This document shows positions 1 to 64,000 of a DNA stretch of 64,000 nucleotides, in pieces (position 1 is the first letter of the stretch; the number at the start of each line of letters is the position of its first letter). The notes below the pieces were generated by a model that did not search any database, was not told the DNA's origin, and was given only the letters and a program-made list of their open reading frames with translations. The stretch covers positions 310,001 through 374,000 of the forward strand of contig NW_025407853.1 of NCBI RefSeq assembly GCF_003324165.1, written 5' to 3'. This stretch comes from Naegleria lovaniensis. Its lineage: Eukaryota; Heterolobosea; Eutetramitea; Acrasida; Naegleriidae. The position numbers and the translations under genes were made by a program.

Positions 1-3000
1 ATATACTTGACCGATTGACTCATAGCAACTCCAAAAAAGTTAACAATGGAAGGATGTCTCAAATCACTAAGCAGAGCTGCTTCCGTTTCAAATTCTTCGT
101 TATCTTGATTTGAATCGTTCGAATTGTCAAATTTCAAGCTCTTTAAGGCAACGTCAGTGCCAGACCATTTTCCTAAATAAACAATTCCTGAAAGTGTTTT
201 TTAAATTCTCATTGTTTCTACTACTACTACAACACTAATGACCACTTACCATTCGCACCTTCACCAATCTTTTTAATCACATCAATGCTATCTATTGGAA
301 TGATAAATGTATCTTTTTTCTGTGGTTTCTTGTCTTTCTTGCCTCCAGATCCACTCGAATCTGTAGGATCAATATACGAGTCCAGTAATTTCGTTTGTAA
401 ATCCGAAGAGAGTTCTATATGATCCTCTGAAAATATAAACTTTTTATCCAACAACTTCTTTTCAAGTTTCTTCTCTGCCTTTTCTCGTTGATTCAACCTT
501 CTCAATCGAGAAGCAATTCGCCATCCACAATATAATAACCCAATTCCAATAAATATTCCTAAAGCAAAAACCAAAAGAGATCCAACAACAATGAGTGGAA
601 TAATAATTGGCCATGCAACATCTTTTTGGCAAATTAAACGTGACGCAGAAATGGTTGAAAGAATAAATCCTGGTAGACAATCTTGTACATTGACCTCAAA
701 TGTCACACTCATGCTAGTTCCAGGGAATGCCACAGAGAAATTAAAATGTTTCACTGATTCATCTCTAATTTCAAAGTATAATCTTTCAATACTAATATTG
801 TTTCTTGAAAAGGAAACTGTTGACAACACGTCATCATTGACCATGAGTATTGGCTGTTGTTGAAGATTGGTAATGTTCTGACCAAAATAATCCACAATTC
901 CAAAATAAATGGAAATGACTTGGCCCGGATATAGACTCAGTTTTGACTCTCTCGTTTGTGTAGCGTTTTTGCTAAAAGACCATCCAGTGAGTGAAATAAA
1001 GGATGTCGCAACCTGATAATTGCCAACTTGAGACCCACGAATTTTGGTGAAATTCAAATATCTAAAAAGAGGTACAGATTGTTCAGAGTAAAAACAATGT
1101 CCTAAATAGGTTGCTGTGTTATCCATGCAATTCAAATTGAAACGAATGTCGTCATTAAATCCTGAATCCTTCTCTTTCAACATGTATACTGCTCCCCCAC
1201 GGATTGCTCTGTTTTGAATAAAATTGGTATTACCAATGTTGATGTAATCCATATCTTTCAAATAAATTGCTCCTCCATTTCCAGTCTTTCCAATGGTGAC
1301 TCCTGTCACTAAACGAGCCACGTTATTAGAAAATGTGCAATTATCAACTTCTGCAGAGCCCTGATTCAAGTATATGGCTCCTCCATTTGCAGCTGTATTG
1401 TCAATAAAAGTAGAGGAATAGATGTGAATGACATCTGCTTTTGGAATGTTCGCTGCCCCTCCATCTCCTCCTGAAACAGTATTGTTCATGAAAAGACAAC
1501 TCCATATTCGCACGACATTTCTTTCGACACCTGACGTAAATCGTACCAACTTGTTAATAAATATTCCTCCTCGGTTGTTAATAAAATTACTTTCTCGAAA
1601 GAATATCGTGTTCGCTTCATCAATATAAATAGCTCTCCTTGGACTACCAATAATATTGGTTTGATAAACGTAAACATAATCAGAGAGAACCATGTCAAAA
1701 ATTGCTCGACTGTCGGTTTCAAGAGGTGACACGTCCGTGTCGTAGATGTTATTGTGTTGAATAATGACGCTAACCACTCCCTTGACAGTAAATAAATTAT
1801 TGGAACCTGTGACATTACTGAATTGAATGACAAACTCATTTCCAAAACTAATTAACAATCGAGTGTTTGTGAGCGAGCATTGATGAAGGGCCACAAAACT
1901 GAACTTTTCCACATTAAATTCAGGAACATGATGGAGTGTGCAAAATTCCATGTGAACCGATGAGCCTGCTGATTGAATGCCTGTCGAACGATCCAGTGTG
2001 CATGCTGTAAATATGATACTAGTGGTATCGATAAAATCCAAAAAGCTATCAGAAATGATACTCTTTTCAAAGACCATTATGCCCTCTTTTGATGCCACGT
2101 TCATGGATGATAATTGAGAATGAACAATTCGCAAATTCGCTCCTCTTGATGAAATGATTACTGAAGCTTGTCTGCCAGGTCCATTCAAGGTACACGAGTT
2201 AATTTCTATTAAAGCATCGTCACTCACGGAATTGAATGACATGCCAATAAAAGTATCATAAAGTGTCAAGTTGTTAAAAGTCAATTTCACAACTTGTTGA
2301 GAATTTTTGATCAATCCTGCTCCTTGACAATGAACTTGTGGTCGTTGTTGATCCAGAGGCTCAAATGCAAACACATGAATTTCATACGTAAATTTTCCAC
2401 TCGATTCCTCAAGAGAATTATGACAATAATAGGATGAAGATACATTCGTCATGAGATAAAATTGAATTCGAATACGACCTGTCTGCTGTTGTAAGTTCTG
2501 TGTGACATCGCTCGTAACAAATGCCAATGCATGATCCATCAGAAAACATGGATCCAATGAGGAATTGCAATTCTTCATGTCGCCATCGTAGCGAACATTT
2601 TCATGAATATAAAACTTGAAGGTTTTTTGAATTGTCGGAGGAGTGGCAAACGTTCTAACTTGGAGTTGAATTTGGGAATGAGTGGTAAATCTACTTTTCG
2701 TTGTTCCGTCAACATTATCATCATTGTGTGGATATCTCGTTGTAAATATACTTGTTTTTGAAAGGTCGCTTCCACCTCTCTCCGAAATTGTTGAATCCAT
2801 GTTCCTTGTAAATTCCGGAATTTCGTTAGTAGTGATTGGAAAATTAGTTGGTTTTTGCGAGGAGGAGGAGGAGTCAAGTCTAAAAAATCGATTACTTTTA
2901 CGCGGAGAAGATGATGATGGTATTGATGATGTGGTCGGAGGTTGGTGTATTTCATAACTTTGAACATGTATTGGGAGAGCCAATAGGAATGTCAGAGCGA

Positions 3001-3157
3001 ACAACAAACACATCATTGCAAGAAGAAGAAAACTGAAGGATCTTGATAGGAATGTTTTTCGTTTCCTAGACACGAACGACCGAACACATGTTGTAGCGTT
3101 GTGGGATGTGAAGTCATGGCTCAACAACAGAGGCAGCCGGCCATTCGTCGTCAACAT
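1..3157 (-). CDS. Membrane receptor-like TKL protein kinase with beta-helix ectodomain (3' end outside window)
   Basis: Exons 250-3157 and <1-187, with a 62-nt GT-AG intron at 188-249 (GTAAGT donor). The open frame runs 12 codons further upstream, but only from a GTG, so the ATG at 3157 is preferred. A basic stretch precedes a hydrophobic signal or anchor segment near residues 41-62. A long extracellular region follows with repeated short strands and GGAIYL/GGAVYM motifs, typical of right-handed parallel beta-helix proteins. A transmembrane helix lies near residues 849-879, followed by a charged juxtamembrane stretch. The kinase glycine loop (KIGEGANGIVYLGKW) spans the splice, and the VALKSL lysine and a C-helix-like EFETEAALLSDLRHP segment are visible before the window edge. 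Known family: tyrosine-kinase-like receptor kinases of amoebae. The ligand is unknown, and the catalytic loop lies outside the window. Confidence 0.85.
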
Positions 3158-3274
3158 GATTTTTTCAATGACAGTTTGGCATTTTGTGTTCACGTTTTAA
3201 CAAAATTATTAAAATCTTGAATGACAACTATGATTTTCATTGTGAATTAAATTCATGTCGTTCTAACTAAAAAA

Positions 3275-4957
3275 TTACTTTTCAAATTTGAATATACAAT
3301 CTGAGAAAATATTCTTGCCATGCAATTCTTCATGCTCCTCCCAATGAACAAGTGTTTGTAATCGTTTTTTCAAATACTTCTCGTAAACGAATCCACGATG
3401 CTGATTTCTATTGAAAGCAATGCAATAAAACCAACCACCTGGAACGATTTCATTAGGGAGTGCAAGATGGCTCACAAAATCAAAACCTCTCAATTCATTC
3501 TCAAGGGCTTCCCAATCCAAAAGATACACAGACGGTGAGGTGCTGTAAAGTTTGGCAGGATCAAAACTTTTAACCACATCCCCGACAAAATACGTGTGTT
3601 TGGTTTTTCGAGCATCCATAGTGGTAAAATATGTTCCAATAGAAGTACATCCCATATCAACAATTTCCTTATTTTCGTTGGTTTTCCATGGTAACGAAAA
3701 TTTAGTGAGACCTGGATTGCCGTGTGGCTGGACAGAGCCAGTGGCTTGACCATTGCAATTATAACCACAGCTATTCGTGTTGAAATGTCACATCAAACAA
3801 AATATTATCACAATGATTTCAAATATCACATACCCAAAAACAGATCCATCATCCAATAGAAATATGTTTGTGTAAAACCCACTCTTCATATTTTTCACAG
3901 AACCAGGCAATTGAAAGTTCACTTGATAAATATCAGTTGTTCCAACAGGAAGTGAATGTTTTGATGGATTATGTTCATTCTCAGCAATTCCAAACAAGTT
4001 GCTTGTTCCATTTCCGAAACCATAATACTGTCCCTTTTTTGAAAAGAAGCTTATGGCAGGATTGCAACAGCTGATGAATTTCATTGGAATACCTGATAAG
4101 AAGTTGTTCTTAAGTATTCCATTAATCAAAATAGAACCATCAGAAAGCTCAACAACAAATCGCTCAGCGATAGGGCTTGTTGCAACTCTGACAATTGCAT
4201 GCTTGTACGTGAAGGTACACATTTTGTCTCCTACTTCTACTACCATCAGCTTATTCCTATCACGTGAAATCACCATCACAAAATCCATACTTGCATAATA
4301 CTCGTGAGGTTCAAAATTGTGAGTTCTAAAGTCTAGAGTTTTGTAACGCACTTCAGTTTGTACTACTTGTTCATAAAACAGACTCATTGACAAGATGTTG
4401 GAAATTTCAGTGCTGCCACCAATGTCACACGTTTGACAATCTAGAATTGTGTCAGATTTTTCAAGGGAAAGAATTTTGCTTTGAATTCCTGACGTGTTGT
4501 GGAAGGACTTATCAGGCAAGAACATGAGCCGTCCATATTCTAGTGTTATTACCATAAAAAAGATTCAATGATGGAATCAATAATAATATTTCAACAATAG
4601 AGTTCATGCCAGTACATAACATGGTAAGATCAATATCATTATCATCATCATTACTGAAAATTCAACAAGATCACCACACTCACCATCCACTGGAATCAAA
4701 GCTTTACCGACTCCCAATATTTGTATATATTTAAAATCAAACACCAAGATATGAAATTCATTGGTTGAAGGAAGCGTGAAAGGAATGTTCGTCCATGTAA
4801 ACGTTGAAGCCATCACACAAACATTGGATGCATCATGCGAAGTACTTGAACTCTTCTTCTCTTTGAGTGATAATTTTTCCAATTTCAATCTGGTCTTATC
4901 AAAACACGACTCGGAGCCTTCTTCTTCTTCATTATTATAACTTCTCGTGGACACCAT
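3275..4957 (-). CDS. RCC1-like beta-propeller protein
   Basis: Three exons: 4684-4957, 3834-4539 and 3275-3770. Introns at 4540-4683 (GTGAGT donor) and 3771-3833 (GTATGT donor) join in frame to give 491 residues. The protein starts at an ATG and has an acidic, lysine-rich N-terminus. It then shows degenerate propeller blades with the typical rhythm of a short strand, a DGSI/DGSV turn and a G-rich closing strand, as in LSDGSILING, YYGFGNGTSNLFG and LLDDGSVFG. The RCC1 fold is inferred from this pattern. The canonical residues are poorly kept, so a kelch or other propeller is possible. The C-terminal 120 residues match nothing I recognise. Its 3' end is about 90 bp from the start of the kinase gene at 3157. 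Confidence 0.7.
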
Positions 4958-5019
4958 TTTTTATTCAACGGTTTTTGATCTTTTTACAATGACGAACCAT
5001 TCATACTTTTTAGGATAAC

Positions 5020-5829
5020 TCATTCTTCCATGTCATGATCGGGTGATGAATTGATTATCGTGAATGGTTCAAGAAAGGTTTTCGTCGTGCTTTTTTCAGC
5101 AATTTCTACTGCCAAAGACAAAATCATTTCATTGGCTTGTTCAATGAATCGAAGCAACTCGAGCCGTTCCCAAGTGAGCATGGAATGTCGTGTGAAGGTT
5201 GATAAAGTGCTGTGGCAACTAGCACATGATACAGACTCCATGATATTCGAGTCAATCTCTTTCAAAATGTCGAGACTTCCACCAATGGCCATACTTGCAG
5301 TTCGAAGTTGGTGTGAAACGTGCATGGTGATCGCCATGGAGTCTGCTTCTTCATCGTTGTAGGACCACACGCATGGAAACAGTTCGGATACGAGAGCCTC
5401 CAACCAACTCCACCAATATTCATATTCACTCCATCGCAACCATCGCCACTGCCATGAACATTCCCAATCATTTCTCTTATACAAGGTAAAAACAGTAGAA
5501 ACCAGAACTGCTAAAAGCATGATAATCAACACCACCACAAGAATCAATGCCATTAACGTTGTGCTCTTCCATGCATCATCATCATTATCCTCATGATCCA
5601 ACTGAATCATCCTATTGCATCCATGATCATTGTATTCATTCTCAGACCGCCACTTGCTCCATACATATTGAATGGTGGTTGTGATGGCTCGAGTCGTACA
5701 GTTACCAATACTCATTCTCTCTGTCCATTCAATGCTTCCCTTGTTCGTGAATTGTTTTTCTTTCGTTGTTGTCATCAAAGGTGAGTGCGTTTGGTTGTTG
5801 AAAACAAACTGTTGGTACACGGAGCGCAT
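5020..5829 (-). CDS. Membrane histidine-kinase fragment: DHp domain without ATPase domain
   Basis: A 269-residue product from the ATG at 5829; the frame extends six codons upstream only from a GTG, with a TGA just before. It has a short N-terminal part with possible N-glycosylation sites, then one strong transmembrane helix near residues 92-117. Next comes a strikingly Trp/Tyr-rich juxtamembrane stretch, then an H-box, SHQLRTASMAIGG, with the phospho-accepting His near residue 173. This matches the histidine-kinase consensus SHELRTPLNAI except that Pro is replaced by Ala. A second helix follows, ending in LEPFTI, which is where the HATPase domain normally begins; here the protein stops after 14 more residues. 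It therefore cannot phosphorylate itself by the usual mechanism. It may act as an HPt-like phosphotransfer unit, a dimerisation partner or a decaying gene. Confidence 0.6.
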   Translation of the reverse strand: MRSVYQQFVFNNQTHSPLMTTTKEKQFTNKGSIEWTERMSIGNCTTRAITTTIQYVWSKWRSENEYNDHGCNRMIQLDHEDNDDDAWKSTTLMALILVVVLIIMLLAVLVSTVFTLYKRNDWECSWQWRWLRWSEYEYWWSWLEALVSELFPCVWSYNDEEADSMAITMHVSHQLRTASMAIGGSLDILKEIDSNIMESVSCASCHSTLSTFTRHSMLTWERLELLRFIEQANEMILSLAVEIAEKSTTKTFLEPFTIINSSPDHDMEE

Positions 5830-6593
5830 TTGATCGCAAATATTCACAATAAGGTATCAAGATAGTACTGTTTGGTGGATGGGATGATTGCGGCCATCAT
5901 TTCCGTACACAATCTGATACGCTGGATCTATTCCTCACCATCCGTATTCAACAAGAAGAGAGCCGCTTAGACACACGTGTGTTGAGCATATGCAAAGAAT
6001 ATCTTTCAATTAAGGAAAGGAGTATTGGTCAAAATAGTCCACGCTCAATATATGGAAATATGAAAACAGGTAGTGATGCAGAGGCCTTCTTCAATCATAC
6101 ATTTACGACAAATGGGTGAAGTCCGTTCGACTCAACTTCAGACAATGGATCAGTCATCCGTTGCATTCCGTGCATGCATAGATCACGACTGTTCTGTTTT
6201 CTTACGGACTTTCTGTTAGTCCAACCGCGCCAGACAGTAAGGATTCTCGTTATCGTAGAACAACAGATTGAAAATATGTTGAGTATGCATACTCAACTTG
6301 TCAATTTTACTTTCAATTAACATGTATAATAACCCTTTCTATTCACAAGAATTGCAAGAATATACCAGTACAACGGTCTTTGAAAAGTTGTTGTGTTGAT
6401 GGAAAGAATTGATATACAGGGCGAGAAAGATTATCAATTTGCCTTCCTTAGATACAAGGTTCTGACAAGAAAACAAAGGTAGGATCATAAAGAATTCCAT
6501 TGGGCATAACATGCCAACAACATTACATATCATTACATTCAAGCAGATCAAGAGGTGTTTTAATCTCCTCACAAATTTATGAAAACTATTCTA
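5830..6593. other. Gene-poor interval
   Basis: About 760 bp between the histidine-kinase fragment start and the 3' end of the next gene. Only short open frames are present, none with recognisable protein features. It probably holds the promoter of the kinase fragment and the 3' UTR of the gene at 6594-7568. Confidence 0.5.
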
Positions 6594-7568
6594 TTACTTC
6601 TTTTCATACATGACCACATAAATCAAGTTTGAGGTATCTCTTGTATTGGCCACATTGACCACACGTATCTTGCTCGAGTATGTATTCAACCATTGTGTGA
6701 CCTTTTCTGTGATTTTTATCGTGCAACTCATCATGTTATGTTTCGAAATGCAAGGAACTGTAAATGTTTTGCTAGCAAAGAAACCGCTTGGCAACGAATC
6801 CAAATAATGTGCATCCGAGTAAGCATTGACACCCAATCTCATGTTGAATTTTCCAACATGTTCTTTCAATGTTTGATCCTTATAAAAATCAAAGGAATAC
6901 AAATTGGGTTCAGCTGTCTTTTTCAAGAAATCACTCAATGTAAAGCTAGGAGAGAAGGCAATCAGAATTTTCTGAACATCCAACAAGCCAGATTTAACCT
7001 TTTTGAGCACAAAATGAATGGTGAAATTATCAGGACTCATGGATGGATCGTTCTGAATGATCGTGTCAATATTATCAATGAAGCAAGCACTCTTTTCAAA
7101 AGCTCCCTGATGAGTCTTGGAATCGGCTCGATAGGTCATGGACACACTCAATTCCCTACCGACCCGATGAACCACGGTTGGATTGGCCTTGTGTTGAATC
7201 ATGACATCGAGACAGACCCGAGTCGAGGTGGTTCCGAGTTGAGTCGGATGGACCAAATGACCATCCAATGGAATGCACTCTAAGCTGTACGTTCCAGAGG
7301 TGATGATCTGATTGGCTTTAATGGGATCCAAGGGTTGTGAAGAGGAGCTGCTTCCCAAGTCTTTCAGAGCTTCAGCCCAAGAATCGAGCAAGGAAGGAGT
7401 TTGTTGTTTGTTTTGTACGATCAAGGGAGTGGTGTTGTTGGAAGAGTTCATCATGGAATGACTTGATGATGTCAAAGGAAATTGGGGTGGTGGTAGTTCT
7501 TGACTAGTTTCCAATGATGCATAGGTTCCGACGTGAGTATCCACCGAGTGGTACATGGCTGGATTCAT
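6594..7568 (-). CDS. Hypothetical protein, 324 residues
   Basis: An intronless ATG-started frame. The first 75 residues are Ser/Thr/Pro/Gln-rich and look disordered. From about residue 60 on it looks globular, with alternating strands and conserved-looking aromatic and hydrophobic positions (for example FTIHFVLKKVKSG, KILIAFSPSFTLSDF and LYSFDFYKD). No signal peptide, transmembrane segment or known motif is visible, and I do not recognise the family. The same frame stays open for at least 40 codons upstream of this ATG without another ATG, so a spliced upstream exon or an N-terminal extension is possible. A 31-codon ORF in another frame ends exactly on this start codon (see 7565-7660). Confidence 0.6.
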   Translation of the reverse strand: MNPAMYHSVDTHVGTYASLETSQELPPPQFPLTSSSHSMMNSSNNTTPLIVQNKQQTPSLLDSWAEALKDLGSSSSSQPLDPIKANQIITSGTYSLECIPLDGHLVHPTQLGTTSTRVCLDVMIQHKANPTVVHRVGRELSVSMTYRADSKTHQGAFEKSACFIDNIDTIIQNDPSMSPDNFTIHFVLKKVKSGLLDVQKILIAFSPSFTLSDFLKKTAEPNLYSFDFYKDQTLKEHVGKFNMRLGVNAYSDAHYLDSLPSGFFASKTFTVPCISKHNMMSCTIKITEKVTQWLNTYSSKIRVVNVANTRDTSNLIYVVMYEKK

Positions 7569-7660
7569 ATTAGAGGATGATGGAAAGTTGGGATTTGGAT
7601 AGGTGCGTCCTCTTCTAATTTGATATTGGTTTGAGTGGGTTGTTGTGGATTGGACATCAT
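7565..7660 (-). promoter_or_regulatory. Upstream ORF overlapping the main start codon by ATGA
   Basis: A 31-codon ORF starting with two consecutive ATGs. Its TGA stop shares bases with the ATG of the downstream gene (ATGA overlap). The peptide is Pro/Gln-rich. No GT-AG intron can be placed inside it. It may couple translation by termination-reinitiation. Alternatively, a one-base indel may have split the true N-terminus from the main frame. Confidence 0.4.
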
Positions 7661-7822
7661 GACGTTTTTTTTGTGTTCCAACTAAGAAAGTGACTTTGCA
7701 AAAGAAACGAATTGGAGAGTCATGTTGGATTCCATTTCAGGAACCTCAACCAGCCTTGGTCAAAGTCCCTTGTCTAATTCCCTACTACAAATATATTTAT
7801 TAACACAACAAAAATAATGTAA

Positions 7823-7893
7823 GGCGGTTTAGCACAGGGGCAGTGCATCAGTCTTGTAAACTGAGGGTCCAGGGTTCGATTCCCTGAATCGCC
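7823..7893 (+). tRNA. tRNA-Thr (anticodon TGT)
   Basis: A 71-nt cloverleaf. The acceptor stem GGCGGTT pairs with AATCGCC (one G-T). The D stem GCAC pairs with GTGC, and the anticodon stem TCAGT pairs with ACTGA around loop CTTGTAA (anticodon TGT, reading ACA). The T stem CAGGG pairs with CCCTG around TTCGATT. The internal A and B boxes (GGTTCGATTCC) are intact, and there is no intron. CCA is not encoded, as expected for a nuclear eukaryotic tRNA. Confidence 0.95.
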
Positions 7894-7905
7894 TTAACTT
7901 TTGAC

Positions 7906-7911
7906 TTTTTT
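7906..7911 (+). terminator. RNA polymerase III T-run terminator
   Basis: Six consecutive T residues, 12 bp after the tRNA-Thr acceptor stem; this is the usual Pol III stop signal. Confidence 0.8.
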
Positions 7912-8873
7912 CATTTTAATTATTTGAGACTTTTTCACTTTTGCCGTCTCTCCAAAAAGCTGGGCTCAATTCTAACAGCAGATCGGAAATCGCACATATG
8001 AAACATATTTGACGAAAACCTCCTCGTTGAAGATGGAACATCCTTTCCTTAAACAAAATTGTGTGTTATCCTTTAATCAACACTTTGTTGCTCCTCAGTT
8101 GAAGGTCAGCATTCAGAAAGTTGCTTGTTGAAACAACGCTTTGTTCGAAATCGATGCTAATTCTCATCCCAACAGCTGTTATTTACATTTTAAATCGATG
8201 TGACAAGTCAATGATCATGCTACTGTCACATGTTATTTCCTATCACATACCTTTTTGTTGCCGACTTGTCGATAAACGTTGAAGGGGTGTCAACCCAGCA
8301 ATTATCCACTTGGTTATTTCAATCATGTTCATTTCATCCAACGGTGCAATGCGCATCTCTCTTCTCGTATTCTCTTGTTCTTACTTTTTTACAAAAACAC
8401 AACAATACCAATTAAGGTGAGGGATGACAGCAACAATTCGACTTAAATGTAGAAAAAGATGCAACACTAATATTCCATTGCACCTTGGGTATCATGAATG
8501 AGACGTTCCTTCCGTTCATTCCATACCTTTTGGTGCAAATGCATTACCATAAAAATACCAACGAATATAATTGACCAACGTTTGGAATGAGAGAGAGAGA
8601 CGCTTATTCTTTTGCGAGAATGTGGATATTGCAGACGACGAATAATAACCGTCGAAACACACTCTCTCAGGGAATTAACGAGAGGAAAAAAACAACCTCA
8701 TATACTCCCATCGTTGAACCCTCATCATTGCTCCTTCGCTCTCAGAACGCGGTGCATTCAACACAAACCAACTGTAAATTATTCTGCAGTGATCCGAGTA
8801 CAATACATGCAGAGTTGGAATAACCAATTAATTGGCCAACCTCAACAACAACAACGAGACCTCCAACCTCACT
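7912..8873. other. Gene-poor interval upstream of the receiver-like gene
   Basis: About 960 bp after the tRNA. Several short plus-strand open frames (for example 8587-8823) have no recognisable domains and a composition like noncoding DNA. I see no second tRNA, repeat or structured RNA here. Confidence 0.45.
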
Positions 8874-9920
8874 ATGAAATTTCTCTTTAAAGATCATTTG
8901 GAAATGACAAGGTATTTTGTATTGATCCCTAGCCGAGAATTTAGAACTAGAAATAGCTCTCCAAGTATTTTTCGTAATATAGAAGCGAATGATCCTCCCA
9001 ATGATGATGAAGATGTTGATGATGGAAACTTACACCAAGACAACAATACCACTCTCTCTTGCCAATGCCCCTTTATCATCCTTTTAAACGATTCTTCCTT
9101 CCTTCCCAAGCTTCAAGAATTTCTCTTGCACTTCCTTCTCCTCTTTCAAACCACCATGTATTTACTCCTTTCAATCCTCAAACAATTTTTTCGAGCTCTT
9201 TTTCTGAATTCCTCCGCAATTTCATCATGTTCGCAGTTTCGTTTTTTTAAACTCAAGAAGACGAATAGTCAAACTTCCATTTCTTTGCAAGAAGTCTCTC
9301 CAGAATTGAGTTCTCACTCGTTCCTGCAGGCTGGTGACGCTCAAGAGTCGCTGCCAGCTGTCAAGGTCGAAAAGATTGCAACTTACACACAAATGCAAAA
9401 CACTCATGAAGGACCACCACACAAAACGAAATCCAAATTGAAAATTCTCATTGCAGAATCGAACACGATTCATCGAATGGTATTGATTAAACTGTTGAAA
9501 CTTCTCGGACAAGATATTGAATTAAGCATGAATGATGGAAAACAATTACTCGATCAGACCAACCACAACCTTCGAGAGATTGATATCGTATTCTTGGATG
9601 AACACATTCTTGAAAAGCATCCTTCAGAAACTTGGCAATTTCTTCATCTTGTTCAGAATACACATACCAAAATTGTTTTATTTTCAAAGGGTGTGAGCAA
9701 TTATTCCAAACAACAAGAAGAAGAAAACAAATCTCGTTCAACAAGCACGAGTTCGATCACTCGTCCAAGTAGTGAACACTTGTTATTTACAACCATACGA
9801 AAGAAGCCAAAAACCATTGAAGAACTGGATCAAGTCATTCGAGAGGTTCATTCGAAAGGGTCGACGACAACTTCTCATGATGGTTGCATCTCAGAACATT
9901 GCTTTCTGAATAAACGATGA
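8874..9920 (+). CDS. Protein with degenerate response-regulator receiver domain
   Basis: A 348-residue product from the ATG at 8874; the frame opens slightly earlier only at a TTG. The N-terminus carries the motif MTRYFVLIPS. A hydrophobic segment near residues 80-115 may be membrane-associated. From about residue 189 the protein reads like a receiver (REC) domain. KILIAESNTIHRM corresponds to the usual ILVVDDN acidic pocket, here Glu195-Ser196. DIVFLDEHI contains the phospho-acceptor Asp at about residue 242. IVLFS supplies the conserved Ser/Thr near 271. After a roughly 35-residue Ser-rich insertion, IRKKPKTIEELDQ supplies the Lys-Pro pair. Acceptor Asp, Ser and Lys are kept, so phosphorylation is possible, but the acidic pocket is altered. 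The histidine-kinase fragment about 3 kb away is a possible partner by location only. Confidence 0.55.
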   Translation: MKFLFKDHLEMTRYFVLIPSREFRTRNSSPSIFRNIEANDPPNDDEDVDDGNLHQDNNTTLSCQCPFIILLNDSSFLPKLQEFLLHFLLLFQTTMYLLLSILKQFFRALFLNSSAISSCSQFRFFKLKKTNSQTSISLQEVSPELSSHSFLQAGDAQESLPAVKVEKIATYTQMQNTHEGPPHKTKSKLKILIAESNTIHRMVLIKLLKLLGQDIELSMNDGKQLLDQTNHNLREIDIVFLDEHILEKHPSETWQFLHLVQNTHTKIVLFSKGVSNYSKQQEEENKSRSTSTSSITRPSSEHLLFTTIRKKPKTIEELDQVIREVHSKGSTTTSHDGCISEHCFLNKR

Positions 9921-10388
9921 TGCTTGTATACACATTGATATGGATTGGAACGTAAGGACTTGGCAATTCCCCATCTATATAAGGATCAAGTCTGTGTTGT
10001 CTCTTTTTGCATCAAATTGAAACAACATCATCTTTACTTTTCCAAACGTACAGTTCAGGTGTAACATTCCAATTTAAGACTAATAAAAACCAAGAGAGAC
10101 ATATTGTAGACAAATGGTTCAATCGGTTCCATCCTGATCCCTTCGATTGAAATATCCCATTATCCAATTCCAACCCGTTTTTTTCGAAAATGTTCATAAA
10201 AGGTGGACAGACACTAATGTATGTGAGGACTTTCGGTGAGTGCCTCAAAATTAGTAAATATTCAACTTTGCCCATACCATTGACTGCCATCAGAAATGTT
10301 CACACCTCTATTCTCGTATAGGGGATGATGAGGAGTAAATGGAGTTGCATTATGCAACACGAAATAAAAACACCTCACACCAACCACC
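9921..10388. other. Intergenic interval
   Basis: About 470 bp between two same-strand receiver-like genes. Only short open frames without features are present. I see nothing else to support. Confidence 0.45.
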
Positions 10389-10936
10389 ATGAAGAAACAC
10401 AACCACAATAAAAAACAAACCTCAATTCGTACACATTCTAGTAGAGAACAGGCTTCCATGCGATACTTTGTTTTGTGTCCAAGTGTGCAACAGCGAAAAC
10501 TGCAAGAACAGCAAATCATGATAACACCATCTCGCCCAACAGAAACATCATGTTCTCATTCACCACCAACATCAAGGAAAATAACATCCCATGAACAACC
10601 AATCAAAATTTCTTCTAACGTCTCCAAAACCACAGTCAAAGTACAACAAAAATCTCCCTCCTCGGGAAGCTCATTACCGTCGGCTCCTGTGACAATCAAG
10701 AAAAACAGCAAGGGCAACATGATCAATTTTTGGTCCTCGAATTCCTTAATGATGATTTTGATTTTGTTTTCAACATTATTACTATGTTCAAGCTAAATAA
10801 TGTGAGTGGCAATAAGGGTGATGAGTTTGAGCTCATGATCAAGCTTAAATCATTGCCTGCAGAGAGACAAATTCTGACTTGCATGTACCAAAGTTGTCGT
10901 TGTCGACAAATGACCCAGTGTTATTGTTCGAAATAA
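10389..10936 (+). CDS. Small protein with receiver-domain remnant, spliced or frameshifted
   Basis: The first frame starts at the ATG at 10389. The part with recognisable sequence lies in another frame, ending at 10936. A 68-nt intron at 10641-10708 (GTACAA donor, AACAG acceptor) would join them in frame, but the donor is weak. The N-terminal motif SMRYFVLCPS resembles MTRYFVLIPS of the upstream gene, which suggests a tandem duplicate. A middle Ser/Pro/Lys-rich region follows. The end contains a stretch like the core of a receiver domain (DDFDFVFNIITM, then GDEFELMIKLKSLP), but the expected phospho-acceptor Asp is absent and the first half of the domain is missing. It may be a pseudogene. Confidence 0.35.
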
Positions 10937-10994
10937 CTCAATTTGCGTCATCTTTGACATTCAACACAGTTTGATAAATTAATTGTTTTTATTA

Positions 10995-12813
10995 TTACTT
11001 CTTCTGGTTTGTAAATGAACTCGGATTGTTGCTTTGGGAGAGATTATTTTGAAACATGCTCGTATTGGGATTTGATGGGTTGTTGGGAAGGTTATTTGGT
11101 TGTTGTTGGTGTGATGGTTGTTGCTGGAGATTCATATGTGATGATTGTGATTGCTGTTGTGGCATCATCGGTTGAACGTTACCTTTTGGTATGACAATGG
11201 TGCTGAGTTTGACAGGTATTGCAGGCATTTGGCTCATTATTCCATCCATCATGGACATGCAAGTCAGAATTTGTATTGTATTTTCTCTGAATTTGGCAAT
11301 GAGAGGAATATTTGCTGCTATGGTCTTCTTTTCTAAATTATTCTTGATTTCTGTCATCAAGATGGAATTTTGATTTAGTAAATTTTGAATATACTTTTCG
11401 GATAGAGCTGAATTCATTGTGTTCGTCATTGGTTGATTTGATGGAGGTGTTGGATTGTTGTTGACAGCAGTGAGGGATGATGGTTTGTTACTTGGAATAT
11501 TCAGTTGGTTATTGGTCATGGATGATGAAGGAGAAGCTGGTGTTGTAAAAGTTGATGATGAAGGTTTTGCATTCACGGGAGATTCTGTTTTAAGTTTCTT
11601 TTGTTGTGGGTCCCCGCCTGGTGATGGCATTGAAAAACTTCCTCTCTTGAGAGCAGCGTTCGAGGTGTTCATTGCGGTTGTTGGAGTTGACGCTGAAGAG
11701 GTGCCAGCAGCACTAGAGCCATTCATTTGTTTTGGTTCAGCCAAGCATAGCAAGACAAGCAACAGAGGGTTGCTGATGATTGGTCGCAACTCTGTCGCTG
11801 GCTCTCTATGACAGAACAGTGAACTTGAAGCTTCAATTCAAGATTTTCTTGCAGCGTAAGCGGTTCTCTACAGAAACTTTTTTTTTTTCGAGGGACATAA
11901 ATCGTGTCCCTGAAGCCCGGAGTTCACTTTCGCTGGCCAGTCTTGCTATGAGTTGTTGAATCTTGTTTTGGATGTCTTGTGGCGATCTCTTTGGAAAAAT
12001 TTGACGAAGACCTTCCACAGAGTCCTGATTGTTTGCAATAAGCATTCTCAAGTAGTCCACCTCTTTTTGAGTCCATCCTGAAGCGCTTGTTGGCATATTA
12101 CTACTTCCAGGTGTTCCAGGAGTTGTTGTAAGAGACATTTGTGAACCTGGTGTGCCAGGTAATGTATTTCTATTCGACATCATTCCTCCCATCATCATTT
12201 GTAGATTTGTACCTGTTGACGAAGGATTAAACATTTGTGACAAGTGACTTGAAAGAACGTCTTCTTGCATATTTCCTCCTGATTGTTGTGAATTATTGTT
12301 CATTCCATCACCATTTGCCATTGTCATATTATTTTGTGGTTGCTGCTGAATTGAGTTATTGTTCTCTCTGCAAATTAAAATTCGATCACTTACTGATAAT
12401 GTACCGCCTCCACTCGCCATGTTGCCTTGTTGAGGATTCATCATGTTGTTGCTTGTTGGTTGTATCATTGCATTCATTCCGCCTCCAGAACTCATTAGCT
12501 TTCTCACAAAGGGATTATTCAGAATATTCGGATCAGCATTGAGGAGTTGGAGAATTTGATGACCAAGTGGAGGTCCATTCCCTGAATTTCCCATTAAAAT
12601 TTGTGGATTATTGAATGAAGTTGATCCTCCCATGGTTTGGTCTGATGAGGAAGAAAGCATTCCTAACATACTGGTATTGTTGTTACTATTATTCGAATCC
12701 AAATTGTTCATGTTTGTTGTTGTTTGAGGAGATTGTACATTGGAGGCGGGATTGATGGAAGTTGAGGATGAGGACATGGTGTTGTTGTTGTTTAGTGTTG
12801 AATTATTGTTCAT
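10995..12813 (-). CDS. Myb/SANT-like plus SSXT(SS18)-like Gln/Asn-rich protein
   Basis: Two minus-strand frames, 11833-12813 (ATG at 12813) and 10995-about 11801, are probably one gene joined by a short intron of length 3n+1 near 11802-11880. The splice sites are not resolved; donor GTAGAG at 11871 with the acceptor ending at 11802 fits. The second frame has no ATG near its beginning. Exon 1 is Asn/Ser/Met-rich and ends in a Myb/SANT-like motif (GWTQKEVDYLRML, then FPKRSPQDIQNKI). Exon 2 contains KYIQNLLNQNSILMTEIKNN with a following helix, matching the SSXT domain of SS18, a BAF/SWI-SNF subunit, and then a Gln-rich tail as in that family. A nuclear chromatin or transcription role is inferred. 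It could also be two genes separated by only 31 bp or so. Confidence 0.5.
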
Positions 12814-13763
12814 ACTGCTACTCAATGAAAGGATCTAAAGGTACAAAGGAGAGTTGTTGTTGCGGAAGAGATGTGGTGGAGTTGCTATTTGAAGTCTTTT
12901 ACTGTTGTTGTGTGTTTCCAATTAATTGGTAATCATGGAAGTCTGTGATATAGCAACAACAGTCCGGACAAACGATGATGATGGTGTACAAGTTGTTGTT
13001 TTGTTGTATGATGATGATGGTTGAGTCAGAGCGAATATTCGCTGTGGAGCATGGAATCTGTCGTTTTAGCGGAGCCTCTCTCGTGTTTTGGATGATTGCT
13101 TTTCTGCGTTTTTTCTTTCCTTATCGAAAACGAGTCTCTCTTCGGCTCAGATTTTTGGCAAGGATGATCAGAGCTTTGTGTCGATGGATGAATAATTCTT
13201 TGTTTGAATTTGTCAAATATGAGAGATGGAAATCAAATTCTTTTGACGCTATTGCGCTATTTGGTCGATGTATTTCCACTGCTGCTGTGTATTTGATGAA
13301 TATCTTCACACTCTCGTACGATCTATTTTGTTGTTGGCCAAGAGCTCTTGTCGTTGTGCAAAATAATGAACCTATGGGTACAGTATCTATGTGGTTGTAC
13401 TCGAGCTCGGTGTGGAGGAAGAGACCTGGAAAACCAAACAACGTAAAGCTATTGTTGTGTTTTTTAAATCTGTTGATGGAGAAAAAGTTGATGACGATTT
13501 CAAATACGGCCAAAATGTGACACATTCATTCCTACAAGTCATTAAATCTCCAAAACAGTACAACAAAAAAGGGAAAGTTTGTTTTATTAAGAGTTCAACT
13601 CAAAATCCTGTCTCCACCTAGAAAACGTTGAGACCTGAAGGTTGCTGTCTTTTTGAAAGACTGTTTGGAATAGAGGATCTTCTTCAATAAACAATCATGT
13701 GTATTGTGATGACAATGAAACCGCAAGCAATGAAAACCTTGAAAAAATCTTTTTTAAAAAAAA
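12814..13763. other. Mostly unassigned interval with one possible orphan exon (13370-13621)
   Basis: About 950 bp between divergent genes. A plus-strand frame from 13370 to the stop at 13621 is open for about 84 codons without an ATG near its start. It has a protein-like composition (mixed Lys/Glu/Asp and hydrophobics, for example RKAIVVFFKSVDGEKVDDDF), so it could be the last exon of an unidentified small gene; an AATAAA lies shortly after. Longer open frames on both strands at 12975-13525 are compositionally odd and unsupported. The left part is probably the promoter region of the 12813 gene. Confidence 0.3.
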
Positions 13764-14363
13764 ATGGAAATCAATGCTTCTTGTCGACACGTTCTCGTTG
13801 CTTTATCGGATGAGCTACAATTCAGTGAGAAGGATTTTGAACAATTAGTTTCAACATCAATACTCTCCATTTTGAAAACATCAAACAAGCCTCTTTCTGA
13901 GAAAACACAAGAAGTGTTCAAAAATAATACAGCATCATTAGTGCCCTCTAATTTTGATCAAAAGGCTGTTCAATCGGCTTTGGTGTATTTACTCCTAGAA
14001 GCTGCCAAGCATGACATTGCTGCTATTGAACTTAGCCACTTATTAGAAGATCATTTTACTAATCGGAATCGTTTGAACTATCTCGGTCAGCAATATGAAT
14101 TGTACAAAAACGAAATTCGTGAATTTGTTTTAAAGCAAAAAACATTTGCGTTTCCGGAAATTGTTGAGCTTGATTGGAGGTTAGATTATGTATTGAAAAC
14201 AAGTGATGTCAAACAAATTCACGAACCGGTATACACAGTGAGATTTAAATGTAGGGACGGACAGGAAGTAACAATTTCGTGCAACGCAGAACAATTACAA
14301 GATTTGCATTCTAAAATTAAGGATGCAACAAAGCAGGTCGAAAGAACTCTTGAGCAAGTGTAA
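13764..14363 (+). CDS. COMMD3: COMM domain-containing protein 3
   Basis: A 199-residue, intronless protein, close to the 195 residues of the animal protein. The N-terminal two-thirds is helical. The C-terminal COMM domain (about residues 128-195) has the family pattern EIVELDWRLDYVLKTSDVKQ, then VYTVRFKC, then EQLQDLHSKIKDATKQVER. The last motif matches COMMD3 better than other COMMDs. Known role: a subunit of the COMMD/CCDC22/CCDC93 (Commander) complex for endosomal recycling. The ATG follows an A-rich stretch typical of starts in this window. Confidence 0.85.
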   Translation: MEINASCRHVLVALSDELQFSEKDFEQLVSTSILSILKTSNKPLSEKTQEVFKNNTASLVPSNFDQKAVQSALVYLLLEAAKHDIAAIELSHLLEDHFTNRNRLNYLGQQYELYKNEIREFVLKQKTFAFPEIVELDWRLDYVLKTSDVKQIHEPVYTVRFKCRDGQEVTISCNAEQLQDLHSKIKDATKQVERTLEQV

Positions 14364-14567
14364 ATCAATGATCACACAACAATTCACAAATTCTTATTTT
14401 TGACAAATTTGGCCAATGTCATCACGACCCTCTTTTTTTTGTACAATTTACATATCGGAAGTAGATACAACACATACAATCAAACCAAACAAGGTGTCAC
14501 ATTAGGAGTAAAATACAATGTTGAAACTTGTTTGAAAGCTTGTTCATCAATTTTAAAAAATTAAAAA

Positions 14568-15560
14568 ATGTCGGATCAAGAATCATCATCTACACAACCC
14601 CCTTTGTCTGAAAAACCATCTCGGAAGAAGCTTACTGATGAAGAAAAAAGAGAGATTCTTCGGAAAAGAAGAGCCGAGAAAATCAAAGGAAATGAAGAAT
14701 CAAGAATGCAAAAGCTCATGTATGGGGATTCGGTGATGATGTCTTCCTCTACAACAGAAAATCCAACTGTAAATATTAATACGAATGATGAAGCTGGGAA
14801 ACAAACTTCTGTATGGACATCACCAGCCGACTCTCAAGATATTTCAAATAGGCACCCATCGTCGACACAAGTAACTAATGAAATCAATATGCATTCTCCT
14901 TCATTCAATCTTCATGATCCAAAAACCATTCATCAAGAAACGAAAGAGTTTACACAACCCATTGACTTTTCAAATTTAATTCCAGTTATTCAACCAAACC
15001 AAGAGGAATCGAGAAGAGGCGACCTACATTTGGACACAATTCAAGTCAATCCATCTATTTTTTCAAGAGGAAGGCCAAGTACCTTCCAAAGAATTCGCCC
15101 ACTGCTTGTGTTACTACTTTCTGTTTTCTGTGCCCTCTCATTCATAATTAATAATGAAGGGGTGTCAATTTCCACAAATTCCAACGCAAACATTCAGAAT
15201 GTTGTAGAGCAAGTTTTTGCGTTGTCCAACAAAGTGACACCACTTGCAGTAATTGTAACTTTTGAAATTGCTCTATTACTGCCAAGCTTGGTTTTTGGAC
15301 AATCTGTTTTATCAATGAGCACTGATACGGCACTAGATACTTTTCTATTTGCAAAAGGTGTATGGGCATTGTTGAATATCCTTATTTCTGATGTCATCCT
15401 TTTCGTTTTCATCTATATTGTTTCACTGTCCATTCACAATATTTACAAGAATTATGAATATTCAAGGAACATGTTCAGTACCATTATGGAGCCATTCACA
15501 GACATTCCTACTGTGTTATGGAATCAATTACAACAAATATTTTCTAAAGATGCCAAATAG
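14568..15560 (+). CDS. GET2/CAMLG-like ER receptor for tail-anchored protein insertion
   Basis: A 330-residue protein. The cytosolic N-terminus has the diagnostic basic helix pair, REILRKRRAEKIKGNEESRM at about residues 28-47, followed by QKLMYG, equivalent to the RRR..RM.KI.G motif of Get2 and CAML that binds the Get3/TRC40 ATPase. A long Ser/Thr-rich linker (residues 55-165) follows. Three transmembrane helices lie near 178-194, 223-244 and 264-289. Order and topology match Get2 and CAMLG. Family knowledge: with Get1/WRB it forms the ER insertase for tail-anchored proteins. The assignment rests on the motif plus three TMs, since the membrane part is poorly conserved between lineages. Confidence 0.75.
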   Translation: MSDQESSSTQPPLSEKPSRKKLTDEEKREILRKRRAEKIKGNEESRMQKLMYGDSVMMSSSTTENPTVNINTNDEAGKQTSVWTSPADSQDISNRHPSSTQVTNEINMHSPSFNLHDPKTIHQETKEFTQPIDFSNLIPVIQPNQEESRRGDLHLDTIQVNPSIFSRGRPSTFQRIRPLLVLLLSVFCALSFIINNEGVSISTNSNANIQNVVEQVFALSNKVTPLAVIVTFEIALLLPSLVFGQSVLSMSTDTALDTFLFAKGVWALLNILISDVILFVFIYIVSLSIHNIYKNYEYSRNMFSTIMEPFTDIPTVLWNQLQQIFSKDAK

Positions 15561-15619
15561 ACATTATAAAACCATTGTCAAAGAAACTTTTGAAAACCGG
15601 TTTTTTTTGTGCTTAAAAA

Positions 15620-18600
15620 ATGAAGCCTTCAACAATGCAACGTGTTCCCTCTATTACGCCCACAAATTCTGCGTTAGGAGCTTCATCATCACCTGCTACC
15701 TTTCCATCAATAGTCATTTCTTCCAAAGAGCAGGTTCAACACGCTGGAAAAATTTTAGATCAAAATTTGGTGAAGGACAGCGATTTTATTGATGTTCAAT
15801 TGTTGTCGAAACACCATATCGTTACCGGAGATGATGTAAAGTATCTGTGTTGCTTTATTAATAATGTATTAACATGAGTTTATTGTATGATGATATTTTG
15901 AAAATGATGATGACAACGACGAACTACATTTGGATTGATTTATATTAATACTACTTCTAAATTTATCAATATAACAACACAATGTGGCAATGAAAATTAT
16001 TATCATCAAACCGTGGTTCACGCTATAGTTTTTTGTGAAAAAACAATTTGTCGCTTTACCGGATCCAATCTTTGAAGAATATCGTCGCCTTGAATACAAA
16101 TGCTACATGGGAATTTTCCCTGAAATTCATCGAGCATGGATTACAATTGACAACAAATTCTTCATCTGGAGTTATTTGGATGGCAGTGATTTCAATGAAT
16201 ATGATGAATTGGATCAAGTTATTATTAGTGCTGGGCTTGTTAAGCCAAAACCAGGCGTATTTAAAGACTATGTCAAGTATTTGTTGGTATTGGCAACACC
16301 TGTTGAAGTTGCACTAGTAGCACTTACATTCAACAACAACAATGTTGCTTCACCTTCGGGAGCCGCCCACCTTGATCAACAACATTTAACCTTCGACTCG
16401 CAAACAGGTGCTGTTTACTCGGAAATGGAGCTATTCTCGACAAATTACATTATTCCATCGGATAATGTCAACATGATCAAGATTATAGGTACTCAAAACG
16501 GAAGAATATTCATGTGTGGAAAGGATGGATGTTTGTATGAATTAACATATGAACCTGAAGAAGGATGGTTTAAAAGCAAATGTAGGAAATTGAACCATTC
16601 ACAAAGTTTTGTTGGTATTCTAGTACCAGCATTCCTCAAATTTACACATGATGACCCAATCATAGATATTGTTGTTGATGACACTAGAAATTTCTTATAT
16701 ACACTTTCCGAAAACATGACAATTGATGTCTACGATCTAGGAAAAGATGGAACGGGAATGAACAAGATTGTATCCTATTCTAAATTGATTGCGGATGTTA
16801 TGCGAAAATTCCCTAACACAAACAGAGACTATTCCAACATGAAAATCATATCTATTGCTCCAGTAACATCATATGAATCGAAAATTATCAATTTAGTTGC
16901 TATTTCCTCTAAGGGTGATCGTTTATTCTTCAGCACTAATGCTGCAAGTGGATCTACAGTTGGTTCTCCTGTTTTATCTCTGATGGACATTAAGCCTCTC
17001 TCGCTACCAAAGTCTAGTTTACATCGTAGAGTTAATGAGATTCATGAGTGCTTTTATAAAGATGGAGCTTTTATTATGGCAGGTGCCAGGAGTGAAGAAG
17101 TCGACGGCTTGGTTTGCATCTCAATGGAGAGAAAGACCATTGCAAATACATACCCAGAATATTCAGTTCCTATTTATGAGAATATGAATGTTATCAATTT
17201 GGACAATGGACGAACTCACGCCATTGCAGAAATTCCACTCTATTTAGATCCATTGCTTGTTTCTTCTGATAATGCCCTTAATGAAATTACAGTTCAACAT
17301 ATTAAGCCACCAAGAGAATTTGTGTGTCTGAGTAGCAGTGGTATGCATTTACTTGTTAAACTCCGCCCAGTTGATTTCTTACAACAGATTTTGCAGCAAA
17401 CACAACCCGAAGAACTATTGAAAAGCTTTGTCAGTAGATATGGAGAAGATGAAACATGTGCCATGTGTATAATGTTGGCATGCTCTCCACCTCCTTACAA
17501 TACCATTACCGATTCATCTCAAATTGTTTATCTCGACGATCATCAATTGAATAGACGAGCTGAAGAAACATTCTTCAGATTTGGAGGCATTCCACAATTC
17601 GAAATTGTTTCTGACACCAGAAGAAATTTCCTTTTCACTAACGACATTATGGGAGGTCCTGTGAGCACTCAAGATATCAGTCACAGCGCTAAACACAACG
17701 GACTGTATCTGTACTTGTCTCGATTATTACGACCTCTATGGAATAGTCCTCTCTTTAATTATAAGAAGGTGGACGAAAACGAATTGGTGATATCATCAAC
17801 ACGGTACAGCTTGCGACAGCTGAAATACATGTTGCAAGCATTATTGGCCGTTCTCAATTTTATGGACAGATATCCTCACTTGTTTGGAGAAGCTCAATCA
17901 GCTCATGGTAAAACCATTCAAGACAAATATGTTGATCTTGTTCACATCAAAAAAGACGAGGAAGCAAAGAGACTTGAACAAAAATCGCTTAACTCTCTTT
18001 ATAATTTATTGAAACGAAGTTATCAAGCTTTACTATTCTTCTTCTTTATGACAAGATGTGATATTGGAGACAGATTAGCCCAAGTTCCTCCAAATAGAGT
18101 AAGTCGTTTGGCTGAAGTGACTTTCCGTAACTTGATCCTTCAAGATCAAGGAGAAGAAGTCATGAGAGAAATGGTTCGTCTTGTTATTCTAAGCGGAGAA
18201 AATGTTGAAACCATTTGCAACGAGCTAAAATCTTGTGACGTATTCTTTAACCAATACGATTTAGAAGAATACAAAGCACTTAACCTTTTGGAAAGAGCCA
18301 AAATTCAAAAAGATGAATCCCTATTGATGAACTCATTGGACATTTACAAGAGAATTGCCGGCCAAATTAATGTATTGGTAGTGTGTAAAGAATTTCAAAA
18401 ACTTGGATGTTATTCTGGAGCTGTGGATTTGGCGTTGAGCAGTGCTGAACTTCAAGACCCAAAGAATTTGGCATTAGAATGGGTGAAAGGAGGAAAATCG
18501 GCTCTTGACGTCGCTGGTCAACAAGCTTATCAGGCCAGACTTGAATGCTATTATTGTGCATTGGGTGTTCTTGAAGATTTTACCAAGAAGAGAACCGGTC

Positions 18601-19763
18601 TACAACATGATATTGAATCAACTACAGCCTCAGAGACTGTCAATAGAGAGAAAATGTTCAACGCTGTGATTGAGAAAATGTCAAAATCACGAGATCCACT
18701 TTTCCATGAGACGCTTTATTTGTGGTTGATTGAACACAATTTCTCTTCCAAACTCCTAAGTCTGAATACGCCATACATTGAAGACTTCTTATTGAAGCAA
18801 AACAAGCACTACGACGAACTCTCAACCTATTACATTAATAATAGAAGATTTGATAAGGCTGCCAAGGTTCTTCAAAGACTTGCTGAAACAAAGAGTTCAG
18901 ATCGAGATCTTGACACGAGAATTCAAAATCTTACTCATGCCATTAATTATGCCAAGGCTGCTCAAACTCAAGACGATTTGTTAACAATTCTACAAGACAA
19001 ATTAGATGTTGCCAGAATTCAAAAGAGAGTACTTTCTGAGATTCAAATGTTACCAAAGACTGATGAAACAGTGAATGCCATTACAGCTCTCAATAGCTCT
19101 CTTCTTGATCTTAACACTCTCTACAATACCTATGCTGAGCCAATGGATTTACTTGAATCAAGACTGTGCATTCTTCATTGTGCTCGTCACAAAGATGATA
19201 AGCTTATTCAAGAGCTATGGAATGAACTTATTGATATTTCTATGAAGAATGGATTGCAATTCACAGAGGATAAAATTGCAAGCCTAGGAAAGGATTTATC
19301 GGGAATCTTCTTCCCACTTGAGTTTATTTGTGGACAACTTGAAAAGAGAACTCTCGACAAGCAACCTTCGGACTGGGTGATAAAATTGATGAAAGAAAAA
19401 GTTGGCATCAGACATCTAGATCTTTACAATGCCTATCACAATCTGTTTATTTTACTGAGTCCTGGATCTAGTACACTTGACGACGATTTAAGTATGTTTG
19501 CTCAAGGTAAATATGGAGGCCTTCCAAACACCCCACAAATGCTACTTCGAATTTTGGACAATATTACCAGAATTCTCAATGATTGGATTCATGAAATTTT
19601 CAATCAAACATATGACAGTTACTCTGCCCAACAAACATTTTCATCAGGTGACATTAAGAAGGATATTGATGAATACATGTCTGCATTGGATACCTTCAGC
19701 AATACTAAAACTCAAGAGATACGAAGACAATTTTCTGATATCCTTCGTAAAATCAATAAATGA
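15620..19763 (+). CDS. NUP155: Nucleoporin NUP155 (Nup170/Nup157 family)
   Basis: Exon 1 is 15620-15835 and exon 2 is 16029-19763. The intron at 15836-16028 has a GTAAAG donor and CTATAG acceptor. The product is 1,316 residues, near the usual 1,390. A Ser/Thr-rich start leads into a beta-propeller with the family signatures HRAWITIDNKFFIWSYLDGS and GLVKPKPGVF, then YLLVLATPVEV. After the propeller comes a long alpha-solenoid typical of the family. Known role: scaffold of the inner ring of the nuclear pore, binding NUP35/53, NUP93 and the membrane. NUP35 is encoded about 2.3 kb downstream on the opposite strand. The 3' end is 39 bp from the convergent mL44 gene. Confidence 0.93.
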
Positions 19764-19802
19764 AACGTATAGTGTCCTTAGTATGTTTTCAGGTTTGATT
19801 TA

Positions 19803-20855
19803 TTATGCCTTAAACTTTTGGAGTGGAGTTGGAGCACCATGGTAAAAAGAAAACCATTTGTTGAGGGCGTCTTGTGCCGCTTTTTGTTCTGCAATCTTTT
19901 TCGTTTGGCCCACACCCTCACCAATCACTTCACCATCAGCCAAAACATGAACAGTGACAAATTTCTTCTCGTCCTTTCCCACTTCTTTAAATTGGATAAT
20001 TTTGTGAGCGTGGTCATGCATCTCACCTGTTTGTACCATTTGTGTGAGTTGTAACCTTGGATCGAATGAATGCAACATGCCAGTAATGTCCACGCTCTTA
20101 GACACTATATGTTTCACAACGAATTTTCTTGCTTCCAAAATTCCACATTGGTCAAATATTGCAGCAACAATTCTAAAAACTGAAAATACCAAAAGAGAAT
20201 CCAAGTTGTTTCGTTCAATATTCAAGTCGCCTTTTCTTTCATCGTCAGCATCTAATTCTGGATCTATTGCTGAAAATTCAATGTTTGAGAAATTTCCCTT
20301 CAATAAATTGTCCAACTTGATTCCTTTTGCAACCTCTACAATTGTTCTTTTTTTCAAAAATTCTTGTGTTGCAAGTGTCAAGTGATCTTGACTCAGGTTA
20401 GGAAAGTGAGCGAATAGATAATCGGCAATACATAGTGATGTAACATTCCGACCAATAAAATTCAATCTGTGTGCTTCCGATGTAGTACCATCTGTCTGTA
20501 GGACAGCCTTTAACAAATTTGTGTTTTCTAAAGGCAATGGAATTTCAAACTCTTTACAAATATTTCTAAATGAATCTATAACTACATTATTTCGTTTACA
20601 AGCTAAATTCTGACTAAAATTCCGTCTGGAACATTCCACAACTGTTTGATGATTCGTGCTCGTATCGGGACCAATTGTGTGCTTGAAAAAATTCTTGCTG
20701 AGATCATGGGACTTGTGATCCTTCCATATATTTAGATTCCGCAAGGTAGACATTAACTCTCTTTTCCCACCATAATGATGAGTGTGTATATTCATTAAAT
20801 GATTCATCCACAAAGCACTGTGCTTTTTAGTATTGGAAAGACTAATTTTCATCAT
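19803..20855 (-). CDS. MRPL44: Mitochondrial large-subunit ribosomal protein mL44 (RNase III-like plus dsRBD)
   Basis: A 350-residue, intronless protein starting with two consecutive ATGs. The His/Arg/Lys-rich N-terminus, with few acidic residues, suits mitochondrial import. Residues about 115-260 are an RNase III fold (EAHRLNFIGRNVTSLCIADY). The catalytic-motif Asp is replaced, with IGRNV standing where active enzymes have LGDAV, and the second acidic pair is also missing (DSLLVFSVFRIVAAIFD). A double-stranded RNA-binding domain closes the protein (VGQTKKIAEQKAAQDALNKW). Loss of active-site residues together with this order is characteristic of mL44. Divergent from the Fcf2 gene, with 112 bp between starts. 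Confidence 0.8.
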   Translation of the reverse strand: MMKISLSNTKKHSALWMNHLMNIHTHHYGGKRELMSTLRNLNIWKDHKSHDLSKNFFKHTIGPDTSTNHQTVVECSRRNFSQNLACKRNNVVIDSFRNICKEFEIPLPLENTNLLKAVLQTDGTTSEAHRLNFIGRNVTSLCIADYLFAHFPNLSQDHLTLATQEFLKKRTIVEVAKGIKLDNLLKGNFSNIEFSAIDPELDADDERKGDLNIERNNLDSLLVFSVFRIVAAIFDQCGILEARKFVVKHIVSKSVDITGMLHSFDPRLQLTQMVQTGEMHDHAHKIIQFKEVGKDEKKFVTVHVLADGEVIGEGVGQTKKIAEQKAAQDALNKWFSFYHGAPTPLQKFKA

Positions 20856-20967
20856 TTTTTTCGAAGTTCAAAAAAAACACATTGTGATCCATTAATAATA
20901 ATTTTAAAATTATCAGAGAGAAACGGTTTAACTCTTTGAAACGCCTTCTCAACCAACATCAACAATC

Positions 20968-22053
20968 ATGAAACGATTTATTAAAGAGAATACTTCAAAA
21001 GTATATGAACGGAATTTTTCATTGGAATCATCAGAGTCCTCACATGATGAAACAAATTCCGAACGAAAATATTCAATACTCTCCGAGCAAGAAATCATTA
21101 TTATGAATGAGAGATTGAAGGATTTGAATTTATCATTCCAAAAAGCATTGAGTAAATGTTTCTCATTAGATTTACCCTATTCCATAACGAGTGATGACTC
21201 CCAAAGTTTATTTCAGAACACACCGAGCAAGGCTTTATTACCTTCGGAAGAAGAAGCCAAAACCATTTCTTGTTCAATATTCACGAGAGGATTTTTCAAA
21301 CTTGATGAGGACTCTGGAGCTTTTGTTTTAGACAAGTCTCTGATAGGGGAGAAAACTTTGGAAGATATCGGGAAAGTGAAATCAACAGCCTATGGATTTA
21401 TTTCTAGAGCTGAATCATCTGCTTCAACGCATTACAAAGGAAAGAATCAAATGACAAATCGAAAACAATTACTTCATAAAGATGTGAATGCTTACTTGGA
21501 GCAGGAATCAGTAATGACAGGCGTCGAAGATAAATTAATGGCTCCAGTATTGAGAAGTTCATCATTTTCAAAGACTGAAAAGAAGGAGCATGAAAGGTTA
21601 TCGTCACTGTTGGATCCCAATTATAAATCATCGGCCATTGTAGACACTAAGGACACTGCAGGTGTAGGATGGGCTCATATGGCTGCTCCAAGAATGACAC
21701 CAGAATTAAAACAAGAGCTTCTCGCCATGAAATTGAAGAGAGCCTCAGAAGGAGAAGGAAAGCGGTTGAAGAAGGAATCTGTCACTGAAGATTTTGATGA
21801 GGACAATCTTCCAAAATACTTTCAAATTGGTACCATTGTAGACAATGCTAAAGAATTTTATAGCGATCGTGTGGTGAAGAAGAAGAGACAACAAAGCTTT
21901 TTGGACGAACTTGTTCAGGAAGACAAGGAGACAGGTTATGTTTCTCAAAGATATTCACAAATTCAAGACAAACTTGACCAAGTTCAAAAACGAAAGAAAC
22001 GAAAACTCATGAAAAAGATTGCAAAAATGAATAAGGAAAAACCAACGAAATAA
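20968..22053 (+). CDS. Fcf2/DNTTIP2-family pre-rRNA processing protein
   Basis: A 361-residue, intronless protein with an acidic, Ser-rich N-terminal half. The C-terminal half carries the Fcf2 domain signature: GVGWAHMAAPRMTPELKQEL, then NLPKYFQIGTIVDNAKEFYS with DRVVKKKRQQSFLDEL, then a Lys-rich tail suited to nucleolar localisation. Known role: a small-subunit processome component needed for early 18S rRNA cleavages. The 3' end is 49 bp from the convergent NUP35 gene. Confidence 0.88.
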   Translation: MKRFIKENTSKVYERNFSLESSESSHDETNSERKYSILSEQEIIIMNERLKDLNLSFQKALSKCFSLDLPYSITSDDSQSLFQNTPSKALLPSEEEAKTISCSIFTRGFFKLDEDSGAFVLDKSLIGEKTLEDIGKVKSTAYGFISRAESSASTHYKGKNQMTNRKQLLHKDVNAYLEQESVMTGVEDKLMAPVLRSSSFSKTEKKEHERLSSLLDPNYKSSAIVDTKDTAGVGWAHMAAPRMTPELKQELLAMKLKRASEGEGKRLKKESVTEDFDEDNLPKYFQIGTIVDNAKEFYSDRVVKKKRQQSFLDELVQEDKETGYVSQRYSQIQDKLDQVQKRKKRKLMKKIAKMNKEKPTK

Positions 22054-22102
22054 TATGACACATTGGTAGAGCATGAAATCCAAACCATTATATTGCAATA
22101 AA

Positions 22103-23188
22103 TTAAAATTTGAAAATATAATCTAAAAACTTGGAGAAGCTTGATGTAGATGCTTCTGGCTTTCTCTTCTTTTGTAGAGGCAAATCTAATTGATGCCTAA
22201 AATTAACACCATTTCTGTAAAATGTGACTTTAGATTCTTCGTCTTCTCCTGAATGAGAGGCAAAGTTACGCTTTTTGACATAACTTTCAAAGCTGTCTCT
22301 TTCACGTTGCTGTAATTGTAAAATTTCGGTATCTAAGCAATCTACCACTCCTATCATTAGAACGCCATCAAATATTTTCCCATTCTTACTTAAGGCCTTG
22401 TCAGCTTGAACTCTAGTTTTATATTGAATATGTATGAAATTTCCATTAGTTATTTTGTGATTAATTATTGTTCCATAATTTGAAAATTGTTTTAAAATAT
22501 ATGATGTTTTGTCTGGAGGAAATCCAAAAACGGTAACCCATGTTGTGTCTTTAACAATTTCATTAATTCGACTTGCTAAAGCTACATCAGTTACTTGGTA
22601 GAAAGGGTCTGTTTGCAAAGGAGATGCAAAAATACTTCTTTTATCGAGTGTAAGAGGGGTTGATGTATATGGTTTTTTCGTTCTTAAATCTTGTGATTTT
22701 CCGGATGGAGGAGTTTGGAAACGGTCCAGTACAACTTCTTCCCTTCCTGAAAAAGGTTTCAATGGTGATTGGCCAAATATTAATGATGATGTTGTCGGAG
22801 CAAGGCTGGAAGGAATTCTATTTGGTAATCCATCCACAATACTCTCTGTTGGAGGTACTTCGCTGTCCACAATTAAATTTTGTTGGTCTGATGATGTACT
22901 CAATTCATTCTTTCGGTACAAGCCGGCTGATGATGATATTATTGGTTCTTTAAAACTAACAGCAGCTGGTTCCTTTCCCGTAAGAGATTGATTGATGAAA
23001 GACGAGGGTAGAACTGTGTGGCTGGTTCCTTTGGGCTTGTTTTGTTGTTGCGATGATAACAGTGGGTTGGGCTGTTGTTGAGAAGACGCAAGAACAGAGC
23101 GATGTTTGGATAAGTGTGGTGTTTGCATTTTTTTGAACGCGGTTCGAATTTTATCAAAAGTTGAACTTGGACAAATTTCGTTTTTCAT
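22103..23188 (-). CDS. NUP35: Nucleoporin NUP35/Nup53
   Basis: A 361-residue, intronless protein. A disordered N-terminus with scattered FG-like and Ser/Thr-Pro sites precedes an MPPN-type RRM at about residues 210-285 (TTWVTVFGFPPDKTSYILKQ, then NFIHIQYKTRVQADKALSKN, then MIGVVDC). The extreme C-terminus, SKFLDYIFKF, is a short amphipathic helix like the membrane-binding end of Nup53. Known partners are NUP155 and NUP93, and NUP155 is encoded nearby. Same strand as the RCC1-kelch gene, 36 bp from that gene's stop. Confidence 0.9.
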   Translation of the reverse strand: MKNEICPSSTFDKIRTAFKKMQTPHLSKHRSVLASSQQQPNPLLSSQQQNKPKGTSHTVLPSSFINQSLTGKEPAAVSFKEPIISSSAGLYRKNELSTSSDQQNLIVDSEVPPTESIVDGLPNRIPSSLAPTTSSLIFGQSPLKPFSGREEVVLDRFQTPPSGKSQDLRTKKPYTSTPLTLDKRSIFASPLQTDPFYQVTDVALASRINEIVKDTTWVTVFGFPPDKTSYILKQFSNYGTIINHKITNGNFIHIQYKTRVQADKALSKNGKIFDGVLMIGVVDCLDTEILQLQQRERDSFESYVKKRNFASHSGEDEESKVTFYRNGVNFRHQLDLPLQKKRKPEASTSSFSKFLDYIFKF

Positions 23189-23224
23189 TTCAACAAGGGA
23201 TAAATCTTAATATATTGTAAAGAT

Positions 23225-26000
23225 TTAATGCTGTTCGTTTATAAAGTCCACTAATATAATTTGGTTGAACTTCTTAATACTAGGATTTAGTGTTTGTGAT
23301 GGTCGAAAATCATATCCAGCAAACTCAAGTTGAGTTCCATTATCAAACCCGCCAGAATAAGCCATAGCATAAGGAAGTTTGTCTGTAAGGGCGTTCCAAG
23401 CACCAACAGGGTCTGTCTTGCGAGCTTTCGAAATGGAAACACCAACGAGAGCATTAGGGTCATTAAATCCACCAAATAAATAAATATGTTCTGGTGTCTG
23501 TACCAAAACACCATTGGCATAATAGTGAGGTAAAATACCATACGTGACCATCCAGGTTCCAACATCACTCAACAAGGCCCTGTAAATGTTATAGGTGCAC
23601 GAATAAACTTCTGGACAACCTCCAAACAAATAAATATAGTCACCAACAACTCCAATAGTTGCACTGTGTAGTGGAGTTGGTAAATATCTCAGGTCCCATT
23701 CTTGCCAGTCTGTTAGATTGCTCACAGGAGCTCTAATAATGGTTCTTGTCACATTTTGGTGATAATCACCAGTTCTTTCATTGTACATCGAAGTGATTCC
23801 TCCAAAAATGTAAAAGTAATTTCCAACAACAAAGGACATTCCTCCTGCTACCCGATAAGGCAATCGTTGGTCTAATACTTCCCAAGTTTCCACATCGGCA
23901 TATGCAGCCCTAAATATTTTGTCTGATAGAGAATCATTGACAAAACCTCCGAAAAAGTATATATATTCATCATATTTCAAGAAATGGCTATTGTAAATGG
24001 AGGCAGGGAAACCCCTATTGTTTACAGGATCGTATTCAATAATGTTCCATGCTGCTTCTGATTCGTTCTTGTTTCTATAATACATGTTAAAACCGTTTCC
24101 AGGGCGTGATGGCGGCAATGACCAAGCAACTAATGCATACACTCTTCCAGCTGCCTCGAAATAAGGCAATTTTCGTAATTGCCAAGGAATGGTGTGATTA
24201 AGGTAATTTTTCATAACGCTGAACTTATTTGTTATTGTAGTGTTGAAATATGTCGTTTGCGCTCCCCCTCCTGCTCCAAACAACACATCATCCGATGTAA
24301 GCACGTATGTTTGCGTTTGAGAGCTGACCACTTCCATAATTTTACCTGTCGTGAAACTAGTGACGAGGGTGGGCTTCGTAATTGCATTGACATTACCAAC
24401 ACCTGCTTCTCCTTTCGAATTATACCCCCATGTAAAAATAGTTGAATTTGTACACACAGCAAAACTGGTTTCATAGCCTGCTGTGATCATGGATACGTTA
24501 CACGGAATTGGAATAAGTTTTGGTTGGAATACATTGGTTGTGGTGCCGTCACCAAGTTGATAATGATTATTACTTCCCCATCCGACAACTTGTCCAGATG
24601 ACAACAGAGCAAGAGTATGTCTAAATCCGCAAGATATGTCGATAACGGGATCATTAAACAACGCTCCTACTAAAGGCATTCTCAAAGGCTCCATTGTCTT
24701 GACGATTGTAGAAGACAGTCCAAGCTCTCCATATACGTTTGATCCAAAAGTGAAAATATCTCCATCCGTGCTCAAAACTACAGAAAATGTTTCTCCACCA
24801 CAAACCCTTAATGCTTTCTTCCCATAGAAAGTCCCATTGTAATACATGGGAAATGGGCGAGCCTTGTCTCCACCAGTCCTGTCTCCTAGAGCACCATACA
24901 AGTTGCTGCCCCATATCCACACTTTCCCGTTTGTATCGATGGCGTACGAAGTGGAATATCCTGCAGCCACTTGGGCGATTGTTGCTCCAGCAAACCCTAA
25001 CACCTTAGTAGCTACAGAAGAGTCAAATTTTCGTCCAGTTCCAAGCTGTCCTTCTCCGTTATATCCAAAAGAGTAAACTCCATCATCTGTAAGAACAATG
25101 CTGGAGTGGTGAACTGTGTGAAATTGTAGAATTGTTCTATTCTCCAAACCCTCAACAGGGTACAGATAGTGAAGCATGCCAGTAGCCATGCCAAGAGTTC
25201 TTCCAAGACTTGAACTTGCGTTATAACCTGTCGAATACAGTTTTCCATTAGGTAATAGGTATAGCGCGTGAGATTGTCCTACAGATATCCGATTTCTTAT
25301 TCTTCTCACAAGTTGTTGATTTTCGTATTTCGGAAAAGCTCCTTCGACGGTTCGAAAAAGCATTGGGTATGTAAGGCTGACATTGTTGGTGCTTTCTGCA
25401 TAGTACTCAACACCATGAAAGCTTTTAGTACGAGTCTAAAATGAAGAACCAAATCATTTCAAGTAAACGGTAATCTGTTGGTGATATTTAAGTATGTGGC
25501 CAACTTACTCTCACAAAATTGATCACATCATTGCTAATGTATTGAGCCGAGTTATGAATAATACCAGCCATGTTGTCAGCATCAATAACAGCAAGCCTCA
25601 TCGCATCGAGTTGTTTCTTTTTACCTTGCAGCAAAGACTCATATTGCTCTCTGTCAATTATTGTCTCCGAAAGATAATCACCTGCAAATTGTAAACAGTC
25701 GGCTGTTTCCATTAGTCTTCTCACCAGACCATCTCCGAGAACTTTGTCCTTCTGTCGTATTATTTCGTCTTTAATGGAGAAAAAATTATCTCGCTTTTGA
25801 ATTTTGTACCTTAATTCGTCGATTTGTTCATTAGTTATATCGGCCTTGACTGACCAAGTTGTAATTGATCATCATCAAATTCCATACTTACCGGTTGTTA
25901 TGTATATCACTACTATGATCGTGAATAAACAAGAGATGAAGAAAGAATGGACTCCCCTTGGTTCCAACTGATCCTTAAACGTCCTTCTCTCAATAGGCAT
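23225..26000 (-). CDS. Signal-anchored RCC1-kelch double-propeller protein
   Basis: Exons 25892-26000, 25509-25849 and 23225-25435. Introns at 25850-25891 (42 nt, GTAAGT) and 25436-25508 (GTAAGT) give an 886-residue product. Exon 1 encodes an N-terminal signal anchor (SFFISCLFTIIVVIYIT). A predicted coiled-coil linker follows in exon 2. Then come about seven RCC1 repeats with GYNGEGQLGTG, GSNLYGALGDR and GSNNHYQLGDG signatures, then a kelch-like propeller with repeated IYLFGG/YFFGG/YIFGG strands. The many N-glycosylation sequons (NxS/T) suggest the propellers are lumenal or extracellular. RCC1 alone often binds Ran or other partners. This membrane-tethered pair of propellers is not one I can equate to a named protein. 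Confidence 0.85.
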
Positions 26001-26286
26001 TCTTGTACAATTTTTAAATTCAATGTTGATGAAATATAAGGCCTTCCTTATTCTTTGATGACGTTACCCTACTCAGCAACCGCGATCAGTGCTCCAAGGT
26101 GGTTGATGAATTTGGGAGGGATATTTTTTTGGTGTGCTTGGCATGCTGGTTACAGTTTCTTTACAGCCGATCGCACAAAAAATTGATAAAAGGGACACAC
26201 CGTTGTTGAAATTCTTCTGAAATGACAGCTTGTGCGATCGGAATGAAAAATTTCAACATGTCTAAAGCAAAAAAAGACTGCCAGTG

Positions 26287-28248
26287 ATGATGACTCTTTT
26301 TTCTGATTGGTACTCTTGGTTGACTCGTCATGTCCAAGATGACGAGTTTCAAAATTGGCTCAGAGTGGGAGAAAGAACCTTGTTGTTCCTATTGGCTGCC
26401 AATTTCCTTTGGAACTTGAAGAATAGCGAAAGCAGCGATCAAAGTAAGAAATCATCATTGCTGAAACGTTTCATTCAAACTGTGAGCAATTCACAAATCG
26501 GAAAGAAGCTACTTACCGCTGAAATTGAAAAAGAAGTGAAGAAAAATGTTGCCCAAATGTTTCCCAAACCAAAAGGAAGGTCAACAAACTCTCAAGGCAA
26601 AGTGACCTTTCCAGAAAAGGGAGTGAAGGAGTCAGAAATTGAAGAATATTTATTGAAATTGAAAGAGATGGATGTGAAAACAAACGAAGGAAAAGCATTT
26701 GCATTTGTATATCATTTATCGGAAGGCCATGATGAATTTGTGACCAGAATGCATAACATGTTTATTGTAAGTGTGGTTTTGTCTTGAATATTTGATTGAT
26801 CTCCATAATTCAACCAATTATTTGCAATGATGTATCTCAATGGTTGAAAGAATACGAACTGTTTAAGTCCAATGGCATTCAAATCATTGAGACAAATGGA
26901 AATTGAACTTGTTGAGATGACTTCATCTCTTTTCCATGGTCAAGAAGCATGTCATGATGAAAATGCACTCTCGGATGAATTTCACAGAGAATTTCTGAAA
27001 AAAGATGTAGTGGGAAATTTGACATCCGGAGGTACTGAATCTCTGTTGGTCATGCTAAAAACCTATCGTGATTTTTTCTCATCCAATATTGAGGAATTTA
27101 AGAAAATTATGAAGAAAAAGTATCCATCTCAATCACAGGAAATTGAAAATTATAACGGCCCATTCGAAGTCATTGTTCCCACTACCATCCATCCTGCAGT
27201 GAATAAGGGAGCTCATTACTTTGGGTTGAAGCTTGTAGAAGTTGATGTTGATCCAGAAACAATGGCTGTTATTCCTGAAAAGGTTGAGCAAGCATTCCAT
27301 CCTGGAAAAACCATTCTTGTGATTGGAAGCTGTCCCTCCTATCCTCATGGTGTGTTAGATCCCATTGAAAAATTATCTGAAATTGTGGTTAAATTAGGAC
27401 CTATTGCACTGCATGTCGATTGTTGCATTGGTGGCTATGTCATGCCATTCATTCAAGAGTTGAATGCTCAGAAAGTGTCAAAAGAACAGCTTTGTACCTT
27501 TGATTTTTTGAATTTAGGAGTCACGAGTATTTCGGCCGACTTGCACAAATATGGCTATTCATGTAAAGGCGCAAGCGTCATCATGTATAGAAATTCCTTC
27601 ATTAGAAAGTATCAATTCTTTGTGTATAGTGGATGGAGTGGAGGTCTATATATTTCCCCCACAGTCACAGGAAGTAAGGGAGGAGGACCCATTGCCTCAA
27701 GTTATGCAAGTATCAAATTATTGGGAAAGGAAGGATTTTTGAAAGTGACTGCGAAAATGTTACACACGAGAAGTTTCATTCAAAACGCCATTGAAACCGA
27801 TGAATTACTCTCCAAGTATTTGTGTGTCGTGGGTCGACCATGTTCCACAATTTTGAGTTTTACCACACACGAAGCATTCCATCGTTTTTTTAAACTTTCT
27901 AATCCTCCATTCACTTCATCAAGTGACGATATCAATCCTAACAGCATTAATATATTTGCAATTTCAGATCATATGGAAAAGCAGTATGGATGGGATCTTC
28001 AGAGACAAATCAAACCTGATTCATTGCACATGACCTTAATGCCTCAACATATTGGACTTGAAGAGCGGATTGTCTCGGACTTGAAACAGTCTTTGAAATA
28101 TGTGATTGAACATGGTTCAGAGTTTTCTGGAAAGAACAGCGTCGCCATGTATGGAATGGTTGCCAATGTGGAGAGTTGGCTTAGTGAGGATACCGTTGAA
28201 TTGTTTTTGAAGACGTTTGTCGATGAAGTTTATCGATTACGCCAATAA
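26287..28248 (+). CDS. Sphingosine-1-phosphate lyase (PLP-dependent)
   Basis: Exon 1 is 26287-26766 and exon 2 is 26851-28248; the intron at 26767-26850 has a GTAAGT donor and GAAAG acceptor. The product is 625 residues, near the family's 570-590. The acceptor was chosen because it restores NTNCLSPMAFKSLRQMEIEL, matching the conserved TN.LH..F..LR.ME.E block. A hydrophobic N-terminal helix (LLFLLAANFLWNL) provides the ER anchor. VGNLTSGGTESLL binds the PLP phosphate, HVDCCIGGYVMPF contains the PLP-pyridine Asp, and SADLHKYGYSCKG contains the Schiff-base Lys near residue 393. It cleaves sphingosine-1-phosphate to hexadecenal and phosphoethanolamine at the ER. Confidence 0.92.
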
Positions 28249-28326
28249 ACAGCATTTCAGTTGAGAGGACTTTGATTGTTCTGATTGTTTCCAAACAGTA
28301 CTTACGCCTTGATTTACTCAAACAAT

Positions 28327-30199
28327 TCATTCTTGAATTTTCAATTCGTCATATTTGATTTGACCCAAGACACATTCAAACACATCTCGATTAGGAAAGG
28401 TCTCAGAAGAAGACTCATAACTAAGAAGCCAATAATTCTCTCCAAACGTATTTGTGACGCTACCTATTCGATACAGTTTCAAAGATGACTCGTCCATGTT
28501 GTATTCAATCTCAAACTCTACAAAATCTCTCACGGTACTGCCCTTCTCCGACTGTTGAGTAGTACCACCACTTATTGGCCTTTCCACAGAATGAAGGTTC
28601 TTTCGAATATTCACGTTTCGCACTGGAGACGACGACTTGAGCGATTGCAAATATTCTAGAGCCAATTGTTGGAGAATGTTTGAGTTTTTCGTCATGCTTG
28701 TAGAGACAGAGCTGCTACTGAACGAAGTGCTTATGAGATGCGTGGCCATGAATCGATCTACTCCCTTTCCACTTTTTTGAATGGGAGACACCAACTGACA
28801 ACTCTCTTCTTCAAAGTCCCATCCACAGGGCCATTTAAGCCACAATGAATCATGAATATCACAATGCAATGGAGTAAATAACGTGTTTCGAGTAGGAGGT
28901 ACTGCTTTTTGTAACACCATTTCATCAAAGGAAGATTCAAAAGGCATTCCACAATTTGAAAGATACACAAACGAAAGTAATGAACAATTTCCAATAGGTA
29001 TTGAATATGCCTTTCCATTCACTTTGGTAGTTCTCAAGTTTTGTGCCTTATCTTTGACTTGGAATTCTCCTGAAAATTGTTTCAAACATTCCATTCGGCG
29101 ATTCCGCTCACTGTTTAAAGTTTTTTCTGAACTCTCGTTGAAAGAAACACTTTTCCATGTGTTAATACCAGTAGTACATGTATTCGTCTTCAATACTTGT
29201 TGTTGTAAATGATGTTCCAATATTTGTGAATGAGATTGTGAAAAATCTTGAGCCAATACTAATTCTACTCTCACTCGATCGACGATAAGTCCTGATGATG
29301 GAGTATTCATCATGCATCCATAAAAACATTCTGCCTCTGTCAAAATTTCCATCAACGTTTCAGAAATTCGAACTTGTTGCCACTTGATGGGATCTCTGGT
29401 TCTTCTCGGAGATCTCGGAGACATGGGAGATTTAGGACTTGTAAAGGAGGAAGCAATGGCAGAAGTGGCCGATGATAGAATGGTTTTTGCTGAGTGGGAA
29501 TTGTTGTTGCACATGTGTTTTTCCAATTCTGTTTCAATTTCGAGTCGTGACATTGGATATTTCACACTTCCTAAAAGCCATGAATTTCGAGTGGTTTTGT
29601 AAAATTGTTCTCTCAATATTGTAGTAGTATTAGAAGAAGAAGAAGGTAATTTCAAGTCAGAAATGCAAGTACGTGCATGAAATTTCACTTGACATGCCAA
29701 ACAGAGAATTCCTTGTTCAATGTTTTCTAATTTACACTCGAAAGGAATTCCATCCAGATTTGGAATGTCTTTAAATTTGAGTGTATAATCTCCTTCGAAA
29801 TCATCATTGACCAAATCCTTGTCCATCACTTTGAAATAAATACAAGCATCTGAATAAATGTCTAATGGATGTAATGGAATGGAAATGGTTTCATTCCATT
29901 GAGGATTGAGAGTTTCTTTTTTAACACTTGTTTTGTGTGAAAAACCTTGATAGGTGGTAATGACATACTGTAGTATGGTGTTGAAAATTTTCAAATTGTA
30001 ATTAATTGTAAAATCCATCATATTTCATAATTACCATATTTAGAAGTTTGCAATCACCAAGCACACTTACTGGATCACTCAGACCATTTCGATCTTTCGG
30101 AACTAAATCTCTCGCTCCAATCAATGTGACCGTCAACACATCTTGCACATGGAGTAGATCATCAAATACAAGAGTTGCGTTTGGACTCGATGGTTCCAT
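28327..30199 (-). CDS. C2-domain protein
   Basis: Exon 1 is 30071-30199 and exon 2 is 28327-29967; the intron at 29968-30070 has a GTAAGT donor and TACAG acceptor. The product is 589 residues. An N-terminal C2 domain (residues about 18-125) reads LTVTLIGARDLVPKDRNGLS, then DPYVITTYQG, then KKETLNPQWNETISIPL, then YFKVMDKDLVNDDFEGD. The acidic loop residues suggest calcium-dependent membrane binding. The remaining 450 residues include a Ser/Pro/Arg-rich linker around residues 195-205 and a C-terminal region I do not recognise. Convergent with the S1P lyase gene, 78 bp apart. Confidence 0.8.
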
Positions 30200-30555
30200 T
30201 TCGTTTCATAACACGCGTATCAACAAGAACAACAAGATGAATTCACTTTATAATGCACACCCACGAGTTGTTTGGGTGAAGATTGCAAAAAATTTTTTTT
30301 CATCTTTTCAAAATTGCGAAAAGCACCACATCGATCATGAATGTTTCTCTGAAAAGGGTGCTCTTGATGACAGAGGAGGAACAAGAGGGAACTGATCAAA
30401 TCTTTGGAGCAGAAAGATCCCATCTTTTCATTAGAAATTAAAAAGAGTGTTTGGACTGTATGGGATTCACATGTAAAGAATGGATCCAAAATGTCAAACA
30501 CACCAAAATTGAAAATATCTAAAATTAAAAATGCAATCTTTAGAATTTGTTTTAA
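30200..30555. other. Divergent intergenic region
   Basis: About 355 bp between the divergent starts of the C2 and RCC1 genes. No supported gene. It presumably holds both promoters. Confidence 0.5.
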
Positions 30556-31971
30556 ATGTTTAACAAAAATACCTCAACCATGACGACCAACAATCGATCA
30601 TCCATGGAATCAATCACTCTCTCCGAACATTCTTTGATCATTTCAGGATCGAATGAATATTATCAATTTTATAAGAAGAATTCAAATTCGGATCTTTCTA
30701 AAAAGAGTACCATGCATGTGGAATCATCGAATTTTTCAAATTATTCTATCTTTCCAACATTCACCACGATTGATTTATCCAAAGATTTTGGAATTGAAGT
30801 AACAAGTCGAAAATACAATGGAAGAACCAGTCGTTCCGTTTATGTTAAAAAAGTTTCATGTGGTGAAGGATTTACGTTCATCTTGTTAAGTGATAATAGA
30901 GTCTTTTCGAGAGGATTGAATCGTTATGGACAATTGGGACTCGGTCATCGAAATAATGCTAGTACAAACGAAGATGGATTTCATCAAGTGACAGCCATAC
31001 ATGACACAATTCTTGATATTCAATGTGGAGCTGATTTTACCTTATTTTTCACCAAAAACTCAGATATTTATGGAGTTGGATGTAATTCATTCGGAAAACT
31101 AGGCGTTGGATTTCAAGATAATTCCACAGTAATTGTTCCAAAACGAGTGAAATCCACTGCATTTGATTTTAGAAAAATTGAAAGCATGGCATGTGGTCTG
31201 CATCACGTCATTTACATTACTGAGGATCGAGAGGTTGTCGTTTGTGGTGCCAACTTTAGAGGACAATTAGGTCAATCTCACTCGAGTGATATTTATGTTC
31301 CAGAAAAGTGTGTGACCTTTACCACAAAAAACGCTGTTTCTGCAAGTTGTGGAGAAGATCACTCTGCAATTTTGACGACATGTGGAGACGTCTACATGTC
31401 AGGAAGTTTTAAGAAAGGCCAATTTAATTGTCTTCCACAAACATCGTTAAGCTTTGCTTCCGAAAGTATCACATCCTTTACCAAAGTTCAATCCGACTGT
31501 AAAGATGTCATTTGTGGAGCATTTTCTACAATATTTCTGAAAAAGGATCACTCGATTTACGTATGCGGAGACAACACATATTCTAATTTAGCTATCTCTA
31601 ATTTCAATGTACCAAAATTGAAACGACCAGAATTACTAAGTCATATTTTCACAAATCAAACACCTACTCACATTTGTGCAGCAAAATATCATTCCATTAT
31701 CATATTTGACGATTCAAGAATTTGTGGAAGTGGAAAAAACGTGGATGGTATTCTAGGAGGTTCAAAAGATTTGAAAGAAAACCAAGAAACTAAATTTCTC
31801 ATGCATCTTCAAACACTTTCCAAAATTAAGGGCTTTTCATTGCGAGCCTCCTCTTCGTATCATCATGTCATTTACTATTGGACGAAACAAGTTGGAATTA
31901 TTGAGAAGTATTTTTATGAAGATATGAGATTGGCAGAGGCGTTAAGTGACGTGACCATTGTATTGCCTTAG
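30556..31971 (+). CDS. RCC1-repeat protein ending at the start of a BTB-like sequence
   Basis: A 471-residue, intronless protein. A disordered 60-residue N-terminus precedes an RCC1 propeller with about six repeats: RGLNRYGQLGLGHR, GCNSFGKLGVGF, CGANFRGQLGQS, CGDNTYSNLA and GSGKNVDGILGGS. The last residues, AEALSDVTIVLP, look like the first strand of a BTB/POZ domain, which in RCC1-BTB proteins follows the propeller. Here a TAG stops the frame at once. Downstream sequence in other frames gives no convincing BTB continuation, so the BTB appears lost. RCC1-BTB proteins usually act as substrate adaptors or chromatin factors; this one would lack the adaptor half. Confidence 0.8.
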   Translation: MFNKNTSTMTTNNRSSMESITLSEHSLIISGSNEYYQFYKKNSNSDLSKKSTMHVESSNFSNYSIFPTFTTIDLSKDFGIEVTSRKYNGRTSRSVYVKKVSCGEGFTFILLSDNRVFSRGLNRYGQLGLGHRNNASTNEDGFHQVTAIHDTILDIQCGADFTLFFTKNSDIYGVGCNSFGKLGVGFQDNSTVIVPKRVKSTAFDFRKIESMACGLHHVIYITEDREVVVCGANFRGQLGQSHSSDIYVPEKCVTFTTKNAVSASCGEDHSAILTTCGDVYMSGSFKKGQFNCLPQTSLSFASESITSFTKVQSDCKDVICGAFSTIFLKKDHSIYVCGDNTYSNLAISNFNVPKLKRPELLSHIFTNQTPTHICAAKYHSIIIFDDSRICGSGKNVDGILGGSKDLKENQETKFLMHLQTLSKIKGFSLRASSSYHHVIYYWTKQVGIIEKYFYEDMRLAEALSDVTIVLP

Positions 31972-32150
31972 AGGAACGATTTTTAAACATACGGATGATT
32001 ACAAAGAGTGTAACTAATTTAGATTCCAATTCGCCCTTCCAAAATAAATATTCAAAAAAATTGTATTTCATTTCTAGCAGGAGGTTTTTTTGTTTCTGCA
32101 ATTCCATTTATTTTCAGAGAACCATCACGCAAAATATTAACATCATCATC

Positions 32151-32231
32151 ATGGGCTTTACTGATCCCAATCCCAACAATCCCAATAAGAATCATGAGCC
32201 ATCCCTCCTCCATCCTATCTGGAATCCATGA
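32151..32231 (+). promoter_or_regulatory. Upstream ORF overlapping the next start codon by ATGA
   Basis: A 26-codon ORF, Pro/Asn-rich, whose TGA overlaps the ATG of the gene at 32228. There is no GT within it, so it cannot be an unspliced intron border. The main frame has an in-frame TGA opposite the middle of this ORF. The geometry is the same as at 7565-7660. Either a translation-coupling uORF or a one-base break in the N-terminus. Confidence 0.4.
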
Positions 32232-33100
32232 TACAAAATCACCCGATTGTTTCCCAATCACAAACAGCCCCTCCCGTGAATACTGATCCCAACAATAATC
32301 CATCATCGGCAATGGTTCATCCACCCAATCAACCTTATCAAATTCCAGATGTATTACCACAACCTCCACAACAACCAATGAATATCTATTCCAAGCAGGA
32401 TCAACATCAAGGTTCTCAAATGAATGCTTCTATGGTTTCAACCGCAACGAGTGGAATGGGAACATCTTCCTACATGATGAATTCTCAACACCAGCAACAA
32501 CCAATGCCAGTTCATTATCCTTTAATGAACCAGCATCAACCTCCACAACAACAACAACCAATTTTACCACAACAACAAGTTCAACAACAACAAAAGGTTA
32601 TGTATCCAACATTGAATAATATTACTCCTCCCATGCAGCAACAACAACCAATTCTTCCGCAACCTATGATGCCACCGCAAAGACCGTACGTGCAGCCAAT
32701 GATGGTCAGTCAACAACAGCCAATGATGGTGCATCAACCAATGCCTCAACCTATTGTGAGACCTCCCTCCACGACAACAACCTATGTAAGCCAAGTGAAC
32801 TATGTTCCACCACAACCTGTTGTGATACATCCGCCCCAACCAGTGATGGTTTCTCAGATGCCACTACAAAAAGGCCGAACGGTTGTGACAACGACCACAA
32901 CAGTCACACCAAATCCAGTGATGATCCCGCCACCAACTGTTCAAATTGTACATGGTAAACCACCAACGATGCCTCCTGGAGCTATGGGTTATTCGACATA
33001 TTATCCTCAACATGCCACTCCTGGAGTTCCTCAAACCACTATTTATGTCCAACACAAGAAAAAGAAGAGCTCTTTTGATAAATTCATGTTTGGGGAATAG
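32228..33100 (+). CDS. Pro/Gln-rich low-complexity protein
   Basis: A 290-residue protein dominated by Pro, Gln, Met and Val with repeated QPMM/QQQPIL/PPQPV blocks, plus a basic C-terminus (HKKKKSSFDKFMFGE). No folded domain, signal peptide or transmembrane helix is visible. The composition suits a protein that forms assemblies or recruits SH3/WW/GYF partners through its Pro runs, but the function is unknown. The start is the ATG that overlaps the upstream ORF stop. About 235 bp separate its end from the convergent CDC25-like gene. Confidence 0.65.
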   Translation: MIQNHPIVSQSQTAPPVNTDPNNNPSSAMVHPPNQPYQIPDVLPQPPQQPMNIYSKQDQHQGSQMNASMVSTATSGMGTSSYMMNSQHQQQPMPVHYPLMNQHQPPQQQQPILPQQQVQQQQKVMYPTLNNITPPMQQQQPILPQPMMPPQRPYVQPMMVSQQQPMMVHQPMPQPIVRPPSTTTTYVSQVNYVPPQPVVIHPPQPVMVSQMPLQKGRTVVTTTTTVTPNPVMIPPPTVQIVHGKPPTMPPGAMGYSTYYPQHATPGVPQTTIYVQHKKKKSSFDKFMFGE

Positions 33101-33334
33101 AGACCTAAAGCTTTTTGGAATGTACACTATTCATTAAATACAAAATATTTTCCTTAGTCACAATCAAAATTGAAGTGAGAATTAAGGTTCTTCTGAAATT
33201 GTAACTGTTTGATAAGGAACAAGACCAAATAAGTTCGAGTTAGTGAAACGATTAAGATTGATGGAGGATAATGTTAATCCTTCACTTTTTGAGTTGAGAT
33301 GGAAAGTATGGATTAAAGAACTTATAGTTATTCT

Positions 33335-33796
33335 TCACTCATCGTCATCTTCACTGCTAGTGGACTCTTCCTCACTGTCAGGTAACCTGATAATAACCTT
33401 GTCATCATTGAAAAATCGAGTATTCCACAATCCCCAACCACCTCTCAACACTTTAATTCCAATTCTAGATTCAACACTCGAATCGTCCAAATTCTCAACA
33501 ATCGATAACATTTTCATTGCAGCTGTTGGTCCTCTTTGCTGAGAGTAAAAACAATGAAATATAAAATCGATTTTCGAATTATTTGGTAATTGATTAGAAA
33601 TATTTTCCGAAATGAGTTGTTTGGCCACTTCTGCTGTAAATTCCTCTGTTGTTATATGATGATATTGCTCCGGTGTTGGAGTTCGGATATATCCAACACC
33701 ATAATCATAATCTCGTAAATCAATAATATGAAAATTTTGATCATTCAATTCAATTCTATATCGTAAGTCCTCTGGCTCAATAAAATCTACTTTCAT
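33335..33796 (-). CDS. CDC25/Arr2-like rhodanese-fold phosphatase
   Basis: A 153-residue, intronless protein. The rhodanese fold starts with FHIIDLRDYDYGVGYI and has the active-site loop HCFYSQQRGPTAA (Cys82, Arg88), a CX5R motif followed by GP as in the small Ych1/Arr2/CDC25-like enzymes. These act as phosphatases or arsenate reductases. The C-terminus adds a Gly/Trp strand (VLRGGWGLW) and an acidic Ser/Glu/Asp tail. The start lies 87 bp from the divergent thioredoxin gene, so they probably share a promoter, and both may serve thiol redox chemistry. Confidence 0.8.
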   Translation of the reverse strand: MKVDFIEPEDLRYRIELNDQNFHIIDLRDYDYGVGYIRTPTPEQYHHITTEEFTAEVAKQLISENISNQLPNNSKIDFIFHCFYSQQRGPTAAMKMLSIVENLDDSSVESRIGIKVLRGGWGLWNTRFFNDDKVIIRLPDSEEESTSSEDDDE

Positions 33797-33883
33797 CGTG
33801 GTTGTTATCGCTCAAGTGAGTACAATGTCAGCCTCGGAATTGAAGACACGTGTTTTGAATATTTTTTAAAAAATCAAAAAAAT

Positions 33884-34608
33884 ATGAAAGTTTCAGTTGA
33901 GGAAGTGAGCACACAGAAAAAGTTTTCGGAAGTGATAAACAAATCTAATTTAACGGTGGTTGATTTCTTTGCAACCTGTAGGTTTTGATCAAAAAAGAGG
34001 AAGAATATTTTTAAACAAAATTGAACAACGGATGTTGACGGATTAATAATTTTTTGATCATCATTACTTAAATTATCAACCAATATAATCATGACATCAT
34101 CATTATTTGCAACAACAAACGACGAATTATTTTCATAATTTAAATAGGGTGTGGACCATGTATGCAAGCTAAACCACTTTTCGAATCCTTAGCTGCAAAA
34201 TACCCATCATCCAACTTTATTGCTGTCAATGTAGATAATTCTAGTGACATTTCTTCAGAATATGGAGTATCATCACTTCCAACCTTTATGTTTTTCAAGA
34301 AAGGAGCAAAGCTTGGCCAAGTCGTTGGAGCAGATATGAATAAGGTCGAAGAAATGATTAAAAAACATGGAATTGCTAGCAGTGGAGGATTCCCGACGGG
34401 TGGTAGAGTTTTGGGCTCTTCTTCTAGCTCACCAACCACATATCCAAATCTAATCACAGGTGGAGGATCCTCAAGTTGGGAGATTTTTAATCCGTTAATC
34501 AGAAAAGCCAATACTATTCCTGTAGAACAACGACCTGTTTACTTTTTGGCTGGTGTCGTGTGTGTGTACATGGTGTTGAGGTTCGTGTTAAATATTCTGT
34601 TCAAATAG
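33884..34608 (+). CDS. Tail-anchored thioredoxin
   Basis: Exon 1 is 33884-33977 and exon 2 is 34148-34608. The intron at 33978-34147 has a GTAGGT donor and AATAG acceptor and splits the active-site Trp codon; splicing restores WCGPC (Cys33, Cys36). The product is 184 residues. The thioredoxin fold shows LTVVDFFAT, then IAVNVDNSSDISSEYGV, then the cis-Pro SLPTFMFFKKG. A Gly/Ser linker leads to one C-terminal hydrophobic helix (YFLAGVVCVYMVLRFVLNIL) with only two residues after it. This is a tail anchor, with the catalytic domain facing the cytosol. Such a protein is a typical GET-pathway client, and a GET2-like receptor is encoded at 14568-15560. Confidence 0.85.
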
Positions 34609-34703
34609 AAAGTTGTGTGTTGAGCTGAGATGTGTTAATCATGTCTGCTCGTGACAACTTGTAAATAAATTATTCATGATTCAAAAACTCAAATATTTAC
34701 ATG

Positions 34704-37700
34704 TCACAATCGATCTTGGTGATGACGTAAGGAGGAAATGGGTGGTAAGGTAATTTGATGTGCTGCAATGTCTTCTGTTTCACTCATATTCCTAGAGGTT
34801 GAAGGAGTGGTATTCGAGGATGATGAAGCTCCTATTAATTCATTATTAAGCAATTCAGAAGCTCTACGATTCAAAGGAATAATGGGTGGATTAAAATGCA
34901 GAAAGGTATCCGAGAGTGACTTTCTAGGTTGATTCATGACGGAAGTTTGAAATGGAGCATAATGTTGGGTTGTTTGATTGAGTGAAGATTGAGAAGAGTG
35001 TTGTATTGAATGTACAGGTGTATGTTGAAAGTGATGTGAGCTAGGAGAAGAAATTTCATACTGTCGTTGTTGTGAATGCAAACGAGAAGAAGCAATACGT
35101 TTGTCAACATAATGACTTGAATGAGGATAAGGACGTTGAATAAACGAAGAGGAAGATCCCTTTGAAACTTCACCATCTTGATAATAAGCGTGTTGTTGCT
35201 GATGAGGTTCCAAATGTTCATGTGGATGATAATGTTGAGGATGATAATAATGGTGAGTGTGTTGCTGACGGTGCTGTTGAGGGTGATGATGAATTTCATA
35301 GCGTGGGTATGATAAATCTGATCGTTCTTGATCTAGTACTATTCGTTGTTGTTGTTGTTGATGATGAGAAGGTACATTCAAAGATTGATGCATTGCATGT
35401 TGAGTACTATCCATAAATGTATGACTAGGATCAATCCTTTGACGCACCTTCATTGGATTAGATTCTCCAGAACTCGATGCAGAATCTGTTTGTGCTGAAC
35501 CAATGGACGGCTTTCGAAAAGCTGTTGAAGACGAGAATTGCATGTCACTACTGGTCACCAACTTCTTTCGTTTTGGAGAGTCTTGGTCTTCGGCTGAAAT
35601 CGGGGTTGATGCATCCTCCGAGTGATGATCTGCTCCTCCAGTCGTAGTAGCTGAGGAAGAAGCCGACGATTTACTGTGCTTTCTTTTGGCGAGTGAAGAA
35701 CTGGTCGATGTTGAAGTGAGTTGTTTCGTTGGCACGTAGGGCCATTTCATGTTAAATTCTTCATAAAATCTGTTAGTTACATGTTGTGAAACGAGAATAT
35801 GTACATGTAGTAGCGGAGATGCATGTGTGTCAGAGATGTGGTGTGGAATGGTTGTTGTTGTTGAACATGCATGATGGAAGTTTAGATGTTGGTCAACGTC
35901 ATGCATGTGCAAGGTCATGTCATTACATGTCAAATAAAGGTAAATGCAAAAGTAACAACATAGTCTCGAAAAACCAACGTGCTTGTCAGTCGTGTCATGA
36001 TACTTACCTCCTTTTAAGAGTGCTCACAGAAACTCCTAATAACTTGGCAGCTACCGTTTGAGAAACATGAAAATACTTCTCCATGTCTTGTCGAGAGATT
36101 TCTCTCTTTTTAGGACCCTTCTTTTTGTGAGGTGGTTTTTTCACAGGAGTGGTTGCATGTTCAACACCTTCATCCTCCGCTGCAATGGATTCAACAATGG
36201 AGGACCGTCTTGAGAGGCGATCTCGTTCGCTTGTGGTTTCATCTTCATGGGAGTGCTGATCGGTGGTTTCTTCATGTGCATGTAGATGAGCATGTTGGTG
36301 AGGAGTTTCATTGGCAGTAGATGACTCAACAACATGCATGATATTAGCTTCACTCCTTGTTGGCACTGGTGTTGTTGTATAAAGTTTCTCCTCGGAAGCA
36401 CTTTTGGGTTTACTTAATTTGGAGTTAATAAACCTATCTTGCAGCAATGTTGGGTCAACTGTAGCATTATCTGCGATAGTAGAAGGAGATGTCATGTCCC
36501 CACCACCACCAATTCCACTGACCACAGTGGGATTCTGAAAAGATGTCTTGTTGTAGGGTTGTCCGTGTCGTCTAGGTGAATCATTGAATGATGAAGGTAG
36601 TAATGGAGGATGAGTGATTGTATTAGTGGTGGTGGTGATAGTGGTCGCGGGCGAGGCAGGTGAAGCAGTAGATGTCATGTACGAGGTTGAGACATCGTTT
36701 GTACTAGTTGAAGAATGCATGAACTGTTTTTTTGTTGTACTTGATGAAGACAAGAAATAATCATGGCCGGTGTCCATGGTAGATGCCATTGGTTGCTGTT
36801 TCAATGCATGTGATAATGTGGTTGTGGACATATTAGAGCTGATCGTTTTGGATGAATTTGGATTTGCCCTCAAATTGTTCATTATGTTATCTGCGTTGGG
36901 TATTAAAGTGGAGGATTCTTGCTTTGTCGTTATCATACATGTCGAGTGGTGATCTGAAAGTATGGATTCTTGTTCAATGTGATCGAGATGACGTGCAACC
37001 ACATGATGTTGTTGGTAAGGAAACTCTGAGACGGTTGTAGTAGTGCCACTTCCCTCGCGTGGAGGACTAGTTCTCAGTGTGTTTGCCATACTATGAATGG
37101 TCGAATTCGAGCAATGATTCATCGGTGAATGGTTCTCATCTACTGCATGATGCATCTGAGATGCGGAAACAGTTCGAATTGCATGCATTACATTCAACGA
37201 TCGTGGAGTTGGAGTCGTTGACCAATCGTTTTGGTTTTGCAGAGAGGGCGATGACGAGCAAGATGCAGCAAGAGGTGGTGAGGAGTCTGCTGCGCCACTC
37301 GTTGTACTGTTCAATGGCATATAATTTGCACTTGTTGTTGTAGAATGGAACTGTTTTCTCGGTGACGACGAAGGTGTTGTTGGATGGGTGCCAGAGCTAG
37401 AACTGTTTTGACTACCAACACTGTTTGTTGTGAACATGTTGTTCAGGGATGGAGAGGCAGATGCAGATTGGAGAGTTGTGGTCGTCGCTGTTGTTTTGCT
37501 CGTGGCCTTGTAAGATTTCAAAAAGGAGGGGTTAGGATCGTCAAGTAGCATGAACGTATTAGTAGTTGGAGTGGATTTTGTTTTTTCTTGGCTTGAGCGT
37601 GTTGAATCAGCAGTTACCGTGGAGGTATCCATCGCACTGTCCATCTCTGAATTAATAAAAATTTGTGCTGAGCATGAAGAAGGAACGGAGAAAGGCATAT

Positions 37701-38424
37701 TGGAACTAGGCACAGTGGTAACCGGATTTAGCGAACACATATTTGGGGCTTTGTAACGGTTATCATCATTGGGAACAACAACATCATCATGGAGTGATGA
37801 TAATGCTGGCAGGAGAGTTGGATTTGGTGATAATTGGTTGGCTTGCTGTTGGGAAAAAGAGGATGCTTTTGTCGACCTATTTGATGAGGAGAAGGTTTTG
37901 TTGTGTAGTAGTACTTCATCATCATGGTTTTGGACTACAAGAGCTCGAGTCAATGAAAGGGGAGGTAGAACTTCTGTATCCTTATTCTTCTTCTCTTCCT
38001 CATCATCACGATTGAATGCTTCCGTAAAGTTTGATGAAGTCTTTAGCGTGGGTTCAAGTTGAGTATTTCTATGGTGGACGCTTGCGTTGTTTGTTTCAAA
38101 TAAGGAGCTTTTAGAAGTTAATTCAGAGGTGTTTTGGGAAGGTAGCTTGGACGGTGTTTCTGTTGCTATCGTTACCGATAATGATGAAAAAGAGGATGGG
38201 GATGCATGTACATGGGCAGATGATAAAGTATCGGTGATTTCCAATTCTTTGTCTTGTGGTTGATGATGACCAATAGCAACACAATTTTCAAACGAGTAGG
38301 GTCCACAAGTTGGAGAAGATGTTAGAATTTGGAAATGTTGAGATTGGGATTGATTAATAGTCGTAGCAGAAAATTTCTGATTTTCTTTCGTCGTGTTGTT
38401 GTTTTCAATACTATGATTCTTCAT
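34704..38424 (-). CDS. RWP-RK domain transcription factor
   Basis: Exon 1 is 36008-38424 and exon 2 is 34704-35769; the intron at 35770-36007 has a GTAAGT donor and AACAG acceptor and cuts through the DNA-binding domain. The product is 1,160 residues from the ATG at 38424; the frame extends 31 codons upstream only from a TTG. The first 760 residues are Ser/Thr/Asn/His-rich and disordered. A basic patch (KKPPHKKKGPKKREI) precedes the RWP-RK domain: SRQDMEKYFHVSQTVAAKLL with GVSVSTLKRRFYEEF, then MKWPYVPTK. The hallmark RWPxRK is altered to KWPYVP. The C-terminal part is His/Gln-rich. Known role: nitrogen- or development-linked transcription factors in plants and amoebae. Confidence 0.8.
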
Positions 38425-39089
38425 TAATACTCGATAAAAGGCTTTGATGACTCTATGAAACGCATAAGTATAACTGTTGCAGTATCTGAAGAAACACTGG
38501 ATTTTAATCGCATGCAATTATGACAACTGCACTTGGTCAGATTGTATCTAGAGAAGAGGTGAACAGTGCAAGAGGTGTTTCGTTCGTTCTAGTGTGTGTA
38601 TGATGGTGTTAGCGAGTTGCAAGAAGAATCACACTTGTCGAATGTAGAATAATCTTCCAACGACAATATAAACGGGAGAGATAAATCCAGGCACGAGGAG
38701 GTTTGTGTATGTGGGTGCTGTTGTGTTTGAAGTTAGGTATTTCTTTGAGTTTGTTTCGCAAAGAAAATACACGGACCACACAATAATAGAAATTGAAGTT
38801 GTTGTTGTATCAATCGAAAAATTGAATCAAAAGGCTGCAAGTGACAACTCACTCTTTTGTGAAATCACCAATGACGGCTGTTACTTGTTATTGTTTTTTA
38901 AAAACAATTTGTTAATTCACCACCAAGAGAAGATGCAAGGTTATGAAGCAACGGAGGGCATTGGACGATGAAGGAGGCTCTCACTCTTTTTAGGTTGTGA
39001 GTGGATTGAACAATGGTTGACTTTGAGATTTTGATTATTTAAAAAAATGTCGCTTTGTCCTTTCATGCATTTTGGACGTGACGCCATTG
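38425..39089. other. Interval between RWP-RK gene and mobile element
   Basis: About 665 bp. Short plus-strand open frames only, none convincing. It probably contains the RWP-RK promoter and 5' UTR. Confidence 0.45.
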
Positions 39090-39093
39090 TATT

Positions 39094-39130
39094 GTGATTT
39101 TCCAAAAAGTGCGAAAAAAAATCGAGTAAA
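39094..39130 (+). repeat. Left terminal inverted repeat
   Basis: Matches the reverse complement of the right end (about 41191-41229) at 19 of the first 20 positions, continuing less exactly into an A-rich ATCGA stretch. Confidence 0.75.
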
Positions 39131-39220
39131 ATCGAAAACGACTTGCTCAAATTCGGTCAACCCTCATTTTTTGGACGTTTCTTCCCGAAAACGATTTTGC
39201 TTGATGTTGACGAGATACGA

Positions 39221-39358
39221 TGTTGATGCTATTCGTGCAAAGTCGAAAAAATCGATTACGATCGACCTGAATCGATTACCTCAACACGATTCATTTCTCA
39301 ACGTCGATGTTTTTCGTCCAAAATCGAAAAAATCAATTATGATCGACCTGAATCGATT
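39221..39358 (+). repeat. Direct repeat pair, ATCGA-rich, subterminal
   Basis: Two copies of about 57 bp, at about 39221-39277 and 39302-39358, share TCGAAAAAATC and ATCGACCTGAATCGATT cores with a few substitutions. More ATCGA-type motifs occur at 40600-40700 and 41085-41190. Such subterminal arrays usually bind the transposase. Confidence 0.6.
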
Positions 39359-39400
39359 TTCTTGATCGTCAGAGTTGAAAAAATCGATCATGAAGAACCT

Positions 39401-40525
39401 TTAATCAAATAAACTCTGATAATTTGCTTCTATTTGATTTTTCTCCTCTTCCTCTTTTTGTCTAATCTTCTCTTTCTTTACCTCAATCAATTTTGCAACT
39501 TCATTCACCAATTTGGTCAAAGGTTTTACATACTGTTCCTCTTGTTTAGCAATATCTTCTTCTTGTTTTTTAAATCTCTCAAGCAACTCCTCCTTTTCTT
39601 TCTGAATTTTCAATAATTGATCTGCAATAACTTTTGAATTATTTTCTTCCATGTCTTTCATAGTTTTTAAAAACTTTGTCGAATTTTGCATATCCTTATC
39701 ATTAGTATCACAGTCTTGTTTAGCGTTAATAAAAATTTGCTTCTTTAACTGATCCAATTTGAAAATCTGGAATTCTAAAACAGGTGATTTGAACGTAGTA
39801 ACTTGTGGTGTTGACTCAGGTTTTGGATCAAGATCAAACATATCATGCAAATCCATGCCACATATATCAAGCTCAGGAGCCATTGAAGGTGTATCCTTGG
39901 TCTTTGACTCGTCCAATTCTTTCTTAATGACCAATGATTTTTCTTGAATAGAAGCAAGAGCTTTTTTGAATACAGGAGAGACGCTTTTGTCTGTATCACC
40001 TTTTCTTGTACGCTTTTTCGCATTGTCTCTCAATTTATCTTGCGCTTCTTTATACATAACTTCCTGCAAATCGTTGCCATTATCATCAATCCAATCCAAA
40101 TCATCTTTCTCATCATCCCGATCTGAATGTTCTGATTCGCTGTCACTACTGTCACCTTGAATTTGTGAAGCCAATGATTGTTTTTTGTTGGAGTGAGCAG
40201 AAATCTCTTTTTCAATCTCGTTAACAATCCATTTCTTGTTTTCTTGAATGAAAGTATCAAAAAAATCTTTCACACGTTTGTCATCTTTTGGGGCGTTGCA
40301 TGTTGCTGGTAAACCATCTTTGTATTTTCTTGAACCTTTAGCAGTAGGAAATGTGAAATTTGTATTTTTTTTTGTTTCTAATTGGAGCTTCTTGAAAACT
40401 TTGCTTGCTGCTTTTGAATTTGTCATTCCATGAGAATAGAGCTCATTTGAACAAATAGGTAATGTGGTTGCGAGTATTTCGCAAAAACGATCAAACGTGT
40501 TCCACTTTGTTTTGTCTTTGCCCAT
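39401..40525 (-). CDS. Transposon passenger ORF: HTH/Myb-like plus coiled-coil protein
   Basis: A 374-residue, intact, ATG-started frame inside the element, opposite in direction to the transposase relic. The N-terminus (KWNTFDRFCEILATTLPICS) with spaced aromatics and following basic helices resembles a small DNA-binding head such as Myb/SANT-like or trihelix; this is a guess. A central acidic/Ser region with DSDSESEHSDRDDEKDD follows. The last 90 residues form a strong Lys/Glu coiled coil with a Gln/Glu-rich heptad pattern. It is not a transposase. It may be an accessory factor of the element or a captured host gene. Confidence 0.6.
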   Translation of the reverse strand: MGKDKTKWNTFDRFCEILATTLPICSNELYSHGMTNSKAASKVFKKLQLETKKNTNFTFPTAKGSRKYKDGLPATCNAPKDDKRVKDFFDTFIQENKKWIVNEIEKEISAHSNKKQSLASQIQGDSSDSESEHSDRDDEKDDLDWIDDNGNDLQEVMYKEAQDKLRDNAKKRTRKGDTDKSVSPVFKKALASIQEKSLVIKKELDESKTKDTPSMAPELDICGMDLHDMFDLDPKPESTPQVTTFKSPVLEFQIFKLDQLKKQIFINAKQDCDTNDKDMQNSTKFLKTMKDMEENNSKVIADQLLKIQKEKEELLERFKKQEEDIAKQEEQYVKPLTKLVNEVAKLIEVKKEKIRQKEEEEKNQIEANYQSLFD

Positions 40526-40736
40526 TTTTTTTCAGTGAGAAAACCGTTGTTATTGTTTTTTGACGTTGACACAATCGCACAAATCAATGTCGTTCAATTC
40601 AACATTTTCGATATGAGAACATTAAACAATTCAACATAATCGAGCAGAATTGATTTTCTCAACAATTTCTTATCAATTTTGCTCGAAAAAATCGATTTCC
40701 ACATGGTAAAAGCAACTCAACATCGATTCACAAACG

Positions 40737-41076
40737 ATGAAAGACGAGTTTTCAAACAAAAGACAGGTGTTTCAAATATCTCAAAAACTAAGACCATATA
40801 TCCAAGGTCAAAAATTAGCCCCAGAACAAATTGAGTTCATTAAATTGGTGTGTGGAAAGTATGGAGAGTGTGTTTTGGCAAAGCCCATACTCTCCTGACT
40901 TCAATCCCATTGAATTGCTTTTCGGATGGATGAAAACACAGTTGAAAAACTATGAACATTCGGTTGACTCTCTCGAAGAGATAATGGAGCAGGTGTTTGA
41001 TCAAGTTACACCCAAGTTAATCAAATCGTTTGTTCATCATTGCAAGGAAATCTGGCATGATGAGACAAAAACTTAA
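40737..41076 (+). pseudogene. Internally deleted Tc1/mariner (DDE_3)-like transposase relic
   Basis: From the ATG at 40737, one frame gives a short basic N-terminal piece (KLAPEQIEFIKLVCGKYGE) that ends at a TGA near 40899. An overlapping frame, open from 40819 to the stop at 41076, carries SPYSPDFNPIELLFGWMK and TPKLIKSFVHHC, the C-terminal end of DDE_3 transposases including the third catalytic acidic residue. The middle of the catalytic domain with both Asp residues is absent. The relic therefore has N- and C-terminal ends only, in different frames, and cannot be active. Confidence 0.65.
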
Positions 41077-41190
41077 TAAATTTCGAGTTTGATCGAAATC
41101 GATTTTGAAGGATTTCGATGTTAATCAACATCAAGTCAAAACGACAACGCATCAATGTCGCTCATTTCGATCTCGAAAAAAATCGCGAAA

Positions 41191-41229
41191 AAATCGTCGA
41201 TTTTTTATTCGCACTTTTTCGAAAATCAC
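41191..41229 (-). repeat. Right terminal inverted repeat
   Basis: Reverse complement of the left end at 39094-39130, ending CGAAAATCAC at 41229. Confidence 0.75.
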
Positions 41230-41235
41230 GCGTTA

Positions 41236-41803
41236 GAAATTTTTATGCCTCTCTTGGAATGAAAGAGAAGGTTGATGTATCCAACAACACGTGCACGCTC
41301 CATCTCCACTCCATCTCCAGTGGCATTCAATTTCATGACATTTAATACATATTCAAGTGTAAAACTTGGACATTAACAATTTGGTCACGCTCTCATAATC
41401 GGTCACGCCGGGCTTGGTTTTGGAAAGGGCAAGGGATAATCAGAAACAGCGTGCACGAACAAGCGCTTTTTTATTGTCCATTTTAAATGTGCTTTATTGG
41501 TGACGACTCCATAACAACGGGCAAAAGAAACAAACTTGGGCAGACCATGGATCCACTACTACTACAAGTCATTCGGTTACGAGGTATAATATTACAATCA
41601 TTAAGGTGTGCTTTCATGACACAATGTAACTGAATTTCAAAAAGGATAGACACGCAATCCGTTCTTCTATCCAATGACTGTACGTCTTGGGTTGTACTGT
41701 AAACACATGAAGCTTGTGTTCTTTAAACCACACTGGAGGCATCTGCACAGAGATTGTAAGGAAGAGAGATCTTGCGTTGTGCTTAAATTTTCAAGAGAGA
41801 AAA
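41236..41803. other. Interval upstream of the kinesin gene
   Basis: About 570 bp with only short open frames. The kinesin frame is open from 41714 but has no ATG before 41804. I see nothing else to support. Confidence 0.45.
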
Positions 41804-43479
41804 ATGCCTCAAACAAAAGTACCAACCGAAACGGTTTCATCATCAAGTAAAGAGAATAAGGTAAAGGCCAGTAAAGGAGCTGATGCAGGAAAGAAGGGAG
41901 GAGCAATGTTGTCAAAGGAGGACAAGAAGAAGGGAGAGCCAACTCCGAAAAAAAAGAGAGTTGAGAACGACACGAAAGTAGTTCAGGTTAAAACCAAGCC
42001 TTCTCCTTCGGAAGTGGCCTCCAATGAACATGATCAACCGAAGGCCAAAAACAACAGTGAATTGGAATCAAAGAATGTACATTCTGTAAATGTAGAGACT
42101 AATGTAAATAGTAATAATAACAATGCAAACAGCACGGAAGAGAAAAACGAAGATGAAACAGACATCAAAGTCATTGTTCGTGCCCGTCCGCTCAATCAGC
42201 GCGAGTTATCTCTCAAAAGTTCTTCATGTCTGACTTTGTCTGAAACCGAAAGAAAAATCACAATGATAAGGAAAGACAAGGAAAATAAGACCTTCTACTT
42301 TGACAATGTATTCGGAGAAAACTCGACACAAAAACAAATTTATGAAGCAAGTGGAGCTAAAGTGTTGGAAAGGTTCATTCTTGGATACAATGTGAGTACT
42401 TTTTTAATGGTCATGATCCTTACAAGCATAGTTTAGGCTTGCATTTTCGCATACGGACAAACATCTTCTGGAAAAACTTACACAATGGAAGGAATTAAAG
42501 GGAATGAGCAACAAGAAGGTATAATGACTCGATTTGTTAGAGATTTATTTCAATACGTAACAAAGCAGGAGAAAAAAATTGACATTACCATTAAGGCGTC
42601 CTACTGTGAAATTTACAACGAAGGAATTAACGATTTATTATCAAATGGAATGGGTAAACACAAATACGAAATTAGGGAGGATAAAATTAAGGGAACCTAC
42701 ATTACAAATATCATCGAAAGGCCAATAGAAAGTGAAAAGGAATTGAATGAAATTCTAGAAGAGGGGTCCAAGCACAGAACTGTTGCCGAGACAAAAATGA
42801 ATGAAATGTCTTCTAGGTCGCATGCAATTCTAACGATTCACATGGAACAAATTGATAAGGGTGACGAAGAAGGGTTCAGTTTAAGAACAAATAAGGTAAG
42901 ATCAATTTTGAGTGCTTTAGCAATTCAAATGACATGTACAGATATCTTTGGTGGATCTGGCCGGAAGTGAACGAGCGAGTTCAACGGAGGCAACAGGTAA
43001 GTTATTTTGACACAGACAACCTGGCAACCAACAGTTTCCATTGTTCTCGTACTTGTCAAAAAGGTGATCGATTGAAAGAAGGTGCCAAAATCAATCTGTC
43101 TCTTTCCAATCTTGGTAATGTCATTAATGCGCTTGTGAAAGGAACATCATTTGTTCCATACAGAAGCTCATGTTTAACCCGATTATTGAAAGACTCGCTT
43201 GGGGGAAATTCATACACCCTAATGATTTCATGCATTTCTCCTGCTGAAGTCAATGCAGAGGAATCATTGAGCACACTGTACTTTGCTGACAGAGCAAAAC
43301 AAATCAAGAACCGTTTGAAAATATCAAGAGGAGATCCTCGCTTGGAGAAAATTAATGAGCTACTTGAAAACGAGAAGAGGTTAAAGGCAAGAATTGAGGA
43401 GCTGGAGAAGAAAGTTGCCTACTGTGAAAAGCATCACGGTACGGAAGAGAAAAAGAAAGGATGTTGCACAATCATGTAA
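41804..43479 (+). CDS. Short kinesin with C-terminal CaaX prenylation box
   Basis: Four exons: 41804-42391, 42437-42895, 42942-42996 and 43064-43479. Introns are 45, 46 and 67 nt with GTGAGT, GTAAGA and GTAAGT donors. The product is 505 residues. A Lys/Ser/Glu-rich N-terminal extension of about 135 residues precedes the motor. The P-loop GQTSSGKT lies at about 203-210, switch I NEMSSRSH at 318-325, switch II DLAGSER at 354-360, and the [20 protein letters not shown] microtubule-binding block follows. After the neck ([12 protein letters not shown]) there are only about 55 residues: a short coiled coil and a basic end finishing GCCTIM. Cys-Thr-Ile-Met is a classical CaaX box (Met favours farnesyl), with a preceding Cys that could be palmitoylated. 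It thus appears to be a lipid-anchored minimal motor. Confidence 0.85.
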
Positions 43480-43597
43480 TCTTGAGTATTTAAAAGTTGA
43501 ATCAACAATAATTTTACCCTTGTTTATGAATCAAGAGTTCAAAGATGTGACAAAACACAGTGCCCATAAGAAGAATCTTGTAACAACACTTGTTGAG

Positions 43598-44782
43598 CTA
43601 GACAAGAGTTGCCAAAATACTTCCTTGAGTTTTTTCTTCATACTTCATTTGCATCTCATTCAAATATTTCAACACGGCAGGTTTGATTTTAGGTCCATTC
43701 TCATCGGAGTGATTACCAGCACCATATATAATGGTGAGTTCATTCTTTTGATCTTGTTTCAATTGTTCAATTCTCTCTTTCAAGAATTTCATTGCAAAAT
43801 CCACATATTGACCGTGCAAATCAATTTCATCTTGGCTTTTATCCTTATTTAAATGATCGAACATGGTTTGAGCACTCTCGTTTTGGTATTGTTTCATTAA
43901 TTCTTGAGCACGTTTACCTTCTTCACTCAATTGTGAAGCGAGTGCTTTCTCACCTCTCTCAAACGCTTTCGATGCTTCCTCAAAACATTTCGACATGAGA
44001 TCGGATTGTTCCTTAATCTTCTTTTCCAATTCTTTAAATAATTTCATGGACTCGGTTAAGTGTTCAACAAATTCATCGTGTTCAGACTCGTATTTCCATC
44101 CATACTTGTTCAACTCGTCCATGAGTCGTTGATAAGTCTTTTGAAGATTGAATGAGGATGGAGTGGAACCACTGATTTTCACCAATTTAGAGGTTTCATC
44201 TCGATCTGAAATGTCAATTCTTGAATTGGTTTCACTCATGATTTGTTTGATGACTGAACCTGATGGACCAATAATATATTTCACAATCTTGGAAGGTTTT
44301 AAAATAAAGGATCCATTCGATTCATCTAAATTGCTTTGAAATTGTGTGGTGTCTTCCTTGTTGTTGGATGTTCGAGTGGATTCCATTTCAGTTGAGACGA
44401 TTGTTTCTTGCTGAGAAGATGACTCGAATTGTTCAATAGTAGTGGAAACTTCATTGTCTTCATTTTGATTGTTGACAGATGCTTCACTGTTTTCCGACTG
44501 ATTTTGATTTTCACTAACAACAGCCACTCTTTCAACAACAATTTCCTCCTTGACGCTTTCACTTGTCACTGGAACGCTGGCTACTGGGTTGATTTCAGTT
44601 TTATTGACCACTGGACATGATGTTTGTGAGCCAGAAGATGCACTGGATGTTATTGCCGATTTTGAAGATGATGAACATGTCCTTGACTTGCCAGATAACT
44701 GTTGCAAAATCACGGGAAGGAATGAAAGAAAAACGATCAACACAATGGCCAACATTTTTTTTGATGATGCAATGAAATGCAT
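43598..44782 (-). CDS. Membrane-anchored KH-DUF1771-Smr protein
   Basis: A 394-residue, intronless protein. A hydrophobic N-terminal helix (residues 10-28, LAIVLIVFLSFLPVIL) acts as a signal anchor. A 130-residue Ser/Glu/Asn-rich linker follows. Then comes a KH domain (about 160-215) with IVKYIIGPSGSVIKQIM (GxxG loop as GPSG), a helical DUF1771 (about 232-300, EASKAFERGEKALASQLSEE), and a C-terminal Smr domain (about 312-385) with EIDLHGQYVDFAMKFLKE and IIYGAGNHSDENGPKIKPAV. Smr domains can cleave RNA; here the usual GRG of the second motif is GAG. It may be an ER- or membrane-bound RNA-binding protein or nuclease linked to translation surveillance. Confidence 0.85.
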   Translation of the reverse strand: MHFIASSKKMLAIVLIVFLSFLPVILQQLSGKSRTCSSSSKSAITSSASSGSQTSCPVVNKTEINPVASVPVTSESVKEEIVVERVAVVSENQNQSENSEASVNNQNEDNEVSTTIEQFESSSQQETIVSTEMESTRTSNNKEDTTQFQSNLDESNGSFILKPSKIVKYIIGPSGSVIKQIMSETNSRIDISDRDETSKLVKISGSTPSSFNLQKTYQRLMDELNKYGWKYESEHDEFVEHLTESMKLFKELEKKIKEQSDLMSKCFEEASKAFERGEKALASQLSEEGKRAQELMKQYQNESAQTMFDHLNKDKSQDEIDLHGQYVDFAMKFLKERIEQLKQDQKNELTIIYGAGNHSDENGPKIKPAVLKYLNEMQMKYEEKTQGSILATLV

Positions 44783-45083
44783 GACAGGTTCTTATTTGAG
44801 AGGGTCGTTTTAACAAAATAAATCATGCATTTCACATAATAAGGATAATGTCCGTGTGTGTGTGTTTAGGGTGGATATGCAAGATGATAGCCATAATGAA
44901 AATTTGTACCACATGATTTAACACCAATGATATTTATGCGTGGAATTGGTATTGAGAAGGTGAATACTTCAACAGATCAAATTCAATTCAGAAATTATTT
45001 GTGAATCCACATTCGTGAATCAAAAAACACATTTCTAAAAACACAATTCTGTAAATTCATCAAATGAGTCCAATGAGATGAAT
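44783..45083. other. Short intergenic region
   Basis: About 300 bp between the KH-Smr start and the 3' end of the next minus-strand gene; it contains a short GT-rich run. No gene is supported. Confidence 0.5.
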
Positions 45084-46726
45084 TTATTGGAAGAACCTAA
45101 AGTGTTTTCTTCCAGTAATACCCAGCAAGTGGGCAGCTTCTGCTGTTGAAACAACTGGTGAGGGAGATGTTAAATTCACTCTTGAATGAGATCTAAGATT
45201 ATTTGGTCCTTCCAAATTCGTGTTGGGTTGTGACGAACGACGAGAAATTTCTTGTGGTTGTGTTTCAACATGTGAATCAATGTCTAAATCACCGTGTAAA
45301 AGTCTTCGTCGATCACCAAAGTCATCACCTTGACTGTCGTCATGACGATCTAACGAGCTAACAATTGTAGCTTTCTTCTTATTAAGGTCATACTTTTTGT
45401 AAAGTTTCCAACTAAACCAAGAAACTGCAAAGACAACAAGAGCAATACCTCCAATAACACTGAAAACCATTGCAATACCTGTAAAAACGTGAAACATATT
45501 AAGAAAATAAAAATTCATAAACTCCATGACCTACCTCCCAGTACAACAAGTAAAAGTAAGAACCCAGTCCAAGAACCAGGTGATTCAAAAACAAACACAT
45601 TCGAAGTCTCGTTGCAAAATGCCTTTCTTCTGAGAATGTCAGCACAACTCATATTGGGATTGGCTTGTAAACTAAGAACTGTATTTCCAGCAGAGTAAGG
45701 ATAGCCAGGTATAAAAATATTTTCTGACCATTGAAATTGGTTGAAATAAAAGCAAACAGGAGTGAGAGTATAGAGCTTGGTAAAATCTGAAGTAGGTATT
45801 CCTTCTTTCTCACTCGTGTTCGAAACAAAAAATTCTAAACTTCCTAGGAAAATATATTTCAGAATGCTCTCAGAATCTATATCGGTGACTTGATTCATGA
45901 CCGTTTGTACGTGATGATCGCTTGAGGCCAAAAGAGCTGGTGATGGTGATTTCTTTTTGTCTTCTTTTTGTCGAATGACGTCTTGTAGTGAAACAATGTC
46001 AGTGAGTAGGACCTTTCCAAATCTCCATTCAGTATGATGATGACGATGTTCTGCTAAATGTCCACTTGGGTATAATAAATAATCGATTACAAGATTTGAT
46101 TGATTGATAACATTCAATGAAGCAAAGCTAGAAATTTGAAGGTGAGAACCATCAATTCCAGAAGATGTTTCTTGTGGTATTGGGCACGATTCAAAATGCC
46201 AATGTGCTGTTGATTTTCTCTTACTATTTCGAATGTACAATCGTTGAAAGTAGTGTCCATATGTGAGATTTAGTCCTGAAAAGTCGCCAATACTCTCACC
46301 ATCTTCCCAAGCATCATTTACTTTCTGCGTGATGGACGTATCTGCATTATTTGATGATGTTGACGTTATGGAGACAAGAGGATGGATTTGTTTGTGAATA
46401 AATGATAAGGTATTGGAGGAAGATGAAAATTTCAGAGAAAGCGGAGAATGAAAAGAAAAGGCGTATCGCAGCGAAAGAAAGGATACTATTGCAAATAAGC
46501 CTAGTAATAGTAGAAGAGATGTTGTGATGATGTATAATGAAGAGTTGCAAAGTGATTTTCTCTGTTGCGGAGGTAATAAAAAAGGTTGTTGTTGTGTTGG
46601 CGTATGAAAATCTTGATGATTATCATGATGATGTTTAAATTTTCGGATATTTTCATTGTCGTCCGATTTTGAACAATGAATTGATTCATCATTGTTACAA
46701 TCGTTGTCATCATTGGTCCATAGCAT
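45084..46726 (-). CDS. Two-TM membrane protein of unknown function
   Basis: Exon 1 is 45535-46726 and exon 2 is 45084-45478; the intron at 45479-45534 has a GTAGGT donor and TACAG acceptor. The product is 528 residues from the ATG at 46726; six more codons upstream start only at a GTG. A His/Asp/Gln-rich cytosolic N-terminus leads to TM1 (LYIITTSLLLLLGLFAIVSF). A lumenal domain of about 300 residues contains several N-glycosylation sequons and conserved-looking aromatics (YGHYFQRLYI). TM2 (SWTGFLLLLVVLGGIAMVFS with a long hydrophobic continuation) crosses the splice. A Ser/Arg/Asp-rich tail follows. I do not recognise the family; both ends would face the cytosol. Confidence 0.75.
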
Positions 46727-47093
46727 TTTTGTAATATATGGCACACTACTAGTATTTCCAACTATAATTCCACAAGTTGAAGATTGTAAATTACAACAAG
46801 ATTTTTAAAATACAAATATTTCCACCGTTCTCTTCCTTGACCCGATGGGACCTTGATGATGATGACGATGAATTCAACGTTGAATGGATTTTGCCTCAAA
46901 AGGCTTGTTGCGATTTTTTTTCAAATTCAAAAAAATCTTTGCTGAACTAGAAATTGAGTGTTCATTCCGCAGTCTCATTTGGAGACTCCAATAACAAAAT
47001 CTCATCTTGTTGTACTCAACTAAATCAAGAGACGTACCTCACAATGATCGAAAAAGTAACGGTTTTTTATGAAATTTAATAAATTAAAAAAAA
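46727..47093. other. Divergent intergenic region
   Basis: About 365 bp between two divergent genes. No open frame worth reporting. It presumably holds both promoters. Confidence 0.5.
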
Positions 47094-47774
47094 ATGCCTC
47101 GAAAAAAGTCTGTGGTGCCTTCGGATCCCATGCTCGTGGATAGTGCTCCTTCATCATCAACGGTTGGGGCCGCTTCGGAAGGAATGACATTGTTGGAGAG
47201 TGCTCGGAGAGGGGATGTAGCCCTTGTTAAAAAGTTGATAGAATCTGGTTTGGATGTAAACTTGGCTGATGACAGATTTGTATATGTATGTTCGTTTGGA
47301 TTGCGTTGCTGTAGCGGTCAATGATTATTTTCTATTCATCCAAAAAATATGAAATTTTGGAATTTATTTGAATTTTCTACAATATTTGATTTTTATACTT
47401 GTTATTTGATTTCGACCTTTTGATTAAATTTTCAAAAATTAGTATGGAATGACACCATTGATGTGGGCTTGTGACAGCGGTCATGTACCTGTTGTCAACT
47501 ATTTACTTAGTGTTCCTGGAATTAATATCAATCAGCTCGATGGTATTGTAAGTTTCATGTTGCTCATCATGCCATTTTTGTAAACGACGACCTCTAAATC
47601 AATCAGACTGGAAGAACAGCCCTTCATTATGCTGCGATTAGAAACTATAAAGAAATTTGTGAAATTTTAATTAAGGCCAACATTGAAACATCGACCAAGA
47701 CTATTCTGAACCACACTGCAGAAGATATGGCCTATCTAAGAGGTCAGCACGAGTCTCTTGTAGTCCTCAAATAA
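47094..47774 (+). CDS. Small ankyrin-repeat protein
   Basis: Three exons: 47094-47279 (or -47285), 47443-47547 and 47607-47774. The intron 1 donor is either GTATAT at 47280 or GTATGT at 47286; both keep the frame. Intron 2 is 47548-47606 with a GTAAGT donor. The product is about 152 residues. A basic Ser-rich N-terminus precedes three ankyrin repeats: MTLLESARRGDVALVKKLIE, then YGMTPLMWACDSGHVPVVNY, then TGRTALHYAAIRNYKEICEI. The introns fall between repeats, near the repeat boundary Gly-x-Thr. A protein-interaction role is inferred; the partner is unknown. Confidence 0.85.
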
Positions 47775-47862
47775 TTATCATATATGGTCTATTTTCTTCA
47801 TCATACTATTATTAACTTCTAATTATTGAAATACATTTATTTACATGTACACAAGAGCGTAA

Positions 47863-48105
47863 TCATTTCTTCTCTAAATTTGCACTCGATTCCTCCTCTT
47901 CCTCTTCAATGGGCTCTATTCTGCAATGACATGCAGGACAAGTCAACCCTTCAACTACATTTCCTTCATAATCTTTGATGTGTTGAGTTTTGTGACAGTT
48001 CGGGCATTCATAGCTCACCAAATCTCCAACTACTGAATGTTCAATGGAATCGACAGACTTTACGAACACATCTCTCACAAAATCTTTCAGTGTAAGATCA
48101 GACAT
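47863..48105 (-). CDS. Small zinc-ribbon protein
   Basis: An 80-residue product if the ATG at 48105 (MSDLTLKDFVRDVF) is used; the frame continues to another ATG at 48165, which would add 20 less typical residues. Two CxxC knuckles, YECPNCHK and TCPACHC, about 25 residues apart, form a likely zinc ribbon. The C-terminus is a run of Glu followed by Ser. The family is not recognised. It ends 88 bp from the convergent ankyrin gene. Confidence 0.65.
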   Translation of the reverse strand: MSDLTLKDFVRDVFVKSVDSIEHSVVGDLVSYECPNCHKTQHIKDYEGNVVEGLTCPACHCRIEPIEEEEEESSANLEKK

Positions 48106-48228
48106 TTTTTTGTTGTGTGATTGAAGCTTGAGGTTCAAAAAAAACGAATTTCCAAAAATGTACATAATTTATTTTACTGCTCTATTTGTAAAAGAGTCAA
48201 CAGTTATTTACGTGTAGTTATTTACATG

Positions 48229-48543
48229 TTACCTCTTCTCATCAGGTAGCACGACTTCAATCTTGTCTTTCACTGCATGTTCTGCAGTTTCTAAAAGTTC
48301 ATTCAAAGTATGAGAGGGTGGTGAAAGGCTTTCATCGGAATTGTTCAAATTATTGCTGGGTGGGTGTGAGGAAATATCTTCATCGGAATGAGGTACATGA
48401 TGGAGTTGTAGAACATGTTCATACGGTTTTGAAGGCGATGGTATATCCAATGATTCTTCATGTTGATGGCGATTTGTAGAGCCATGTAACAATGCCGTGT
48501 TGGTTGCGGCATTGACAGCCTCATGTGGGTGCTGCAGAGACAT
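48229..48543 (-). CDS. Small hydrophilic hypothetical protein
   Basis: A 104-residue, ATG-started frame rich in His, Ser, Pro and Glu, with a short helical C-terminal segment (LNELLETAEHAVKDKIEVVL). No known motif. It is supported mainly by its size, its start at an A/T-rich leader and its fit between neighbours. Divergent from the BAP31-like gene, with 205 bp between starts. Confidence 0.5.
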   Translation of the reverse strand: MSLQHPHEAVNAATNTALLHGSTNRHQHEESLDIPSPSKPYEHVLQLHHVPHSDEDISSHPPSNNLNNSDESLSPPSHTLNELLETAEHAVKDKIEVVLPDEKR

Positions 48544-48748
48544 TTTTTAAGAGCTTTAAATGGAGATCATAAAGAGGGACACAAGAATCAATTCTACTTT
48601 TAATTTCGAAAAAACTCAAATGACAACACAATGAACGCAAATTTATTACTGGCTTTGCAGAGAGCGATCATCCAGCATTCCAACATTTTCATCTTGTATC
48701 CATCATCATGTCCTGTTTTATTGCAGCACAACTATAAAAAAAACAAAA

Positions 48749-49144
48749 ATGAGCATGTGGTGGTTTGCCAGTTTCTATCTGGCTATTGCTTCTGTGATTG
48801 CACTCTTGCTGTTGTTTGTTCCGATCCCAACATTTGCACGTACAAAAATCATGCGAGTATTGGATAAAGCAAAAGTTGGATTATTTGTTCTTGTTGCATT
48901 ATTTCTTGTATTGGCTGTGATGGAATTTAGACACATGTCGGCACAACACACATTAACCCAAGATCCAAATATGGGTGTAAAACAAAAGTTTTTACATCAA
49001 GTGAAAGAATTTAGAGCCCAAAGAAACTTTTACATGTGTGCAATTGGTGCTGTCTTGTCATTGATTTTAGTGGGGCTTAATGCCATGCATAAGAAAATTC
49101 ATGATTTACAAGATAAGCTCGAGTTGAGTACAAAGACAAAATAA
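48749..49144 (+). CDS. BAP29/BAP31-like ER membrane protein, short form
   Basis: A 131-residue protein. Three transmembrane helices lie near residues 4-29, 43-62 and 92-112. The hallmark KEFRAQRNFYMCAIGAVLSL sits before TM3, matching the FRAQRNLYI block of BAP31. The animal protein is about 246 residues with a long coiled-coil cytosolic tail; here only a short helix (KKIHDLQDKLELSTKTK) remains. Known role: ER sorting and quality control of membrane proteins. Confidence 0.8.
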   Translation: MSMWWFASFYLAIASVIALLLLFVPIPTFARTKIMRVLDKAKVGLFVLVALFLVLAVMEFRHMSAQHTLTQDPNMGVKQKFLHQVKEFRAQRNFYMCAIGAVLSLILVGLNAMHKKIHDLQDKLELSTKTK

Positions 49145-49234
49145 TAAATTTGTGTGACATGGTTTTCAAGAATGTTGGATTTAAAATTAACATGTTGAAT
49201 CAAACACGTGTCAGATTCACTCTGTGACTGTCGA

Positions 49235-49876
49235 TCAATTAAAATCTCTGACAGCTAAATACATAATCATATTATCCTCTAAATTATTCGAAAGTTCCTC
49301 CTTTGTGAAATTAAATAATTTACAAATGGTTTGTGTATCTACATGACGCTTCAAATATTCATCAATTTCCTTTTGATCCGAAATTATTTTCAAATTACTG
49401 TCACCATTTGTAGTAAAATTCGAAAATATATAGTTTTCGAGATTTGGATTTTCATTTTCTTTACAGGCAACACATAGCACAGCCTTCTCCGATGAATGAT
49501 CATTTGCTCCAAAATTCTTGAACGCTTGTCCAATATTTCTCTTTGGATTTAATTTATACAATAATTCGGTATGAATATTTTGAGTCTTCCACCCTCCGGA
49601 ACTCGTTTGAGCATTATTGTTGGCACTACTACTCGTGATATTTTCTGAGTTTAATTGATCTACTGTTTCCACCTCTTTAGGTTCATTCTTTGCCAAGACG
49701 ACATGATGAAGGGTTGTTTGCAGAACAAACAGGCTCGGAATCATTCTGGGATTGATACAAGCAGCTACGCATGTTGGCTTTTGAGCATGAACCAGTTGTT
49801 GAATGAAGGTACAATTTTGCAGTAACAGCACTTGCACTTGAATTTTAGAAGATGCAGAAGGAATTGAAAAAATCAT
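49235..49876 (-). CDS. KEOPS/EKC complex subunit Cgi121/TPRKB
   Basis: A 213-residue, intronless protein. It follows the Cgi121 pattern: an N-terminal strand-helix (VQVLLLQNCTFIQQLVHAQ), NPRMIPSLFVLQTTLHHVVL, then TELLYKLNPKRNIGQAFKNF with FGAND, a strand (KAVLCVAC) and a final helix set. Two Asn/Ser-rich insertions enlarge it slightly over the usual 175-180 residues. Known role: it binds tRNA and the Bud32 kinase in the complex that makes t6A37 on ANN-decoding tRNAs, such as the tRNA-Thr in this window. Confidence 0.8.
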   Translation of the reverse strand: MIFSIPSASSKIQVQVLLLQNCTFIQQLVHAQKPTCVAACINPRMIPSLFVLQTTLHHVVLAKNEPKEVETVDQLNSENITSSSANNNAQTSSGGWKTQNIHTELLYKLNPKRNIGQAFKNFGANDHSSEKAVLCVACKENENPNLENYIFSNFTTNGDSNLKIISDQKEIDEYLKRHVDTQTICKLFNFTKEELSNNLEDNMIMYLAVRDFN

Positions 49877-49946
49877 TTTTTTACAAGGTGGCGAAAGAAT
49901 GGGTCAGTAAGACTGAATTTTATTGGCCATGATCAACACCTAGCTT

Positions 49947-50701
49947 TCAATTTCTCCATTTTGGAATATAAGGACTTGGTCTCTTTGATGCATCTCCAAG
50001 ATATCCACTCAAATTTGGCAAACTTTCAACATGTTTCATCAACTTATTCAAAGCAGGATACTTTTGAGCAAAATCGTCTCCAAACAAGAACAATTGTTCG
50101 TACAATGCATCATACAAGACAAGATCGGCCCAACTCAATTCATTTCCCACCAAGAATCCCTTCTTTGATTGTTCCAAAAAGGATTCAAACTTGCCCAAGA
50201 AGAAGAGCATTCTTCCTTCTTTCCATGTCTTGATATCATTGACTTTTGTTTCATCAGTAGTATTTCTATGCAAACGATAGGCTTCGGAACGGAATTCATC
50301 CACTCCGAGAACATATTGCAAAGCAAGAGCATCTAGCAAGGCAACGTTTTCAGAGGAATTTGCAGCTTGTTGTGATGGAAGGAGCTTACCGAGCTCTGCC
50401 AAATATTGGCAAATAGCAATAGACTGAGCAAGTAACGTCTTGGAGGAAACAATTTCAAGCAAAGGTACTTGACCGAATGGAGCTTGTTGTTTCAGATCGC
50501 TCTCTGCAAAGCCAGTAATAAACTTGCGTTCAAAGTGTGGAACTTGTCCGTGGAGAGCAATCAAATAGGCAGCTTCAGCTCTCTAAAACACATGCCAAAG
50601 ATTTAATAATGATGATGAATATCAATAATATATAATTATTGATCGACTGGGAAAATACTTACAGCTTGAATGTTGAAGTAGTGGAGGATGAATTCCGACA
50701 T
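49947..50701 (-). CDS. Sigma-like glutathione S-transferase
   Basis: Exon 1 is 50663-50701 (13 codons) and exon 2 is 49947-50582; the intron at 50583-50662 has a GTAAGT donor and TTTAG acceptor. The product is 224 residues. MSEFILHYFNIQARAEAAYL places a catalytic Tyr at position 8, as in sigma/alpha/mu classes. FGQVPLLEI gives the cis-Pro, and AQSIAICQYLAE is the GSH-binding SNAIL-like motif. An all-helical C-terminal domain follows (FLVGNELSWADLVLYDAL). The resemblance to haematopoietic prostaglandin-D synthase types is general. Cytosolic detoxification is inferred. Confidence 0.88.
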
Positions 50702-51069
50702 TTTTTTTGTGAGCACTGGCAATCGTTGGATCGTTCGAGCACCTTTAAACCTTGTGTGAGAACATTCCAAAGGTCAACTGGAAACTCTGCGTGAGTATTA
50801 AACAGACGGCAATGTTGAAGAATCTAATACCGTGATGCATGAATTTTTGTTGCAGTAGATTTGTTGTCGTCCTTTGAGTTGACTTCTCTTGTTTCGTCGA
50901 GAAGGATTCGACCCGCAGCCTTGATAGTGCTATCTGCTTCCAACGACACCAGGAGAAGAACATCTAGGTTGTGATTCTACTTGTTTTGCGTCACCAGTAG
51001 TTTTGTGAGCCTCTGACCAGGGTCCCAATTTTATTTTACCCTGTACAAACAGGAAGCTGTTAAAACACT
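50702..51069. other. Upstream region of the GST gene
   Basis: About 370 bp between the GST start and the stop of the giant IQ-array gene on the same strand. A short minus-strand frame at 50745-50963 has no support. Nothing else seen. Confidence 0.45.
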
Positions 51070-54000
51070 CTACTTTTTGTTGAGCAAAGAAATCGATGAC
51101 AATAAAGCCAAGCCGGGCTTTCTCTCGTCCATTTTGAACTGTTTAACAAGTGAGAACTTTTCTTTGAGCTGTATCTTGAGCTGGGTTAGCTGATGTCTAG
51201 CAAGAATGTTCCTGGCCACCGCTTGAACTAGTAAGAGTTTTGATGGACACTCTTTAACATATCTCATTTCTTGATTTCGTTGCTGAATTCCCCTCAAAAG
51301 TGCTTGCAGTGTGATTACTGTTCTCGTCTGTCCAACAGCTATGGCGTGCTGATTTCGAGCAATGAATGACCGAGCAATAGCCTGTAATACATGTATTCTA
51401 TTCGTTTCTGCAATGAAATGACGTTTGCAGTTGAGTTTTCTGTCACGAGACTGAATTATCAAAACATGGTCCTGGAGTTTGTGTAAATTTTGACGTACCA
51501 GGTTACCTTTTACCACAGATTCCATCATGAGAGTTGCTTGTTGCAATAAGGCGAAATTGTGCTTGCGTTCATGACAACTGATCATGGCTGCCTGAATGAG
51601 GGTTAAGTGGTCCATGTACTCCATGTGTTTCTTGCAAGTGCTGCTCTTTGTAGCCAATGCTTGAATTAGTTGAATGGATAAAACTTGGGCTTGGCAGTTC
51701 TTGACAGCGTGTAGTTGCCTTACTTTTGCTTGAAGCTTGGAACAAGAGTTCTTCATTGACTCAAATTTGCATTGAATGGATTTTCGTTTCATGAGCGCGT
51801 TCATACATTCAACAAGTGTTGTTTTCTTTGAAAGGAGAGTTCTGAATTCTTTTCGGGCTATGAATCCTCTCATGCTAGCCTGCACAATCCAAGATACTTC
51901 TGTTCTCTTCATGATAGAAATGGTAACCTTTGTTTTAACAAGGTTCTTTCGACACAAGTATAATCTGGACAGACACTGCAACTTGGTTAACATTTGCAAT
52001 TGATTCCCTTTTTCCTTAGATGCAATCAAAGCTCGCATCATGGATTGAACGGTGATAACATGTCCTTTCATGTTCTCATATTTCTTTCGATCTAGATGTC
52101 CATGGTAGATGGCTTCAATCTCGGAAACCTGCCTCATCAAAGAGTGAGATTGAATCATGGTCAATCGCCTCCTTAAGAAAGCTTGAATGACCGCCAGTTT
52201 GTCCAATACGCTTGTCATGTGTGTTCGTTCGACGGCAGCCTTTAGAAGAGCAGAAAGTAATTGTGCTCGATTTCTTTCTACGTGGAATTCTTTGCAGCAT
52301 TGATAACGTCTCACTAAAGATTGTAACTGTTCATTGCTGCATAATTGAAGTTTCATGTTCGTTCTCAATCTATGACCTGCTATTCTAGACTGTATGAATA
52401 TGATAGCTTGCATCTGAACGGCAAACACCTTGCGTTCAGTATTTCCTTTGACTAAGGCCTGGACAAGCAAACCACACTTGTTCATTAAAAAATTTCTACG
52501 TGCTGCATAGCCACTCATGGATGCTTGAACAACTGTCATAGAATGTTTAACCTTATTACTTTCCAATCTAATATGGGCTGATCTAAACATGGCTTGCCCG
52601 GAAGTAATACTTGTGACATGATCTTTTAGAGACTTTTGAACAGTTAATCGTTGGGCAACTGCTTGAATGTTGACGATAGCATTGAGATTAACAGCTTTCT
52701 GGGAAATAGCGTAATGCTTCCTCGTCATTGCTTGAATGAAAGCAATGCTGTTAAGGTCTTTCTCTTTTCTTGCCCATGCTACTTTTTGTTGTGACCATGA
52801 ATGTAATTTTTCTAGCAATCCTAGTTGTGTTTGATATTTTCTTGCACATTGTGATCTTCTTATTACCGCTTGTAAAGTTTGAACTCGTTCCAAGTCTTTC
52901 TTGAATTGATGAGTACATAGGGTTGCTCGTGCTGCAGTGTGTAGCTTTGTAATTTGATCGGTAACTTGAACAAATCTCGTTCGTTCAACAATTGCTACAG
53001 ACAGAGCAGTAAGTGTTCGTACTGCTTGCATCGACTTCTTCATAAATGATAATTCCAAGTTTCCCTTGACTAAAGCTTGAATTTGCTCAATACGGCACAA
53101 ATCTTTTTTCAAATTATTTCGTACGATAGAGCCATCAGTCAACGCTTTCATGACAGCATACTTGTCTTGTTTCTTATTTTCTAAATATCTCCTCGATATA
53201 GCCTGCAACAATGTGATATGTTTCAATGATTTGAGTGCTGGTTTTGACAGGCGTGATCTAGCAAAAGCTTGCATCTGTATAGTAACGCGTTTCGTTTGTT
53301 CGAAATTGCGAGTGTATGGGATGGAGCGTGCCATGGCTGAGAGTAAATTTGCTAATTGTAACCTTGACTCAATTTGTTGCCTTTCCATGTGACCTGTAAT
53401 TGTAGACTGAATTACGATTACATTTGACTGATCATCATGAAATCGCTTTCTCTCTATTGAGGACAGAAAGAGTGCCTGGAGTGTCCATATTCTTTGCAAT
53501 TGGCTCTTGAATACTTTTCTTTGAAGAGCACTCCCTAAAAAGCCTTTAATGGCCACGATACTTGAGCACAAGCTGTTAAAGCTGTGTTGTACTAATGATG
53601 ACTTGGCATAAGCTTGAATTGTTTGAGTGTTGTCCCTCAAAAGCAAAAAATTCTTTCTACAGACGATTCTGATCAGCGCTTGAACATGGATAATACTGTT
53701 TTTGAAATGAGATAAATACATTTGTTCCCGTCTTCTGCGAACAAATGCTTGTACTTGTGTAATTGTGTCAACTTCAACAGTTTTGAGTTTTTGAGCATTT
53801 GTAATTCGAATAAAATTCTGCAACTGAGTTAAACGTTCTAAATCAATGAAATGATTCTTTCGATGGGTGGATCCCTTAAGAAATGCTTGCAAGTAGATCA
53901 GCTGTGGTATAGAGTTGAAAATATTCTTTTTGTCAAGTGCTGACCGAGCTGATGCTTGTAAAATATGAATTGCAGAAAGATATTTTAAATAACCTGTCCT

Positions 54001-57000
54001 TTGCTTGTATGCCTGTAGCGTGTCGTCAATAATAGAAAGTGACTCTTTGGTTTCAATAAATTGTTTTCTTTGCAGTAGTCCTCTACATAAAGCTTGCAAC
54101 AAAATAATGCTGTTATGTATGTGCTCATTGTTCGTTCTAACAATTTTCGCACGCGAAGCTGCTTGTACAAGGCAAACAGTTTTGTCAACAAATATCCGAA
54201 AAGCTTTTCGCTGTTCAAATCCTCTTATTGATGCTTGCACACAGAGAATTTCGTGATGGTAATGTCTAAGAGTATTGACTTGCTTCTTCTTTCTAGCAGC
54301 AGATTGAATGGTAAGCACACTGTTCATTTGTTGTTTGTATTGTGTTCTTGCATTGAAACCGCGAATAACTTGTTGGATATTCTTGGTGCTGGAATTTTTT
54401 TCTTTGATTTCCTTTCTTGTGATTTTGCCTAAAATTACGGCTTGCAATGTCGGGATCTTGTTCTGGCAGTTATTAAGCCGTTGTTTTGCAATAAAGCTTC
54501 GAGTAAGTGCTTGCAGAATCAATATTCTTCTTTTTTCTAAAGAAAAATTGGATACGATTCGTTCATGTTGGTACACTTGCTGTATCTTGTGAATGGCAGT
54601 CCATGATCTGTCATAATGTTTTCGAGTGGAAAACCCACGCAACACAGCCATTATTAAAAAGGAACTTTGTTTAGCTTCGTTCATTCTCTTCTTGCTCAAA
54701 TGGGATAAGACAATGGCTCCAACGACATGTATTTGCTGGAATCTGTGCAAGCAATCGAGCTTCTGAATATAGGATCTTGACTTTGCTTGCATGATCAGGA
54801 TTTGATTCAACGAAACATGATGCAGTCTTCTACTTTGGTGTCCTTGAGCCATTGAGGAAAGGAATGACGCTGTCTTCACCAATGTTGTATGATGTTGCCC
54901 TGTTAAGTAAGATTTGGCAACAATTTGAATAGTTTGCAAAAAATTCAACTGCGTATGCATTGACTTGGCGGTCAAATGTCTTCTAATCACTGCCTGTAGA
55001 ATGCGTAATTGTTGTTGTTTTGATTCATGTTCTGCACGAACCAACTTTGACTTCATGTTTGATTGCAAAGCCTTTACAGAATTAACGTCCTGATGTACAC
55101 GATCTCTGTGACATGAGCCTTTGAGGGATGCCTGTAATAGAAGCACGGAGTTAGTGATGTGTTGAAATTTGGTGTATGAACGAGAGCCAATTAAAAAACT
55201 TTGAATCGACACTGCTGAACCAACCATGTCCATATGCTTATTGTGGAAAGTAGTTCCTCTAACTTTGGCCTGAAGTGTATGGATAGAATTTACATTCTTA
55301 AAGTATTGGTTTCGAGCAATAACTCCTCTAGAAAGACAGGTAATTGCTGTAGATTGTTGTTGACAGCTCACAAATGTTCTTTTGATCATAAATCTTCTAA
55401 CAGCGGCTTGAAACAGTTCTAATCGTTGGATACTTTCTCGTTTTTCACGCTGTATGAAATATTGTTTTGCTACAAGCTGCAGTTTCACAATGCATGAGTT
55501 ATGCATTTCCAGTTCAGTGGTAGCAAGTCTACTTTTAAATTTTGCCTGAAGAATCAACACACTGTTTTTTTCTGCAGAATAATCCCTCCTTTGGAAAAGG
55601 CCTCTCAGAGCAGTCTGCAACTGTGATGCCACTTGTTTAGTGAGAGTAAAGTTTCTTTCGGAAAGAGCTTTCCTGGAAACAGCCTGCAGGCTCAAGCTGT
55701 GGCTTCTTTCAACAGAGAGAACATTTCTATGAATAGCGCCTTTGAAAAATGCAATAATGACATTACTCTGTTCAAGCAAACCAGATATGCCCCTTCGTTG
55801 GTTTTGAGCTCGTATTACGGCTTGAATTGTTACAATTGGCCCAGTAATATTGTGCCTCATTGAATTGGACTGTTCTCTGCGCATTACTCCTCGTGCAACA
55901 GCTTGAATTTTCTGAATTTTCTTAAAATTCGAGCAACAATTGCCAGTAGCAATGCTTTTTAGAGCCATGCATTGGATTGTTTTAACATTGTTCAAGTTCC
56001 TCCTGAAGATTGAGGTGGTATATTTTGCATTGATAAGTGCCTGGATTTTTCGGATTTTCTCGAGCTGAGCGAAAACTTCTTGTCTTCTGGAGTTTCCTCT
56101 CAAAAGTGACTGTAATATCGTAATTTGATAAATCATATTTTCAGTACTGCTTCTAATTAGTATTTTTCTTGAATTTGACTGTAAATAAATAACCAATTGT
56201 TTGGATAAATAGAGTTGCTGACGTTGGTTGGCCTGCCGTGTCAAACTTTGTAATGTAGTAATTCTACTCATATTCTCCTTTAGTGACGAAAACGTGAGAC
56301 GACCACGAATTCTGGCTTGCATTATGGAGATGGAAAATTTTTGTAGAGCTGCGTTCATTCTGCATTTTGCTCCATGCCCTATGGCTGAGAAATTAATAGA
56401 AAGAGAATATAATGAGCTCAGCCTTGTTCTTGTTTTGTGAGCCTCGTGTAAGGTACAAAGTGTTCTTGCTGCATTAGTCTTCATGACTTCAGTTGCGAAC
56501 AAAGAACACACTCGTATTAATTCAGTTTCGTCTATTATTCTTGTGTCTTCCATTATTTCATCTTCTTCACCAAAGTATGGTCTCATTCGAGGTATTTCAC
56601 AAGTTTCTGGATAGCAGTCATAGTTAAACCTAATAACTGCCTCCATAAACTCAACAACATACATTGGAATGCATTTAAATTGCAAAGGAAAAAATCGAAT
56701 TTGGTCAATATAGTGAAATAATTGGATTTGTATCCATATTAGGACCAATGGAGTAACCGAGCTATTCTCAGCTGCGTTAGCAGTTTTTCTCAAATCTATT
56801 GAGCTTGAATAAAAATGCTCATTCATTTTGGTTAAGGCTGATTTAAGTCGATCTGAATCATAGTGGTGTAGTAGTGTCTCTTTAAATAATGAAGATAGTG
56901 GATGATCATCCGAGATATGCATTAACGACTTGTACTTTTCTGCAAATTTCTCCGCTTCGTCAACACTGATTTTTTCAGTAATGAATTCAATGATTCCTCG

Positions 57001-57816
57001 TACTGCTTCTCCCCTAGCATCCAAACGTTCAATTTCTCTCCTCAAAATTTTTGGTGTAAGATTTGAAACAGACAAGCCAAATTCAATTTCTTTTTCGGCC
57101 GTGACTAGCATGGCTTCAGAATCGGACGAGTCTTCTCTAGCAGCTCTTGTTAATTTTGGTTCTTCATAAGAGCACATTTGTGACATTTCATCGACCGACG
57201 AAACTTTTGCCATGTCTTGACTTGAGTTGGGAGTAGCAGGCGTTTTCTCCTTTCGTTTTGTGAAAATATTCAAAAAGCCTTTAAGACGCGATTTTTTCTT
57301 CTCTAAAACTTCTGAGCTAGCAATTACAACTTGGGAATTGCTTGTTAAATCTGGTGTATCAGCCGAAGAAGATATTTCTAATTTCGTAGGACGGCCTATC
57401 ATAGGAACAGAAGCATTCGAGTAAACACTGTGACATGTGGAGATGTTATCAAAAGTGTCTTCGCTTTCCTCAAATTTTGCCGATTTTCCAGATCTCCCTT
57501 CAATAATGCTGAGGCGAAAAGAACTGGAAACGTTCATGGCAGGCGTTCGTTTAAGAGGAATATTTTGAGATTTTTCAGATGACTTGGGAGATGATCGTTG
57601 TTTTTTTTCCGTGTCACCACCAATTGTCTGCATTGTGTACGTACTTGGATTTGAAATTAGAGAGTTAGTGTTCATCATTTGTGAGGTAATAGCCTCGTCA
57701 GGGCTAGTAGGTGTTTTAGAGCTGCTACTTTTTTTTCTTCTCAGTTTTGTGATCATGGTTGGAATTTTGTCAAACAAAGATTTTGTCCTACGCTTTTTTG
57801 GTTGTTGTTCCTCCAT
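51070..57816 (-). CDS. Giant IQ-motif-array protein, 2,248 residues
   Basis: One uninterrupted ATG-started exon. Residues 1-220 are Ser/Thr/Lys-rich and disordered. Residues about 240-480 form a helical, globular-looking domain I do not recognise. From about residue 490 to near the end there is a regular array of degenerate IQ-like units with period about 23 residues and consensus (I/L)QAxxRxxxxR, for example LQAKFKSRL, FQAAVRRFMIKR, IQAVIRAQNQRR and LQAVIRRHLTAK. About 70-75 units are implied by length over spacing. IQ motifs bind calmodulin or related EF-hand light chains and would make a long helical rod. The plan recalls ASPM/Asp spindle proteins, but I see no CH domain or motor. It may organise microtubules, centrioles or cortex; this is inference. 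Confidence 0.8.
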   Translation of the reverse strand: MEEQQPKKRRTKSLFDKIPTMITKLRRKKSSSSKTPTSPDEAITSQMMNTNSLISNPSTYTMQTIGGDTEKKQRSSPKSSEKSQNIPLKRTPAMNVSSSFRLSIIEGRSGKSAKFEESEDTFDNISTCHSVYSNASVPMIGRPTKLEISSSADTPDLTSNSQVVIASSEVLEKKKSRLKGFLNIFTKRKEKTPATPNSSQDMAKVSSVDEMSQMCSYEEPKLTRAAREDSSDSEAMLVTAEKEIEFGLSVSNLTPKILRREIERLDARGEAVRGIIEFITEKISVDEAEKFAEKYKSLMHISDDHPLSSLFKETLLHHYDSDRLKSALTKMNEHFYSSSIDLRKTANAAENSSVTPLVLIWIQIQLFHYIDQIRFFPLQFKCIPMYVVEFMEAVIRFNYDCYPETCEIPRMRPYFGEEDEIMEDTRIIDETELIRVCSLFATEVMKTNAARTLCTLHEAHKTRTRLSSLYSLSINFSAIGHGAKCRMNAALQKFSISIMQARIRGRLTFSSLKENMSRITTLQSLTRQANQRQQLYLSKQLVIYLQSNSRKILIRSSTENMIYQITILQSLLRGNSRRQEVFAQLEKIRKIQALINAKYTTSIFRRNLNNVKTIQCMALKSIATGNCCSNFKKIQKIQAVARGVMRREQSNSMRHNITGPIVTIQAVIRAQNQRRGISGLLEQSNVIIAFFKGAIHRNVLSVERSHSLSLQAVSRKALSERNFTLTKQVASQLQTALRGLFQRRDYSAEKNSVLILQAKFKSRLATTELEMHNSCIVKLQLVAKQYFIQREKRESIQRLELFQAAVRRFMIKRTFVSCQQQSTAITCLSRGVIARNQYFKNVNSIHTLQAKVRGTTFHNKHMDMVGSAVSIQSFLIGSRSYTKFQHITNSVLLLQASLKGSCHRDRVHQDVNSVKALQSNMKSKLVRAEHESKQQQLRILQAVIRRHLTAKSMHTQLNFLQTIQIVAKSYLTGQHHTTLVKTASFLSSMAQGHQSRRLHHVSLNQILIMQAKSRSYIQKLDCLHRFQQIHVVGAIVLSHLSKKRMNEAKQSSFLIMAVLRGFSTRKHYDRSWTAIHKIQQVYQHERIVSNFSLEKRRILILQALTRSFIAKQRLNNCQNKIPTLQAVILGKITRKEIKEKNSSTKNIQQVIRGFNARTQYKQQMNSVLTIQSAARKKKQVNTLRHYHHEILCVQASIRGFEQRKAFRIFVDKTVCLVQAASRAKIVRTNNEHIHNSIILLQALCRGLLQRKQFIETKESLSIIDDTLQAYKQRTGYLKYLSAIHILQASARSALDKKNIFNSIPQLIYLQAFLKGSTHRKNHFIDLERLTQLQNFIRITNAQKLKTVEVDTITQVQAFVRRRREQMYLSHFKNSIIHVQALIRIVCRKNFLLLRDNTQTIQAYAKSSLVQHSFNSLCSSIVAIKGFLGSALQRKVFKSQLQRIWTLQALFLSSIERKRFHDDQSNVIVIQSTITGHMERQQIESRLQLANLLSAMARSIPYTRNFEQTKRVTIQMQAFARSRLSKPALKSLKHITLLQAISRRYLENKKQDKYAVMKALTDGSIVRNNLKKDLCRIEQIQALVKGNLELSFMKKSMQAVRTLTALSVAIVERTRFVQVTDQITKLHTAARATLCTHQFKKDLERVQTLQAVIRRSQCARKYQTQLGLLEKLHSWSQQKVAWARKEKDLNSIAFIQAMTRKHYAISQKAVNLNAIVNIQAVAQRLTVQKSLKDHVTSITSGQAMFRSAHIRLESNKVKHSMTVVQASMSGYAARRNFLMNKCGLLVQALVKGNTERKVFAVQMQAIIFIQSRIAGHRLRTNMKLQLCSNEQLQSLVRRYQCCKEFHVERNRAQLLSALLKAAVERTHMTSVLDKLAVIQAFLRRRLTMIQSHSLMRQVSEIEAIYHGHLDRKKYENMKGHVITVQSMMRALIASKEKGNQLQMLTKLQCLSRLYLCRKNLVKTKVTISIMKRTEVSWIVQASMRGFIARKEFRTLLSKKTTLVECMNALMKRKSIQCKFESMKNSCSKLQAKVRQLHAVKNCQAQVLSIQLIQALATKSSTCKKHMEYMDHLTLIQAAMISCHERKHNFALLQQATLMMESVVKGNLVRQNLHKLQDHVLIIQSRDRKLNCKRHFIAETNRIHVLQAIARSFIARNQHAIAVGQTRTVITLQALLRGIQQRNQEMRYVKECPSKLLLVQAVARNILARHQLTQLKIQLKEKFSLVKQFKMDERKPGLALLSSISLLNKK
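51130..56370 (-). repeat. Protein-level tandem array of IQ-like units (about 69 bp each)
   Basis: The coding repeats have a 23-codon rhythm visible as recurring reverse-strand codons for Leu/Ile-Gln-Ala. Units are diverged at the nucleotide level, with no obvious identical neighbours, so the array is old rather than recently expanded. Confidence 0.7.
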
Positions 57817-57827
57817 CTTTCCTAAAT

Positions 57828-59285
57828 TTAGTTTTGGTACGTAATTTTGGGATTGTGATTTGTTGAAATTTCAGAAATATTCATATCTTCTAAATCTGAA
57901 TCGTTTTCTTCACCGTGTATATCGTTTTCTGTCACATCGTCAAAAGAAATAGGATATGATCTTTGGTTATGATTTCCATTATTAGAGGTTGTTGGAGTTG
58001 TTGAGGCAGCTCCGTTTGTTGGTCTTGTGAAATTTGTTCGTGGAGATAAACTTCCTCTTGGTGAATAAGGAATTCCATTGACTCCTCTAGGTGACAACAT
58101 ATTTACTCCTCTTGGAGTGAGTAATGCTGTTGAGTGTGATCGATTGGTACGACCACCACTTTTTGAAGAAGATGTAGAGCCGAGTGAGCTCTTGTTTGAA
58201 TTTGCTTTTCGAGAGAGTTTAGCATTTCTTTCGTCATTGTGATGTGGTGAAATAGGTGTTGATTTGGAAATGATAATGGCTACAGGCTCCTGTTGTAGAT
58301 TGTTGGAAGTCTGTTTAAATAATGACGTATTTGTCCATAGTTGTGGTGAATACGACGGAGAAGAGTTTTTTGGTGATGCATCCAATTGAAAATTGTTGTT
58401 CCCGTTCCTATTCATGTAAATAATTCTTGATAATCCATCTTTTGAAGTTTCGTCGGAAGTGATGGTATTGTTATTGCTCATCATCATGACATTGGATACT
58501 GAAACACTGTAATTACTGGCTGTAATTGCTGCAGACTCAATGGGGTTCAAATGGGCTTGTTTTGGACTTGTGCCTACCCATGATGAATACCTTGGTTCGT
58601 TGTGGTGATGGCGAGGACTGGCATTACTGCTGAGAGAGGTAGGTCGAGGAGGAAGATTGAGAAGTGGGATGTTTCTCTTTGTGGAAAACTGTTGTTTTGG
58701 AGTGTTGTTCGGAGAAGAGGAGGAGAGAGCAGCGTTGATTTGGTGCTCTGTAGTTCTTTGTACATTCGGAGAGGATGATGAAAAACTAGTTGCAAGGACA
58801 GAGGAGGCTGATAGTACATTTGGAGAGTTGGGGTCATCATTGCGAGTTGTAGATGTGGGAATGGAAATTGGAGTGGAAGATGTTGGAAAAGGAGACGAAG
58901 AAGGGTTCCCATATAGTTGGTTGTTGTTGTTGTTTGGTGATATTGGCATAATGGGAGAGGAAGAAGAATCGCTCAACGATGGTTGTTTGAGATGCCTACT
59001 ACTGCTCGTTCGTCGATTTAGTCCCAGCGTTTGGCTTCGCTTTCGGATGTTGTTGATAGAAGCAGTGCTATCAGTGAAACAAGCAACATCATCATCCTGC
59101 TCATGGTTATCATTGTACGGATGAGCATTGCTTTGTGTTGATGAACCCATCAAACCTATTTCTTCATGATCCGGTGGTGCATCGTTGATGAATTGATGTT
59201 GCTGAAATAGAGGCGTGGACTGTACATGACGTAAAAGCGAAGGAGCTGAGGAATTGATTTTTTCGGGATTGATATTGTTTCCCAT
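57828..59285 (-). CDS. Ser/Asn/Pro-rich disordered protein with possible N-myristoylation site
   Basis: A 485-residue protein starting MGNNINPE. Gly2 with small and polar following residues fits N-myristoylation, though position 6 is Asn rather than Ser/Thr. The rest is low-complexity with many SP/TP sites and a repeated block LTPRGVN, LSPRGVN, YSPRGSLSPR around residues 385-420. The C-terminus is acidic. No folded domain is seen. The stop is only 11 bp before the start of the giant IQ gene on the same strand. The frames differ, and no donor/acceptor pair I tried joins them in frame. Confidence 0.65.
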   Translation of the reverse strand: MGNNINPEKINSSAPSLLRHVQSTPLFQQHQFINDAPPDHEEIGLMGSSTQSNAHPYNDNHEQDDDVACFTDSTASINNIRKRSQTLGLNRRTSSSRHLKQPSLSDSSSSPIMPISPNNNNNQLYGNPSSSPFPTSSTPISIPTSTTRNDDPNSPNVLSASSVLATSFSSSSPNVQRTTEHQINAALSSSSPNNTPKQQFSTKRNIPLLNLPPRPTSLSSNASPRHHHNEPRYSSWVGTSPKQAHLNPIESAAITASNYSVSVSNVMMMSNNNTITSDETSKDGLSRIIYMNRNGNNNFQLDASPKNSSPSYSPQLWTNTSLFKQTSNNLQQEPVAIIISKSTPISPHHNDERNAKLSRKANSNKSSLGSTSSSKSGGRTNRSHSTALLTPRGVNMLSPRGVNGIPYSPRGSLSPRTNFTRPTNGAASTTPTTSNNGNHNQRSYPISFDDVTENDIHGEENDSDLEDMNISEISTNHNPKITYQN

Positions 59286-59548
59286 GTGTTTCTTTCTATC
59301 AATTGATGTTTTGTTTCAATGGCTGCATATTAGTGTAGTGTAGTTTGGAAAGAATGTATAAACCTTTTGTGTTTATACGATTGCCGACGTGTTGTTTTGA
59401 GACCAATTTGGACTATTTTTTATCTTTCTTAAATTTGGCATTTGACGAGCACTTTTGACATCAACTCATCTTCTGTAGTGATGCAAATGGTTCATCGGTA
59501 GTCTTGAATATGTTCAATCCAGCGTTTTGATTGGTGGTACTATCATGT

Positions 59549-60483
59549 TTACAAGAATACTAGACTAAGGGTCGATTGAGACGGGAACACCATTCCAATG
59601 CTCTGTGATTCATCAAGAATTTTCTGTTGATTCCTCAAAAGTACAAGCTGTCTTTGCTCATTCACCTCTGACATGTTTACCCTCATTCGTTTTTCCACAA
59701 ATTTTTTAAACTCGGCCACTGTGGACTCAAAAGTGATGGCTTCACTGTCGACAATGATTGTTCTACCTCCTTCCATCATGAGCTTGACAAAGTATTGAGG
59801 CTTTTTCGTGAGCAGGAAAACATTGAACGATGTTTCAGATGGATCATACCAGCACGTGGTATCTTTTAGTTCCTTTCCGTTTCTAATCAACATGACATCT
59901 TCAACAAACTTTAAAGGAAAATTAGACTTGCAAAATAACCCTTCCATATACTCGTGGTTATTCAACAGTTGTTTTTTCAAATCAGAAATTGTGCAATCAC
60001 TGACACAAAGAGGTACCTTAATACTCTTGTTGTTTGCTATATTTGTGATGGTGATCATTGGAGGTGATACATTTTCAAGTGTTGTTGTTGTAACAGTTGC
60101 ATTGCTGTTCTCACTAGAAACAAGTGATGAGAGATGGAGCATTTTCAAACGAACATTTGAAAAGTCTTCACCACATGAAAGAAACAAGACATCATCATCC
60201 TAACCTCCTCAAATTTGGTGAATTCTGTTCCGTACTTTGAAAATATTCGTAAATTAGAAAGTGTTGCTTGTTCCGTGAATTCAAGATGATTCGACCATGT
60301 TGGACAAAGCAACGTTAAAATACTTTTCTTGAGTTTTACAAAATTATCGGGATCATCGCTTGAAAAATCAAACATGATCATCTTTCCTTTAATACGTTCC
60401 CAATCTCCGTTCAAAAAACAGTGCAGTCTGAAACAAGACTTCTGTTGTTGCTTGCTTTCTGTTGTCGCTCTTGTCGCGTGCAT
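59549..60483 (-). CDS. Tandem ubiquitin-like domain protein
   Basis: Two overlapping frames, about 60150-60483 (ATG at 60483; TTG three codons upstream) and 59549-about 60113, should be joined by a short intron. Candidates are GTTCGT with the acceptor TTTCTAG at 60114 (41 nt), or GTGAAG with GTGAG at 60110 (62 nt); the choice is unresolved. The N-terminal exon is Cys/Phe/Lys-containing and unrecognised. The second exon carries two ubiquitin-like folds: MITITNIANNKSIKVPLCVS with ISDLKKQLL, and YFVKLMMEGGRTIIVDSEAI with FKKFVEK and a closing STLSLVFL strand. The end lacks the Gly-Gly needed for conjugation, so it probably serves as an interaction module. Confidence 0.6.
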
Positions 60484-60768
60484 TTTTTTCAACTTTTTTT
60501 TTTAAAAATAGAAAAATTAGAAAGTTCACTCTCGTCGTTGAATTAAGGCAATCATGTTCCAGTTGAACTGTATTAAGGTCACAAACGCTTTGATGTTCAA
60601 AGTTTGAAAAAGCTCGATCATGAATCAAAGAAAAATCTTGTTGATCAATTTTCCAAGTGTTTGTTCCAGCCTGTGGTGCGCAGTCATTCACAAAGAACGC
60701 ACGCTCGCATTTCCAAAACTTCATAAAATACAACTTTTGAACATCCACAAAGTACAACATCAAAAAAA

Positions 60769-61703
60769 ATGTCATCCAAAGTCTTAATATTGGGCGCCAA
60801 TGGTTATATTGGTCTCGGAGTTGCAAAAGCCTTCAGTAGAAACGGATTCAAGGTGTACGGCTCTGTTCGTTCTGATAAACATGTCACAACTTTGCAACAG
60901 AATGAAATCATCCCAATTGTTGCTTCAACCTTTTCCGATCTCGTTCAAAATCATCAGCAATTACTTTTCGATGTGAGCGTCTTGATAGATACGATTGGTT
61001 TGACAGAACAAACGCAACAAATTTACGAGCAAGTACTGGAGATTGCCAAGGAAAGACACATTAAACATTATCCAAAGTTATTATACATTTTCACATCAGG
61101 AATCATGACTTTTGGGAACGCAAGTCAAACAAGTGTTGATGAAAACACTCGACCACAACCAACTCATGAATGGATTGAAAAGAGAAGATTGTTCGAATGG
61201 AGACTTCTCAATGAAGAGCAACAATCTCTAGATACAACTGTCATTAGACCTGGATTTGTGTATGGAAAGAATGGAGGTGCGATTTTGAAAGATTATTTCA
61301 CTTCACACAATAATCAAAAGGATGGAAAGCTAGTGTTAATTGGAAGCACAGAAAAGAGATGGTCCTGGGTTCATATTGATGATTTAGGAGAGGGATATGT
61401 ACGAGTTGCGAAGCTGCGAGATCAACTGTCACACGTGAGCTATTCAACTTGGCAGCTCCCAATGACAACCCAACCTACAAGGAGGTTCGTGTGAAAATGG
61501 CTAAAATCGCAGGCTGGAAAGGAGAAGATTCTGATATTGTCCTCGAGAATGTTCCACAACAGGATGCTGGTCTTGTAGTTTTTGAAAACACGGTCATTAT
61601 TGATCCAAGAAAAGCAGTGCAAGTATTGGGGTGGAAGCCAAAGCACTTGAGTTTTTTGGACAACTTGGAAGTCTATTATCATGCATGGAAGGCCATTCAA
61701 TAA
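60769..61703 (+). CDS. NAD-dependent epimerase/dehydratase-like protein with an apparent frameshift
   Basis: The N-terminal frame (ATG at 60769) runs in family-like sequence to about 61434: SKVLILGANGYIGLGVAKAF (GxxGxxG), IFTSGIMTFG, TTVIRPGFVYGKNGG and WSWVHIDDLGEGYV. It then leaves the family pattern and stops at 61494. The -1 frame picks up exactly there with ELFNLAAPNDNPTYKEV and ends at 61703 with VLGWKPKHLSFLDNLEVYYH, the typical end of extended SDR enzymes. Joined, it would be about 310 residues, a normal length. No intron fits, since coding continues without a gap. Causes could be a single-base deletion, an assembly error or a real frameshift. Confidence 0.7.
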
Positions 61704-62022
61704 ACGAATTAAACTGTTTGAAGATTTGGTCTCTTTATTAAGGGTCAGTATCAAGTCTCCATATCATCAATGTCAATTGCTTAAAATTGCGGTCGGTGGT
61801 GATATTTAGAATTACGACAATCTAAGATAAAGAAAATCAAAACAGAAGATCACCAAAACATGATTATGCGGTGGTTGTCCTTCCTTGTTGTTGAAATTCT
61901 AAACTTAAAATAGAGGATCACCAAAAATAGTGTTCAATTTCACACATACCTTTTCGCCGCGCGAGCCATCATTGAAACATTTCTTACGACAACAAAAACA
62001 TCCCAAAGCACTTGCCGTCAAA

Positions 62023-62817
62023 ATGATTAACCGTAACAAACTTGTCGCATCTCTTCGTTCTTGGACACAATATTCAAGATGTTTTTCTACCGTTCAAAGC
62101 AAGTTGAATGCAACGGAGCCTCCAAGAAATTATGACCCTCTTTACCCTCATGAGCCGATTGTCTCTACGTTGGGAGAGCCCTCCAAAGTTGATTTAAAGA
62201 ATGACGTCCCAAAAGGTCCAAACATTAAGGACCAAATGGATTCATCCTTCAACATGTCGTCACCAACAGGAGGAGGCATTAACAAACCTCAAGATAACAG
62301 AGATCCTGTTGAAACTTCCAATGCAAGAAGCACCTCGCGACCAACAACAACTTCACAAAGTAGATTTGATCCCAACAAGCAAGAGAGTGCCACTATTTCA
62401 ACCACAGGAAGAAAACAGTCCAATCTTACTGATGAAGAATACAAGAGTGGATTTTCCGAAGGTCTTAAAAACCAGTACGCTGATATTATGGGTAAAAACT
62501 TGGATCAAGACATTCCCATTGAGAAAAATCTTGACCAAAAGGTTGGTGAAATGGCGTCTCCTGATACGACTGCTTTCAGAACCATGAATGATGAAAGTAT
62601 GGATACCACCAAGAAGAGAAAAGAAGGAATGTCCACGAAACAGGAGGATGCCAACTACTACCAAGGATCCAAAGTGAATTTGGATGCAACCAGTTCCGAT
62701 TCAGCCAACAAAATGACCGATGAAGGTTATAAACAAGTCAAAACATCATCCCAGCAAGGCTCTCCAACCAAAGACATTAGAAGTGACAAGAGAACCGACA
62801 GAGCAGTTACCGATTAG
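62023..62817 (+). CDS. Mitochondrial LEA-like hydrophilic protein
   Basis: 264 residues from the ATG at 62023; the frame is open from 61930 only with a GTG. MINRNKLVASLRSWTQYSRC then FST is a good mitochondrial presequence (Arg-rich, amphipathic, no acids). The rest is extremely hydrophilic, rich in Lys, Asp, Ser, Thr and Gln, with loosely repeated segments (DEEYKSGFSEGLKNQYADI, TDEGYKQVKTSS). This resembles late-embryogenesis-abundant or other desiccation-type proteins, which would fit cyst formation. The family assignment is by composition only. Confidence 0.6.
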   Translation: MINRNKLVASLRSWTQYSRCFSTVQSKLNATEPPRNYDPLYPHEPIVSTLGEPSKVDLKNDVPKGPNIKDQMDSSFNMSSPTGGGINKPQDNRDPVETSNARSTSRPTTTSQSRFDPNKQESATISTTGRKQSNLTDEEYKSGFSEGLKNQYADIMGKNLDQDIPIEKNLDQKVGEMASPDTTAFRTMNDESMDTTKKRKEGMSTKQEDANYYQGSKVNLDATSSDSANKMTDEGYKQVKTSSQQGSPTKDIRSDKRTDRAVTD

Positions 62818-62928
62818 AATTTTTGTTTTAGAACTGCATGTGCTGCATTAAAAACTTCATGTTAGAACTATTCAAGTGTCAAACTTTGGTGGGGTGTCGC
62901 ACTTGTTCGAATTTTGTTTACAAAACAA

Positions 62929-64000
62929 ATGCGACCACAAAGCAGTGGCTCCTCCCGTTCCAACAGCCGGTATGAGAGTCGGGAGTTTGAGTTGAAGGAT
63001 CATCATCAATGTGACCCCGTGGTTGCTAATGAAGGTATCAATAAACAAAGCAACCCAATTTCGGAAATTGATAATTGTCAAAATGTTGACAAGGGTTCAA
63101 TATACAACACAAATTCTCAAAAAACATTGGTTTGTGAAGAAGGGAATGATCCACTAGAAAACAGCAACGAAGATTTTATTAATTATGAGACTTCTCATAA
63201 TTTGAAGATGGATGAGAATTGTAATTCTACCATTCATCAACATGAGCTCACACCTGTCACGGTTGAATGCTGTACCTCGATGACGACAACCCCTGTCCTT
63301 CAACAGACCACAATTACCACTGATGTAAATGCAGAAACAAATTCTGCAAGTCCAAATATTCAAGAATCTTCATTGTCATACACGACCTCAACAATGAATC
63401 AACCGTGTATCAATACAACAGCGGAATCACTTCATTTACGATCTTCTGTTGCAAACGAGGAAGAATTGCTTGAAGATGATCAAGTGTTTAAGCCAAGCGA
63501 CAAAATATTAATCGAGAATGCTAAGGAAATTGTGACGGATACGGACTTTTCCTTTTCGTGGTTCTATAAAGTGACACATGGATGGAATTCGATTCGAAAA
63601 CGATTAATGCATCGATTATTGTGCCGATACGCACACGAGGGAGATTTCAGTGACGACGATGAGGAAGAGAAGATTCAAGACACGAGTAAACCATCCCAAA
63701 ACAACAACAAAGTGGAATTGCCCAATTCTGTTCCAAATAAGGAACAAGAAGATGACACTCCAGAAATAATGACCGAGAGAAAGTTTGAAACCGTTCACCT
63801 TAACGACCGAGAAAAGAACAAACTCTCTCGAAAACGTAAATGGCCCACCAATTACGTTCGAACTACCAAGTATACCTTAATTACCTTCATTCCTCAAAAT
63901 TTATTTGAACAATTTAGAAAAGCCATCAATATTTATCTATTGATTACTGTGATTGCCGTTCTCATTCCTGACATTTCTCCTATATTTCCACCAGCAGCCG
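62929..64000 (+). CDS. P4-type ATPase (phospholipid flippase), N-terminal part; continues beyond window
   Basis: The frame is open from the ATG at 62929 to the window end, 357 complete codons. The first 285 residues or so are a long hydrophilic extension rich in Asn, Ser, Thr and Glu, with an acidic DDDEEEK cluster. Then the conserved P4 start appears: [20 protein letters not shown], then [20 protein letters not shown] with SPIFPPA. This matches the first transmembrane segment of aminophospholipid translocases (VRTSKYT..TFLPKNLFEQF). The typical cytosolic N-terminus is shorter, so the extension is notable. The catalytic DKTGT lies outside the window. Confidence 0.88.

Follow-up and report, generated by a model that had tools for sequence, protein, structure and literature searches.

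The lever arm of myosin V consists of six IQ motifs. IQGAP is a non-motor scaffold with IQ motifs, and Sfi1 forms a long helix for EF-hand light chains with repeats of about 33 residues and a core motif of its own. To our knowledge, long IQ arrays outside the myosins are mainly known from ASPM, and we know of no settled answer to the question why dozens of motifs are needed.

For ASPM, the available part of a review gives 24 IQ motifs in fly, 60 in mouse and 81 in human, and lists an ASH domain, a CH domain, the IQ array and a C-terminal HEAT/ARM region as defining features (PMC10047693). In heterolobosean myosin 2, two IQ motifs are treated in the available portion of a preprint (PMC12139777). 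For Naegleria fowleri a single RGS-RhoGEF with putative N-terminal LRRs was described; the terms 'IQ motif' and 'calmodulin' are absent from the available text of that paper (PMC9283941). Among the best matches in the open-licence literature, none dealt with a Naegleria protein of the IQ-array or ASPM kind.

Here a very long IQ array of Naegleria lovaniensis was investigated. It is encoded in a window of 64,000 nucleotides, which is the whole stretch of DNA analysed.

Results

Open frame and 5' end

The array gene, the frame upstream of it and its neighbours in the window are as follows.
51070..57816, minus strand: open frame that encodes the IQ-array protein (2,248 aa; ORF list, codon score)
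57828..59285, minus strand: Ser/Asn/Pro-rich frame of 485 aa upstream of the array frame, with coding-like codon score and repeated SPRG motifs
16107-19763, plus strand: window neighbour, Nup133-like nucleoporin
49235-49876, minus strand: window neighbour, CGI-121
49947-50582, minus strand: window neighbour, glutathione S-transferase
62929-63999, plus strand: window neighbour, phospholipid-translocating ATPase, start only

Counted from the ATG the array frame has 2,248 aa, and 2,266 aa from stop to stop. At its own base composition, the odds that 2,248 codons stay open by chance are about 10^-68. Three further array ORFs of the same genome supplied a codon model, with which the array frame scored 0.139 and the remaining five frames -0.07 to -0.16. 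The protein of 2,248 residues reported in the first-pass annotation is thus encoded by a frame far above chance, and the observation is confirmed as real and correctly described.

A whole-protein search of the own genome (30.7 Mb, 97 contigs) detected no second copy of the gene. NCBIfam gave no match for the protein. Relatives were found neither in viral contigs (N-terminal region) nor in prokaryote contigs (whole protein); both scans used six short peptide patterns each, so that the negative outcome in such collections says little. As a side observation, matches inside the array gene (C32:361352-362332, minus strand) are given an open frame of 2,403 aa, compared with the 2,266 aa from stop to stop.

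The upstream frame of 485 aa is on the same strand. Its stop lies 11 bases ahead of the array ATG, and it shares 43 bases with the open part of the array frame. It may represent a separate gene or the missing 5' part of the array gene. Both frames could be joined in frame by 72 GT-AG pairs of 35-600 bases. None of these has a full-consensus donor. A near-consensus donor, always the same GTAAAT, is present in six pairs, one of which also has pyrimidine before the AG. A spliced join of both frames is possible but not supported by these putative sites. For a locus without splicing, two genes unusually close to each other, a start further in or a frame difference splitting one gene come into question. 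With a coding-like frame so close ahead of the ATG, the single-exon structure of the array gene is not proved.

Size, period and age of the array

Array and tail occupy the following positions.
51187..56349, minus strand: array of 74 chained 23-residue IQ units, residues 490-2210, net charge +199 (autocorrelation, matrix, profile)
51070..51186, minus strand: basic tail of 38 residues (2211-2248) and stop codon (frame end)

Autocorrelation of residues 491-2240, compared with 100 shuffles, showed peaks at lag 23 (z 17.7), 46 (z 16.7) and 69 (z 14.2), and stayed within |z| 4 at lag 33. An independent position matrix, not trained on the window protein, was built with 47 seed units that came from four further proteins encoded in the genome. 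With this matrix 74 units were chained over residues 490-2210 with a score of 797.9, compared with 9.1 for the best of 30 shuffles. The score was above zero for 69 of the 74 units, and 59 of the 73 unit spacings were exactly 23 residues. When the matrix was derived from all five array proteins of the genome, a second segmentation had 70 of 73 units above zero. An HMM from the four other array proteins gave 80.6 bits for the window protein, with a large composition correction (243.8). The first-pass annotation had described about 70 IQ-like repeats with a near-constant period of 23 residues and proposed to run a repeat model over them; number and period both agree with the units found here.

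The 1,721 residues of the array include six prolines. Three poor units were excluded; the other 71 had a mean pairwise identity of 17%, and adjacent units were no closer in sequence than distant ones. At seven conserved columns the same codon was used in 37.1% of 5,758 same-residue pairs, with 38.5% expected; codon choice is no more alike than codon usage predicts. The units share little identity and their synonymous sites appear saturated, but the signature residues have been kept. The repeat copies are therefore old, as had been assumed before. Between positions 50000 and 60000 four tandem repeats were found at DNA level (periods 3, 8, 9 and 13), and none of them keeps register with the 69 bases of a unit.

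IQ identity and predicted helix

The column consensus of the 74 units is (I/L/V)QAxxRGxxxRxxF, which matches the key columns of the IQ motif. In the second segmentation IQxxxR is kept in 45 of the 70 units above zero, the complete IQxxxRGxxxR in only 11. With the Pfam IQ family (PF00612) one unit reached 25.5 bits in a six-frame search, above the curated cut-off of 20.3; hmmscan of the whole protein gave 17.7 bits, below this cut-off. Pfam families other than IQ were not detected in the protein at E<=1.

In a single-sequence search of the PDB, myosin Va (E 0.0035) was the only chain to reach E<=1. For a profile search, eight non-overlapping pieces of the window protein itself were aligned. Myosin Va was again the top match with E 1.8e-9 over about 145-150 positions. 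The 17 sequences at E<=1 were mostly other myosin IQ regions, together with a few weak non-myosin chains. The matches to myosin Va fall at chain residues 755-912, which we take to lie after the motor domain. Judged by consensus and matches, the array is an IQ array at sequence level. Many of them may bind nothing, given that only 45 of 70 retain IQxxxR.

The alignment of eight pieces was also used for AlphaFold2. Residues 839-1022, comprising eight units, were predicted as one helix over residues 3-183 of 184 with pLDDT 82.5 overall and pTM 0.34. The pLDDT of the first 40 residues was 54-64, and AlphaFold2 readily predicts lone helices for such repeat sequences. The prediction is in line with the helical array suggested by the first-pass annotation. 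At 0.15 nm per residue, 1,721 residues would extend over about 258 nm if fully helical, which corresponds to the rod of a quarter micrometre expected there. A rod near 258 nm is plausible as a model, because AlphaFold2 makes eight units one helix.

N-terminal regions and domain searches

In front of the array the following features were distinguished.
57172..57816, minus strand: Ser/Lys/Thr-rich N-terminal region, residues 1-215, net charge +12 (composition)
57730..57795, minus strand: basic amphipathic peptide, residues 8-29 (hydrophobic moment ranking)
57253..57306, minus strand: second basic amphipathic peptide, residues 171-188, of putative function (moment 0.44, charge +6, ranked without a null)
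56350..57099, minus strand: orphan region, residues 240-489, helical-looking and slightly acidic (no Pfam, PDB or genome match)

According to its composition, the region of residues 1-215 is probably disordered. The 18-residue windows 8-25 and 12-29 have hydrophobic moments of 0.49-0.55 and charges of +5 to +6; they are the best of a ranking without a null. Residues 8-29 are a possible membrane- or nucleus-targeting element. With residues 216-500, a Pfam search up to E 10 was without match and the PDB gave nothing below E 4.1; residues about 240-495 had no other match in the own genome at E<=10. Prediction of the N-terminal region by AlphaFold2 without alignment gave pLDDT 33.3.

Motor, kinase, CH and RasGAP domains were not found in the protein by sequence searches, and Pfam gave no match for LRR, RGS or RhoGEF. 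Regarding CH, there was no Pfam match in the protein, and a genome-wide CH search was without match at the array gene. A CH profile of the own genome, made from 15 domains located near 6 of the 42 places with a match, reached 11.2 with the N-terminal region in hhalign, a score also reached by 57% of 60 shuffles. The first-pass annotation had stated that neither motor nor CH domain is present. This holds as far as sequence tests go (Pfam, PDB and own-genome CH profile). It had also named a CH or kinase domain, found by profile search, as the observation that would make the protein an ordinary ASPM; profile searches found neither. The absence of motor and CH domain stands for sequence methods, and a diverged domain visible only by deep alignment is possible.

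Two candidates were rejected. A CH domain at residues about 355-400, an idea obtained by eye from the pre-array part of the ASPM candidate described below, found no support in profile and shuffle tests. A RasGAP domain as in IQGAP was examined with a profile from 10 of 16 own-genome matches; the hhalign score was 11.9, compared with 17.9-21.4 for the best shuffles.

Array proteins of the genome

The whole-protein search of the genome led to four other array proteins, and searches with two of them added none. The number of at least five array proteins is a lower bound.
L018:3490-8163: C4, ASPM candidate, 1,557 aa, ASH (E 2.6e-11), 24 units above zero
L019:1331-8446: C12, 2,371 aa, 45 units, then LRR and RhoGEF
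L024:2810-9574: C23, 2,254 aa, about 26 units, then LRR, RGS and RhoGEF
C3, 997 aa: 12 units, no other significant domain

The longest array of the five is that of the window protein, which together with C3 has no recognised partner domain. Its best array match in the genome is C4 (29% over 378 residues, E 2e-19). The fit of its units to the C12 matrix (12.4) was closer than to the C4 matrix (10.0), for sets of different size. Pfam gave no CH match for C4. With the CH profile C4 scored 15.5 at residues about 569-629, which was reached by 5% of 60 shuffles (3 of 60), and a very diverged CH domain is possible at this place. C23 is apparently the counterpart of the RGS-RhoGEF of N. fowleri. As candidates for EF-hand light chains, at least 121 matches to PF13499 at E<=0.001 were counted in the genome, some of them below cut-off (150 of 184 candidates scored).

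Some further observations were made in the genome. The N-terminus of C12 is hydrophobic and possibly membrane-spanning, as judged by eye. A RhoGEF match (PF00621) at C31:224338-224454 on the minus strand lies in a stop-free frame of 21,466 aa, about 64 kb, which is either a giant gene or an oddity of frame counting. Family matches with equal or near-equal scores occur on the contig pairs C36/C65, C23/C73, C12/C74, C64/C75 and C27/C93, which suggests uncollapsed haplotypes or duplications.

Discussion

Function of the array protein

We consider it probable that the window protein is a scaffold without a motor, in the shape of a rod that carries calmodulin-like light chains and is anchored by its N-terminal part. 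Light-chain binding, Ca2+ response, anchoring and a place in the cell are what we infer in the following. The C-terminal three quarters would form one very long, positively charged alpha-helix with about 70 IQ motifs at a spacing of 23 residues. Calmodulin or calmodulin-like EF-hand light chains would clamp this helix, ideally one per unit. Being acidic, they would neutralise the array with its charge of +199 and stiffen the helix, which would give a rod with a length of at most about 258 nm. Complete IQ motifs make up only 11 of 70 units, and for this reason Ca2+ may affect how far the rod is occupied and how stiff it is. One end of the rod would be anchored to a cell structure by the N-terminal part with its basic peptides and orphan region. 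Thus arranged, the rod could work in the cytoskeleton as a tether or spacer of great length or as a store of light chains. A bolder proposal is that Naegleria possesses a home-grown set of giant IQ-array proteins, which act as Ca2+-tunable cytoskeletal rulers or springs of a quarter micrometre apart from the spindle and carry a new helical anchor domain. This seems rather unlikely to us.

Relation to ASPM and other explanations

With 74 units the array is on the scale of ASPM, as noted in the first-pass annotation, since 24-81 motifs are given for fly, mouse and human in the available part of the review (PMC10047693). Besides the long IQ array, the features of ASPM were searched in the window protein. 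ASH/MSP (PF15780) had no match in Pfam, CH was found neither with Pfam nor with the own-genome profile, and a C-terminal HEAT/ARM region is missing in the array frame, where only 38 residues follow the array, although the gene might continue in a spliced 3' exon. Because of these three absences, and because C4 has an ASH domain, the protein was not filed as ASPM. On present evidence the earlier separation from ordinary ASPM appears right.

It might still be a paralogue of ASPM without ASH and CH, located at spindle poles, with calmodulin-loaded repeats bridging microtubule minus ends. The ASH-bearing C4 is the best array match in the genome (29% over 378 residues, E 2e-19), and the array has the size expected for such a paralogue from the accessible section of the review (PMC10047693). 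Furthermore, C4 itself has no Pfam CH match, so the absence of CH separates both proteins poorly. However, ASH, CH and HEAT/ARM were not found in the window protein, the pre-array regions of both proteins matched no better than shuffles (66% of 500 were as good), and the units are closer to the matrix of C12 than to that of C4 (12.4 and 10.0, with differing set sizes). In the available text of a paper on the Naegleria spindle, ASPM and calmodulin have 0 mentions, which is weak either way (PMC9036621). In general, we regard such a paralogue as unlikely. The sharing of the array with the LRR-RhoGEF proteins C12 and C23 leads to another explanation, namely a member of a GTPase-signalling set, with the orphan region as a very diverged GAP-like domain and the array as a Ca2+-tuned spacer, a role that it may also have in C12 and C23. 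A RhoGAP profile from 16 of 31 own-genome matches aligned 43 columns at the profile start to residues 216-500. The hhalign score of 19.6 was above 58 of 60 shuffles and above all 40 shuffles of an earlier, overlapping set, but the probability was only 2% and 2 of the 60 shuffles scored higher. With hmmsearch the N-terminal region was first of 203 sequences, yet with 3.4 bits and an alignment at another place than that of hhalign. No arginine finger was seen by eye at the aligned place. The RasGAP profile with 11.9 was well below its best shuffles, and Pfam gave no match. A RhoGAP domain is not proved by these scores, and we regard the membership in a GTPase-signalling set as unlikely.

The giant predicted repeat helix, the many EF-hand genes and the small number of complete IQ motifs would also suit a Ca2+-driven contractile fibre, comparable to Sfi1/centrin or the spasmoneme of ciliates, in which light chains on the helix cause contraction without a motor. 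Period and core of the repeats, however, are those of IQ motifs and not those described for Sfi1, and we know of no spasmoneme-like contractile organelle in Naegleria. We give this fibre very little credence. That the locus is a relic or an annotation artefact, with old repeats left open by chance or drift, can hardly be believed. The strong divergence of the repeats with 17% mean identity fits to it, but the open frame has a chance probability of about 10^-68 and coding-like codon use is restricted to the array frame. Moreover, the signature residues were kept while their codons were randomised (fractions of 0.371 identical and 0.385 expected for 5,758 pairs at seven columns). The scaffold rod loaded with light chains is hence the reading that we prefer.

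Comparison with known systems

The role of the array itself could be studied in N. lovaniensis, where the same array is present nearly on its own, within a candidate for ASPM and next to RhoGEF modules. Such a set might also connect Ca2+ light chains with Rho signalling in an amoeba that is distant from animals and fungi. Should nothing but size and repeats prove new, the protein would be a large but ordinary scaffold.

The lever arm of myosin V has IQ motifs at the same kind of spacing, and its profile match with E 1.8e-9 covers most of an array piece. In contrast to myosin V, the window protein has 74 units and no motor domain was found. It differs from IQGAP, since neither CH nor a RasGAP-related domain was found. 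With Sfi1 it shares a long helix for EF-hand proteins, which is predicted for the window protein, but its autocorrelation period of 23 and its IQ core are not the period and core of Sfi1. The RGS-RhoGEF of N. fowleri has, according to the available text (PMC9283941), the same domain order as C23, which adds an array in front; the window protein is without match to LRR, RGS and RhoGEF. ASPM/Asp is likewise a non-motor protein with a very long IQ array, but its ASH, CH and HEAT/ARM were not found in the window protein, and the genome has a separate ASH-bearing candidate in C4. The window protein would be placed among the non-motor IQ-array proteins. It is of interest there mainly for its length, for the orphan region in its N-terminal part and because RhoGEF proteins of the same genome carry such an array too.
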